The notes beneath the pieces were generated by a model. That model made no database searches. It was not told the DNA's origin and saw only the letters and a program-made list of their open reading frames with translations. The translations under genes were made by a program, and so were the position numbers. From the NCBI GenBank assembly GCA_900318355.1, contig ONKE01000045.1:1-40668 (forward strand): DNA of 40,668 nucleotides, written 5' to 3'. The DNA is from an uncultured Bacteroidales bacterium (GTDB lineage Bacteria; Bacteroidota; Bacteroidia; Bacteroidales; UBA932). Positions 1-40,668 of the stretch are shown in pieces. The first letter of the stretch is position 1, and each line of letters begins with the position of its first letter.

Positions 1-717
1 GAAGATAATCTGGACCTGGTCACCTTCCGTCAGTGTAGTGGACAGGCTGGCGCCACCCTGGGTCTTGTTTTCCATGTCGAGGACGAGTTCGCCGGTGGTC
101 TGCCAACCATTGTTGGATTCGCACAGGTCGATGGCGATTCCTTCGCCGTCATCGATGACAACCTTCTCAGTGACTGTTACGATGCACTGGGCGGTAATCG
201 TTCCGGCGGAAGCCGTGATGGTGGCGGTACCGGGAACCAGGGCAGAGATTACGCCGCCCTCAACAGTGGCGACTTCCTCATTGGTGGAACCCCACTGGAC
301 GGGGGTGCCTTCCGGGAGGACAGTGGCCGTGAGCGTGGCGGTCGAGCCTGCTTCGATGGACAGGATTTCGTCACTCAGGGTGATGCTGTACTGCACGGGG
401 GCCTCGGTGACTGTCACTTCGCAAGTAGCTGTCTTTTCTCCGGCCTTGGCGGTGATGGTAGCCTTGCCGGCCTTGATGGCGGTAACAACGCCGCCGGCGA
501 CGGTGGCTACGCTCTCATCGGAGGAAGTCCATGTGACTTCCGTGCCGCTCGGCGCAACGGTGGCGGTCACGGTTTCAGTGGAACCCACCTGCAAGGAAAG
601 AGTGGTGGGGGCAACAGAAAGGGTAATGGACGGGGTAACCGTCGGTTCCGGTTTACAGGCGGCAAGACCCAGAAGGGTCAGGCCCGCTGCAAGGAATAAT
701 CCAACTGTCTTTTTCAT
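1..717 (-). CDS. Big_2 (Ig-like) surface lipoprotein, 3'-truncated by window edge
   Basis: The frame reads from an ATG at 717 down to base 1 without a stop, giving the first 239 residues; the C-terminus lies outside the window. The N-terminus is a lipoprotein signal peptide ending in LAAC with Cys21. Two bacterial Ig-like group 2 repeats follow, at about residues 30-104 and 111-184. Each has the family pattern: a run such as LQVGSTETVTATV, then VTWTSSDESVATV, then GxVxAxxxGxATITA. Residues from about 190 (LCESNNGW onwards) begin another domain, possibly a carbohydrate-binding beta-sandwich, that cannot be judged from the part present. It sits 21 bases after the DUF3823 gene as the fourth gene of the susC-led operon. 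This position is typical of surface glycan-binding lipoproteins, and binding of the PUL 1 glycan at the outer membrane is inferred. No catalytic motif is visible. Confidence 0.85.
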   Translation of the reverse strand, partial: MKKTVGLFLAAGLTLLGLAACKPEPTVTPSITLSVAPTTLSLQVGSTETVTATVAPSGTEVTWTSSDESVATVAGGVVTAIKAGKATITAKAGEKTATCEVTVTEAPVQYSITLSDEILSIEAGSTATLTATVLPEGTPVQWGSTNEEVATVEGGVISALVPGTATITASAGTITAQCIVTVTEKVVIDDGEGIAIDLCESNNGWQTTGELVLDMENKTQGGASLSTTLTEGDQVQIIF

Positions 718-738
718 TTCTATTAATTGATTTGGTTA

Positions 739-1950
739 CTATTCAGCTTCAATGAAACGCATGTGGTCGAGCTTGAAGGTAATGCCGCCGGGCAGTTTCG
801 TGTGATAAATGCGGATCCAGTTGATGGCGGTGAGGTCGATGTCGCCGCCGGACGGGATAGCCGAGGCAAGCGGCAGTTCGAGGTGGTTCCATCCGTTGTG
901 CAGGTTCAGGGATTCCTTGCGCAGAGGCCAGCCAAGCTCGTTCTTGTCGTGGATACCGCTGCTGGAGATTTCAATGCTGGAGTCGCCCGACTCCCAGTCA
1001 CCCAGGGAAACATCGGAAACATAGAGTTCCATCGCCAGGATACCTTTTTCCTTGGAGACGTGGGCATTTACCGGCACCGGTATGTTGCACTGGAAGATGA
1101 CCACGTTGCCTTCGAAGTCGTTGCGCAGGCTGGACATGCCCTGACGAGGGTCGGAGAAGTCCAGATAGACGGGCGGAGCGTTCCATCCGTCGAGGTCGTC
1201 ACAGTCGCGCAGAGAATTGTAGTCAGGCTCCGGTTCCTCTTCGATTTCGCCTATGTTCAGCAGAACGGCGGGGGCATAGTTGAACTTTGCTCCACCCACC
1301 GCAGACTGGGCACCGATGCGGAACCAATAGTCGTGGTTTTCCTTCAGGTCGGCCGTGAAACGTGCCATGTTCATGACCAGTTTCATGGTCGATTCGGAGT
1401 CCATGACGGTGTTGACGTTAGCCTCGATGCAGCATTTGCGCATGGGCTCTCCGACAATGGGCTGGTCGCTGACATACAGGCCGACCTTCTTGACGGCGTC
1501 AGTAGTGTTGGACTGTACACGGAAGGTAGCCGTCACGTTGTTGCCCTCCTTGGTGATTGAGGGATCCAGAATACGGATATAAGGAATGACTTCGAAGTCG
1601 TAGACGGTATTCTTGCCGACTTGGAGGGTCACAGGGTCGATCGGCATGAAGTTGCGTGCGTCGGGGACGATTTCATATTCACCCTGAAACATCAGAAGGT
1701 TGGCGTAGGTACCGTCGCACTTGACCCGCATGTACTGGGGCTGGGGGTTGTCGTAGCCGTGTTCGATGAACCGCAACATGGTTCCTTCGATGATGTCCGA
1801 CTGGACGTTCTCTCCCGTCTCGGCATCGATGATGCGTCCGGTCAGGGAACCGTCCGGCGCATCAAAATTGTCAAGTTTGAACAGGTCGCAGGATACCATC
1901 GAAACCGAAACAAGGGCCGCGGCCGCCATGTATCTTATCAATGTTTTCAT
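739..1950 (-). CDS. DUF3823-type lipoprotein of PUL 1
   Basis: This 403-residue protein has a lipoprotein signal with Cys21 (SMVSC). Residues about 30-125 match the DUF3823 pattern: GSLTGRIIDAETGE, a peptide resembling IRFIEHGY..PQPQY, and a segment on building up and lifting the value of the parameter ending in NTVYDFEVIPYIRI. A second beta-rich domain follows at about 126-235. The last 160 residues (from DYNSLRDCDDLDGW) look like a jelly-roll, as in galactose-binding-like modules, ending LDHMRFIEAE. DUF3823 proteins are usually encoded directly after susD and are thought to be surface-exposed glycan-binding lipoproteins. Here the gene follows susD after 6 bases, so co-translation is likely. 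The glycan is unknown. The C-terminal fold is judged by eye only. Confidence 0.8.
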   Translation of the reverse strand: MKTLIRYMAAAALVSVSMVSCDLFKLDNFDAPDGSLTGRIIDAETGENVQSDIIEGTMLRFIEHGYDNPQPQYMRVKCDGTYANLLMFQGEYEIVPDARNFMPIDPVTLQVGKNTVYDFEVIPYIRILDPSITKEGNNVTATFRVQSNTTDAVKKVGLYVSDQPIVGEPMRKCCIEANVNTVMDSESTMKLVMNMARFTADLKENHDYWFRIGAQSAVGGAKFNYAPAVLLNIGEIEEEPEPDYNSLRDCDDLDGWNAPPVYLDFSDPRQGMSSLRNDFEGNVVIFQCNIPVPVNAHVSKEKGILAMELYVSDVSLGDWESGDSSIEISSSGIHDKNELGWPLRKESLNLHNGWNHLELPLASAIPSGGDIDLTAINWIRIYHTKLPGGITFKLDHMRFIEAE

Positions 1951-1956
1951 AATCTG

Positions 1957-3897
1957 TTAGAATTGGGGGTTTTGAACCAGGCCGCTCGTCCCTACTCCGG
2001 GGATGGGGTCGTAGTAATAGCGCGTCGGATAGGTCAATGGAATTGCGCGGATGGCATTCTTGCGAATGAAGATGAACGTAGGCGGGTCTTCGCGCAGGTC
2101 CAGAACCGGATCGAGCGATTTCGGCACGTAGTTGTTGATCTTTTCATGCATTTCGCGACGGCGGCGAAGGTCGTCGTGACGCTTGCACTCGAAGGCAAAT
2201 TCCACGCGGCGCTCACGCTGGACATTTTCAACGGTCAGCGGGATGTCGGTCTTGAAAGCTGCACGGTGACGCGTTGCGTTGAGGCATTCCTTGGCCAGAG
2301 CGGCATTGCCATAGCCGCCTTCCACGACAGCCTCTGCGTAGTTCAGCAGGATTTCGGCATACCGGAGTTCCGCCCAGTCCTGGAGCGAGAAGCCAAGGTT
2401 GGAGTTGCCGGCAACCGTGTTCGGGGAGAGGAACTTCTTGAAGGAGAAGCCTGTGCGCGTCATGCAGGAAAGGTTGTCCTGGTCGAAGCCGGAATAGTCC
2501 TCGGACGAGGCGGCGCCGAAGGTGTGGTAGGTGGTCTTCTTGCCGTCCTTGCCTTCTACCTCGATGGAAGCCTTTTCAGCTTCGATGACAGCCTTTCCGT
2601 CAGGCTGGATGTAGCCGGCCTGGATGCGGATGGTCTTGCCTTTCCACTCCGTGAAGGGGAGGATGAAGGTGGCCCACATGCGGGCGTCCTTGTCGGCGAA
2701 GATGTCGTAGGCGTTGGTGAAATGGAGATATTCCTTGCTGGCGCGGAAGCCGCTGTAGTCGTTGTACTTGCCGTCCGTCGTCGTGACGATCGGAGTGGAC
2801 CTTCCGGGATTGGAATATGTCTCATAGGCGTCTGCAAGGTCCAGCGACGGGTTCATACGGCCGGGGTGCGGCGAGCCGTCGCGCGTCTGCCAGGGACCGA
2901 ACCAGAAATCCATCGCATGGCCCTCGCCGGCTTTTTCGTAACCGAAGATGAGCATGCTCTCCTCGGGGGCTATGTTCGGGTCCTGGAAGTAAGCCAGCAG
3001 GTTTTTCTGGGCCTCCTCGCTGTCGACCGGATCCGGCTTGTAGAGGGAGAACCGGCCGCTTTCGATAATCTGGGTGCAGGCATCGACGCAAAGACGGTAA
3101 TAGGCAGATGCCTCGCTTGCTTCCATGCCGACGAGATTCATCGAGCGTGCATCGCCGCTCAGGGGCGCCTTGTTCCAGAATTTGGCCACGGAAGCCGCAT
3201 AGAGCGCAGCGCGGGACTTCAAGCCGTATGCCACCCACTTGGTAGCACGCCGGGCAGAAGCTTCATCGGTGCGTTCTTCAGGCAGGCCGAGGATTGCCAG
3301 GTCGAACTCGCGCATGACGAAATCCCAAGTCTGGGACTCGGTGCTGCGAGGCACCTTAAGGTCATCGGGATTGTCCGTTTTTTCCTGATATTTGTCGATA
3401 ATCGGGACGCCGCCGTAGTGCTTGGCAAGGTCGAAATAGTTCCAGGCGCGCAGGAAGTGGGCTTCTGCCTCGACTTCCTTCTTCTGGTCCTCGGAGAGGG
3501 CGTCGACGGTCGGAAGCACGTGCAGAAGGTAGTTAATGTCGCGGATGCTGTGGTAGCGTGCCGACCACCAGTCGTAACCGCCGCCGGTGCCGCCGAAGTT
3601 GCCGCCGCCGTCGAGCAGGTGGTTGAATTCGGAGTTTATGGCGTTGTCGGTCTGGGTGTCGGGGTGGACGCCTACGATATTGGTGTGGGTCTGATGCTCA
3701 CCCAAACGGTTGTAGCCGAAATCCTGGAACGGCGCGTTGTAATAGAGGTTGGCCATCCAGGTACGGATGCCGTCTTCGGTCGAGAGGATGACCTCCGTGT
3801 CTGCCTTGTCCTTGGGGGACAGGTCCATAATGTCACGGCAGGAAAGAAGACCCGCCGAGGCCAGAACGATGATGATAAACCGATATATATTTTTCAT
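1957..3897 (-). CDS. SusD/RagB-family glycan-binding outer-membrane lipoprotein (PUL 1)
   Basis: This 646-residue protein starts with a signal peptide and lipobox ending at Cys20 (GLLSC). SusD hallmarks are present: an early STEDGIRTWMANLYYN helix; the TPR-like segment with AEAHFLRAWNYFDLAKHYGG and VPII; and the C-terminal features LRYAEILLNYAEA, RRVEFAFECKRHDDLRRR and the closing IPGVGTSGLVQNP region. SusD proteins lie as a lid on the SusC barrel and help load oligosaccharides. The length is within the large end of the family range. It is 11 bases downstream of susC and 6 bases upstream of the DUF3823 gene, so it belongs to one transcript. Substrate specificity cannot be read from the sequence. 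Confidence 0.93.
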   Translation of the reverse strand: MKNIYRFIIIVLASAGLLSCRDIMDLSPKDKADTEVILSTEDGIRTWMANLYYNAPFQDFGYNRLGEHQTHTNIVGVHPDTQTDNAINSEFNHLLDGGGNFGGTGGGYDWWSARYHSIRDINYLLHVLPTVDALSEDQKKEVEAEAHFLRAWNYFDLAKHYGGVPIIDKYQEKTDNPDDLKVPRSTESQTWDFVMREFDLAILGLPEERTDEASARRATKWVAYGLKSRAALYAASVAKFWNKAPLSGDARSMNLVGMEASEASAYYRLCVDACTQIIESGRFSLYKPDPVDSEEAQKNLLAYFQDPNIAPEESMLIFGYEKAGEGHAMDFWFGPWQTRDGSPHPGRMNPSLDLADAYETYSNPGRSTPIVTTTDGKYNDYSGFRASKEYLHFTNAYDIFADKDARMWATFILPFTEWKGKTIRIQAGYIQPDGKAVIEAEKASIEVEGKDGKKTTYHTFGAASSEDYSGFDQDNLSCMTRTGFSFKKFLSPNTVAGNSNLGFSLQDWAELRYAEILLNYAEAVVEGGYGNAALAKECLNATRHRAAFKTDIPLTVENVQRERRVEFAFECKRHDDLRRRREMHEKINNYVPKSLDPVLDLREDPPTFIFIRKNAIRAIPLTYPTRYYYDPIPGVGTSGLVQNPQF

Positions 3898-3908
3898 GGC
3901 CTGCAGAA

Positions 3909-6900
3909 TTAGAAAGTCACGTTAAGATTGAAGCTGAAGCTCCGGGTAAGAGGATAAACCCATCCGGCGCTGAAAGAACCTTCGATTTTTTCGGGGTCGA
4001 AGGGCTTTACAAACGGGTCGCAGATCGTCAGGAGGTTGTAGCCGTTGGCCGCGACACGGACGCTCTGGATACCGACTTTCCTGAACCACTTCGTGGGAAG
4101 GGTGTAGCCGAGGCTGATGCTCTTGAGGCGCAGGTAGGATGCGTCCTTGCGCCAGCGGTTGCTCTCCGAGTACATGGCGCCGACATCGGACTGGTTGCGG
4201 ATGGCCGGCCACTGGCCCGGAATCCACTGACCCGATTCATCCTTGTGGTAGCGGTCGTAGAAATAGGCGGGCATGTTGGCCTCGTTCCACAGCATGGTGG
4301 CGTAGTAGTGGGTGAAGCGGACGGTGTAGTTGCCGGAGCCCTGCCACAGCATGTTGAGATCGATGTTTTTCCAGCTGGCGCCAAGCGTGAGGCCGTAGTA
4401 GAATTTCGGGCTGCCGTTGTAGGCGATCGGAACCAGGTCGTTGCCGTCGATGACGCCGTCGCCGTTCTGGTCCTTATACTTAAAGTCGCCTATCATTTCC
4501 TTGCTGTTGCCGAGGGTTCCGTCCTGGATGGCCCAATTACGGATGTCTTCCACAGATGTGAACTGGCCGGCATACTCGTACATCCAGACGACGTCGTTCC
4601 AACGGCCGATGGAGCCGCGGCGCCATTTGTCCATGCTGGACGTGTAGGGGGAACTCTCCGCATAGACGGTCATCGTCCTGGCGAAGTTGAAGTTGGCCGA
4701 AGCGTAGACGTGCCAGTCGTGGCCGAAACGCTTGTCGTAACCGACCTGGAATTCAACGCCCCTGACGCGGTCCTTGTTGAGGTTTTCCTGCGGGAGGTCT
4801 GCACCGAAGGTGTTGGGGAGGGTCGCGCCGCGGGTTGCCAGAAGGCCGCTACGGTCGCGCTGATACATATCGAACGTAAAGGTAAGGGAGTTGTCCCACA
4901 GGCCCAGGTCGATACCGAAGTTCTTGATCGTGGATGTGTACCAGGTCAGGGCCTCGTTGGTCAGGCCAGGAGCCTTGGCGCCTGCGGTCCAGGTCCCGTC
5001 CTTGAACTCATAACCGCCCTGCTTGAGGGTGAATCCGCCAATGTATTGGAAGGGCGACCCGGCATCTTCACCGACGACGCCGTAGGAGAGGCGGAACTTG
5101 AGGTTTGAGATCACGGGGACCCACTTTTTCATGAACTTCTCTTCTGAAGCGCGCCATGCCGCGGAGTAGACCGGGAAGAAGCCCCAGCGGTAGTCCGGGT
5201 GATAGCGGTATGAACCGTCGTAACGGCAGGCGAATTCGACGATGTAGCGGTCTTTGTAGTCATAGGCTGCACGGCCGATCACGGAGCGGAAGCCCGATTC
5301 GCTCTCGCCGGCGGAGGTGCGCTGGTCGTCGGAGTCGCCGAAGTTGAGCTGGTCCATGATGAAGGTCGTGAAATTACGGCCGGCGCTCACGTCGCGGTGC
5401 CAACCGTTGCGCTGCTCGTACACAGCCGTGGCGCTGACGTGGTGGGCCTCGGCGAATGTGCGGTCATAGTTGAGCTGTGCCGAGAACATCAGTCCGTTGC
5501 CGTCGGACGAGTAGATGTTCATGATGGTCGGGTTCTGCAGCTGGGTGTAGGGGTACGTATCGGTATCGCTGTCGTAGGAATAGAGCCGGTACGTTTTCCG
5601 GAGCCCCTTCGAGTATGAATTGCCGTGCTCGTAAAAAGCGGTTCCCTTGATTGAAAGACCCTTGACGAAGGGCACTTCGTAAATCAGGCTTCCGGTCAGT
5701 TTGAGCGACTTTTCCGTGGAACGGTTGTAGCCGGAAATCTCGGGATCGGAAAGCGCGATAGGGTTAAGCACCTGGCCATCATAGACATAGGCCGGATAGG
5801 CCGGGTTGTCGTTGGCATATGGATGGTGCATCGGCTGTTCGCCGACGGTGCCACGGATGATGTCCATGAAGCTGGAGAAAGGACGCTCCGACTTCTCATA
5901 GAAACCGCCGATATCGACTTCGGCACGCAGGTCGCGGGTAAGCTGGGCGGTCAGATTGGAGCGAACCGTGTATTTGTCGTACTTGAGGGAGTTGTTGCGC
6001 AGCAGGCCGGGATCGTTCAGGTAGCCGATGCTGACGTAATATTTGACTTTATCGCCGCCGCCGGTGGCCGAGAGCGTGTGCTGGTGGGAGAGCGCATTGG
6101 GCTTCATTATCTGACTGTACCAGTCGATGCTCTCATAACCCGGGCCGCCCGCCTTCCAGCGTTCGAGTTCTTCGGCCGTGTAAATCGGATTGAGCCCCAT
6201 GTTTGTCTGGGCCTCGTTCTTCATGACGGCGAACTGATAGGCGTCGGACATTTTGGGAATGTCGGTCGGGGAACTCAGGGTCAGGGTGCCGTCGTAGGTG
6301 AACTTGGCCCTGCCTTTCGAGCCGCGCTTGGTGGTCACCAGGATGACGCCGTTAGCAGCGTTCATACCGTAGATGGCGGCCGCACCGTCCTTCAGGACGC
6401 TGATGTTTTCGATGTCCTCGGGGTTGAGTTTCTGGAAGTCGGCCGCACTCAGGCGGATGACGCCGTCGACGATGATAAGAGGCGTGCCGAAACCGCGGAT
6501 GTTGATGGCGGCGTCGTACTCGCCCGGAGCGCCGGACTGCTGGCGGATGTTAAGGCCGGAGACCTTGCCCTGAAGGCGCTGGGCCAGCGAAGAGTGGACG
6601 GTGGTCTTTACAGCCGAGTCGTCGATCGAGCTCACGGCCGTGGTCAGCGAAGCGACCTTTCTTGTACCGTAGCCGATAACGACCACCTTTTCCAGCAGAT
6701 TGACGTCGGTCTTGAGGGTGATGGCAAGATGGCCTTTCCCTCCGACTTCGACTGCCAGGTCTGCGTAGCCGAGTGCGGAAACGTCCAGAACGGCATTTGA
6801 CGCGGCGTCGATGGAAAACGTTCCGTCCGCGCCGGTGATCGTGCCGGTCCCTGTTTCCCTCACAATGACTCCCGCTCCGATGACGGGCTCATTGTTTTCA

Positions 6901-7007
6901 TCAGTAACCACGCCAGTGATCCGCGTGGTCTGGGCAGAAAGCCCGGTTGCTGCACCAAATAGAAAGACAAGAGCAGCAACAACTTGGGATGTTAACCGTA
7001 GTGTCAT
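3909..7007 (-). CDS. SusC/RagA-family TonB-linked outer-membrane transporter (PUL 1)
   Basis: This 1032-residue protein has a signal peptide (about 1-25), then a carboxypeptidase-regulatory-like domain at about 28-105 (TRITGVVTDENNEPVIGAGV). A KVVVIGYGTRK segment of the SusC type follows. The plug domain is at about 115-230, with AAINIRGFGTPLIIVDGV, ENISVLKDGAAAIYG and NGVILVTTKRG. The rest is the beta-barrel, closing with the expected aromatic terminus (FNLNVTF). SusC proteins import oligosaccharides across the outer membrane using TonB energy. The gene leads an operon with susD and two lipoproteins. No ECF sigma/anti-sigma or hybrid two-component regulator lies next to it. Instead, palindromes with TGGGACAA arms overlap its likely promoter. 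The N-terminal extension has no obvious STN signalling domain. Confidence 0.94.
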   Translation of the reverse strand: MTLRLTSQVVAALVFLFGAATGLSAQTTRITGVVTDENNEPVIGAGVIVRETGTGTITGADGTFSIDAASNAVLDVSALGYADLAVEVGGKGHLAITLKTDVNLLEKVVVIGYGTRKVASLTTAVSSIDDSAVKTTVHSSLAQRLQGKVSGLNIRQQSGAPGEYDAAINIRGFGTPLIIVDGVIRLSAADFQKLNPEDIENISVLKDGAAAIYGMNAANGVILVTTKRGSKGRAKFTYDGTLTLSSPTDIPKMSDAYQFAVMKNEAQTNMGLNPIYTAEELERWKAGGPGYESIDWYSQIMKPNALSHQHTLSATGGGDKVKYYVSIGYLNDPGLLRNNSLKYDKYTVRSNLTAQLTRDLRAEVDIGGFYEKSERPFSSFMDIIRGTVGEQPMHHPYANDNPAYPAYVYDGQVLNPIALSDPEISGYNRSTEKSLKLTGSLIYEVPFVKGLSIKGTAFYEHGNSYSKGLRKTYRLYSYDSDTDTYPYTQLQNPTIMNIYSSDGNGLMFSAQLNYDRTFAEAHHVSATAVYEQRNGWHRDVSAGRNFTTFIMDQLNFGDSDDQRTSAGESESGFRSVIGRAAYDYKDRYIVEFACRYDGSYRYHPDYRWGFFPVYSAAWRASEEKFMKKWVPVISNLKFRLSYGVVGEDAGSPFQYIGGFTLKQGGYEFKDGTWTAGAKAPGLTNEALTWYTSTIKNFGIDLGLWDNSLTFTFDMYQRDRSGLLATRGATLPNTFGADLPQENLNKDRVRGVEFQVGYDKRFGHDWHVYASANFNFARTMTVYAESSPYTSSMDKWRRGSIGRWNDVVWMYEYAGQFTSVEDIRNWAIQDGTLGNSKEMIGDFKYKDQNGDGVIDGNDLVPIAYNGSPKFYYGLTLGASWKNIDLNMLWQGSGNYTVRFTHYYATMLWNEANMPAYFYDRYHKDESGQWIPGQWPAIRNQSDVGAMYSESNRWRKDASYLRLKSISLGYTLPTKWFRKVGIQSVRVAANGYNLLTICDPFVKPFDPEKIEGSFSAGWVYPLTRSFSFNLNVTF

Positions 7008-7040
7008 TTCAGTGGTTTTTGTCCGATAAATCGTTTTTTG

Positions 7041-7080
7041 TGGGACAAAATTAAGAAAAAAAACACAAAAAATTGTCCCA
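7041..7080. promoter_or_regulatory. Inverted repeat TGGGACAA...TTGTCCCA across the susC1 promoter
   Basis: Perfect 8-base arms at 7041-7048 and 7073-7080 are separated by an A-rich 24-base spacer. One arm overlaps the candidate -7 element and the other falls near the -33 region, so a bound protein would contact the core promoter. The spacing is too long for a simple terminator hairpin and no U-tract follows. The regulator that would bind is not identifiable in the window. Confidence 0.5.
7046..7053 (-). promoter_or_regulatory. Candidate -7 element of the susC1 promoter
   Basis: Read on the minus strand this is TAATTTTG, an exact match to the Bacteroidota -7 consensus TAnnTTTG. It lies about 40 bases upstream of the susC start at 7007, predicting a leader of about 30 bases. 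No clear TTTG -33 box is seen at the normal spacing, which would fit dependence on an activator. The element overlaps one arm (7041-7048) of a TGGGACAA inverted repeat. Confidence 0.5.
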
Positions 7081-7115
7081 TAGGGGGTGGTAAAATTTTG
7101 TGATTATTTGCACAC

Positions 7116-7146
7116 ATGTCCACGGGACATATCCGGCGATATGTCC
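7116..7146. promoter_or_regulatory. Overlapping GGACAT/ATGTCC palindromes upstream of susC1
   Basis: ATGTCC (7116-7121) pairs with GGACAT (7125-7130) across three bases. GGACATATC (7125-7133) pairs perfectly with GATATGTCC (7138-7146) across CGGC. The central half-site is therefore shared by two palindromes. The half-site resembles the GGGACA arms of the repeat 40-80 bases nearer the susC start. The stretch also lies just downstream of the abiEii stop (7164), so the 9-base stem could act as a weak hairpin for that transcript, but no T-run follows it. Confidence 0.45.
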
Positions 7147-7163
7147 ATATCCCGCCTAACGAA

Positions 7164-8180
7164 TTAACGCAAAGGTATTTCACGAATCGGTATGGAGCGC
7201 AGACGGTCCTGGATGGCGGCTACCTCATTTATAAGTTCTTTGAATGACGGCGCAGCCTCGAAGACGAACTGCCCGCACATGGCCTGATAGTCTTCCTCCC
7301 ATAGCGGCAGGACCTCCTTGGGCGGCAGGATTGAGAGGTTCGCCGGGACGTGGCCACGGTAGTCGATGCCTCGGACGGCATTGAAAACGCTTCGGTGGCG
7401 CACAAGTGAAATGTACAGCTCCGTATCGGCCATGGCTTCCGCGGCATACTGCGTCCGGCCGAGACGATACAGGTCGTACAGGTGGCGGGACATCCGCTTG
7501 AAGCGCGGGTAATCCTTCTGGAATTCCTCATGCAGCAGGAACACCTTTTCGAGAAAAGTCCGCGTAGGAACGACCGTGGGGACCTCCACCGCCGGGTAGT
7601 CGATCAGAGGGGACAGTTGGACGGCATACGGGATGATGGGGCGGACCTGCCGCGGCTCCCGCGGGCTACGGCAACTGAATTCCACTTTGATTACATCCTT
7701 GATGTACGGGTCTTTGGGAAGTACGCTGCGGTAAGGGATGAGCAAGACGGTAGGATCAGCGTCGGAGTCGGGACGGGATTTGTAGATCACCTCCGACTCT
7801 TCGGCACCGAACACGTACAGTGTCGCGGCGAGTTCTGCTTGCATCTCCTCATGGATATATTTGCGGGATAGCTTGCGGATGCGGTCCCGGGCCGAGCGGG
7901 TCTCCCCATCAATGCCGAAGAAGGCCTTGTCGATGGAAATGTCGACATCTTCCGAGAAACGGTTGGACACGCCCCATGCCTTGCTCAGGGAGGTGCCACC
8001 CTTGAAGGTCAGGGCATCGGCACAACGCATTTCAAAAATGGACTTGATGGCATGGCAAACCCACCAGTCTTTCTCCGCCGCCTTGGGGCTGACACCGTAA
8101 GCTTTGCTGATTTTTTCAAAAAGATCGCGCTTCGCCTCATCAGAGACATGCCAGAAATCGATTTTAGCTTGCTTTTCCAT
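7164..8180 (-). CDS. AbiEii-type nucleotidyltransferase toxin (type IV TA)
   Basis: The product is 338 residues from the ATG at 8180. A longer frame reaching 8279 is rejected because it would run far into the antitoxin gene and the homologous part starts at MEKQAKIDF. Family motifs are clear: KGGTSLSKAW (residues 60-69), RFSEDVD (74-80, with the paired Asp78 and Asp80), IKVEFS (164-169), RTFLEKVFLLHE (207-218) and SRHLYDLYRL (231-240). These are the nucleotidyltransferase motifs of AbiEii/AbiGii and MenT-type toxins, which transfer nucleotides to cellular RNAs such as tRNA and arrest growth, often on phage infection. The start codon lies inside the end of the antitoxin gene (17-base overlap), so translation is probably coupled. 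All motif acidic residues are present, so the toxin looks intact. Its true target is unknown. Confidence 0.88.
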   Translation of the reverse strand: MEKQAKIDFWHVSDEAKRDLFEKISKAYGVSPKAAEKDWWVCHAIKSIFEMRCADALTFKGGTSLSKAWGVSNRFSEDVDISIDKAFFGIDGETRSARDRIRKLSRKYIHEEMQAELAATLYVFGAEESEVIYKSRPDSDADPTVLLIPYRSVLPKDPYIKDVIKVEFSCRSPREPRQVRPIIPYAVQLSPLIDYPAVEVPTVVPTRTFLEKVFLLHEEFQKDYPRFKRMSRHLYDLYRLGRTQYAAEAMADTELYISLVRHRSVFNAVRGIDYRGHVPANLSILPPKEVLPLWEEDYQAMCGQFVFEAAPSFKELINEVAAIQDRLRSIPIREIPLR

Positions 8181-8781
8181 AGTAACCCATGATAATGTTT
8201 CTGATCCAGGCGGGAGTTTTGCGAAGGTCGCTGCGGATTTCCTCGTAGGGAACCCGGTGGAAGAGCGATTCCAGGGCATCCATGTCGAATTGCCACAGGT
8301 TTTCCTTTCCTATGTCTTCCAGGGCAAGGTTGACCAGCATCATGACCTTCGACTTGTAGGAGAACATCCGCGGGGAGACATGGTACATGATGATGGGACG
8401 GAATCCGTCGCGATAGTAAATCTCACGGTACGGGCCGTCGGTCGAATAAACCGGGTTTACAACCACTTGTTCGGAGAGGCCGAGTGCATTTTGCGCCTCA
8501 CAGGCCGTCGGGCCCAACCGGATACCGTCGCGGTCGGCAATCGCTTCCGCCACGGCCTCCGAAGACGCAGGAAGAGGACCCATCCCCCACATCGAATCTT
8601 TACACGGCGTACAATAGATCCCGCGCGACAGGCGCATCAGCTTCTCCTTCCGGACCAGCCGCTGCAAGGCCTTGGACACGGCCTTGGGCGTCCCGCAGTC
8701 GAAAAAATCGGCTGGAAAATACACTTTCCCCTGGCCGCCGGCATTGATTACTGCGCTGATTTTCTTTTCCGTACTTTCCAT
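8164..8781 (-). CDS. AbiEi-type antitoxin / DUF6088-like winged-helix repressor
   Basis: From the ATG at 8781 the product is 205 residues. An ATG at 8787 adds two residues, and an upstream frame to 8829 is rejected because it runs through the operator palindrome. Residues 1-70 form a winged-helix-like region with AVSKALQRLVRKEKLMRLSRG and IYCTP, the typical 'leader' of AbiEi antitoxins. The remainder resembles the DUF6088 family, with LGPTACEAQNALGLSEQV and RFFIIMYHVSPR-like strands (here FRPIIMYHVSPRMF). AbiEi proteins counter AbiEii toxins and repress their own operon by binding inverted repeats. A 14-base perfect inverted repeat sits immediately upstream (8791-8825), as expected. The gene overlaps abiEii by 17 bases. 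Antitoxin assignment rests on order, overlap and the N-terminal motif. Confidence 0.85.
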   Translation of the reverse strand: MESTEKKISAVINAGGQGKVYFPADFFDCGTPKAVSKALQRLVRKEKLMRLSRGIYCTPCKDSMWGMGPLPASSEAVAEAIADRDGIRLGPTACEAQNALGLSEQVVVNPVYSTDGPYREIYYRDGFRPIIMYHVSPRMFSYKSKVMMLVNLALEDIGKENLWQFDMDALESLFHRVPYEEIRSDLRKTPAWIRNIIMGYYGKAS

Positions 8782-8790
8782 ACGCATACG

Positions 8791-8825
8791 TTTTGTCGCA
8801 AATATGGCCATTATTTGCGACAAAA
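8791..8825. promoter_or_regulatory. AbiEi operator: 14-base perfect inverted repeat
   Basis: TTTTGTCGCAAATA at 8791-8804 is matched by its exact reverse complement at 8812-8825, across a 7-base spacer TGGCCAT that itself contains a 6-base palindrome. The repeat starts 4-10 bases before the candidate antitoxin starts (8787/8781) and covers the predicted -7 element. Binding by the AbiEi protein would block transcription. This is a near certain palindrome; its role as operator is inferred from the known autoregulation of AbiE systems. Confidence 0.8.
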
Positions 8826-8830
8826 GCAAA
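8799..8830 (-). promoter_or_regulatory. Promoter of the abiEi-abiEii operon
   Basis: On the minus strand a -33 box TTTG (8830-8827) is followed after exactly 20 bases by CATATTTG (8806-8799), a 7-of-8 match to TAnnTTTG. The predicted start of transcription is only about 10 bases before the ATG, so the mRNA leader would be very short. The promoter lies inside the operator palindrome. Confidence 0.6.
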
Positions 8831-8847
8831 TCATCCGTGATATTTTC

Positions 8848-9291
8848 CTAAAGAGGATGAACGGCGCGCAGATGGTCGAGGAAGGCTTTCGGGGTCATCA
8901 CCGGCGTAGGTTCCATCTTGTTGGGGATGCGGAAATACTTGTCGCCCGAGATGATGATGTCGCAATTGTTGTAATCGGCGAAAAACGCCTGCGCACAATC
9001 TTCGATGTCTTCGATTTCCGTAGCATTGACAGCGTATTTCAAGTCGAAGTAGTCGATGCCGCCGACATTGACATATGAAAGGAGATCGCCGATTACCTGG
9101 CGGAATCGTTTATCGTCATAGCCAGGGCTTTTCGCAGTAATATAAGCAGCATCAATTATGCTCTGCGTAGTCATCCATCCCTCCATGCTGGTGGTCCGAA
9201 TCAACTTGAAAATACAGGCTGATGCCTCTGCAGAGGTCCTTCCGGGGATCAACGTGTCGATAAGGACATTGGTGTCAATAAACACTCTCAT
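8848..9291 (-). CDS. PIN-domain (VapC-like) RNase toxin
   Basis: This 147-residue protein opens with MRVFIDTNVLIDTL, the first PIN strand with catalytic Asp6. Further likely metal-binding acids are Asp47 (SIIDAAY), Asp98 (DIEDCAQA) and Asp117 or Asp111 (CDIIISGDKYF). This gives the acidic set expected of PIN-domain ribonucleases, which cut tRNA, rRNA or mRNA. The gene begins with a 4-base ATGA-type overlap (9288-9291) with the stop of the upstream ribbon-helix-helix gene, the normal antitoxin-first layout of type II TA modules. Its stop at 8848 lies just upstream of the AbiEi operator. All acids are intact, so an active toxin is plausible. RNA target is unknown. Confidence 0.87.
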   Translation of the reverse strand: MRVFIDTNVLIDTLIPGRTSAEASACIFKLIRTTSMEGWMTTQSIIDAAYITAKSPGYDDKRFRQVIGDLLSYVNVGGIDYFDLKYAVNATEIEDIEDCAQAFFADYNNCDIIISGDKYFRIPNKMEPTPVMTPKAFLDHLRAVHPL

Positions 9292-9560
9292 AGCCCAAGG
9301 ATGTGTTTAAGCCGGGGATCAGCCTCAATTTCTTCTTTTGAGGGCATTGCAATGCAGCACTGCATGGCCTTGAGTTCGTCCGAGATTTTAAAATCCGGCG
9401 GCAGGACGGGCCAGTCCAGCTCCGTTTCCTTCTCCAGGACCTTTTCCACATAGCTATTGACCGAAAGATTAACTTTCCCGGCCTCGCGTTTAATCCGCGC
9501 GATGAGGGACGGACGGAACCTGAAAGCCGTCTGTACCCTTTTTTCTGTTGCAACTCTCAT
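9288..9560 (-). CDS. Ribbon-helix-helix antitoxin partner of the PIN toxin
   Basis: From the ATG at 9560 the product is 90 residues. An upstream frame to 9593 starts inside the palindromic operator and is not preferred. Residues about 8-43 carry a ribbon-helix-helix DNA-binding motif: a strand with QTAFRFRPSL, then helices IARIKREAGK and SVNSYVEKVLEKE. The C-terminal 45 residues (DWPVLPPDFKISDELKAMQ...) probably wrap the toxin. The stop overlaps the PIN gene start by 4 bases. RHH antitoxins of this kind bind operators over their own promoter, and two inverted repeats lie just upstream (9565-9606). The family (Arc/MetJ-like, arm of HicB/VapB type) is assigned by fold pattern, not by a recognised name. 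The region appears more AT-rich than the neighbouring PUL genes. Confidence 0.82.
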   Translation of the reverse strand: MRVATEKRVQTAFRFRPSLIARIKREAGKVNLSVNSYVEKVLEKETELDWPVLPPDFKISDELKAMQCCIAMPSKEEIEADPRLKHILGL

Positions 9561-9564
9561 AATC

Positions 9565-9606
9565 GTGTTATCATTTTTACAAAAATATAACACTATTTTG
9601 TAAAAA
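9565..9606. promoter_or_regulatory. Nested inverted repeats: RHH antitoxin operator
   Basis: Two interleaved perfect inverted repeats are visible. TTTTTACAAAA (9574-9584) pairs with TTTTGTAAAAA (9596-9606) across 11 bases. GTGTTAT (9565-9571) pairs with ATAACAC (9587-9593). Together they cover the -7 element and the spacer, and begin 5 bases before the antitoxin ATG. Ribbon-helix-helix repressors commonly bind such tandem half-sites. Operator function is inferred. Confidence 0.75.
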
Positions 9607-9611
9607 GCAAA
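9580..9611 (-). promoter_or_regulatory. Promoter of the RHH/PIN operon
   Basis: Minus-strand TTTG at 9611-9608, exactly 20 bases, then TATTTTTG at 9587-9580, a full match to TAnnTTTG. The ATG at 9560 lies about 20 bases downstream of the -7 element. The architecture is the same as that of the neighbouring abiE promoter. Confidence 0.7.
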
Positions 9612-9641
9612 TAAAATGGATACGGAATGGAAAACCGATAG

Positions 9642-12278
9642 CTAGAAAGTCAGCTCAGTGGTACCAGACCCCACTTCGACCGGGTCGGAGCCGCGGACGA
9701 TGACAGTGCCGGTGGTGTTTTCCGGGAGGGTTACCGTGAGGACGACCTTGCCGCCTTCGCGTTTCCAGCCCGATGCGACAAGTCCCCGGACGGAGTTGTA
9801 GGTGGCCGAAATATGGTCAAGGCCTTCGACGAAATCGGGCGTAAACAGGACGTGGGCGAAGCCGGGACGCTGCGGGTCGAAGTTGATGCCGGCCAGGCAG
9901 TTGACGTACCAGGCGGTGATGTCGCCAAGGAAAACGTGGTCAAGCGAGGAGTCGCGCCAGTTCTCTTCGTCGAGGATCCAACGCTCGGGAAGAGTGCTGT
10001 AGCCCTTCTCTATCCAGGCGAACCACGAAGGGGCTTTGGTGCCGGTGGCAAGGCGGAATGCGACGTCGCCATGGCCATATTTCGAGAGCATGCGGAGCAC
10101 ATGCTTGCTGCCCATGGAGCCGAAGTCGAGCACATAGTCGTTGGCCGCAACCTTCCTGGCAAGGGTGTCGGCGACCTGCTGGCGATATTCCTCAGGCACG
10201 GCGCCAAGGGAAAGCGGGGCGGCAAGGGCGCACATGGAGCCATTGGCGTAGGTGCATGACGCAGCATCGAAATACTTGGTGTTGATAAGGTTGTATAGCT
10301 GCGTGGCCTTGGCCTCGTAGGCCGAGCCGTCGCGGCCGAGGAGGCCGGAGAACTTGGCCATGAGACGGTTGTCCAGCCAGTAGAAGAGCGTCGACGTGAA
10401 GTCCGTAGGGGTCTGGGTGTCGTAATAGACCCAGTCGCCGATGCCGTAGGTCACGCCGCCGTCCGGCTCTTCGCGGGTGGCGAGATAGGCCAGATATCGC
10501 TCCAGGGCAGGATACATCTTCTCGATCACGCCGGCATCGCCATAATAATTGTACAATGCCTCGGGAATGATGAATGCACAGGCGTCCCAGACCGGTCCGA
10601 TCCAGTCGTCGAAGCCCCAGCCCGCGGTCGGGATGATGCCCGAGAGACGGCCTTCCGGGGTGATGTTGTCCAGGAAATCGTCCATCCACTTGTCGTAGAA
10701 CTTGAAGCCGTCGTAGCCCAGCAAGGCGAGGTCGATGGCAAGGTAAGCGTCTGCCTCCCAGCCGTTTTTCTCGCGGGTCGGGCAGTCGGTAGGGATGGAG
10801 TGGAGGTTGTTGAGATAGGTCCTGCGGGCCATTTCGGTGAGGGTCTCGAAACGGGGGTCGGAGCAGGAGAAAGTTCCTACGGGCGCAACGTCGGTGTGGA
10901 TGTATTCGGCCTGGACATCGAGGGAGCGCAGCGGCTTGGAGCAGCGCACCTCGACGTATTGGAATCCATGGTAGGTGAACTCGGGACGCCATGTTTCGGT
11001 GCCATTGCCGCTGAGGATGTAGGTGTCGGTCTGGTTTTCGTAGCCGGGGATGGTGGTGTAGTAGATGGAGATGTTTTCCGGATTCATCCGGCCGTCGGGA
11101 TGGACCAGCTCACCGTGGGCGAGGGTGACGACCGTGCCGGCCTCGCCGCTTACCCGCAGCCTCGGCAAACCGGCGATGTTGCGCCCGAAATCAAACACGG
11201 TCACCGAGTCGCCGAAATGCTTGACGTCCACCGCCTTGATAAGCTCCGTAGGCCGCACGGGCGGGCAGAGCTGGGCGCTCAGGCGCGGCTTCATCTGCGT
11301 CACGCCGACCTGCCATTCGGCCGGGTAGTCGGTGTCGAACAGGCGCACTTCCTCGGCAGGGGCCCAAGCGCTGTCGTCGAAGCCGGGGCTGGTCCAGCCG
11401 GGGATTTCCTTGCGGGCATCGTATACGTCGCCGCTGTAGATATTGTTGCTGACCCAGGGGCCGTCGGCGCAGGTCCGCCATGAAGGGTCGGAGGCGATGA
11501 CGTCTTCCGAGCCGTCTTCATAAAGAACGTGAAGCTGGCAGATCATACGCGCACGGCCGCGCCAATGTGCCTCGTCGAAGTCCCATGTGGCCACAGGCTG
11601 GATCTCGTTGAAGAAGCCGTTGCCGAGCACCGTGCCGACTGCGTTGTCGCCCGGCCGGACAAGGGCCGTGACGTCGCTTACGGTGTAGAGGCTGCGCTTG
11701 GAATAGTCGGTGTAGCCGGGGTCTATTACGCTGTCGCCCACGCGCTTGCCGTTGATCCAGGTCACGCCGTAGGCCGCGGCGCTATAATACAGGTATGCAG
11801 CCCTGATGCCTCTGCGGAGGGTGAATTCGCGGCGGAACATGGGCGCTGCGGCAACATCCTTGTCCCGACCGTCGCCGATCCACGACGCCGTCCAATCCTT
11901 GCGGTGGAGCATTGCCGTGCGGAAACTGGCCGGGCGGCTCGAAAGCACCACGCTGCGGTCGGCATTCCACGCCTCCACCTCCCAGCGGTAGTCCTTAAGG
12001 CTTTGCAGGGCGTCTTCGGCGTCGAGCCTGACCAACTGCGAGGAGCCGGCAATCTCGCCTGAATCCCAGACCACCACGCCGTCCGGGTTGCTCACCACCA
12101 CGCGGCATCCGGCCTGGACGAAGCCGCGGCCGGTATCGTAGGCCCACGTGAAGCGGGGGTTGCCCATGTCGATGGCGATGGGGTCGTCGCAATATTCGCA
12201 GCGAAGCGAGACTATTCCGGACTTCGGAGTGCAGGCAGCCAAAAGGAGAGCCGCGCAAATGGAGAGAAGTTTTTTCAT
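9642..12278 (-). CDS. GH78 alpha-L-rhamnosidase lipoprotein
   Basis: The 878-residue protein has a lipoprotein signal (LLLAAC, Cys16) and the multi-domain build of GH78: N-terminal beta domains to about 440, an (alpha/alpha)6 catalytic domain at about 465-800 and a C-terminal beta domain. The catalytic motif reads PTDCPTREKNGWEADAYL (497-514). Asp498, Glu503 and Asp510 have the 5- and 7-residue spacing of the acidic residues in characterised GH78 enzymes, and Glu765 in TLPERW is the likely base. The enzyme releases terminal alpha-L-rhamnose from plant glycans or glycosides. Lipidation suggests membrane attachment, inner or outer side not predictable. It is transcribed toward the TA modules and PUL 1. 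Its -7 box is shared in a palindrome with the divergent glycosidase gene. It may be part of PUL 1, but two TA modules and their own promoters lie between. Confidence 0.92.
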   Translation of the reverse strand: MKKLLSICAALLLAACTPKSGIVSLRCEYCDDPIAIDMGNPRFTWAYDTGRGFVQAGCRVVVSNPDGVVVWDSGEIAGSSQLVRLDAEDALQSLKDYRWEVEAWNADRSVVLSSRPASFRTAMLHRKDWTASWIGDGRDKDVAAAPMFRREFTLRRGIRAAYLYYSAAAYGVTWINGKRVGDSVIDPGYTDYSKRSLYTVSDVTALVRPGDNAVGTVLGNGFFNEIQPVATWDFDEAHWRGRARMICQLHVLYEDGSEDVIASDPSWRTCADGPWVSNNIYSGDVYDARKEIPGWTSPGFDDSAWAPAEEVRLFDTDYPAEWQVGVTQMKPRLSAQLCPPVRPTELIKAVDVKHFGDSVTVFDFGRNIAGLPRLRVSGEAGTVVTLAHGELVHPDGRMNPENISIYYTTIPGYENQTDTYILSGNGTETWRPEFTYHGFQYVEVRCSKPLRSLDVQAEYIHTDVAPVGTFSCSDPRFETLTEMARRTYLNNLHSIPTDCPTREKNGWEADAYLAIDLALLGYDGFKFYDKWMDDFLDNITPEGRLSGIIPTAGWGFDDWIGPVWDACAFIIPEALYNYYGDAGVIEKMYPALERYLAYLATREEPDGGVTYGIGDWVYYDTQTPTDFTSTLFYWLDNRLMAKFSGLLGRDGSAYEAKATQLYNLINTKYFDAASCTYANGSMCALAAPLSLGAVPEEYRQQVADTLARKVAANDYVLDFGSMGSKHVLRMLSKYGHGDVAFRLATGTKAPSWFAWIEKGYSTLPERWILDEENWRDSSLDHVFLGDITAWYVNCLAGINFDPQRPGFAHVLFTPDFVEGLDHISATYNSVRGLVASGWKREGGKVVLTVTLPENTTGTVIVRGSDPVEVGSGTTELTF

Positions 12279-12294
12279 TACTCAGCTTATTTTC

Positions 12295-12312
12295 CTATCT
12301 TTGCAAAGATAG
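12295..12312. promoter_or_regulatory. Overlapping divergent -7 elements forming an 18-base palindrome
   Basis: CTATCTTTGCAAAGATAG is a perfect palindrome. It contains TATCTTTG on the plus strand (12296-12303) and the same TATCTTTG on the minus strand (12311-12304), both exact TAnnTTTG matches. On the minus strand GTTG at 12335-12332 lies 20 bases upstream; on the plus strand TTTT lies at the equivalent place (12272-12275). The two promoters, for the GH78 gene and for the clan GH-A gene, would therefore compete for the same DNA. Confidence 0.65.
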
Positions 12313-12360
12313 CGAAATATCCCTTAATGGTCAACCGCGATTTTTGACAAAACTTCCAAG

Positions 12361-13896
12361 ATGCGTACTGAAATACTTCTGACAGCCCTTTTGGCAGCCC
12401 TGCCTGTAGTTTTTTCATGCGGACAGAAGCCCGCCACAGACCTCCCTGCCGCTTCCGCACTGAGCGGCTACGACGCCGGGTCCGCCCGCGCCGTAAAGCC
12501 CCTCAAGCCCACCGGCGCGACCCTTATGGGCGCGGGAGTCGAGCTCGACCCCCACTTCTTCTCCCAAAACGTCACGCGGAAGGAAGGCGTCAAGGCCCAA
12601 GACTGGGACAAGTTCATCGAGCCGCGCATCAAAGCCATGAAGCCCAGCCGTTTCCGCATGATGGTACTTCCCCACTGGTGGGAGCCGGAAAACGACAATG
12701 ACGACCCGCAGGTGATGGCTCCCGACGGATTCACTTTCGAAAGCACGGAAATGAAGTCGCTCTGCCGCATTCTCGACCTGGCAGAAGAGGAAGGCATCGA
12801 CGTGACGCTCGTCCTCTGGGGCTGTCCGATCAGCGCCACAAGCATCGACAGGGGCTATCTCGGGCGCCATTTCCTGTGCGACCCCGAGGGCCGCAACTGG
12901 GTCTGCGCGCCCGCCTCCAACGAGGAATTCGCCGAAAATTTCGCGGCTCTGGTAAAATACCTTGTAAATGAAAGGAACTATTCCTGTATCAAGGAGATAA
13001 CCCCGTTCAACGAGCCCGACGGCGGCCCCGTCTGCGACCTGCCGCAATATATCCCGTTGGTCCGGGAGCTTGACCGCCGCTTCGACAAGGAAGGCCTGCG
13101 CGGTCGCGTCCGCTTCAACCTCTCCGACAACACCGACACGCGCCGCTTTTTCCTCAGCACCGTTTCCGAGGCTCTCTTCGACGAGGCCGACCTCTTCAAC
13201 AGCCACACCTATATCTTCGGCTACGACACCCCCAACAGCGCCATCCTTAACTGGGAGCGGGCCAATGTCGCCGCAGCGGCCGGTCTTCCCCACATTGTCG
13301 GCGAGTTCGGTTCCAACCAATGCGTCGGCGCCACCCGCCAAAGGGACATAGACCGTTACGAGCGCGGAGTCCTGATGACCCGCCTTGCCATCTGCTTCCT
13401 CAACGGCGGAGCCTCCGCGATAAGCTACTGGAGCCTTCTGGACCAATATTACAACCGTGACGCCGGCTACGGCGAAATGCAGCAGCTGGGCCTGTGGAAA
13501 GCCAACAAGGAGAGCTACCGCTACGATGAAAACGACTATGCCGCCGCGGAAGGCGACTACCTCGTCCGTCCCCAATACTACGCCTACGGTCTCCTGACCC
13601 GTTTCGTCCGCAAAGGCATGAGAGTCTATCCTCTCGACCTTGGCCGAAGCCTCGCCGCAGGCACAGCCCTCAGGGGCAAGGACGGCAAATGGGTGTATAT
13701 ATTCGCAAACGGCACGCAGGAGAGTCTTTCCTTCGACCTGAAGGGCCGCGGCACCTGCAGGGCCTACATCTACTCCCAGGACAGCCTGCCGCAGGGCGAC
13801 TCCCAAATCGAGGCTTCATGCCGCCTCGCCTCCGACTCCGGCGCCTGGCATCTGGCCCTTGCCCCGCAGACGACGCTCGTTCTGGCTCAGGATTAA
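12361..13896 (+). CDS. Clan GH-A glycoside hydrolase lipoprotein with C-terminal beta-sandwich
   Basis: The 511-residue protein has a lipobox ending in FSC (Cys20). The central domain has features of a (beta/alpha)8 barrel of clan GH-A: SRFRMMVLPHWWEP near residues 96-108, an acid/base candidate Glu218 in PFNEPDGG, and a nucleophile candidate Glu315 in IVGEFGSN. The last 90 residues (from about 405) look like the beta-sandwich that follows the barrel in GH30, GH39 and GH51. The family cannot be fixed by eye; GH30/GH39-like and unassigned GH5-like are both possible. It is divergent from the GH78 gene and 135 bases upstream of the lacI-type gene, with a possible weak hairpin between. It probably acts on the same or a related glycan as PUL 2. 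Confidence 0.8.
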   Translation: MRTEILLTALLAALPVVFSCGQKPATDLPAASALSGYDAGSARAVKPLKPTGATLMGAGVELDPHFFSQNVTRKEGVKAQDWDKFIEPRIKAMKPSRFRMMVLPHWWEPENDNDDPQVMAPDGFTFESTEMKSLCRILDLAEEEGIDVTLVLWGCPISATSIDRGYLGRHFLCDPEGRNWVCAPASNEEFAENFAALVKYLVNERNYSCIKEITPFNEPDGGPVCDLPQYIPLVRELDRRFDKEGLRGRVRFNLSDNTDTRRFFLSTVSEALFDEADLFNSHTYIFGYDTPNSAILNWERANVAAAAGLPHIVGEFGSNQCVGATRQRDIDRYERGVLMTRLAICFLNGGASAISYWSLLDQYYNRDAGYGEMQQLGLWKANKESYRYDENDYAAAEGDYLVRPQYYAYGLLTRFVRKGMRVYPLDLGRSLAAGTALRGKDGKWVYIFANGTQESLSFDLKGRGTCRAYIYSQDSLPQGDSQIEASCRLASDSGAWHLALAPQTTLVLAQD

Positions 13897-13923
13897 TCAC
13901 GCGACCGGCGCAATCATGCCTGC

Positions 13924-13951
13924 GACGGCCTTTACGCACTGCCCGGCCGTC
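13924..13951 (+). terminator. Possible weak terminator after the GH-A gene
   Basis: GACGGCC (13924-13930) can pair with GGCCGTC (13945-13951) across a 14-base loop; a TTTTT run appears ten bases later (13961-13965). The stem is GC-rich but the loop is long and the T-run is displaced, so function is uncertain. Confidence 0.35.
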
Positions 13952-13997
13952 ACGGAAAGATTTTTCAAAAAAAACAGTTACATATGAAATATTTCAT

Positions 13998-14005
13998 TAA
14001 CTTTG
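13998..14005 (+). promoter_or_regulatory. -7 element of the lacI/PUL 2 promoter
   Basis: TAACTTTG is an exact TAnnTTTG match, 26 bases before the ATG at 14032. No convincing TTTG box is seen about 20 bases upstream. The predicted transcription start falls at about 14012, directly within the operator palindromes. Confidence 0.6.
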
Positions 14006-14026
14006 CGCTTAGCTTAAGCGCTTAAG
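14005..14026. promoter_or_regulatory. LacI-type operator, two overlapping palindromes
   Basis: CTTAAGCGCTTAAG (14013-14026) is a perfect 14-base palindrome centred on CG, the classic form of LacI-family operators with an AAGCGCTT core. A second palindrome, GCGCTTA-GCT-TAAGCGC (14005-14021), overlaps it and abuts the -7 element. The palindromes end 5 bases before the start codon of the LacI-type gene. Autorepression of the whole lacI-susC-susD transcript is the likely role. Confidence 0.75.
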
Positions 14027-14031
14027 TAAAC

Positions 14032-15027
14032 ATGCCAGCCTCGCGACAACAGACCCTCCGCAGCATCTCCCAGGCACTGGGGGTTTCGACGGCCACGGTC
14101 TCCTGGGTCCTTTCCGGCCAGGGAGACGCCAAGGGCATAAGCGCCGCCACCCAGAAAAGGGTGCGCGACTTCGCCGCGGAAACAGGCTACAGGCCAAATA
14201 TGGTGGCCCGCGGCCTGAGTCTCGGCTCGACCAAGACCATCGGCCTGCTGATCTCTTCGCTCGCCGACCCCTTCTACTCCAGCATAGCCAAAGCGGTCGT
14301 GGAAGAGGCCGGGCGCCTGGGCTATTCCACCATGATTTCCACCTCGCAGTCCGACGGTTCCAAGGAAAAGGAAATGGCAGCCCTCCTGGGCAGCCGCCAG
14401 GTCGACGGCATCATCGTGACCCCCACCGAACAGGCCGACTGGGTCAATTCCTACATATCCGCCGGCGGCAAGATCGTGCTGGTCGACCGTCCCGTCCCCG
14501 GCAGCGACACTCCGAGCGTGGTCATCGACAACCGCGAGAGCGCATTCAGGCTGGTGAGCCACCTCATCCGGGAGGGCCACCGCCGCATCGCCATATTCAC
14601 GACGGCCCACAACCTCGTCAACATGCAGGCACGCCACGAGGGCTACATCCAGGCGCTGGAAGAGGCCGGAATAGAGCCGGACGAGCGACTCTTCTGCCAG
14701 GTGCCGCCCGAAGCGAGCATCGACCAGATCCACGCCGAAATCGACCGCCTCATCTCCGAATGCCCCGACGTGGACGGCATCTTCTTCACCACCCACGTCC
14801 TCGTGCTTCCGACCTACGCCCACTACCTGAAGGCCGGCCTTCCCCTCGACCAGGGAAAGCACTGGGCCTGCATCCACACCCTCCCCGACTTCGAACTGCT
14901 GATCCCCAAGATGAGCATCGCCCGCATGCCCATAGAAAACATGGGCATATGCGCCGTAGACATGCTTCTGGGCCGCTGCGAACTCGGAAACAACGTGCTC
15001 CGCTGCCAACTTGAACTTAAACAATAA
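14032..15027 (+). CDS. LacI-family transcriptional regulator of PUL 2
   Basis: This 331-residue protein starts at the ATG at 14032, since the helix-turn-helix begins at once. The N-terminal DNA-binding region reads TLRSISQALGVSTATVSWVLSG (about 8-29), with the hinge region RPNMVARGLSLGSTKTIGLL (about 58-77). The periplasmic-binding-protein-like effector domain follows, with ADPFYSSIAKAVVEEA, a DGIIVTP strand and DRPVPG. LacI-type proteins bind sugars or sugar phosphates and leave a palindromic operator on binding. The gene precedes susC by 21 bases with no promoter visible between, so regulator and transporter are probably co-transcribed from the promoter at 13998. It is a LacI repressor rather than the HTCS or ECF regulators most PULs use. 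The effector is unknown. Confidence 0.92.
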   Translation: MPASRQQTLRSISQALGVSTATVSWVLSGQGDAKGISAATQKRVRDFAAETGYRPNMVARGLSLGSTKTIGLLISSLADPFYSSIAKAVVEEAGRLGYSTMISTSQSDGSKEKEMAALLGSRQVDGIIVTPTEQADWVNSYISAGGKIVLVDRPVPGSDTPSVVIDNRESAFRLVSHLIREGHRRIAIFTTAHNLVNMQARHEGYIQALEEAGIEPDERLFCQVPPEASIDQIHAEIDRLISECPDVDGIFFTTHVLVLPTYAHYLKAGLPLDQGKHWACIHTLPDFELLIPKMSIARMPIENMGICAVDMLLGRCELGNNVLRCQLELKQ

Positions 15028-15048
15028 CCATTTATCCAATAACGTTCC

Positions 15049-18000
15049 ATGAAGAAAAGAATACTCTTTTTCCTTCTGATCCTGAGCGTGATTTCCGCGG
15101 GTGTCGCCCGGGCAGACGGTCCCCGCACGCGCATTACGGTCAAAGGCACCGTCGTCGACACGGACAAGCTCCCTGTTATCGGCGCCTACATCGTTGAGGA
15201 AGGCAATGAGAAGAACGGCGCCATCTCCGATGCCGACGGCCGTTTCTCCATCATCGTTGCCGACAACGCCTCGCTGCACATCAGCAGCATGGGCTTCGTC
15301 TCCCAGCGCGTCCGTGCGGCCGCGACCCTTAACATCGTCCTCTCCCCCGACCGCGAATTCCTCGACGAGGCCGTGGTCGTCGGTTACGGCGTGCAAAGGG
15401 TGGCCACCCTCACCGGCAGCGTGTCGCAAATCAACACCGAGAAGATAACCACCGCGCCTGTCCAAAACACCACCCACGTGCTTGCAGGCCAGCTTCCGGG
15501 CCTTGTTTCCAAGCAGACCTCCGGCCTCCCGGGCCAGGATGACGCCCGCCTCAACATCCGCGGCTTCGGCAGCCCGCTCGTCATCGTCGACGGCGTCGAG
15601 GGCAGCATCAGCAGCCTTGACGCAGGCCAGATCGAGAGCATCACCATCCTCAAGGACGGCAGCGGTTCCATCTACGGCGCCCGCGCCGGCAACGGTGTCA
15701 TCCTCGTGACGACGAAGACCGGCTCCAACAGCAAGACCACCGTCTCGGTCAATTCCTCGGTGACCTTCCAGAGCAATATCGTCACCACCCTGCCGGCCAC
15801 CGCGGCCGAACGCGCCATCTACCAGAACGTCTTCTACATCAACGGCGGCGGCAACCCCAAACGCGTTCCCTTCACCGCAGAGCAGATCGAGAAATACCGT
15901 GCGGGCACCGAGGCCGGCTACCTCAACTCCGACTGGTACCACGAGGTCGTGCGCGAGTTCGCCCCGCAGCAGAACCACAACGTCTCCATAAGCGGCGGCA
16001 CCGACCGCATCAAGTACTACGGATATTTCGGCTACAACCGCCAGGAGTTGCAGTTCAAGCCCAACAGCGGCTCCTACGACCGCTTCAACATCCAGGCTAA
16101 CTTCAGCGCCAAGGCCACCGACTACCTGACCATCGGCATGAACATGCAGTACATGAAGGACAGCAAGAACTATCCTTCCGGCGGCGACCTCTATGCCGAC
16201 AACCAGAACTTCTGGGACGGCATCATCTACTCGGCCGACCCCCGCTACCCGCTGTACCTTCCCGACGCCAGCCTCCTTTCCTACGCCAACATGCAGAACG
16301 GTTCGCCTATCTGGGCCGTCAACATCGACAATAGCGGCTACTACCGTACCAATGGCAACAACTTCAAGGTCAACGGTTTCGCCGAGCTCGCAATCAAGTG
16401 GGTCCAGGGCCTGAAGGCCAAGGCCAACTTCCTCTACACCGCCGGCGCGGGCGACCTCAAGTGGTTCCACAAGCGCGGCCAGTTCTACACCTACCAGGAG
16501 GCTACCGACACATATTCATTCGCCGGAGGCTCCGTGGCCCCGAGCAGCCTCAGGATGCAGAACGACCTGTCCAGCACCATGGTCCAGCAATACTCCATAA
16601 GCTACAACAACGACTTCGGCCTCCACCATGTCGGAGCCCTGGCCATGTTCGAGAGCACACTGAGCCACTACCGCAACTACTGGACGAAGCGCGAAAAATT
16701 CAACTCGACCATCATCGAGGAAATGCAGTCCGGCGACAAGGAGACCGCCCAGAACGACTCCGGCTCCAGCAACTACGGCCGCACCTCGTGGATCGGCCGC
16801 GTCAACTACAGCTACGACGACCGCTACCTCTTCGAGGCCACGGTCCGTGCCGACGCCTCCTCTCGCTTCGCCAAAAACCACCGCTGGGGCGTGTTCCCGA
16901 GCGTATCCCTCGGATGGAACATCGCCAGGGAGAGCTTCATGGACAGCGCCGCATTCCTCGACATGCTCAAGCTGCGCGCCAGCATGGGTACTTCCGGCTA
17001 CGACGCAGTGGCGGACTTCAACTACCTCACGGGCTACATCCCCGGCCACTCCTACACCCTGGACGACAATCTCTATCAGGGCTACGCCTCCAAGGGCCTG
17101 GCCAACGAACTGCTGACCTGGGAGACGATGTTCATCTACAACATCGGCGTCGACTACTCCTTGTGGGAGCGCAAGCTCTACGGCGAAATCGACGTCTACC
17201 AGCGCGACCGCACCGGCATCCCCGGCTACCGCAGCCAGTCCCTGCCGACCACCTTCGGAGCCACCCTGCCGCAGGAAAACCTCAACGCGACCCGCACCCG
17301 TGGTTTCGAGGTTCTCGTCGGCAGCGCCGGACGACTTGGCGACTTCACCTACGACGTCAGCGCCAACGTCTCCTACAACCGCACCCGCTGGACCTACTAC
17401 GACCAGGCCGAGGAGACCGATCCCGACCGTATCCGCCTCTACGTCAATCAAGGCGCCTACACCGACAGGCAAATCGGCTACCTGACCGACGGCCTGTTCG
17501 CCACCGACGAGGAAGTGGCCGCCTGGACCCTGAGCTTTGACGACCTGAACAACGACAACTCCTCTCTCAAAGCCGGCGACATCCGCTTCATCGACACCAA
17601 CAACGACGGCGTCATCAACTGGCGCGACCAGCAGATTATCGGCAAGGGCAGCACCCCGCACTGGATGGGCGGCCTGAGCATCAACCTGGGTTGGAAGGGC
17701 ATCGACCTGCAGGCCCTCTTCCAGGGCGCATGGGGCTACACCATCGCCATGGCCTACAACACCAACACCTCCACCTACAGCAAGCTATACTTCGACGCCA
17801 ACTACAACCCCGACCCCAATGCGCTGGTCGAGCGTCCCCGCGGCGCGGTCCCCAACTACTGGACCACCGACTTCCACTACCGCGACTGCGCCTACCTGCG
17901 ACTTAAGAACATAGCCCTGGGCTACACCCTGCCCGGACGCTGGACCAGGAAAATCGGCATCAGCAAGGCCCGTTTCTACGTCGGCGGCATGAACCTCTTC

Positions 18001-18111
18001 ACCCTGAGCAACATCAGCAAGTACGGAGTCGACCCCGAATCGGAAGGCACCGTCGGACATTCCTACCCGCAGCAATACACCCTCAGCGTCGGCTGCAACA
18101 TTGTCCTCTAA
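15049..18111 (+). CDS. SusC/RagA-family TonB-linked outer-membrane transporter (PUL 2)
   Basis: This 1020-residue protein has a signal peptide (about 1-23, ending ARADG), a carboxypeptidase-regulatory-like domain at about 28-105 (VKGTVVDTDKLPVIGAYIV), and the EAVVVGYGVQR segment that opens the plug. Plug motifs are DARLNIRGFGSPLVIVDGV, IESITILKDGSGSIYGARAG and NGVILVTTKTG. The C-terminal barrel closes with YTLSVGCNIVL. It imports oligosaccharides with the paired SusD, which begins 19 bases later. It is only distantly similar to the susC of PUL 1 in the plug and N-terminus, so the two loci are not a recent duplication. Glycan specificity cannot be read directly; the downstream mannosidase genes suggest beta-mannosides. 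Confidence 0.94.
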   Translation: MKKRILFFLLILSVISAGVARADGPRTRITVKGTVVDTDKLPVIGAYIVEEGNEKNGAISDADGRFSIIVADNASLHISSMGFVSQRVRAAATLNIVLSPDREFLDEAVVVGYGVQRVATLTGSVSQINTEKITTAPVQNTTHVLAGQLPGLVSKQTSGLPGQDDARLNIRGFGSPLVIVDGVEGSISSLDAGQIESITILKDGSGSIYGARAGNGVILVTTKTGSNSKTTVSVNSSVTFQSNIVTTLPATAAERAIYQNVFYINGGGNPKRVPFTAEQIEKYRAGTEAGYLNSDWYHEVVREFAPQQNHNVSISGGTDRIKYYGYFGYNRQELQFKPNSGSYDRFNIQANFSAKATDYLTIGMNMQYMKDSKNYPSGGDLYADNQNFWDGIIYSADPRYPLYLPDASLLSYANMQNGSPIWAVNIDNSGYYRTNGNNFKVNGFAELAIKWVQGLKAKANFLYTAGAGDLKWFHKRGQFYTYQEATDTYSFAGGSVAPSSLRMQNDLSSTMVQQYSISYNNDFGLHHVGALAMFESTLSHYRNYWTKREKFNSTIIEEMQSGDKETAQNDSGSSNYGRTSWIGRVNYSYDDRYLFEATVRADASSRFAKNHRWGVFPSVSLGWNIARESFMDSAAFLDMLKLRASMGTSGYDAVADFNYLTGYIPGHSYTLDDNLYQGYASKGLANELLTWETMFIYNIGVDYSLWERKLYGEIDVYQRDRTGIPGYRSQSLPTTFGATLPQENLNATRTRGFEVLVGSAGRLGDFTYDVSANVSYNRTRWTYYDQAEETDPDRIRLYVNQGAYTDRQIGYLTDGLFATDEEVAAWTLSFDDLNNDNSSLKAGDIRFIDTNNDGVINWRDQQIIGKGSTPHWMGGLSINLGWKGIDLQALFQGAWGYTIAMAYNTNTSTYSKLYFDANYNPDPNALVERPRGAVPNYWTTDFHYRDCAYLRLKNIALGYTLPGRWTRKIGISKARFYVGGMNLFTLSNISKYGVDPESEGTVGHSYPQQYTLSVGCNIVL

Positions 18112-18130
18112 CCCTTAGCAGACACGGAAT

Positions 18131-20116
18131 ATGAAACACCTGAATAAAGTCATTTCTATTGTTCTGGCCACCGGCATGGCCTGTTCCTGCGCCAACGTGC
18201 TCGAGCAGACGCCGACCAATCAGGTCACCGACGCCCAGCTCTGGCAGGACGAGTACATGCTGGAAAGCCATCTGGCCGAGCTCTACGCCATGAGCGTCTT
18301 CATGGTTGGCGATGCTGTCGCCCTCTACGGCCAGTCCCCGCTCAACGTCGATTTCGGCATCTCAGATAATCCAGGCGCATGGGCCGTCCACATGGGCGTC
18401 TCCGCCCAGGGTGAAGGTCCGGTCCACATGGTGACAGTGGCCGACGAGGCCAAATACAGCGAGCGCGGCGCCCAGACCAGCTACACCGACGTCAAGTTCA
18501 ACGGTCTCCAGACCGACACCTACACGATGCGCTGGTGGAGCAACGGCTACTACCTCAACCGCCAGCTCAACCACTTCATCGAGGCAATCGAGTCTTCCCC
18601 GCTGTCGACGGCAACGGTGCGCAAGGCCGAGGCCCGTTTCCTCCGCGCTTTCAACTATTTCGCGATGGTAAAGCGTTATGGCGGCGTCCCGCTTATCCTG
18701 AAGGAAACCCCTATCAACGCCTCCGAGGAAGAGATCTATCCGGCGCGCAACAGCGAAAAGGAGTGCTACGACTTCATCATCAACGAGTGCCTCGAGATTG
18801 CCGACATCCTTCCTGCCAATCCCGACGTGGCACGTGCAAGCCGCTGGGCCGCCCTGGCACTGGCCTCCCGCGCCGCCCTCTATGCTGGCAGCATCGCCCA
18901 GTTCGGCACTGTCCAGTTGGACGGTCTGCTTGGTTTCGACCCTGCCGACGCCAACGTCTACTACAAGAAAGCGGCCGACGCCTGCGAGCGTATCATGAAT
19001 GAAAGCGGCCACGGCCTCTACAAGGGCAGCCTTGGCAAGAAGGATTTCAAGGGCTACGTGACCAACCTGGAAGACGTTTTCCTCAAGAAAGGCAACACCG
19101 AAGTGCTCATGGCCAAGCACCACCGCGGCACGATGGGCGACACCCCCACCACGGCCGACCTCTGGAGCTGGGACATCTGCATGGCCCCGAAGCCAAACGC
19201 CTGGAGCGTGGGCCAGTATGCCGAGCCGTATTACGATTTTATCGAACACTTCGGCTACCGTGACGGCCGCAGCGGGGTAATCCCCCACGACGAACTGACC
19301 GGCAAGACCTGGACTATGAATGAACTGCTGGGCGAGCGCGACCCCCGGCTCAGCGCCTGGGTCTGGACGAACGGCTATCATTGGGACGGCGCGGTAGGAA
19401 GCCCCTGGGGCGCCGATACGGTGAGCATGTATCGCGGCATCCGCCTCGAAGGCAGCGCCGACCCGGCCAAGACCTATTACGACATCACCGCGGCCGGCGA
19501 AGTCTACAAGGACGGCGACCTGCGGCTCACCTGCTACGGAGACCAGATCAAGGAAATCGCCATGTCCGCCCTCTATCATACAGGCTTCGGAGTGGCAAAG
19601 AACCTGGAGCCCGGCAGCGAGGTGATGAACTGGTTCCTCTGCTCGACTACCGACTACGTGATTTTCCGCTATGCCGAAGTGCTGCTCAACTATGCTGAAG
19701 CCTGCTTCGAGCTCGGACGCACCGGCGACGCACTCGACGCCATCAGGGAAATCCGCGAACGCGCCGGCATGAGCGAGCCCAAGGCAATCACCCGCGAAGA
19801 CATCCGCAACGAGCGTCTCTGCGAGCTTTGCTTCGAAAACCACCGCTACTGGGACCTCCGACGCTGGAGAGTCGCAGCCGACGTGCTGTCAAAGCCCCAC
19901 ATCGGCATTTCCTACATCCTCGACTGGGAATCATACAAGGCATCCTTGGACGAGAATGGGAACCGGACAAAACAGCCGAAATTCTGGATTGAGATCCAGG
20001 ACCACATCGACTCGGGCAGCAAAGACCCCACCTTCCCTGAGAAAAACTACTACTTCCCGCTGGGCAGGCAGACCACGGCCGTCAACCCCAACCTCAGGGA
20101 AAACCCCGGATACTAA
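18131..20116 (+). CDS. SusD/RagB-family glycan-binding lipoprotein (PUL 2)
   Basis: The 661-residue protein carries a lipoprotein signal (GMACSCANVLEQTP; Cys18 or Cys20). SusD features include the N-terminal QLWQDEYMLESHLAELYAM helix, the KAEARFLRAFNYFAMVKRYGG VPLI segment, then ALASRAALYAGSIAQFG, the C-terminal IFRYAEVLLNYAEACFELG and NERLCELCFENHRYWDLRRW, and a C-terminal TAVNPNLRENPGY. It sits on the SusC channel at the cell surface and binds the incoming oligosaccharide. It is 42 bases upstream of the BACON/FISUMP lipoprotein gene. Confidence 0.93.
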   Translation: MKHLNKVISIVLATGMACSCANVLEQTPTNQVTDAQLWQDEYMLESHLAELYAMSVFMVGDAVALYGQSPLNVDFGISDNPGAWAVHMGVSAQGEGPVHMVTVADEAKYSERGAQTSYTDVKFNGLQTDTYTMRWWSNGYYLNRQLNHFIEAIESSPLSTATVRKAEARFLRAFNYFAMVKRYGGVPLILKETPINASEEEIYPARNSEKECYDFIINECLEIADILPANPDVARASRWAALALASRAALYAGSIAQFGTVQLDGLLGFDPADANVYYKKAADACERIMNESGHGLYKGSLGKKDFKGYVTNLEDVFLKKGNTEVLMAKHHRGTMGDTPTTADLWSWDICMAPKPNAWSVGQYAEPYYDFIEHFGYRDGRSGVIPHDELTGKTWTMNELLGERDPRLSAWVWTNGYHWDGAVGSPWGADTVSMYRGIRLEGSADPAKTYYDITAAGEVYKDGDLRLTCYGDQIKEIAMSALYHTGFGVAKNLEPGSEVMNWFLCSTTDYVIFRYAEVLLNYAEACFELGRTGDALDAIREIRERAGMSEPKAITREDIRNERLCELCFENHRYWDLRRWRVAADVLSKPHIGISYILDWESYKASLDENGNRTKQPKFWIEIQDHIDSGSKDPTFPEKNYYFPLGRQTTAVNPNLRENPGY

Positions 20117-20158
20117 ACCAAACCATTCATATTTTAACCACTTTAACCAACAATCAAC

Positions 20159-21502
20159 ATGAAGAAGATTCTTACTCTTCTGGCAGGACTCACCGCCATC
20201 GCGATGGTAGCCTGCAAACCGGAAGGCGGCAAAAACGCTTCTTCCGACTCGATCTCGGTTGCACCCGAGAGCTTCACCGCTGTCCCCTACACCGGTGAAA
20301 CCTACACCGTGACCGTCAAGGCCAGCGGCAACTATACCGCAACGCCCAACGTCACCTGGATCACCGTAGATGGAACGACCATTACCGTGGCCGAGAGCGA
20401 TGTCTACGAGGCCCGTAACGGCGAAGTCGTCTTCACCTGCGGCACCGCAACCGCAAAGGTGACCATCTCCCAGGAAGCCGCCCCGAAGCCGGTGGAATAC
20501 ACCCCGCTCACTTCCGGTCCGGCCAACTGCTACATCATCGATGAAGCCGGCAACTACTCCTTCGACGGCACAGTCATCGGTAATGGCGACGAGGGCAACC
20601 TCTCCTCTTTCGGTATCGCCTCGACAAAGATTGCCCCTACCGGCGTCAAACTCGTCTGGGAAGAAGCCGAAGGCCTGATTACCAACCTCAAGCTTCAGGA
20701 CGGCAAGGTCTGCTTCACCACGGCCCAGAAAGACGGCAACGCCGTTATCGCCGTGGTCGATAATGACAAAAATGTTCTGTGGAGCTGGCACATCTGGAGC
20801 GCCGAAGCGCCGAATGATGTCAAATGCAACGACGACTTCACTCTGATGGACCGCAATCTCGGCGCCACTCTGACCACTGGTACGGAATCCAATGGCCTGT
20901 ATTATCAGTGGGGCCGCAAGGACCCGTTCTCCGCAATCATTGCCTTTGACTCCGGACTCGGCGAAGGCCACTACCACCCTGTTGTAGGCGGCGGTGACGA
21001 CAAAACCAACACCACCATTCACAGCATGGCTTACGCCATCGCCCACCCTGCCGAGTACATCACCGACACGGACCCGGCAGAAAGAGAACAGAACTGGTGT
21101 GCCGAGGTCAATCATTTGCATTGGGGCATTGACTTCGAAGCCGACGGAGAGCTGCGCAAATTCCCGGAGCACAAGACCATCTTCGATCCTTGCCCGGACG
21201 GCTACTGCGTCGCATCCGCTTCATGCTTCTGGTTCGGTTGGAACACCGAGGGCGGATATACGGTCAACGCCGGTGTCGTTACGCTGTTCGGCGGCAAGAT
21301 CACCGTTCCTGCTGCTGGTTTCATTTATACCGGCGGATACGGCTGGTACGATGCTGACGGTGCCGGTTGGGGCGGTCTCTGGGCTTGTTCTTCCTCCTGG
21401 GATGCCACCAAACACGGATTCCGTCTTTCCAGCAAACCTGGCGATCCCAACAGCCACAATGGTACGGCAGCAGCACACCCTGTTCGCTGCATGAAGATTT
21501 AA
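20159..21502 (+). CDS. BACON/FISUMP-like surface lipoprotein (likely SGBP of PUL 2)
   Basis: The 447-residue protein has a lipobox with Cys19 (AMVAC). Residues about 31-105 look like a BACON domain (ISVAPESFTAVPYTGETYTV, then VTWITVD and ATAKVTISQEA). A middle beta domain at about 112-215 begins SGPANCYIIDEAGNYSF and ends NVLWSWHIW. The C-terminus (about 220-447) matches the FISUMP pattern: FTLMDRNLGAT, GLYYQWGRKDPFS, IFDPCPDGY and final PVRCMKI. This order of modules is seen in Bacteroidales PULs and is consistent with a surface glycan-binding protein; binding itself is inferred. It is the last gene before a strong terminator hairpin. Confidence 0.82.
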   Translation: MKKILTLLAGLTAIAMVACKPEGGKNASSDSISVAPESFTAVPYTGETYTVTVKASGNYTATPNVTWITVDGTTITVAESDVYEARNGEVVFTCGTATAKVTISQEAAPKPVEYTPLTSGPANCYIIDEAGNYSFDGTVIGNGDEGNLSSFGIASTKIAPTGVKLVWEEAEGLITNLKLQDGKVCFTTAQKDGNAVIAVVDNDKNVLWSWHIWSAEAPNDVKCNDDFTLMDRNLGATLTTGTESNGLYYQWGRKDPFSAIIAFDSGLGEGHYHPVVGGGDDKTNTTIHSMAYAIAHPAEYITDTDPAEREQNWCAEVNHLHWGIDFEADGELRKFPEHKTIFDPCPDGYCVASASCFWFGWNTEGGYTVNAGVVTLFGGKITVPAAGFIYTGGYGWYDADGAGWGGLWACSSSWDATKHGFRLSSKPGDPNSHNGTAAAHPVRCMKI

Positions 21503-21521
21503 TTCAATCTATCATTTTCTT

Positions 21522-21550
21522 GGGAACCGGGCTCGTCCCGGTTCCCTTTT
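21522..21550 (+). terminator. Strong intrinsic terminator after the SGBP gene
   Basis: GGGAACCGGG (21522-21531) pairs perfectly with CCCGGTTCCC (21537-21546) across a 5-base loop, followed by TTTT (21547-21550). It lies 20 bases after the stop of the BACON/FISUMP gene and 12 bases before the next start codon. No new promoter is visible between it and the GH5-like gene, so it may attenuate rather than end the PUL transcript. Confidence 0.8.
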
Positions 21551-21562
21551 CAAGAAAAAAAA

Positions 21563-22789
21563 ATGACCCCTAAAGTGTATCTCAGGGCAAATCTGGCGCT
21601 TGTCGCCATCTTTTCGTTCCTAACCTTCTCCTGCAAGCCGGGCGACGACAACGGCAAGGCTCCTTCCGAGCGCCAAACCGCCATGGAAGCATATTGGAGC
21701 GGGGACTGGCAGGGCCCCATGGGCATTCAGGTGCAAAATGACCCCTACTCCGGGGCTCCGATGATGTATCTGGGCGGAAAGCCGCTCTACACCACCGGCG
21801 TGAATTGCTATAACCTGTTCGTCCAGTGCCATGAGGCCGACAAAATGAATACCGATTTGATGCGCAAGACCGTGGACGAGCTCGTCCGGGAACAGGTGCC
21901 CATCGTCCGCTTCAGCGGCAGTCCCTTCTATGCCAAGCAGTTCACCTACTACCTCGACCAGAAGGAAAAGTATCTTGGCAATCTGGACAAGCTCGCCTCA
22001 TGGTGCGACGAGGCACATATCGCCCTTATTCCCTCCGTATTCTGGAACATAAGCAGCGTCACTGACTATTACGGCGAGGAAGCCAAGGCCTGGGGAAATA
22101 CCGAAAGCAAGACATACGCCCACATGCTCGCCTACACCGAGGATGTGGTCAACGTGCTGAAAAAGCACAAGAGCGTCGTCATGTGGGAGTTCGGCAACGA
22201 ATTCAACCTGGCGGCCGACATTTCCAACGCCGGTTATCCCGACATACCGGCACGGGCCGTTGAAACGGCCTACAAGGGCTTTGCCGAAAAGGTGGCCTCG
22301 CTCGACCCCGAGGGCCGCTGCATCGCCACCGGCAACAGCATCATGCGCAACGCGCAGTATCACCTGATGACCCAGAACAACTGGAACACCGATTCTTTCG
22401 AAGAATACAAGAAAATCACGGAAGTGATGACGCCCCGGCCCATGACCGGCATGTCAGAGCACATTTATGAAGACGCCCGTACCTTCTCCGACCTTGGGGA
22501 GGTAAAGCGCAGCGAGCAGGTGCGTCTGGCCAAGAAGGCGGCCGCGGAGCTGGGAAAAGTCTACTATGTGGGCGAATTCACGGGCCCGGCAACGGCCAAG
22601 GGCGATTCCCTCACCGTCCGGCGTCACTATATTTCCTATTTCGCCCAGCGCGTACAGATTTCCCTGATATGGAACTACGCGCTGAGGGGGGACATCGAAT
22701 GGAGCTTCAAGGCCGATTCCCCCTACGGCCGCATGGCCTTCAACCTCATGCGGGAGTACAACGGACATTTCGACACTCTCGCGCAGTAA
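21563..22789 (+). CDS. GH5-like clan GH-A glycoside hydrolase lipoprotein
   Basis: The 408-residue protein has a lipobox ending FSC (Cys24). After about 50 residues the barrel begins, with YTTGVNCYNLFVQC (76-89), IVRFSGSPF (114-122) and VVMWEFGNEFN (205-215; acid/base candidate Glu213). VYYVGEFTGP (333-342) carries nucleophile candidate Glu338. This is the motif order and spacing of GH5 (about 125 residues between the two Glu). GH5 covers endo-beta-mannanases and glucanases; given two beta-mannosidase genes downstream, mannanase-type action is plausible but unproven. The start is fixed by an A-rich stretch just before the ATG; no Shine-Dalgarno is seen, as usual in the phylum. It follows the terminator hairpin and is 28 bases before the GH39-like gene. 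Confidence 0.8.
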   Translation: MTPKVYLRANLALVAIFSFLTFSCKPGDDNGKAPSERQTAMEAYWSGDWQGPMGIQVQNDPYSGAPMMYLGGKPLYTTGVNCYNLFVQCHEADKMNTDLMRKTVDELVREQVPIVRFSGSPFYAKQFTYYLDQKEKYLGNLDKLASWCDEAHIALIPSVFWNISSVTDYYGEEAKAWGNTESKTYAHMLAYTEDVVNVLKKHKSVVMWEFGNEFNLAADISNAGYPDIPARAVETAYKGFAEKVASLDPEGRCIATGNSIMRNAQYHLMTQNNWNTDSFEEYKKITEVMTPRPMTGMSEHIYEDARTFSDLGEVKRSEQVRLAKKAAAELGKVYYVGEFTGPATAKGDSLTVRRHYISYFAQRVQISLIWNYALRGDIEWSFKADSPYGRMAFNLMREYNGHFDTLAQ

Positions 22790-22817
22790 ACACGGATAAT
22801 CAAAAGCATCGTCATAT

Positions 22818-24476
22818 ATGAACAAATTCCTGTCCATCAGCAGTTTATTTGCATTCATGTCCCTTTCGGCCGCATGCAACCCGGACAATAAGGCCTCCAA
22901 GCCCGTCAACATCTACGGCAACGCCATCTATGTCGACGCCACGAAAACGGGAGCCGTCATGCCCAACATCTGCGACAACATCAACGTGTGGGAGATGGGT
23001 CGGTCGTACTACAACCCGAAGGTCAACAACGAGGCCAACGTGTTCGAATTCGTCCGCTACGTCCAGTTCATGCAGTGCACCGGAGGCAACGCCGAGCGCG
23101 ACCTTTTCAGGACCCCGGCCGACCGCACCGTCCTGGACGACTACGACTTCGAGCGGCTCATCACCAATTGCCGGGGCGTGCTCGCGATGGGAGCCAAACC
23201 GCACCTGAAACTGGGAAACGTGCCGCTGAAGATGTCCACGGATCCGGTGATCGGCAATATGGGCGTGAACGTGTATCCGCCGGACGACTACAACCAGTAC
23301 TACAAATATCTGAAAGACGTCCTGCAGGCCCTGGTGGACGAATTCGGGCTGGAGGAAGTGCGTTCCTGGCGCTTCGGCTGCCTGACCGAATACGAAAACT
23401 ACGACTGGTTCTACGCCCGGAGCAAGAGGGCCGACGACAGTTTCGAGGCCTATTGCAAGCTCTACGACTGGACCGTCCAGGCCCTTACCGACGTCCTGGG
23501 CGAAGACGTATTCATCGGCGCCCACAGCATGACCGTCACCGAAGGCGGCTGGGACGAGCGCCGTTTCATCGAGCACGTGGCAAAGGGGACCAACTGGGCC
23601 AACGGCAAGACAGGAACCCGCATCAGCGCACTGTCGGCTTCGTTCTACGACATAGCCCCCGGCCAGTTCACAAAAATGTCGCTGCCCCAGACCGTATCCA
23701 TCCTCAAGGAAGCGGCTGCCGCCAACGGGCTCAACAACCTGATTTTCGGCATCGACGAAGGGCGCATCCTCAACGGTACGGTGGCCGGGACCTCCAACAT
23801 CGCCCTGTACAACCGCACGGTCGGCCACACATGGCAGGCCGCCTATGACGCCCGCATCTTCAAGCAGGGCATCGACGCAGGCCTTGACTACTTCTCCAGC
23901 TGGAACTTCCTGACCGGCGGCAACATCAACGGCATCCCCATCATCAGCTACCATGTCGCCCGCCACATGGCCAAGTTCGAAGGCATGAACCGCGTCGAGG
24001 GCAAGGCCGACATCAAAGCCCTGGACGGTGCCGAGGTGGACTGCCTTGCCGGTACGGACGGACAGACGGTCCGCGTGATGGTCTACAATTTCAAGAACAC
24101 GCTCAACTACAAACGTGCCGTCGACTTCGCCATCCGCATCCAGACGCCGTGGAGCGGTAACGGCCGCGTCGAGGTCAAGAGCTACCGTATCAGCGACGAC
24201 TGCAACTTCTTCGACGAATGGATCAAGGACCGCGAAGAACTTGGAATAAACAACACCGCCTTCGGCTGGAGCCCGGACGACCCCCTTCTTGATACGAGCG
24301 TGACGCTGCAGAGCCCCTCCGCCCGTCAGAAATACAACAACCTCAAGAGCAAATACACCGTTTGCGCCCGTCTGCTGCCCGACACGACCTTCGAGGAACT
24401 CCAGGACGGCGTCCTCATCCTCGACGAGCGCCTGGAAGGCAGCAATGTCCTCTTCCTTGAAATCAAACCGATATGA
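22818..24476 (+). CDS. GH39-like clan GH-A glycoside hydrolase lipoprotein
   Basis: The 552-residue protein has a lipobox ending SAAC (Cys20). The barrel starts at about residue 35 with ATKTGAVMPNICDNIN, similar in style to the opening of GH39 enzymes. The acid/base candidate is Glu191 in CLTEYENYDWF, in place of the usual NEP. The nucleophile candidate is Glu314 in FGIDEGRI. After about residue 395 a beta-sandwich follows (VRVMVYNFKNTLNYKRAVDFAI). GH39 members include beta-xylosidases, alpha-L-iduronidases and others, so activity is not predictable. The stop overlaps the start of the GH2 gene by 4 bases (ATGA), implying translational coupling. A non-catalytic relative is possible because the acid/base context is atypical. 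Confidence 0.7.
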   Translation: MNKFLSISSLFAFMSLSAACNPDNKASKPVNIYGNAIYVDATKTGAVMPNICDNINVWEMGRSYYNPKVNNEANVFEFVRYVQFMQCTGGNAERDLFRTPADRTVLDDYDFERLITNCRGVLAMGAKPHLKLGNVPLKMSTDPVIGNMGVNVYPPDDYNQYYKYLKDVLQALVDEFGLEEVRSWRFGCLTEYENYDWFYARSKRADDSFEAYCKLYDWTVQALTDVLGEDVFIGAHSMTVTEGGWDERRFIEHVAKGTNWANGKTGTRISALSASFYDIAPGQFTKMSLPQTVSILKEAAAANGLNNLIFGIDEGRILNGTVAGTSNIALYNRTVGHTWQAAYDARIFKQGIDAGLDYFSSWNFLTGGNINGIPIISYHVARHMAKFEGMNRVEGKADIKALDGAEVDCLAGTDGQTVRVMVYNFKNTLNYKRAVDFAIRIQTPWSGNGRVEVKSYRISDDCNFFDEWIKDREELGINNTAFGWSPDDPLLDTSVTLQSPSARQKYNNLKSKYTVCARLLPDTTFEELQDGVLILDERLEGSNVLFLEIKPI

Positions 24477-27013
24477 AACGTATTCTCAGCTTTCTTCTCG
24501 CGTTTGCGCTCCTGCCAACGGCAATCCTGGCGCAGAACGTGGTCGACCTCTCCGGAGTCTGGACTCTGAGCGGCGACGGCGTCGGGAAGGTGCAGGCACG
24601 GGTCCCGGGCGACGTACACTCGGCCCTGCTCGAGGCGGGCCTCATCGGCGACCCGTACTACTCCTACGGCGAGTTGGACAACCTCTGGGTAGGCCGTCAG
24701 GACTGGACGCTGAACCGGACATTCACCCTCGACAAGGCCTTCCTGGGCCATGAGACAGTATATCTTAGGGCGGAAGACGTGGACACATTCTGCGAGATTT
24801 CCGTCAACGGACACCATGTCGGAGAGACGACCAACCGTTTCCGCCGCTGGGAATGGGACGTCCGGCCCTATCTGGTTGAAGGGGAAAATGTCATTACCGG
24901 CGTTTTCCGCAGCGCGGAGAAAATCACCGAAGAATTGTCCCGCGGCTACGACTACCCGCTTCCAATGTCCGACCTGGGCCTTGTCCCCCACATCAACCTG
25001 ATCCGCAAGCCGGCCTGCCACGGCGGCTGGGACTGGGGTCCGTGTCAGATGGTTACGGGGTTCGCAGGGCCTGTGCAGCTGATCGGTACCGACCGCGCCC
25101 GCATCGACTATGTCTACTGCGACCAGGACTTCTCCCGCAAGGGCAGGGTCACCGTCCGCGTCAACGTGGAGGTAACTTCGCCCAAGGGCGGCACGGCGCC
25201 GGCGACATTCCGCCTGGCCGGTCAGACCCGTCGGCTCACAGCACGTCTAAACCCCGGCAAGAACATCCTCAAGGCCGATTTCACCATCAAAAACCCTCAG
25301 CTGTGGTGGCCCAACGGCATGGGTTCCCAGCCCATGTACCCGCTTGAGGTCCAGGTCGGGGAAAGCAAGGCCTCGAAGAAACTCGGCCTTCGGAAGCTCG
25401 AGCTCATCAGCGAAGATGACACCATCTACGGCAAGCCCGGCAAGAAAATGGTGTTCCGCGTCAACGGAAGGGACCTCTTCGCCAAGGGCGCCGACTGGAT
25501 TCCCTGCGAGCTTTTCGAATCGCGCCAGACCCGTCAGCGCTACGAAGACGTGCTCACGAGCGCCCGCGACGCCAACATGAACATGCTCCGTCTTTGGGGC
25601 GGCGGCCAGTTCGAGCACGAGGATTTCTACGAGCTGTGCGATTCGCTCGGCATCCTCCTCTGGCACGACTACATGTTCTCCTGCGCCATCTATCCGGCCG
25701 ACAGCCGCTTCCTCGACGAGGTGGAAGCCGAGCTTAACCACCAGGTACGCCGCCTGCGCGACCATGCCAGCATCGCCATGTGGTGCGGCGACAACGAATG
25801 CGTCGGTGCCCTGAACTGGTTCGAGCCCACGAGGGCCAACAGGCCATTCTACGTGGAGCGGCTCGACACGCTCGTGCTTCTCCGCGGCAGGGTCACGGCC
25901 GAAGCCGACCCGTCCCGCGTCTACTGGCCGAGTTCGCCCTGCGCCGGTCCCGGCGACTATGAGACCGACAACTGGAAGGAAGACACCAAGGGCGACATGC
26001 ACCTGTGGAGCATCTCGAAGTTCTCCCAGCCGCTGAAGAATTACTACTCGGTCAGGCCCCGTTTCTGCTCGGAATACGGCCATTCCTCCTTCCCCCGCTA
26101 CGACCTCGTGGCAAAGTACAGTTCGCCCGGACAGGCCAACCCGTGGTCGCCCGAATTCAACCACCGCACCAAGGAAGTCACCGACGGCCGCCGCGGCAAC
26201 CAGATCATCCTCGACCGCCTGGCCCTGCATTTCCATTTCCCCGCCCGCATGGAAGACGTCTTCTACCTCTCGCAGGTGGAGCAGGCGATGGGTCTGGAAA
26301 CGGCCACGCTGTGGTGGAGGAGCCTGGAGCCCGGCTGCATGGGCACCATCTACTGGCAGCTCAACGACATATGGCCGGGAACGTCCTGGTCCAGCATCGA
26401 ATTCGACGGTAAATGGAAGCAGAGCCACTACCACGCCAGGCGTTTCTTCGCCCCCGAACTGATTTGCGCGGTCCCCGGCGACAACGGCGGCCTTGACGTC
26501 AAGGTCATCAACGACACCGACGGCCGGAAGACCTACAAGGCCACGGCAAGGCTGTGGTCCTTCGACGGCATAATCCTCTCGGAAAAGAGTTTCGACATCA
26601 CCCTCGACGGAGATTCGGTCGGCACGGCGGCATCATTCGACCCCGCCTCCTTCGGCACGGAAGCCGAGCGCTGCGGACGTTTCCTCGAGCTGTCGCTCAC
26701 CCGCGACGGCAAGGAGGTCGCCTACAACAACTGGCATTTCGCCGAGTGGAAAGCCAGCCCCCTGGCAGAGGCGGACGTAAAGGCCTCCGTAGCCGTCAAG
26801 GACGGAAAATGGACTGTCACGCTCTCGACCGACAAGCCCGCATTCTACGTATGGCTCGCCGTGGGAGACATCCCGGGAGAGTTCAGCGACAACTCCTTTA
26901 CCCTCTATCCCGGCCGGCCCGTCGAGCTGACCTTCTCGCCCAAGGAAGGGTTCGGCGATTTTGAGCGCTTCGCCGGCGCCCTGACAGTAACGCACATAAG
27001 AAAAACCTACTGA
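24473..27013 (+). CDS. GH2 beta-mannosidase (first of tandem pair)
   Basis: The 846-residue protein has a cleavable signal (FALLPTAILAQ) and no lipobox cysteine, so a periplasmic enzyme is likely. GH2 domains follow in order: sugar-binding jelly roll (about 25-205, with RVPGDVHSALLEAG and YRA-like VYLRAEDVDTFCEISVNG), an Ig-like domain, the barrel from about 330 (NGRDLFAKGADWIP), and a C-terminal beta domain. The acid/base is Glu442 in MWCGDNECVGALNW and the nucleophile is Glu534 in RFCSEYGHSSFP. The PGDVHSAL and WNGxD-type motifs and WWPNGMG point to the beta-mannosidase branch. It would release mannose from non-reducing ends of beta-mannosides. Its start overlaps the GH39-like stop; the next GH2 gene begins 2 bases after its stop. 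Confidence 0.9.
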   Translation: MKRILSFLLAFALLPTAILAQNVVDLSGVWTLSGDGVGKVQARVPGDVHSALLEAGLIGDPYYSYGELDNLWVGRQDWTLNRTFTLDKAFLGHETVYLRAEDVDTFCEISVNGHHVGETTNRFRRWEWDVRPYLVEGENVITGVFRSAEKITEELSRGYDYPLPMSDLGLVPHINLIRKPACHGGWDWGPCQMVTGFAGPVQLIGTDRARIDYVYCDQDFSRKGRVTVRVNVEVTSPKGGTAPATFRLAGQTRRLTARLNPGKNILKADFTIKNPQLWWPNGMGSQPMYPLEVQVGESKASKKLGLRKLELISEDDTIYGKPGKKMVFRVNGRDLFAKGADWIPCELFESRQTRQRYEDVLTSARDANMNMLRLWGGGQFEHEDFYELCDSLGILLWHDYMFSCAIYPADSRFLDEVEAELNHQVRRLRDHASIAMWCGDNECVGALNWFEPTRANRPFYVERLDTLVLLRGRVTAEADPSRVYWPSSPCAGPGDYETDNWKEDTKGDMHLWSISKFSQPLKNYYSVRPRFCSEYGHSSFPRYDLVAKYSSPGQANPWSPEFNHRTKEVTDGRRGNQIILDRLALHFHFPARMEDVFYLSQVEQAMGLETATLWWRSLEPGCMGTIYWQLNDIWPGTSWSSIEFDGKWKQSHYHARRFFAPELICAVPGDNGGLDVKVINDTDGRKTYKATARLWSFDGIILSEKSFDITLDGDSVGTAASFDPASFGTEAERCGRFLELSLTRDGKEVAYNNWHFAEWKASPLAEADVKASVAVKDGKWTVTLSTDKPAFYVWLAVGDIPGEFSDNSFTLYPGRPVELTFSPKEGFGDFERFAGALTVTHIRKTY

Positions 27014-27015
27014 AA

Positions 27016-29433
27016 ATGAGACGGTTGCTCACGATTCTGGTCCTGCTGGCCTGGCCCCTTCTTGCCGGAGCGAGCCGGCAGAGCCTGGGCGGAGCATGGT
27101 CCCTCGACTACTGGCAGCAGGGACAGACGCCCGTCCGCAGCCCTGAAGCATTTACCTCGACACCCCACCGGACCATCCCGGCTACGGTGCCTGGCAACGT
27201 GGAACTCGACCTTCTCGCCGCCGGTCTCATCGAGCAGCCGGAAATCGGCAGCAACGTCTATCTGCTGCGCCCCTGGGAAGGCTTCCAGTGGCGCTACAGC
27301 CGCAATTTCACGACTCCGGACCATGGCGCCGAAGACGTGGTGTTCCTAACCTTCGAGGGAGTCGACTGCTTCGCCGACATCTGGCTTAACGGCCGGCTTC
27401 TGGGCAGTCCGGAAAACATGCTGATCGAGCATCGTTACGACGTCACAGACGTTCTCGCCCCGGCCGGAGGAAGCAACACCCTGGAAGTGTATCTGCGTTC
27501 CACCGTGCTTGAAGGCCGCTCGCAGGTGCCTCCGACCATAAGCCTTAACTTTCCACAGCCGGAATCGATCCGCCAGCGCCGCGCTCCCCACACCTACGGG
27601 TGGGACATCATGCCGCGTCTGGTAAGCGCGGGTCTCTGGAGGGACGTCACGCTGGAGGTCAAGCACGCCGTCCACATCGAAGACGCCTTCTGGTATGTCG
27701 AGCGCATCGATTTTGAAAACGGCAACCGTGCGTCGGTCTACATGGACTATACCGTCTCCCTGCCGGTCCGCTTCCAGGAAGGCCGGGTCAGGGCGGAATA
27801 CAGCCTCAGCCGCGGCGGAAAGGTCCGGGCTTCGGGCAGCAGGCTCGTGGCAGCCCACTCGGGCCGCGCCCGCCTCACCCTTGAAAATGCCGACCTCTGG
27901 TGGCCCCGCGGCTACGGAGAACCGGCCTTGTACGATGCCACGCTGCGTCTTGTGGACACCGAAACCGGTGAGGAACTCGACAGCCGGACCTGCAAAATGG
28001 GCGTGCGCACCGTGGCGCTGGACCGGACCGACGTCAGCACGAAGGACAATCCGGGACGCTTCGTATTCATCGTCAACGATGTGCCAATTTTTGCCCGCGG
28101 AAGCAACTGGACGCCGATGGACGCCCTGCATTCGCGCGACCCGCAGCATCTCGAGGGCACCTTCAAGATTGTCACCGACCTCAACTGCAACATGCTCCGC
28201 TGCTGGGGCGGCAACGTGTACGAAGACCACCCGTTCTACGACCTGTGCGACCGTGAGGGCGTCCTGGTGTGGCAGGATTTCTCCATGGGCTGCACCATGT
28301 ACCCGCAGGACGCCGGGTTCCAGAAGGCGATAGGAGAGGAAATCCGCAGCGTCGTGCGCAAACTTCGCAGCCATCCATGCATCGCCCTGTGGTCGGGCAA
28401 CAACGAAGACGACCTGGTGGTGACATGGAGCCTGAAGGCATTCGGCCTCGACCCCAATCGCGACGTGGTATCGCGCGTCACCATCCCGCAGGCCCTCTTT
28501 GAAACCGACCCCACAAGGCCGTATCTGCCATCTTCGCCGTATTACGGTCCGGAAGTGGTGGCGCGCGGCAGCCGCGAAGAAGACCTGCCTGAAAACCATC
28601 TCTGGGGCCCCCGCGGCTACTACAAAGACAGCTTCTACACCGGCGCCTCCTGCCTTTTCGCAAGCGAAATGGGTTATCACGGCATGCCAGATCGGGCCAG
28701 CCTCGAGGAGATGTTCTCCCCGGAAAATGTCTATCCGTGGAGCGACGTCAAAGCACGCATCTGGAAAGAAGACTGGCTCACGAAGTCCGTCCGCGTCTAC
28801 CGGGAAGAAGGCTACACCCCCGACCGCAACAACCTGATGATCAATCAGGTCCATCAGCTTTTCGGGGACGTCCCCGAGGATCTTGACAGCTTCATCTACG
28901 CCTCCCAGACCGTCCAGGCCGAGGCCATGAAATATTTCGTGGAGCGCTTCCGCGGCTATAAGTTCGCCCCGCGCACGGGTCTGCTGTGGTGGAACATCCG
29001 CGACGGCTGGCCGGTGATTTCCGACGCGGTGGTGGACTGGTACGGCCGCCCCAAACAGGCTTTCCGCTTCATCCGCAACGTCCAGCACAACGTCTGCGTG
29101 ATGCTTTGCGACGACGAGGACGGGGCCGGACTTCCGCTTGTCGTCGCCAATGACACGAGGCGCCCCTGCAAAGGAAACGTGACCGTCAGCGACGTCGAAA
29201 GCGGGAAGACGGTATTCAAGGGGAAATACCGCGTGGAAGAAAACGGCCGCACGGAAATCGCCCGCATCCCCGTCCCGAAGGGCCAGGGCATGCTGCTTAT
29301 TTCCTACACCGGCGAGGACGGGACGAAACTGTCGAATCACTATCTCTACGGCGCGCCGCCCTTCAAATTGGACGAATATCGGCGGTGGCTTGGCAAAACA
29401 GGCATCTACAAGCGCACCGGCGAAAGCAAATAA
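27016..29433 (+). CDS. GH2 beta-mannosidase-type enzyme (second of tandem pair)
   Basis: The 805-residue protein begins with a signal peptide (LVLLAWPLLAGASR). The N-terminal jelly roll contains IPATVPGNVELDLLAAGLIE and FEGVDCFADIWLNGRLLG. The barrel opens at about 350 with NDVPIFARGSNWTPMD, followed by MLRCWGGNVYEDHPFYDLCD. The acid/base is Glu464 in ALWSGNNEDD and the nucleophile is Glu551 in FASEMGYHG. It is clearly diverged from the first GH2 gene, differing around both catalytic Glu (SGNNE versus CGDNE; SEMG versus SEYG) and in length. It could therefore have a different linkage or chain-length preference. The two are adjacent with only 2 bases between stop and start, so they are co-translated. 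It is the last hydrolase of PUL 2. Confidence 0.88.
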   Translation: MRRLLTILVLLAWPLLAGASRQSLGGAWSLDYWQQGQTPVRSPEAFTSTPHRTIPATVPGNVELDLLAAGLIEQPEIGSNVYLLRPWEGFQWRYSRNFTTPDHGAEDVVFLTFEGVDCFADIWLNGRLLGSPENMLIEHRYDVTDVLAPAGGSNTLEVYLRSTVLEGRSQVPPTISLNFPQPESIRQRRAPHTYGWDIMPRLVSAGLWRDVTLEVKHAVHIEDAFWYVERIDFENGNRASVYMDYTVSLPVRFQEGRVRAEYSLSRGGKVRASGSRLVAAHSGRARLTLENADLWWPRGYGEPALYDATLRLVDTETGEELDSRTCKMGVRTVALDRTDVSTKDNPGRFVFIVNDVPIFARGSNWTPMDALHSRDPQHLEGTFKIVTDLNCNMLRCWGGNVYEDHPFYDLCDREGVLVWQDFSMGCTMYPQDAGFQKAIGEEIRSVVRKLRSHPCIALWSGNNEDDLVVTWSLKAFGLDPNRDVVSRVTIPQALFETDPTRPYLPSSPYYGPEVVARGSREEDLPENHLWGPRGYYKDSFYTGASCLFASEMGYHGMPDRASLEEMFSPENVYPWSDVKARIWKEDWLTKSVRVYREEGYTPDRNNLMINQVHQLFGDVPEDLDSFIYASQTVQAEAMKYFVERFRGYKFAPRTGLLWWNIRDGWPVISDAVVDWYGRPKQAFRFIRNVQHNVCVMLCDDEDGAGLPLVVANDTRRPCKGNVTVSDVESGKTVFKGKYRVEENGRTEIARIPVPKGQGMLLISYTGEDGTKLSNHYLYGAPPFKLDEYRRWLGKTGIYKRTGESK

Positions 29434-29437
29434 TGTC

Positions 29438-29445
29438 TATATTTG
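29438..29445 (+). promoter_or_regulatory. Candidate internal promoter before the ROK gene
   Basis: TATATTTG exactly matches TAnnTTTG and lies 18 bases before the ROK start at 29464. No TTTG box is found at the usual distance upstream. It could let the ROK and gmhA-type genes be expressed apart from the hydrolases. Confidence 0.4.
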
Positions 29446-29463
29446 CATAAAAAGCACGCAGAC

Positions 29464-30423
29464 ATGAAACAGTACATCGGCGTTGACATCGGCGGCACCA
29501 AGTGCGCCGTCACCCTCGGCATCGAGGACGCGGAAGGATTCCGCATTGCAGACAAGTCCGGATTCGCCACCTCTGACGTCCACAGCACCATAGACGGCCT
29601 GAAAGGCGCAATCGCGTCCGTAATGGCCCGCAGCGGCCTCAAGCCGTCCGACGTCAGCGGCATCGGCATTAGTTGCGGCGGGCCGCTGGATTCCCGCACC
29701 GGAGTCGTGATGTCGCCGCCCAACCTCCCGGGCTGGGACAATATCCCCATCGTAAAGATTCTCTCCGAGGAGTTCGGCATCCCCGCCGCAATCCAGAACG
29801 ACGCCAACGCCTGCGCCCTTGCAGAGTGGCGTTTCGGAGCCGGCAAGGGCAGCCGCAACATGGCTTTCCTCACCTTCGGAACGGGTCTGGGCGCCGGTCT
29901 CGTGCTGGACGGCAAGCTCTACACCGGCACCAACGACAACGCCGGCGAGCTCGGCCACCTGAGGCTCTCCCCCTTCGGCCCGGTGGGCTACGGCAAGGCC
30001 GGCTCGTTCGAGGGCTTCTGCTCGGGCAGCGGCATCCGCCAGCTTGCACAGTCGGCCGTGAAGGAACGCCTCCAGATGGGCGGGAAAGTGGCCTGGTGCC
30101 CCGACGGCGACCTCGAAGCCATCACGGCAAAGACAGTGGCCCTCGCCGCCTCGGAAGGAGACGAAGTGGCCCTCGGCGTAATGCGCACGAGCGCCGAATA
30201 TCTCGGCATCGGCCTCTCCATCCTCATCGACATCATCAACCCCGAGGTGATCGTAATCGGCAGCATCTATGCCCGCAACGAGGCCTTCTTCAAGCCTCTG
30301 ATGCAGGCGGTTATCGACCGCGAGGCCCTGCCTCTGGCAGCCCGCGTCTGCCGCGTCGTCCCGGCCGCCCTCGGCGAAGCCATAGGCGACTACGCCGCCC
30401 TCGCCGTTGCAGCAAGTATCTAA
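29464..30423 (+). CDS. ROK-family sugar kinase lacking zinc-site cysteines
   Basis: From the ATG at 29464 the product is 319 residues; an upstream in-frame ATG at 29443 falls within the candidate promoter and adds seven unlikely residues. The N-terminal VDIGGTKCAVTLG (7-19) is the phosphate-binding motif, GIGISCGGPLD (66-76) is ROK-like, and catalytic Asp113 lies in AIQNDANACALAEW. ROK kinases normally continue with GHxxxxxxGxxCxCGxxGCxE. Here the region is GHLRLSPFGPVGYGKAGSFEGFCSG: His165 is kept but the cysteine triplet is absent, with only Cys186 nearby. Such zinc-free ROK proteins exist, but the change argues against simple transfer of glucokinase annotation. There is no N-terminal helix-turn-helix, so it is a kinase rather than a repressor. 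It lies 13 bases before the SIS isomerase gene and probably phosphorylates a sugar released by PUL 2. Confidence 0.85.
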   Translation: MKQYIGVDIGGTKCAVTLGIEDAEGFRIADKSGFATSDVHSTIDGLKGAIASVMARSGLKPSDVSGIGISCGGPLDSRTGVVMSPPNLPGWDNIPIVKILSEEFGIPAAIQNDANACALAEWRFGAGKGSRNMAFLTFGTGLGAGLVLDGKLYTGTNDNAGELGHLRLSPFGPVGYGKAGSFEGFCSGSGIRQLAQSAVKERLQMGGKVAWCPDGDLEAITAKTVALAASEGDEVALGVMRTSAEYLGIGLSILIDIINPEVIVIGSIYARNEAFFKPLMQAVIDREALPLAARVCRVVPAALGEAIGDYAALAVAASI

Positions 30424-30436
30424 AATTCAAGCCATA

Positions 30437-31048
30437 ATGGAACTGGAAAATATTATATCCAACAGCCTTGAAGAGGCAAGGGCCGAGCTCGAGCAGTTTC
30501 TCTCCGACCCTGAGACGGTGGCGTCTATGACGGAAATGACGCTGGTTCTGAAAGATGCGCTGGAAGACGGGTGCAAGATCCTCGCCTGCGGCAACGGCGG
30601 GTCGCTCTGCGATGCGACCCATTTTGCCGAAGAGCTGACCGGACGATTCCGCGGCAATCGCCGTCCCCTGCCGGCCATGGCCATCAACGACCCGGCCTAC
30701 ATGACCTGCACAGGCAACGATTTCGCATTCGAAGAGATATTTTCCCGCTGGGTGGAGGCTTTCGGACAGCCCGGCGACGTGCTTCTTGCCATATCTACCA
30801 GCGGCACGTCACGCAACATCCTCCTGGCCGCCGAAAAAGCCCGTGAAATGGATATGAAAGTGGTTGCCCTGACGGCGCTGGAGCCACTGGAAGGCAGCGA
30901 CGTGGAGCCTAAGGCCAATCCCCTGGCGGAGACGGCCGACGTGGCCATCTGCGCCCCTCGCGCTCCCCACTCCGACCGCATCCAGGAAATCCACATCAAG
31001 GTGATCCACATCGTCATCGAGGCCCTTGAGCGCGCCCTGGGACTGTAA
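30437..31048 (+). CDS. gmhA: GmhA-type SIS phosphosugar isomerase
   Basis: From the ATG at 30437 the product is 203 residues, the usual size for sedoheptulose-7-phosphate isomerase. The SIS fold motifs are ILACGNGGSLCDATHFAEELTGRF (48-71) and LAISTSGTSRN (117-127). The GmhA metal/catalytic set is present: His62 and Glu66 in THFAEE, and Gln183 and His191 in RIQEIHIKVIH. GmhA converts sedoheptulose 7-phosphate to D-glycero-D-manno-heptose 7-phosphate for LPS. No other heptose genes (hldE, gmhB) are nearby. Here it follows a sugar kinase and two beta-mannosidases. An alternative isomerisation of a PUL-derived sugar phosphate, or supply of heptose from it, is possible. Its stop meets the stop of the convergent DUF4465 gene with no gap. 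Confidence 0.85.
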   Translation: MELENIISNSLEEARAELEQFLSDPETVASMTEMTLVLKDALEDGCKILACGNGGSLCDATHFAEELTGRFRGNRRPLPAMAINDPAYMTCTGNDFAFEEIFSRWVEAFGQPGDVLLAISTSGTSRNILLAAEKAREMDMKVVALTALEPLEGSDVEPKANPLAETADVAICAPRAPHSDRIQEIHIKVIHIVIEALERALGL

Positions 31049-31837
31049 CTACTGCTTGATGAATATCTTGGCCGTAAAATCGTCCATGCAGAACCACAGC
31101 GGGATGTCGGTACGGTTCGAGGTCAGCGTGAAGTCGAGATAGTCCATGTCCCGGATCTCAGTAAGGGGGAACTCCGTCCATTTGTCGAGGATGGAGAGTC
31201 CCTTTTCCGTGTAGTTTGCAAGATAGATTTCCGCCGTGCCCGACACGGCGTCGCCGACTATTGCCGTAGCCGTCAGCTTGAGATAGTCGCCCTGGGCAAA
31301 TGGCGGGATGTCTTCGGTGCCGTTTACGATTATGTTGGCCACCAGATTGGTGTTCTGGACGAAACATCCGGCAGGAGTGCAGGAGCCGATTCCGCCGGCG
31401 AGGTAGACCAGGTCGTGCTCCGGATTCTTGGAGTCGTCCGGATTCTGATAATAGACGGCAAATACCTTGGAACGGCCATTTCCGGTTGAGTCGGCGACGC
31501 AGAACGGCGAGCGGGTGACGTGGCCCGGCTTTACGATGGTGTCGCACTTCATGCTGACGCTGAACCCTCCGGTGAAGGTGCCGTATTGGCGGATATCTTC
31601 CGAAGCGTCTTCCCCGTCAACGGCGGCGTCGTAGTCCCTGTGGCGGTTGTTGTAGCCGATGTAGCCACGGTCGACAAAAGGGAGAATGTTGTAGACGCTG
31701 TCCCTCTCGATAATATACAGGCGGTCCAGGGCATCGAGATCGCTGCCGATATAATCGCTCATTTCATACGACCCCTTCAAACAGCCGGTAAGGACCGTCA
31801 GAAGCACCAATGCTGAAAAAACATGCTTTCGTGTCAT
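31049..31837 (-). CDS. DUF4465-type lipoprotein coupled to dapF
   Basis: From the ATG at 31837 the product is 262 residues, with a lipobox ending LTGC. An upstream GTG at 31879 would run through the dapF end and is rejected. The rest resembles DUF4465: TFTGGFSVSMKCDTI, VFAVYYQN, then GCFVQNTNLVANIIVNG, QGDYLKLTATAIV, GTAEIYLANYTEKG and the closing LDFTLTSNRTD plus WFCMDDF. DUF4465 proteins are secreted or surface beta-sandwiches with unknown or glycan-related roles. Its start codon overlaps the dapF stop by 4 bases, an unexpected partner for a cytoplasmic biosynthetic enzyme. The stop abuts the gmhA stop on the opposite strand. No terminator is seen between, so convergent transcripts may overlap. 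Confidence 0.75.
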   Translation of the reverse strand: MTRKHVFSALVLLTVLTGCLKGSYEMSDYIGSDLDALDRLYIIERDSVYNILPFVDRGYIGYNNRHRDYDAAVDGEDASEDIRQYGTFTGGFSVSMKCDTIVKPGHVTRSPFCVADSTGNGRSKVFAVYYQNPDDSKNPEHDLVYLAGGIGSCTPAGCFVQNTNLVANIIVNGTEDIPPFAQGDYLKLTATAIVGDAVSGTAEIYLANYTEKGLSILDKWTEFPLTEIRDMDYLDFTLTSNRTDIPLWFCMDDFTAKIFIKQ

Positions 31838-32652
31838 CCCTGTTTTTTTTGCAAATATACAAAATGCGCCGGAAAACACGACACATCCCCGACATATGAA
31901 ACGGGGCCGGTGAGGCGGATGGAGGTGAAGCGGTCAGGGCGGGCGGAGGATTCGACCGTCAGGGTGGAAAAGCCGCTGCGGACCTGGATGCAGTCGGCAT
32001 CCAGGAGGCCTTCAAGGCGGGCGGCGAGAGCCGTGGCGACGATACCGGTACCGCAGGCAAGCGTCTCGGCCTCAACTCCTTTCTCATAGGTCCGAACGCG
32101 CAGGCCGCCGTCGCACCGGCAAGCCAGGTTGACGTTGACCCCGACAGGAGCATAACGTTCGGAGTAACGGACGGGACGGGCAATGCCGGGAAGGTCGGGA
32201 ACGTCGATATCGTCGCAGAAGCGGACATAGTGGCGCGTCCCGGTGTCGAGGAACCACTGCGACGGGCCCTCGCGATGGAACTGCGTCACGTCGCGCATGC
32301 TGATACGGACGACCGAGTCGCGGCCGTCGCGGCTTAGGATCGCAGCCTCATGAATCCCGTCGGGAGCCTCGAAACGGCAGGTGTCACCGATAATTCCAAG
32401 GTCGGAAGCGAACACCGCGATGCAGCGCCCGCCGTTGCCGCACATCATGCCGCCGGAGCCGTCAGGATTGTAAAATTCCATGCGAAAATCGGCCGCGTCC
32501 GAAGGTCGCAACACCATCAGGCCGTCGGAACCGAATCCGCAGTGACGGTCGCACAGGCGGCGGACATCATCCTCAGTCAGGCATAAACTGCCGTCCCGGC
32601 CGTCTGCGAGCAGGAAATCGTTGCCGGCACCGTGGTATTTTCGAAGTATCAT
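31834..32652 (-). CDS. dapF: Diaminopimelate epimerase
   Basis: The 272-residue protein converts LL-DAP to meso-DAP, the direct precursor of lysine and of peptidoglycan. N-terminal KYHGAGNDFLLADG and the paired catalytic cysteines are intact: Cys71 in MMCGNGGRC and Cys200 in ETLACGTGIVATA. The length is normal. It follows the aminotransferase gene with a 4-base overlap (32649-32652) and overlaps the DUF4465 lipoprotein gene by 4 bases, so it is the last biosynthetic gene of the dapB-dapF operon. Confidence 0.95.
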   Translation of the reverse strand: MILRKYHGAGNDFLLADGRDGSLCLTEDDVRRLCDRHCGFGSDGLMVLRPSDAADFRMEFYNPDGSGGMMCGNGGRCIAVFASDLGIIGDTCRFEAPDGIHEAAILSRDGRDSVVRISMRDVTQFHREGPSQWFLDTGTRHYVRFCDDIDVPDLPGIARPVRYSERYAPVGVNVNLACRCDGGLRVRTYEKGVEAETLACGTGIVATALAARLEGLLDADCIQVRSGFSTLTVESSARPDRFTSIRLTGPVSYVGDVSCFPAHFVYLQKKQG

Positions 32653-33818
32653 AGCGCTTTGCGGATTAGGTCGGAAAGAAGGGCAAGGCCTTCGCGGATA
32701 CGGTCTTCGCTCATGAAGGAGAAGTTGAGCCGCATGGTGTTGGCCCCGGCGCCGAAGAAAGAACCGGCGACGTATGCCACGCCTGCCGAGAGAGCCGTCT
32801 CATAGAACGCGACGCTGTCGAATCCTTCCGGCAGGGTGAGGAAAAGGAACAGGCCGCCTTCCGGACGGGTCCAGCTCACGCCCTCGGGCATCAGCCGCTC
32901 CAGCAGGGAGAGCATGAGATCGCGTTTGGCGCGGTAGAGGCTGCGGGTGTGGACAAGATTGGCGTCCAGGGCACCGCTGCCCATGAATTCGGCGGCAAGA
33001 TATTGGTCGAATACGGGAGGACAGAGGTCGAGCGACTGCTTGCAGACGTAAATCGCATCCAGGAGGGTTTCAGGGCCGAAAATCCATCCCAGCCGCAGTC
33101 CGGGGGCGAATATCTTGGAGAAAGACCCCAAATGGAGCACTCGCTCGGGGGCGAGGGAATAAAGCGACGGCACGTCTTCGCCCTCGTAGCGAAGCTCGCG
33201 GTAGGGGCTGTCTTCCACGACGAGAAGGTCTTCCTTGCGGGCGGTTTCGACGATTTCCCGACGCATGGGAAGGGATATGGTCTCGCCCGAAGGATTTTGG
33301 AAATCGGGAATCAAATAAATGAATGCCACCTTCTTACCTTCAGCCCTGACCTCGCGGGCCGCACGCTCGATGTCGGCGGCGAATGAATCCGAAAGCGGGA
33401 AGGCACGGACCTCGGCACGATAGGACCTGAAGGATTGCAGCGCACCGAGATAGGTCGGGCAGACCGTCAGGATCACGTCGCCCGGGTCGGCCAATATGCG
33501 GGTGCAGACGTCGATGCCCTGCTGGGACGAAGTGGTTATCTGGATATTGCCCAGGGGCACCCCGTAACGGTCGGAAAGCACCTGCCGGAGCTCGGGAACG
33601 CCCTGCGTGCCACCGTACTGAAGGGCCTTGGAGCCATATTTCGACGCAACCTTCCCGGCAAGGGCGCCCATCTGCGAAAGCGGAAAGGTGTCAGCCGAAG
33701 GATAGCCTCCCGCGAAGGAATAGATTCTCGATAGGTCCACCCGCTTGAAAATCTCGCGGACGGGGCTGCGGAAAAATGACGGAACGTCTTCCGAAAAATG
33801 CTGACTGTAATCAACCAT
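32649..33818 (-). CDS. LysN/2-aminoadipate-type aminotransferase in the DapC position
   Basis: The 389-residue fold-type I PLP enzyme shows the 2-aminoadipate/MocR-like pattern. It has FAGGYPSADTFPLS near residue 35-48, ALQYGGTQGVPELRQ (65-79), PDFQNPSG (Asn175), VEDSPYREL (Asp203, Tyr206) and the Schiff-base Lys235 in LGSFSKIFAPGLRLGW. There is no N-terminal GntR domain, so it is an enzyme and not a MocR regulator. The usual DapC in the succinylase route is ArgD-like, whereas LL-DAP aminotransferase (DapL) is a different clade. By position between dapD and dapF this gene most likely supplies the N-succinyl-L,L-DAP aminotransferase step; 2-aminoadipate enzymes act on similar side chains. It overlaps dapD by 1 base (TAATG) and dapF by 4. 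Confidence 0.85.
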   Translation of the reverse strand: MVDYSQHFSEDVPSFFRSPVREIFKRVDLSRIYSFAGGYPSADTFPLSQMGALAGKVASKYGSKALQYGGTQGVPELRQVLSDRYGVPLGNIQITTSSQQGIDVCTRILADPGDVILTVCPTYLGALQSFRSYRAEVRAFPLSDSFAADIERAAREVRAEGKKVAFIYLIPDFQNPSGETISLPMRREIVETARKEDLLVVEDSPYRELRYEGEDVPSLYSLAPERVLHLGSFSKIFAPGLRLGWIFGPETLLDAIYVCKQSLDLCPPVFDQYLAAEFMGSGALDANLVHTRSLYRAKRDLMLSLLERLMPEGVSWTRPEGGLFLFLTLPEGFDSVAFYETALSAGVAYVAGSFFGAGANTMRLNFSFMSEDRIREGLALLSDLIRKAL

Positions 33819-34591
33819 TATCTCAGGGCTTCTTCGAGCGAGACCGAGGCGTCGGTGCGCTCGTCACGATACTTGATAATCACCGGAGTATAGACGTGGA
33901 TGCCGTCGGAGGCGGCCTGACCCTTCGTCACCGGACGGCTGCCGCCAACGACAACCGCTCCGGCCGGGATGACCAGCTGGCCAGACGCATCGGGACGGAT
34001 GTAGCAACCATTGACGGCATCGTAGACCGGGGTGCCGCGGGTAATCATTACGCCTGAGGCGATTACGGCGCGCTCGCGGACGAGAGTGCCTTCGTAGACA
34101 CCGCATCCGCCACCGAGGAAAACGTCGTCTTCGATGATGACCGGAAGGGCGCCGGCAGGCTCGAGAACTCCGCCCACCTGGCAGTTGGCGGCCACATGGA
34201 CGCGCTTGCCGATCTGGGCGCAGGAACCGACGACGGCGTGGGAGTCGATCATCGTCCCTTCGTCGACATAGGCGCCGACATTGATGAATGCCGGAGGCAT
34301 GATGATAACTCCCGGGGCGACGAAAGCGCCGCGCCTGACCGAAGTTCCTCCGGGGACGATGCGCAGGTTGTCTTCGAGGGAGAACCGCCGCATGGGAATG
34401 GTGTCCTTGTCGAAGAAGGAGAAGCCTCCCGTGGACATATCGATCCGCTGGCCGATACGGAAACCGCTCAGGATGACTTCTTTAACCCAGCTGTTGACTT
34501 TCCATTCGCCCTCTACGCGCTCGGCTACGCGCACCGAGCCGTTTTCCAGGGCCTCTATGGTATCGAGAAACTTTTTTCTTTCCTGGTCCAT
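33818..34591 (-). CDS. dapD: Tetrahydrodipicolinate N-succinyltransferase
   Basis: The 257-residue protein is a left-handed beta-helix transferase. N-terminal MDQERKKFLDTIEALENG leads to the hexapeptide-repeat region at about 95-215 (VAPGVIIMPPAFINVGAYV, DEGTMIDSHAVVGSCAQIG, VHVAANCQVGGVLEP). The C-terminal part contains VVVGGSRPV. It transfers succinyl from succinyl-CoA to tetrahydrodipicolinate. Its presence defines the succinylase route here rather than the DapL shortcut used by many Bacteroidota. It starts 5 bases after dapA's stop and overlaps the aminotransferase start by one base. Confidence 0.95.
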   Translation of the reverse strand: MDQERKKFLDTIEALENGSVRVAERVEGEWKVNSWVKEVILSGFRIGQRIDMSTGGFSFFDKDTIPMRRFSLEDNLRIVPGGTSVRRGAFVAPGVIIMPPAFINVGAYVDEGTMIDSHAVVGSCAQIGKRVHVAANCQVGGVLEPAGALPVIIEDDVFLGGGCGVYEGTLVRERAVIASGVMITRGTPVYDAVNGCYIRPDASGQLVIPAGAVVVGGSRPVTKGQAASDGIHVYTPVIIKYRDERTDASVSLEEALR

Positions 34592-34596
34592 CTTGG

Positions 34597-35478
34597 CTAT
34601 AACATTTCCAATTCTTTAAGACACTCTTTCATCCTAAGGGCCGTCTCCGGGGTGGCAGGAGTGAGCGGCAGGCGCATTTCCGGGCTGCAAAGGCCGAGCA
34701 GCGACAAACCGGCCTTGACCGGGATGGGGTTGCTCTCGACAAAGCATGCGTCGCACAGCGGCAGCAGGGAGTCGCGGATAGCTTCAGCATCCCCGCGCCG
34801 GCCTTCACGCAGCGCCGCGTTCATCGAAGCCATCGTAGCAGGGACCAGATTGGAGACCACGCTGATTACGCCCTGACCGCCGGCTTCCATCACATCCAGC
34901 GCCTCGTCGTCGTTGCCGCTGAGGACGCTGAACCCTTCCGGACGGCCTCGAAGGATGGCCTCGACCTGAGGCTTGTTGCCGGAAGCTTCCTTTACGGCGA
35001 CGATGTTGGGCACGTCATGGGCCAGGCGAAGGCAAGTCTCCGCAGAGAGATTAGCCCCGGTGCGACCGGGAACATTGTAGAGCACTATCGCCTTGTCGGT
35101 CGACTCCGCGACCGCACGGAAATAGCGGTACATACCCTCCTGGGTGGGTTTATTGTAGTAGGGCACCACGATAAGGAACGCATCGGGGCCGCAGGGCTCC
35201 AGAAGCTTCATGGTGCGGATAGTGTGGCGGAGCGAATTGGTGCCGGCGCCTGCGACGACCGGACGCCCTCCCGCAAGGGAACGGGTCAGAGCCAGCAGAC
35301 GGACTTTTTCGTCGTCTTCCAGGCAAGGGGTTTCGGCCGTCGAACCGAGCGGCACGAGGAAATCCACGCCTGATTCTATTTGGCGGCGGACCATGGCCTC
35401 GAAGGCCTCATAGTCGACCGCATCGTCCTTGAACGGAGTCACGAGTGCCGTTCCCACTCCTTGAAGGAAAAGGCTCAT
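34597..35478 (-). CDS. dapA: 4-Hydroxy-tetrahydrodipicolinate synthase
   Basis: The 293-residue TIM-barrel aldolase condenses pyruvate with aspartate semialdehyde. GTALVTPF near the N-terminus, LVPLGSTAETPCL (41-53, Thr47), VVPYYNKPTQEG (Tyr108), IVLYNVPGRTGANL (Tyr134, Arg139) and the Schiff-base Lys163 in AVKEASG are all present. Length is typical. The first 4 bases overlap the end of dapB (ATGA). It precedes dapD by 5 bases. Confidence 0.95.
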   Translation of the reverse strand: MSLFLQGVGTALVTPFKDDAVDYEAFEAMVRRQIESGVDFLVPLGSTAETPCLEDDEKVRLLALTRSLAGGRPVVAGAGTNSLRHTIRTMKLLEPCGPDAFLIVVPYYNKPTQEGMYRYFRAVAESTDKAIVLYNVPGRTGANLSAETCLRLAHDVPNIVAVKEASGNKPQVEAILRGRPEGFSVLSGNDDEALDVMEAGGQGVISVVSNLVPATMASMNAALREGRRGDAEAIRDSLLPLCDACFVESNPIPVKAGLSLLGLCSPEMRLPLTPATPETALRMKECLKELEML

Positions 35479-36146
35479 TGCAGGAAAAGGTCTTTGAATT
35501 CATGTACGCCGGTAAGGCCCTCGGTCATAAGCGCCGCGGTAACGGCCCCGTCGGCCAGTCCTTCGCGGGAAAATGCCTCATGCTCAAGGGTTATCCTGTC
35601 GCAGGGGCCTTCGAAACCGACCGTATGTATGCCAGGGACTTCCCCGACGCGGACCGAAGCGATATTGACCGCCGGGGCGGAGATGTATTTTTCCACTTCG
35701 CGGGCAAGGGTAAGGGCCGTGCCGCTGGGGGCGTCAAGCTTGTGGCAATGGTGCTTCTCGACTATGTAGGGGGCATATCCGCCGGCCTTCGACAAGAGCT
35801 TTGCGACTTGCTCAACCGCGGCGGAAAGGACCGTCACGCCAACCGAGAAATTGGAGGCCCAGATAAGCGGGGTGCCGGCCTTGAGGAAACACTCAAACAC
35901 TTGGTCCTTAATGTCGTACCAGCCCGTCGTGCCCACCACTACAGCCTTGAAATTGGCTGCGAGGACTGGATAATTCGCACGGAACGCGGCCGGAGTCGTG
36001 AAGTCGATGCACACGGACTCGCGGGCCACGGCCGGGTCGAAGGATGCGATGTCTTCGCTCCACCCGGCGCAGGGAATGCCGCGCGCGGAGAGGGCCTTTT
36101 CGACCATGCGGCCCATCTTGCCATATCCGGAAATAACTGCTTGCAT
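35475..36146 (-). CDS. dapB: 4-Hydroxy-tetrahydrodipicolinate reductase (short form)
   Basis: The 223-residue enzyme reduces the DapA product with NAD(P)H. N-terminal GYGKMGR (7-13) is the nucleotide-binding loop, IDFTTP (47-52) and VVGTTGW (70-76) are family motifs, and EKHHCHKLDAPSGTA (130-144) holds the catalytic pair His132 and Lys136. It is shorter than the about 270 residues of the E. coli enzyme, mostly in the N-terminal half. All catalytic residues are kept. A good promoter lies just upstream, so dapB leads the operon dapB-dapA-dapD-aminotransferase-dapF-DUF4465. Confidence 0.93.
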   Translation of the reverse strand: MQAVISGYGKMGRMVEKALSARGIPCAGWSEDIASFDPAVARESVCIDFTTPAAFRANYPVLAANFKAVVVGTTGWYDIKDQVFECFLKAGTPLIWASNFSVGVTVLSAAVEQVAKLLSKAGGYAPYIVEKHHCHKLDAPSGTALTLAREVEKYISAPAVNIASVRVGEVPGIHTVGFEGPCDRITLEHEAFSREGLADGAVTAALMTEGLTGVHEFKDLFLQ

Positions 36147-36169
36147 ATAGATTCGGCTATTGTATCATG

Positions 36170-36201
36170 CAAAAATACGCAAAATCTTCTTAGGCTACAA
36201 C
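36170..36201 (-). promoter_or_regulatory. Promoter of the dapB operon
   Basis: Minus-strand GTTG at 36201-36198, 20 bases, then TATTTTTG at 36177-36170 (full TAnnTTTG match). The dapB ATG is about 24 bases downstream of the -7 element. It lies in the 65-base gap after the dapE-lysC fusion. No lysine riboswitch-like structure can fit in the short leader. Confidence 0.65.
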
Positions 36202-36211
36202 AGCCGCGGCC

Positions 36212-38410
36212 TTAGCGACTGCCGAAGAGACGTGCGTGGAGGCGGCGGACCACATCCTGCGCAGCGTCCCGGGGGACGAGAATGCTGAGGCTCAAAGGGC
36301 CCTCGGAGACAATCGGGGCCTCGGCCTGCATGGCGCCGCGGACCTGTGAATCGGCCGGTACGCCCTTGCCGACGACGGAGACGAGCGACTGCCCCTCAAG
36401 CGGACTGTCGATGCCGGAGAAACCGACTTCCAGCAGGTCCTGACCGGTCATGAGGGCGATTGACTTTGGGCCTTCGGGGACGGAAGAACCGCCGATGATG
36501 GAGCCGGGAGCCTCGGGATGGCGCGTGTCCCTGACCCTGATCGGAATGTTGCGGCTGCGGGCCGGGCCGACGGTGTCGGGGTGGAGAACCCTGGCGCCGA
36601 GACCTGCCATGGCGGCGGCCTCGTCATAGGTCAGGCTGTCGATGCGGATTGAGTCCGATACGACCCGGGGGTCGGCCGAACGGATGCCGTCGACGTCGGT
36701 CCAGATCTCCACTGCGCTTGCTCCCAGGGCCATGCTGAAGAGCGCGGCGGAATAGTCGGAGCCTTCGAAGCCGAGGATGGTTGTCGCACCGTCCTTATCG
36801 GAGGCGATAAATCCCTGGGTGACTGTTATTTCAGACACGCGCATGTTCTGGATGCGCACGGTCGTGGCCGGGAGGTCGACGGTGGCGCCAAGGTAGTTGC
36901 TGTCGGTTTCGACAAGGAGCCGGGCGTCTTCCCACTTTGCGGGGAGGCCGGCCTCGCGCATGGACGCGGCGACAAGTACCGACGACATCAGTTCGCCGTA
37001 AGACAGGATCGCTGCGCGGTCGCCGGGAGTAAGGCCTTGTTTGACACACTTTTCGACCCTCGCGGAGAGTTCGCCGAGAAGGTCGCGGATACGGCCGGAA
37101 GCCTCGTCATAATCTTCTCCGGAGAGGAGGGCCGAGGCCGTATCGAGATGTCTAAGGCGAAGAGATTCAAGTATTTCAGCTGCAGTGGCTGCGTCTCCAG
37201 CGGCTGCGGCATCGGCCAGGGCCACAAGGGAACGCGTAACGCGGGCCATGGCGGAAACGACCACCACGGGCTTTTCGCTCAGCCTCGTCCTCACTATTTC
37301 GCGGACGCGGCCTATCGCGGCGGCATCCTGGACCGAAGTCCCTCCGAATTTCATCACGACGCTGCGATGGCGGGCGCAGAGCGAATGGTAGATGCGGACA
37401 TATTGCCGCGAAGCCTCATCCAATTGGCTGCCAAGCACGTATTCCCTGTCGGTGTGGGCCACGAGGATGGAGCCCGGGCCGCAAAGGGCCCTGCGCCGGA
37501 AGCCGGGAAGCTGCGGGGCGTCGCTGCCGAATGCAACGGTGGTGAGCCGCTCGCCGGGGGCCGTCCAGTAGTGCATGGGCGTGTCGCCGCCATAGGCCGT
37601 AATGGTATCTTCCGGCCCGAGAAGACGCGAAAGGACCCCGGCCACGATGCCGTCGGTGGCGAAAGTGGTACGGAAATATATCCTGAAGCGGACTTCGGGG
37701 CTGAGGATGTTCTGGGGGTTGTCACTGAGGAGCTTGCCGATGTTCCATGTGGTCAGGCCGAGCTCCGGGTCGACCGGGAAATCGTAGCCGCGCAGGGCCT
37801 GGACGAAGGAGACGAAACGCTCCACGGCGCTCTCCCCTTCCGACGGATAGCCCGAATGGCACGGACGGCCGCCAAGGACTATTTCGAAGGATTTGGTGCC
37901 TTTGCTGGCGGACACCATGGCCCCGCCCGTGGGCTCTCCGACCACTACGGCGTCGCCTCCGCCGCAGTCGCGGTTGTAGGCTTTGGCGCCGAACGAGCCC
38001 GTTTCCTCGCCTGCGAGCAGAAGGAGCGCAAAGTCGGTGCGGCCCGCCGCTTCCAGCTCAAGGCATGCCTGATACATGGCGTAGCACTGGCCCTTGGCGT
38101 CGCATGTGCCCCTTCCGGTGAAGAGGATGTCGTCGGCCGCGGCCACGCTGCCGTCGGGCAGGATTTCTCCCGCCTTTATCTCGCGCATTGCCGGCGGGAT
38201 ATACGGAGGAACCGTGTCCAGATGGGTGCAGAAGAACACCTTGGGATCGCCCCACGATATTCTCAGGTTGAGGGTGCCGTCCCCGACTTCGAAGGTTTCC
38301 ACCTTCCGTCCAGGGCCGCTGAACCGCTTGGCAAGAATGAGGGCGTAATCCCGCTCCCGTGAGGAAGTGGAATCAGTGGAAAGCATGGACAGGAACAGGC
38401 CGGCGTCCAT
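36212..38410 (-). CDS. DapE-type M20 deacylase fused to aspartate kinase
   Basis: This 732-residue protein joins two enzymes of the DAP pathway. Residues 1-345 are an M20 metallopeptidase with the full dinuclear zinc set: His63 and Asp65 (CTHLD), Asp104 (GTCDAKGQ), Glu135/Glu136 (AGEETG), Glu159 (VGEPTG) and His319 (VAHTD). Succinyl-DAP desuccinylase is the natural role. After a linker of only a few residues, the aspartate kinase begins at about 351 with VVMKFGGTSVQD; GFEGSDYSAAL (547-557) and WTDVDGIRSADPR (570-582) are also typical. The regulatory tail is short. Residues 649-666 (KSIALMTGQDLLEVGFSG) start the first ACT domain but run almost straight into SLVSVVG (675-681) of the next, so about 60 residues of ACT1 are missing. 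One frame covers both halves with no frameshift sign. The start overlaps the LolA-like stop by one base. Confidence 0.9.
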   Translation of the reverse strand: MDAGLFLSMLSTDSTSSRERDYALILAKRFSGPGRKVETFEVGDGTLNLRISWGDPKVFFCTHLDTVPPYIPPAMREIKAGEILPDGSVAAADDILFTGRGTCDAKGQCYAMYQACLELEAAGRTDFALLLLAGEETGSFGAKAYNRDCGGGDAVVVGEPTGGAMVSASKGTKSFEIVLGGRPCHSGYPSEGESAVERFVSFVQALRGYDFPVDPELGLTTWNIGKLLSDNPQNILSPEVRFRIYFRTTFATDGIVAGVLSRLLGPEDTITAYGGDTPMHYWTAPGERLTTVAFGSDAPQLPGFRRRALCGPGSILVAHTDREYVLGSQLDEASRQYVRIYHSLCARHRSVVMKFGGTSVQDAAAIGRVREIVRTRLSEKPVVVVSAMARVTRSLVALADAAAAGDAATAAEILESLRLRHLDTASALLSGEDYDEASGRIRDLLGELSARVEKCVKQGLTPGDRAAILSYGELMSSVLVAASMREAGLPAKWEDARLLVETDSNYLGATVDLPATTVRIQNMRVSEITVTQGFIASDKDGATTILGFEGSDYSAALFSMALGASAVEIWTDVDGIRSADPRVVSDSIRIDSLTYDEAAAMAGLGARVLHPDTVGPARSRNIPIRVRDTRHPEAPGSIIGGSSVPEGPKSIALMTGQDLLEVGFSGIDSPLEGQSLVSVVGKGVPADSQVRGAMQAEAPIVSEGPLSLSILVPRDAAQDVVRRLHARLFGSR

Positions 38411-39033
38411 TATTTTGCGGGAATCTTGAAGACTGCCGGATCGATGGACGCATTGCGGCTGAAATCACTCATCTGGTAGATGTCGATGATGCCGCCGAAT
38501 TCCTCGGTCTCCATCCTCACCATGAGGCAGTCGGATTTGCGGTAGGTCAGGTAGATGTGGGAATAGCCCTTGGTGACGTGCTTGCGGGCGGTCAGGAGCA
38601 CGACGTAGCCGTCTTTGGTGTCCTTGACGGCAATGTCGGCATCGCTCTCCGCGGCCACCTTGCGGGGCTGGCCGGTGATGCAGTAGAGGAGCGTGTTGCG
38701 GAGGCTGCGCATCAGCGGGGCCTTTTCGGTGTCGAAGGTCATGGGCTTGCCGAAACGGTTCATGTGGTAGGTCTTGCCGTCGATGACCACCAGGTCGGTC
38801 GCGGGCTTGGAAAAGCGCATGGCCATGCGGTCGGGTCCCTGGAAATAGACGGTGCCGGCGCAGTCGAACTTGCGTCCTGTGGCCGTGAGAATCCTGTTTT
38901 CAGTGAAATTGCACTGAACGGACTTCATTGAGGCGTTGGCTTTTTCGATCTTGTCGAGAATCGCCGCATCCTGCCCGAAGGCGCATATCGCCGCGGCAAG
39001 GGATGCAATGAGTGTTATTATTTTTTTCATCAT
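38410..39033 (-). CDS. LolA-like outer-membrane lipoprotein carrier protein
   Basis: From MMKK at 39033 (or the next ATG at 39030) the product is about 207 residues with a cleavable signal peptide (IASLAAAICAFGQ). The body fits LolA: MKSVQCNFTENRIL, GTVYFQGPDRMAMRFSKP, LVVIDGKTYHMNRFGKP and the closing GGIIDIYQMSDFSRN with DPAVFKIPAK. LolA proteins carry lipoproteins through the periplasm or, in Bacteroidota variants, may serve other hydrophobic cargo. An extended start at 39075 is rejected because it precedes the signal peptide by a charged stretch and overlaps the promoter. The stop overlaps the start of dapE-lysC (TAATG), so the two are probably co-translated despite unrelated roles. Confidence 0.85.
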   Translation of the reverse strand: MMKKIITLIASLAAAICAFGQDAAILDKIEKANASMKSVQCNFTENRILTATGRKFDCAGTVYFQGPDRMAMRFSKPATDLVVIDGKTYHMNRFGKPMTFDTEKAPLMRSLRNTLLYCITGQPRKVAAESDADIAVKDTKDGYVVLLTARKHVTKGYSHIYLTYRKSDCLMVRMETEEFGGIIDIYQMSDFSRNASIDPAVFKIPAK

Positions 39034-39079
39034 TTTCCGTGTTTCGGGCCGGGAAAGCAACCAATTCCGTGCCAAGGGA

Positions 39080-39087
39080 CAAAGGTA
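39080..39087 (-). promoter_or_regulatory. -7 element of the lolA-dapE/lysC promoter
   Basis: Minus-strand TACCTTTG is an exact TAnnTTTG match about 50 bases before the LolA-like start. The -33 region falls inside the 3' end of the acyltransferase gene; no clear TTTG is seen there. Confidence 0.5.
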
Positions 39088-39095
39088 AGCAATTT

Positions 39096-40427
39096 TTACA
39101 ACTTCCCCACCATGGCGTCGAGTTCCTTACGCATCCGCCGGACTTCTTCGGTATTGCCCAGATGGTCGGCGAGATGGAAGCAGATGCGGTCCTGGACCAG
39201 CCCCAGCACCGCGCACCAGTACCATTCGAAAAGGATCAGCAGCGGGAACGAAGCCACCCACGCCGCGGCGATGAGGAAACTGCCGGTCAGCGGCCATGCG
39301 GCGGCAAAGGTCAGCACCCCGGCCAAAGGAAGGAGCACCAGGGAGTTAAGCGCTATGAGGAAAGTCCCGGGGAACATCCGGCCGCGGGCACGGTCGGAAA
39401 AATGATTCGGAATGAGCCACGACGGCAGGGACGGCCACATGCAAAACAGCGCCACCGGCAGGGTGACGATGAGCCCCAACGACAGGAGGATGGTGCGCCA
39501 TATGCCCGGAGGGCGGTCGAAAAGGCGGTCGGGAACATTCATCTGCCGCTCGGCATCCAGGATGCGGCGGGCCAGGTTGCGGATCCCGAAAGAAGTGTCG
39601 GTCTCTTCCAGGCGCCGGACCAGTTCCCTGTCGGCATCGAGCTTTTCTGGCAGACGGCGCGGGTTCTTTCCGAGCCTTTCGGCAAAATGGCGGCCGTAGA
39701 CGTTTTTGCGGATAAACTCCGTTTCGGCGTAGCGGTCCTGGCAGGTGACGTTGAGCATCATGGCCTCAACCCGGGCGCGGATTATGGCGTTGACTTCCTT
39801 CTTGACGTCGCCGGGGTGTTCGCGGTAACGGTCGTAATACGGTGCCAGCGACAGGGGCTCGCCATAGCGGACCAGCCTCTCGTGGCGCATCCCGCCGAAC
39901 TCGGAATAATGGTTGCAGACGGGCTGGACGAGGATATCCTTCTTGAATCCGGCGGCTTCCGCGGCACCGAAGGCTATGCGAAGGTAGCCGGTGGAAAAAT
40001 CGCCCAGCCAGTGGCCTTCCTGGTGCTTTCCTTCGGGAAACAGCGCTACGGTCCCGCCATCGGCAAGCCTCTGCGCGGCCTCGCCGAAGGAGGCGTAGTT
40101 GCCCTGCATCGCCGCCGCGCCGTCTATTTTGAGGCGGAAAGCCGGCAGGATGCCTATCCAGCGCAGGAACGCGGACAACGCCCGATTGAGGGAGAATACA
40201 TCACCGCGCGCCAGGAACGTCGGCTTGCGGTCACGCAGCGTCGTGACCAGGCACAGGGCGTCGTTGAGGGCCTGCTGGTGGTTGGAAACCATCAGCACGG
40301 GCGTGCCGCTCCGTGGCACGTTGTCCTTGCCCTCGACCCATGTACGCCGGTAATATATCCGGTCCGTCCAGAACGCGATCCACGCCCGGGCCGCGCGGAA
40401 CAGCAGCGGAAATCTGTCGTTGCTCAT
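39096..40427 (-). CDS. PlsC-like lysophospholipid acyltransferase with C-terminal membrane segments
   Basis: From the ATG at 40427 the product is 443 residues; a GTG at 40433 overlaps the promoter element. The acyltransferase domain (about 35-220) contains VLMVSNHQQALNDALC, with His and Asp of the catalytic motif five residues apart, a spacing used in a Bacteroidota branch in place of HX4D. It also has GTVALFPEGKHQEG (glycerol-phosphate binding motif) and PVCNHYSEF. C-terminal to it, about residues 305-405 hold two or three long hydrophobic segments, so the protein is a membrane enzyme. It likely acylates glycerol phosphate or lysophosphatidate. Its family members often pass as 1-acyl-sn-glycerol-3-phosphate acyltransferase; exact acceptor is not known. 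Confidence 0.85.
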   Translation of the reverse strand: MSNDRFPLLFRAARAWIAFWTDRIYYRRTWVEGKDNVPRSGTPVLMVSNHQQALNDALCLVTTLRDRKPTFLARGDVFSLNRALSAFLRWIGILPAFRLKIDGAAAMQGNYASFGEAAQRLADGGTVALFPEGKHQEGHWLGDFSTGYLRIAFGAAEAAGFKKDILVQPVCNHYSEFGGMRHERLVRYGEPLSLAPYYDRYREHPGDVKKEVNAIIRARVEAMMLNVTCQDRYAETEFIRKNVYGRHFAERLGKNPRRLPEKLDADRELVRRLEETDTSFGIRNLARRILDAERQMNVPDRLFDRPPGIWRTILLSLGLIVTLPVALFCMWPSLPSWLIPNHFSDRARGRMFPGTFLIALNSLVLLPLAGVLTFAAAWPLTGSFLIAAAWVASFPLLILFEWYWCAVLGLVQDRICFHLADHLGNTEEVRRMRKELDAMVGKL

Positions 40428-40432
40428 AACCA

Positions 40433-40440
40433 CAAATATA
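40433..40440 (-). promoter_or_regulatory. -7 element of the acyltransferase gene
   Basis: Minus-strand TATATTTG fully matches TAnnTTTG and ends only 6 bases before the ATG at 40427. Transcription would start almost at the start codon, giving a leaderless or near-leaderless mRNA. No good -33 TTTG is seen at 20 bases, so confidence is moderate. Confidence 0.45.
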
Positions 40441-40461
40441 GCAATATTTGCATTAATATCG

Positions 40462-40492
40462 CTTGGAATTCCGGGGATTCTTGTTAAATTTG
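40462..40492 (+). promoter_or_regulatory. Promoter of rpsO
   Basis: CTTG (40462-40465), 19 bases, then TAAATTTG (40485-40492), a full TAnnTTTG match. The rpsO ATG lies about 63 bases further, leaving a leader long enough for the S15 autoregulatory structures known in other bacteria, though none is recognised here. Confidence 0.6.
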
Positions 40493-40554
40493 CAGGCTAT
40501 TTCGGCAATGGGCCGGATAGCAGGTGAATTATTAACAATAAAATTTTTTGCACT

Positions 40555-40668
40555 ATGGCTGAATACCTCATGCCTGAAAAGAAGCAAGAGATTTTCGCGA
40601 AGTACGGGAAGTCCAATACGGACACCGGCTCTCCTGAGAGTCAGGTTGCTTTATTCTCCTACCGTATC
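40555..40668 (+). CDS. rpsO: 30S ribosomal protein S15, 3'-truncated by window edge
   Basis: The first 38 residues are present from the ATG at 40555. The segment KQEIFAKYGKSNTDTGSPES followed by QVALFSYRI is the conserved S15 N-terminus (DTGSPEVQVALLTxRI in many bacteria). S15 binds 16S rRNA helices h20-h22 early in assembly of the small subunit. The rest of the gene (about 50 residues) lies beyond the window. It is divergent from the acyltransferase gene. Confidence 0.95.
   Translation, partial: MAEYLMPEKKQEIFAKYGKSNTDTGSPESQVALFSYRI

Follow-up and report, generated by a model that had tools for sequence, protein, structure and literature searches.

Can a single polypeptide supply both the first and a late enzyme of diaminopimelate (DAP) synthesis and, if so, what sort of aspartate kinase (AK) does it contain? 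This question is raised by a gene from an uncultured Bacteroidales bacterium, carried on the 40,668-nucleotide stretch of DNA that was analysed (hereafter, the window). A sequence-only reading of this DNA had described one frame that joins a DapE-type deacylase to an aspartate kinase. We find that the fusion is real. The more interesting result, in our view, is a change of the aspartate site that extends through a whole clade of related kinases.

The dapE~AK gene and its two halves

As had been claimed, the gene forms one uninterrupted frame of 732 amino acids, with the correction that it lies on the minus strand (38410→36212), which the sequence-only reading had left unstated. Each of the remaining five frames of 36212-38410 contains between 4 and 21 stops. 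An overlapping open frame of 441 amino acids on the plus strand (37037-38362) was taken for a shadow of the GC-rich dapE~AK gene. The Pfam matches on the 732-residue chain are Peptidase_M20 (residues 62-193), M20_dimer (168-248) and AA_kinase (351-628), all above their gathering scores, and no LysA or homoserine dehydrogenase domain is found among them. The gene occurs in single copy in the draft genome to which the window belongs (2.3 Mb, 77 contigs, 91.5% complete). The features are as follows.

36212..38410, minus strand: dapE~AK fusion gene, 732 codons plus stop (open reading frame, Pfam, NCBIfam)
37379..38410, minus strand: DapE-type M20 metallo-desuccinylase half, residues 1-344 (Pfam M20 and M20_dimer)
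37361..37378, minus strand: linker of about six residues, 345-350
36491..37360, minus strand: aspartate kinase catalytic domain, residues 351-640 (the kinase half is 351-732)
36755..36772, minus strand: GFEGSD motif in place of GRGGSD, residues 547-552 (alignment to E. coli AKIII)
37232..37234, minus strand: R393, at the position of N46 of E. coli AKIII (row comparison)
36215..36448, minus strand: C-terminal remnant with the ACT2 part kept and ACT1 missing, residues 655-732
38410..39075, minus strand: LolA-like gene, directly upstream of dapE~AK (Pfam, NCBIfam)
35475..36146, minus strand: dapB (NCBIfam 120.1 bits, just below the 122-bit cut-off; Pfam DapB_N and DapB_C above theirs)
34597..35478, minus strand: dapA (Pfam, NCBIfam)
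33818..34591, minus strand: dapD, N-succinyltransferase (above the NF008808 cut-off)
32649..33818, minus strand: PLP aminotransferase (none of 25 NCBIfam models among the matches listed reaches its cut-off)
31834..32652, minus strand: dapF (Pfam, NCBIfam)

The minus-strand run therefore reads lolA-like, dapE~AK, dapB, dapA, dapD, PLP aminotransferase and dapF. The aminotransferase is probably the N-succinyl-DAP aminotransferase, a role assigned from the place of its gene only. In six other loci (L049, L166 and L173-L176) the aminotransferase has no match, and dapF follows dapD directly or nearly directly. Upstream of dapE~AK, the LolA-like gene is accompanied by an acyltransferase gene (38410-40433, minus strand); the nearest NCBIfam model for the LolA-like protein is the flexirubin-type LolA2, with 72 bits against a cut-off of 125.

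The M20 half contains both the catalytic and the dimerisation domain, and residues H63, D104, E135, E136, E159 and H319, which we take to be the M20 metal and catalytic positions, are invariant across 46 aligned rows. The description of a complete M20 metallo-deacylase with its zinc ligands is thus borne out. Which deacylase it is rests on other grounds. The best DapE model in NCBIfam gives 85.3 bits against a cut-off of 369, well short of an equivalog-level score, and the best ArgE model gives 82.6 against 297.7. The sole other M20 match to this protein in the window genome is encoded between argG- and argH-type genes, and it also slightly favours the DapE model (121) over ArgE (117); for neither of the two M20 proteins, therefore, do the NCBIfam scores tell DapE and ArgE apart. 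Because the other gene sits between argG and argH, the window copy is likely DapE, an assignment made from operon context and left undecided against ArgE by the sequence alone. With the M20 half so named, the claim that DapE and aspartate kinase share one chain holds.

Aspartate kinases are allosteric enzymes that have been studied extensively, and they are targeted in engineering for lysine production. The window protein scores 256.1 bits with the aspartate kinase model TIGR00657 (curated cut-off, 208.7). It retains Lys8, Glu119, Ser201, Asp202 and Asp222 (E. coli AKIII numbering), which we take to be the test residues of an aspartate kinase; Ser201 and Asp202 belong to its group-defining motif. 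That motif, GRGGSD in AKIII, is GFEGSD in the window, with F548 for R198 and E549 for G199. In the portion of PMC5481828 available, aspartate is described as held in AKIII by two salt bridges, one from E119 to its α-amino group and one from R198 to its α-carboxylate, and as being contacted directly by T45. The window thus lacks the arginine that binds the α-carboxylate. Our search for literature on R198 mutants found no paper.

Many relatives likewise have GFEGSD in their dapE-linked kinase, and we compared 43 rows that carry it with 57 that do not, F198, E199, S201 and D202 being fixed in the former by definition of the group. Position 198 is Arg in 57 of the 57 rows without GFEGSD; the window and the rest of its clade have Phe there. 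Position 46 is Arg (40) or Lys (3) in the 43 GFEGSD rows versus Asp (49) or Asn (8) in the others. Arg is likewise found at position 257 in all 43 rows versus 4 of 57 (K257R), and at position 227 in 41 versus 6 of 57. Seven further positions (K8, S39, T45, E119, T221, D222 and R232) are identical in all 43. The GFEGSD rows form one clade in the tree (100/97); canonical Bacteroidales LysC falls in its sister group. Within the clade, the fused pair described below has support of 100/100 and L167 lies on a long branch. R198 may have been replaced in its role by the Arg or Lys at position 46, beside T45. The earlier description of a complete kinase domain is hence correct as to length; it had overlooked that the aspartate-binding arginine is replaced and that, because ACT1 is missing, the regulatory part is incomplete. 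A natural clade without the arginine present in every other row offers a direct test of what an aspartate site needs.

Among 300 sampled genomes of the genus, 37 carry GFEGSD inside an AK, a label given manually where the site falls within the AK match. The counts given below for other AKs, for ACT-less AKs and for their companions come from 133 genomes, among the matches listed: 57 with a Ser-coding GFEGSD-pattern site, from 90 pattern-positive of the 300, and 76 further ones chosen for high completeness.

We propose, at a probability of roughly two in three, that the gene encodes a bifunctional DapE–aspartate kinase for DAP that arose in three steps, each occurring once in the tree. A dapE-linked LysC would first have altered its aspartate site (R198F, G199E, N46R/K, K257R), then lost the lysine-binding ACT1 that sits between the ACT2 parts, and finally been fused to dapE by loss of the dapE stop and the kinase start. 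The C-terminal half would phosphorylate aspartate and the N-terminal half would take succinate off N-succinyl-LL-DAP, with the intermediate steps performed by Asd, encoded elsewhere in the genome, and then by products of the run to which the fusion gene belongs, namely DapB, DapA, DapD and the aminotransferase. Both halves are predicted to be active, with R46 or a neighbour assuming the α-carboxylate contact; with ACT1 lost, imported lysine would no longer inhibit the making of DAP and so of the cell wall, and fusion would hold the first and the late enzyme equimolar. The kinase could also be made separately from an internal ATG (MKFGG). If so constituted, the first and second-last enzymes of the DAP route are united in one protein in two related uncultured bacteria.

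Rarity and origin of the fusion

The second of these bacteria is represented by another uncultured draft genome (70% complete), whose fused protein is 75% identical to that of the window and has a linker of equal length. Both halves lie on one strand in 66 of 113 loci, and are fused in three: the window, L005 and L034. The last two have an identical frame and count as one relative, so the fused loci represent two species, or 2 of the 37 GFEGSD-bearing genomes. In the other 63 loci dapE and the kinase are separate; the kinase match starts at most 150 bases past the dapE match in 51 and lies further away or upstream in 12. Besides the window, no chain matching both halves was found in 393 genomes of the order (E up to 1e-60) or, among the matches listed, in 395 genomes of the phylum (E up to 1e-50); because of these cut-offs, a very distant fusion could escape detection. 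A widespread fusion, which the sequence-only reading had named among the findings that would refute it, was rejected on these searches, and with 3 fused loci of 66 the fusion is not common in the lineage.

The separation of the two genes in 63 of 66 loci, together with the lack of a further match in the sampled genomes, points to one recent fusion event within an old gene order. L097 (Gemmatimonadota), L081 (Ignavibacteriota) and L075 share the order dapE-AK-dapB-dapA-dapD, with about 1 kb separating dapE from AK in the first two. Since the order predates the fusion, the earlier suggestion that joining the genes might simply fix operon order is too weak. Linkage of dapE and the kinase is not always tight, as about 1.9 kb lies between dapE and an ACT1-less GFEGSD kinase in L076:8551-10497.

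How the genes became joined can be read from the junction. Only one stop separates dapE and kinase in 7 of the 15 same-frame loci inspected, and in L008, L049, L060 and L080 the stop of dapE and the ATG of the kinase share bases. The start ATG of the unfused relatives has become AGC (Ser350) in the window and TCC in the fused relative. Between the two fused species, dS is about 1.1, and dN/dS (Nei-Gojobori) rises from 0.12 in DapE to 0.22 in the kinase domain and 0.29 in the C-terminal part; both halves are under purifying selection.

These data bear on a neutral origin, in which a stop and a start were lost between co-translated neighbours and the single chain brought no gain. Such an origin is a serious contender, to which we give somewhat less than an even chance, and it is compatible with the bifunctional enzyme proposed above. 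The overlapping stops and starts of the four loci make it easy to envisage, and it accords with a fusion confined to two species and with a variable linker region, in which 6 of 12 residues are identical. Against it, the fusion has persisted over a dS of about 1.1 with the linker free of stops, and in neither fused species does the start codon of the unfused relatives survive.

Loss of ACT1 and the shape of the pathway

Lysine binds ACT1 in AKIII, according to the available part of PMC3195717. The window protein and its relatives lack ACT1 and retain the ACT2 strands and the C-terminal end, so that the arrangement of a lysine-regulated LysC, with ACT1 between the ACT2 parts, is absent from the window and its subclade. 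The ACT1-less rows, nine in number, form one clade (97/93) that includes the fused pair, and ACT1 was therefore lost before the fusion, in the subclade that includes the window. A full-length GFEGSD kinase elsewhere (L007:2565-3917, plus strand) gives a weak ACT match of 20 bits, below the cut-off, which suggests that ACT decay may predate the loss of ACT1.

We found no match to homoserine dehydrogenase and none to LysA in the window genome, a 91.5% complete draft in which these absences, and that of a second AK, could be gaps. With neither found, the aspartate branch of this organism may yield DAP alone. The proposal that co-location could balance flux into DAP is compatible with, and sharpened by, the two missing matches. 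Among the 20 GFEGSD-bearing genomes in which we identified no other kinase-competent AK, 10 have homoserine dehydrogenase and 15 have a LysA match (14 above the cut-off). The ACT1-less members of the 20 are the window genome, its fused relative and G115, all without LysA and homoserine dehydrogenase; the probability that all three would be without LysA is 0.009 if they are independent, which kin are not. Yet G152 and G216, also without LysA and homoserine dehydrogenase, have a full-length kinase, and G016 is ACT1-less but has LysA, with a second full-length LysC directly before lysA. ACT1 loss is thus not a simple consequence of lost lysine synthesis, and in G016 the kinase of the dap operon and that of lysine may be separate. 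Other AKs are present in five of the eight ACT1-less genomes. The ACT1-less branch appears to have shed its lysine sensor and then fused, a single time, with an enzyme that acts late in the pathway. In a genome that may make DAP as its only product of this branch, this would show plainly how a branched pathway can become linear.

The only other TIGR00657 match in the window genome is a 424-amino-acid protein (L003:571-1845, plus strand, contig C75) that looks kinase-dead, having neither KFGGTS nor the Ser-Asp of GSD, and that has strong ACT matches. This pseudo-AK occurs in 57 of the 300 genus genomes (E <= 1e-60), and one reading is that it acts in trans as a regulatory subunit. Among the matches listed, it accompanies an ‘ACT-less’ AK (model end <430 and frame >=640 aa) in 24 of 61 genomes and is present in 8 of the 72 that have no such AK (Fisher p 2e-4, kinship ignored). 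Eight of the ‘ACT-less’ rows reach model positions 390-417 and may retain some ACT; without them in this group the counts are 23 of 53 versus 9 of 80, again among the matches listed and with kinship ignored. Within the GFEGSD-bearing genomes the pseudo-AK accompanies 4 of 8 ACT1-less kinases versus 1 of 29 full-length ones. The protein could then belong to a split aspartokinase, with a DAP-dedicated chain whose α-carboxylate arginine has moved from 198 to about 46, with Glu199, and with control, if any, exerted through the pseudo-AK. We regard this arrangement as unlikely; 37 of the 61 genomes with an ACT-less AK are without a pseudo-AK among the matches listed, which speaks against a general need for it.

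Probable activity of the GFEGSD kinase and its relation to known fusions

Loss of an arginine held in every row without GFEGSD could mean loss of aspartate kinase activity. The genomes bear on this point. Of the 37 GFEGSD-bearing genomes, 20 showed no second AK that looks kinase-competent among the matches listed, 18 of them clearly so. Six gave no further match to the AK family up to an E of 1e-10 (G020, G107, G117, G152, G168 and G216); in three the sole other AK relative is the kinase-dead-looking type described above (G000, G014 and G115); nine have besides only a ThrA-like frame that matches from model position 170-185 onward; and two (G200 and G320), the less clear cases, have short AK pieces that may be cut by contig ends. 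Completeness exceeds 90% in 11 of the 20, and reaches 99% in G107, 98% in G066 and G114, and 97% in G152. A match to asd, with a query that is Asd according to NCBIfam, is present in 19 of the 20, is missing in G236 and is weaker in G142 (49%) and G200 (46%). Aspartyl phosphate is the established entry to this branch, and the GFEGSD enzyme therefore most likely makes it. These counts suggest that the protein probably still acts as an aspartate kinase, with its substrate site rebuilt, and that it appears to be the sole AK in many species.

Two ThrA-like proteins were noted in this survey. That of G066 (L177:1360-3477, plus strand), the one inspected among the nine, has lost most of the kinase N-lobe, with KFGAGL in place of KFGGTS, and keeps ACT and homoserine dehydrogenase. 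In G003, a compact ThrA of about 690 amino acids (L114:1608-3695, plus strand) joins a canonical GRGGSD kinase to homoserine dehydrogenase with no Pfam ACT match, directly upstream of asd and dapE.

Might the kinase half instead have abandoned aspartate, phosphorylating or only binding another amino acid while aspartyl phosphate comes from another AK? Phe throughout the clade at the α-carboxylate-binding position, with Glu adjoining, would suit such a change, and 17 of the 37 genomes do have another kinase-competent AK. We nevertheless consider it distinctly improbable, given the 20 genomes that have none, the near-constant presence of asd in them, the conservation of the α-amino-binding E119 in all 43 rows, and the dapB, dapA and dapD genes that adjoin the kinase in the window and in 8 of 8 loci inspected from those 20 genomes (L034, L166-L168 and L173-L176). 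A new substrate was rejected as first choice, being weakened by the genomes without another AK.

Even less probable is a kinase half left with weak or no catalysis, the fusion being a side effect of its decay in organisms that meet their needs by import. The kinase evolves faster than DapE, homoserine dehydrogenase and LysA were not found in the window draft genome, and kinase-dead-looking AK relatives do occur within the genus; but the kinase is under purifying selection at a dS of about 1.1, its seven other conserved positions are unchanged in 43 of 43 rows, and the dapB-dapA-dapD-dapF run has been retained beside it. That an assembly or sequencing artefact joined two genes has a negligible chance and was rejected: both fusions come from metagenome drafts, but the frame is open near residue 350, where a stop or frameshift had been named as a danger, and the second species shows the identical junction and linker length in a different record.

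The bifunctional DapE–aspartate kinase can thus be set beside known systems. The M20 half has in common with DapE and ArgE deacylases (PDB 7uoi, 2f7v) the metal-site residues and the catalytic and dimerisation domains, and differs from them in additionally carrying a kinase. The kinase domain can be aligned throughout with E. coli AKIII (PDB 2j0w), sharing K8, S39, T45, E119, S201, D202 and D222; it differs by R198F, G199E, N46R and K257R, by the missing ACT1 and by DapE at the N terminus. Cryptobacteroides-like, Gemmatimonadota and Ignavibacteriota loci have the gene order dapE-lysC-dapB-dapA-dapD of the window, whereas their dapE and lysC are two genes, with a kinase of GRGGSD type outside the GFEGSD clade.

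That the sequence-only reading knew of no described DapE-LysC fusion agrees with the literature searched, so far as its text was available, in which we found no paper on a DapE-aspartokinase fusion; the fusions mentioned in the accessible part of PMC5814848 are other peptidoglycan ones only. The nearest engineered case in the sources available is the tethering of neighbouring pairs of E. coli lysine enzymes by cohesin-dockerin, which gave higher lysine in at least four pairs, the set as described there including no lysC-dapE pair (PMC12206723). Among natural proteins, ThrA and MetL (NCBIfam PRK09436, PRK09466) are also bifunctional chains with an aspartate kinase, but in them the kinase is N-terminal and its partner is homoserine dehydrogenase, whereas the window protein has an M20 partner and no homoserine dehydrogenase was found in its genome. 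LysAC (PRK08961, AK/DAP decarboxylase) likewise combines AK with an enzyme that acts later in the lysine/DAP pathway; in the window the partner is DapE rather than LysA and the kinase is C-terminal, and the PRK08961 score of 207/802 bits is below the cut-off. Judged from these sequence comparisons, the fusion is rare and probably functional, and it belongs with the aspartate kinase fusions, a known kind.
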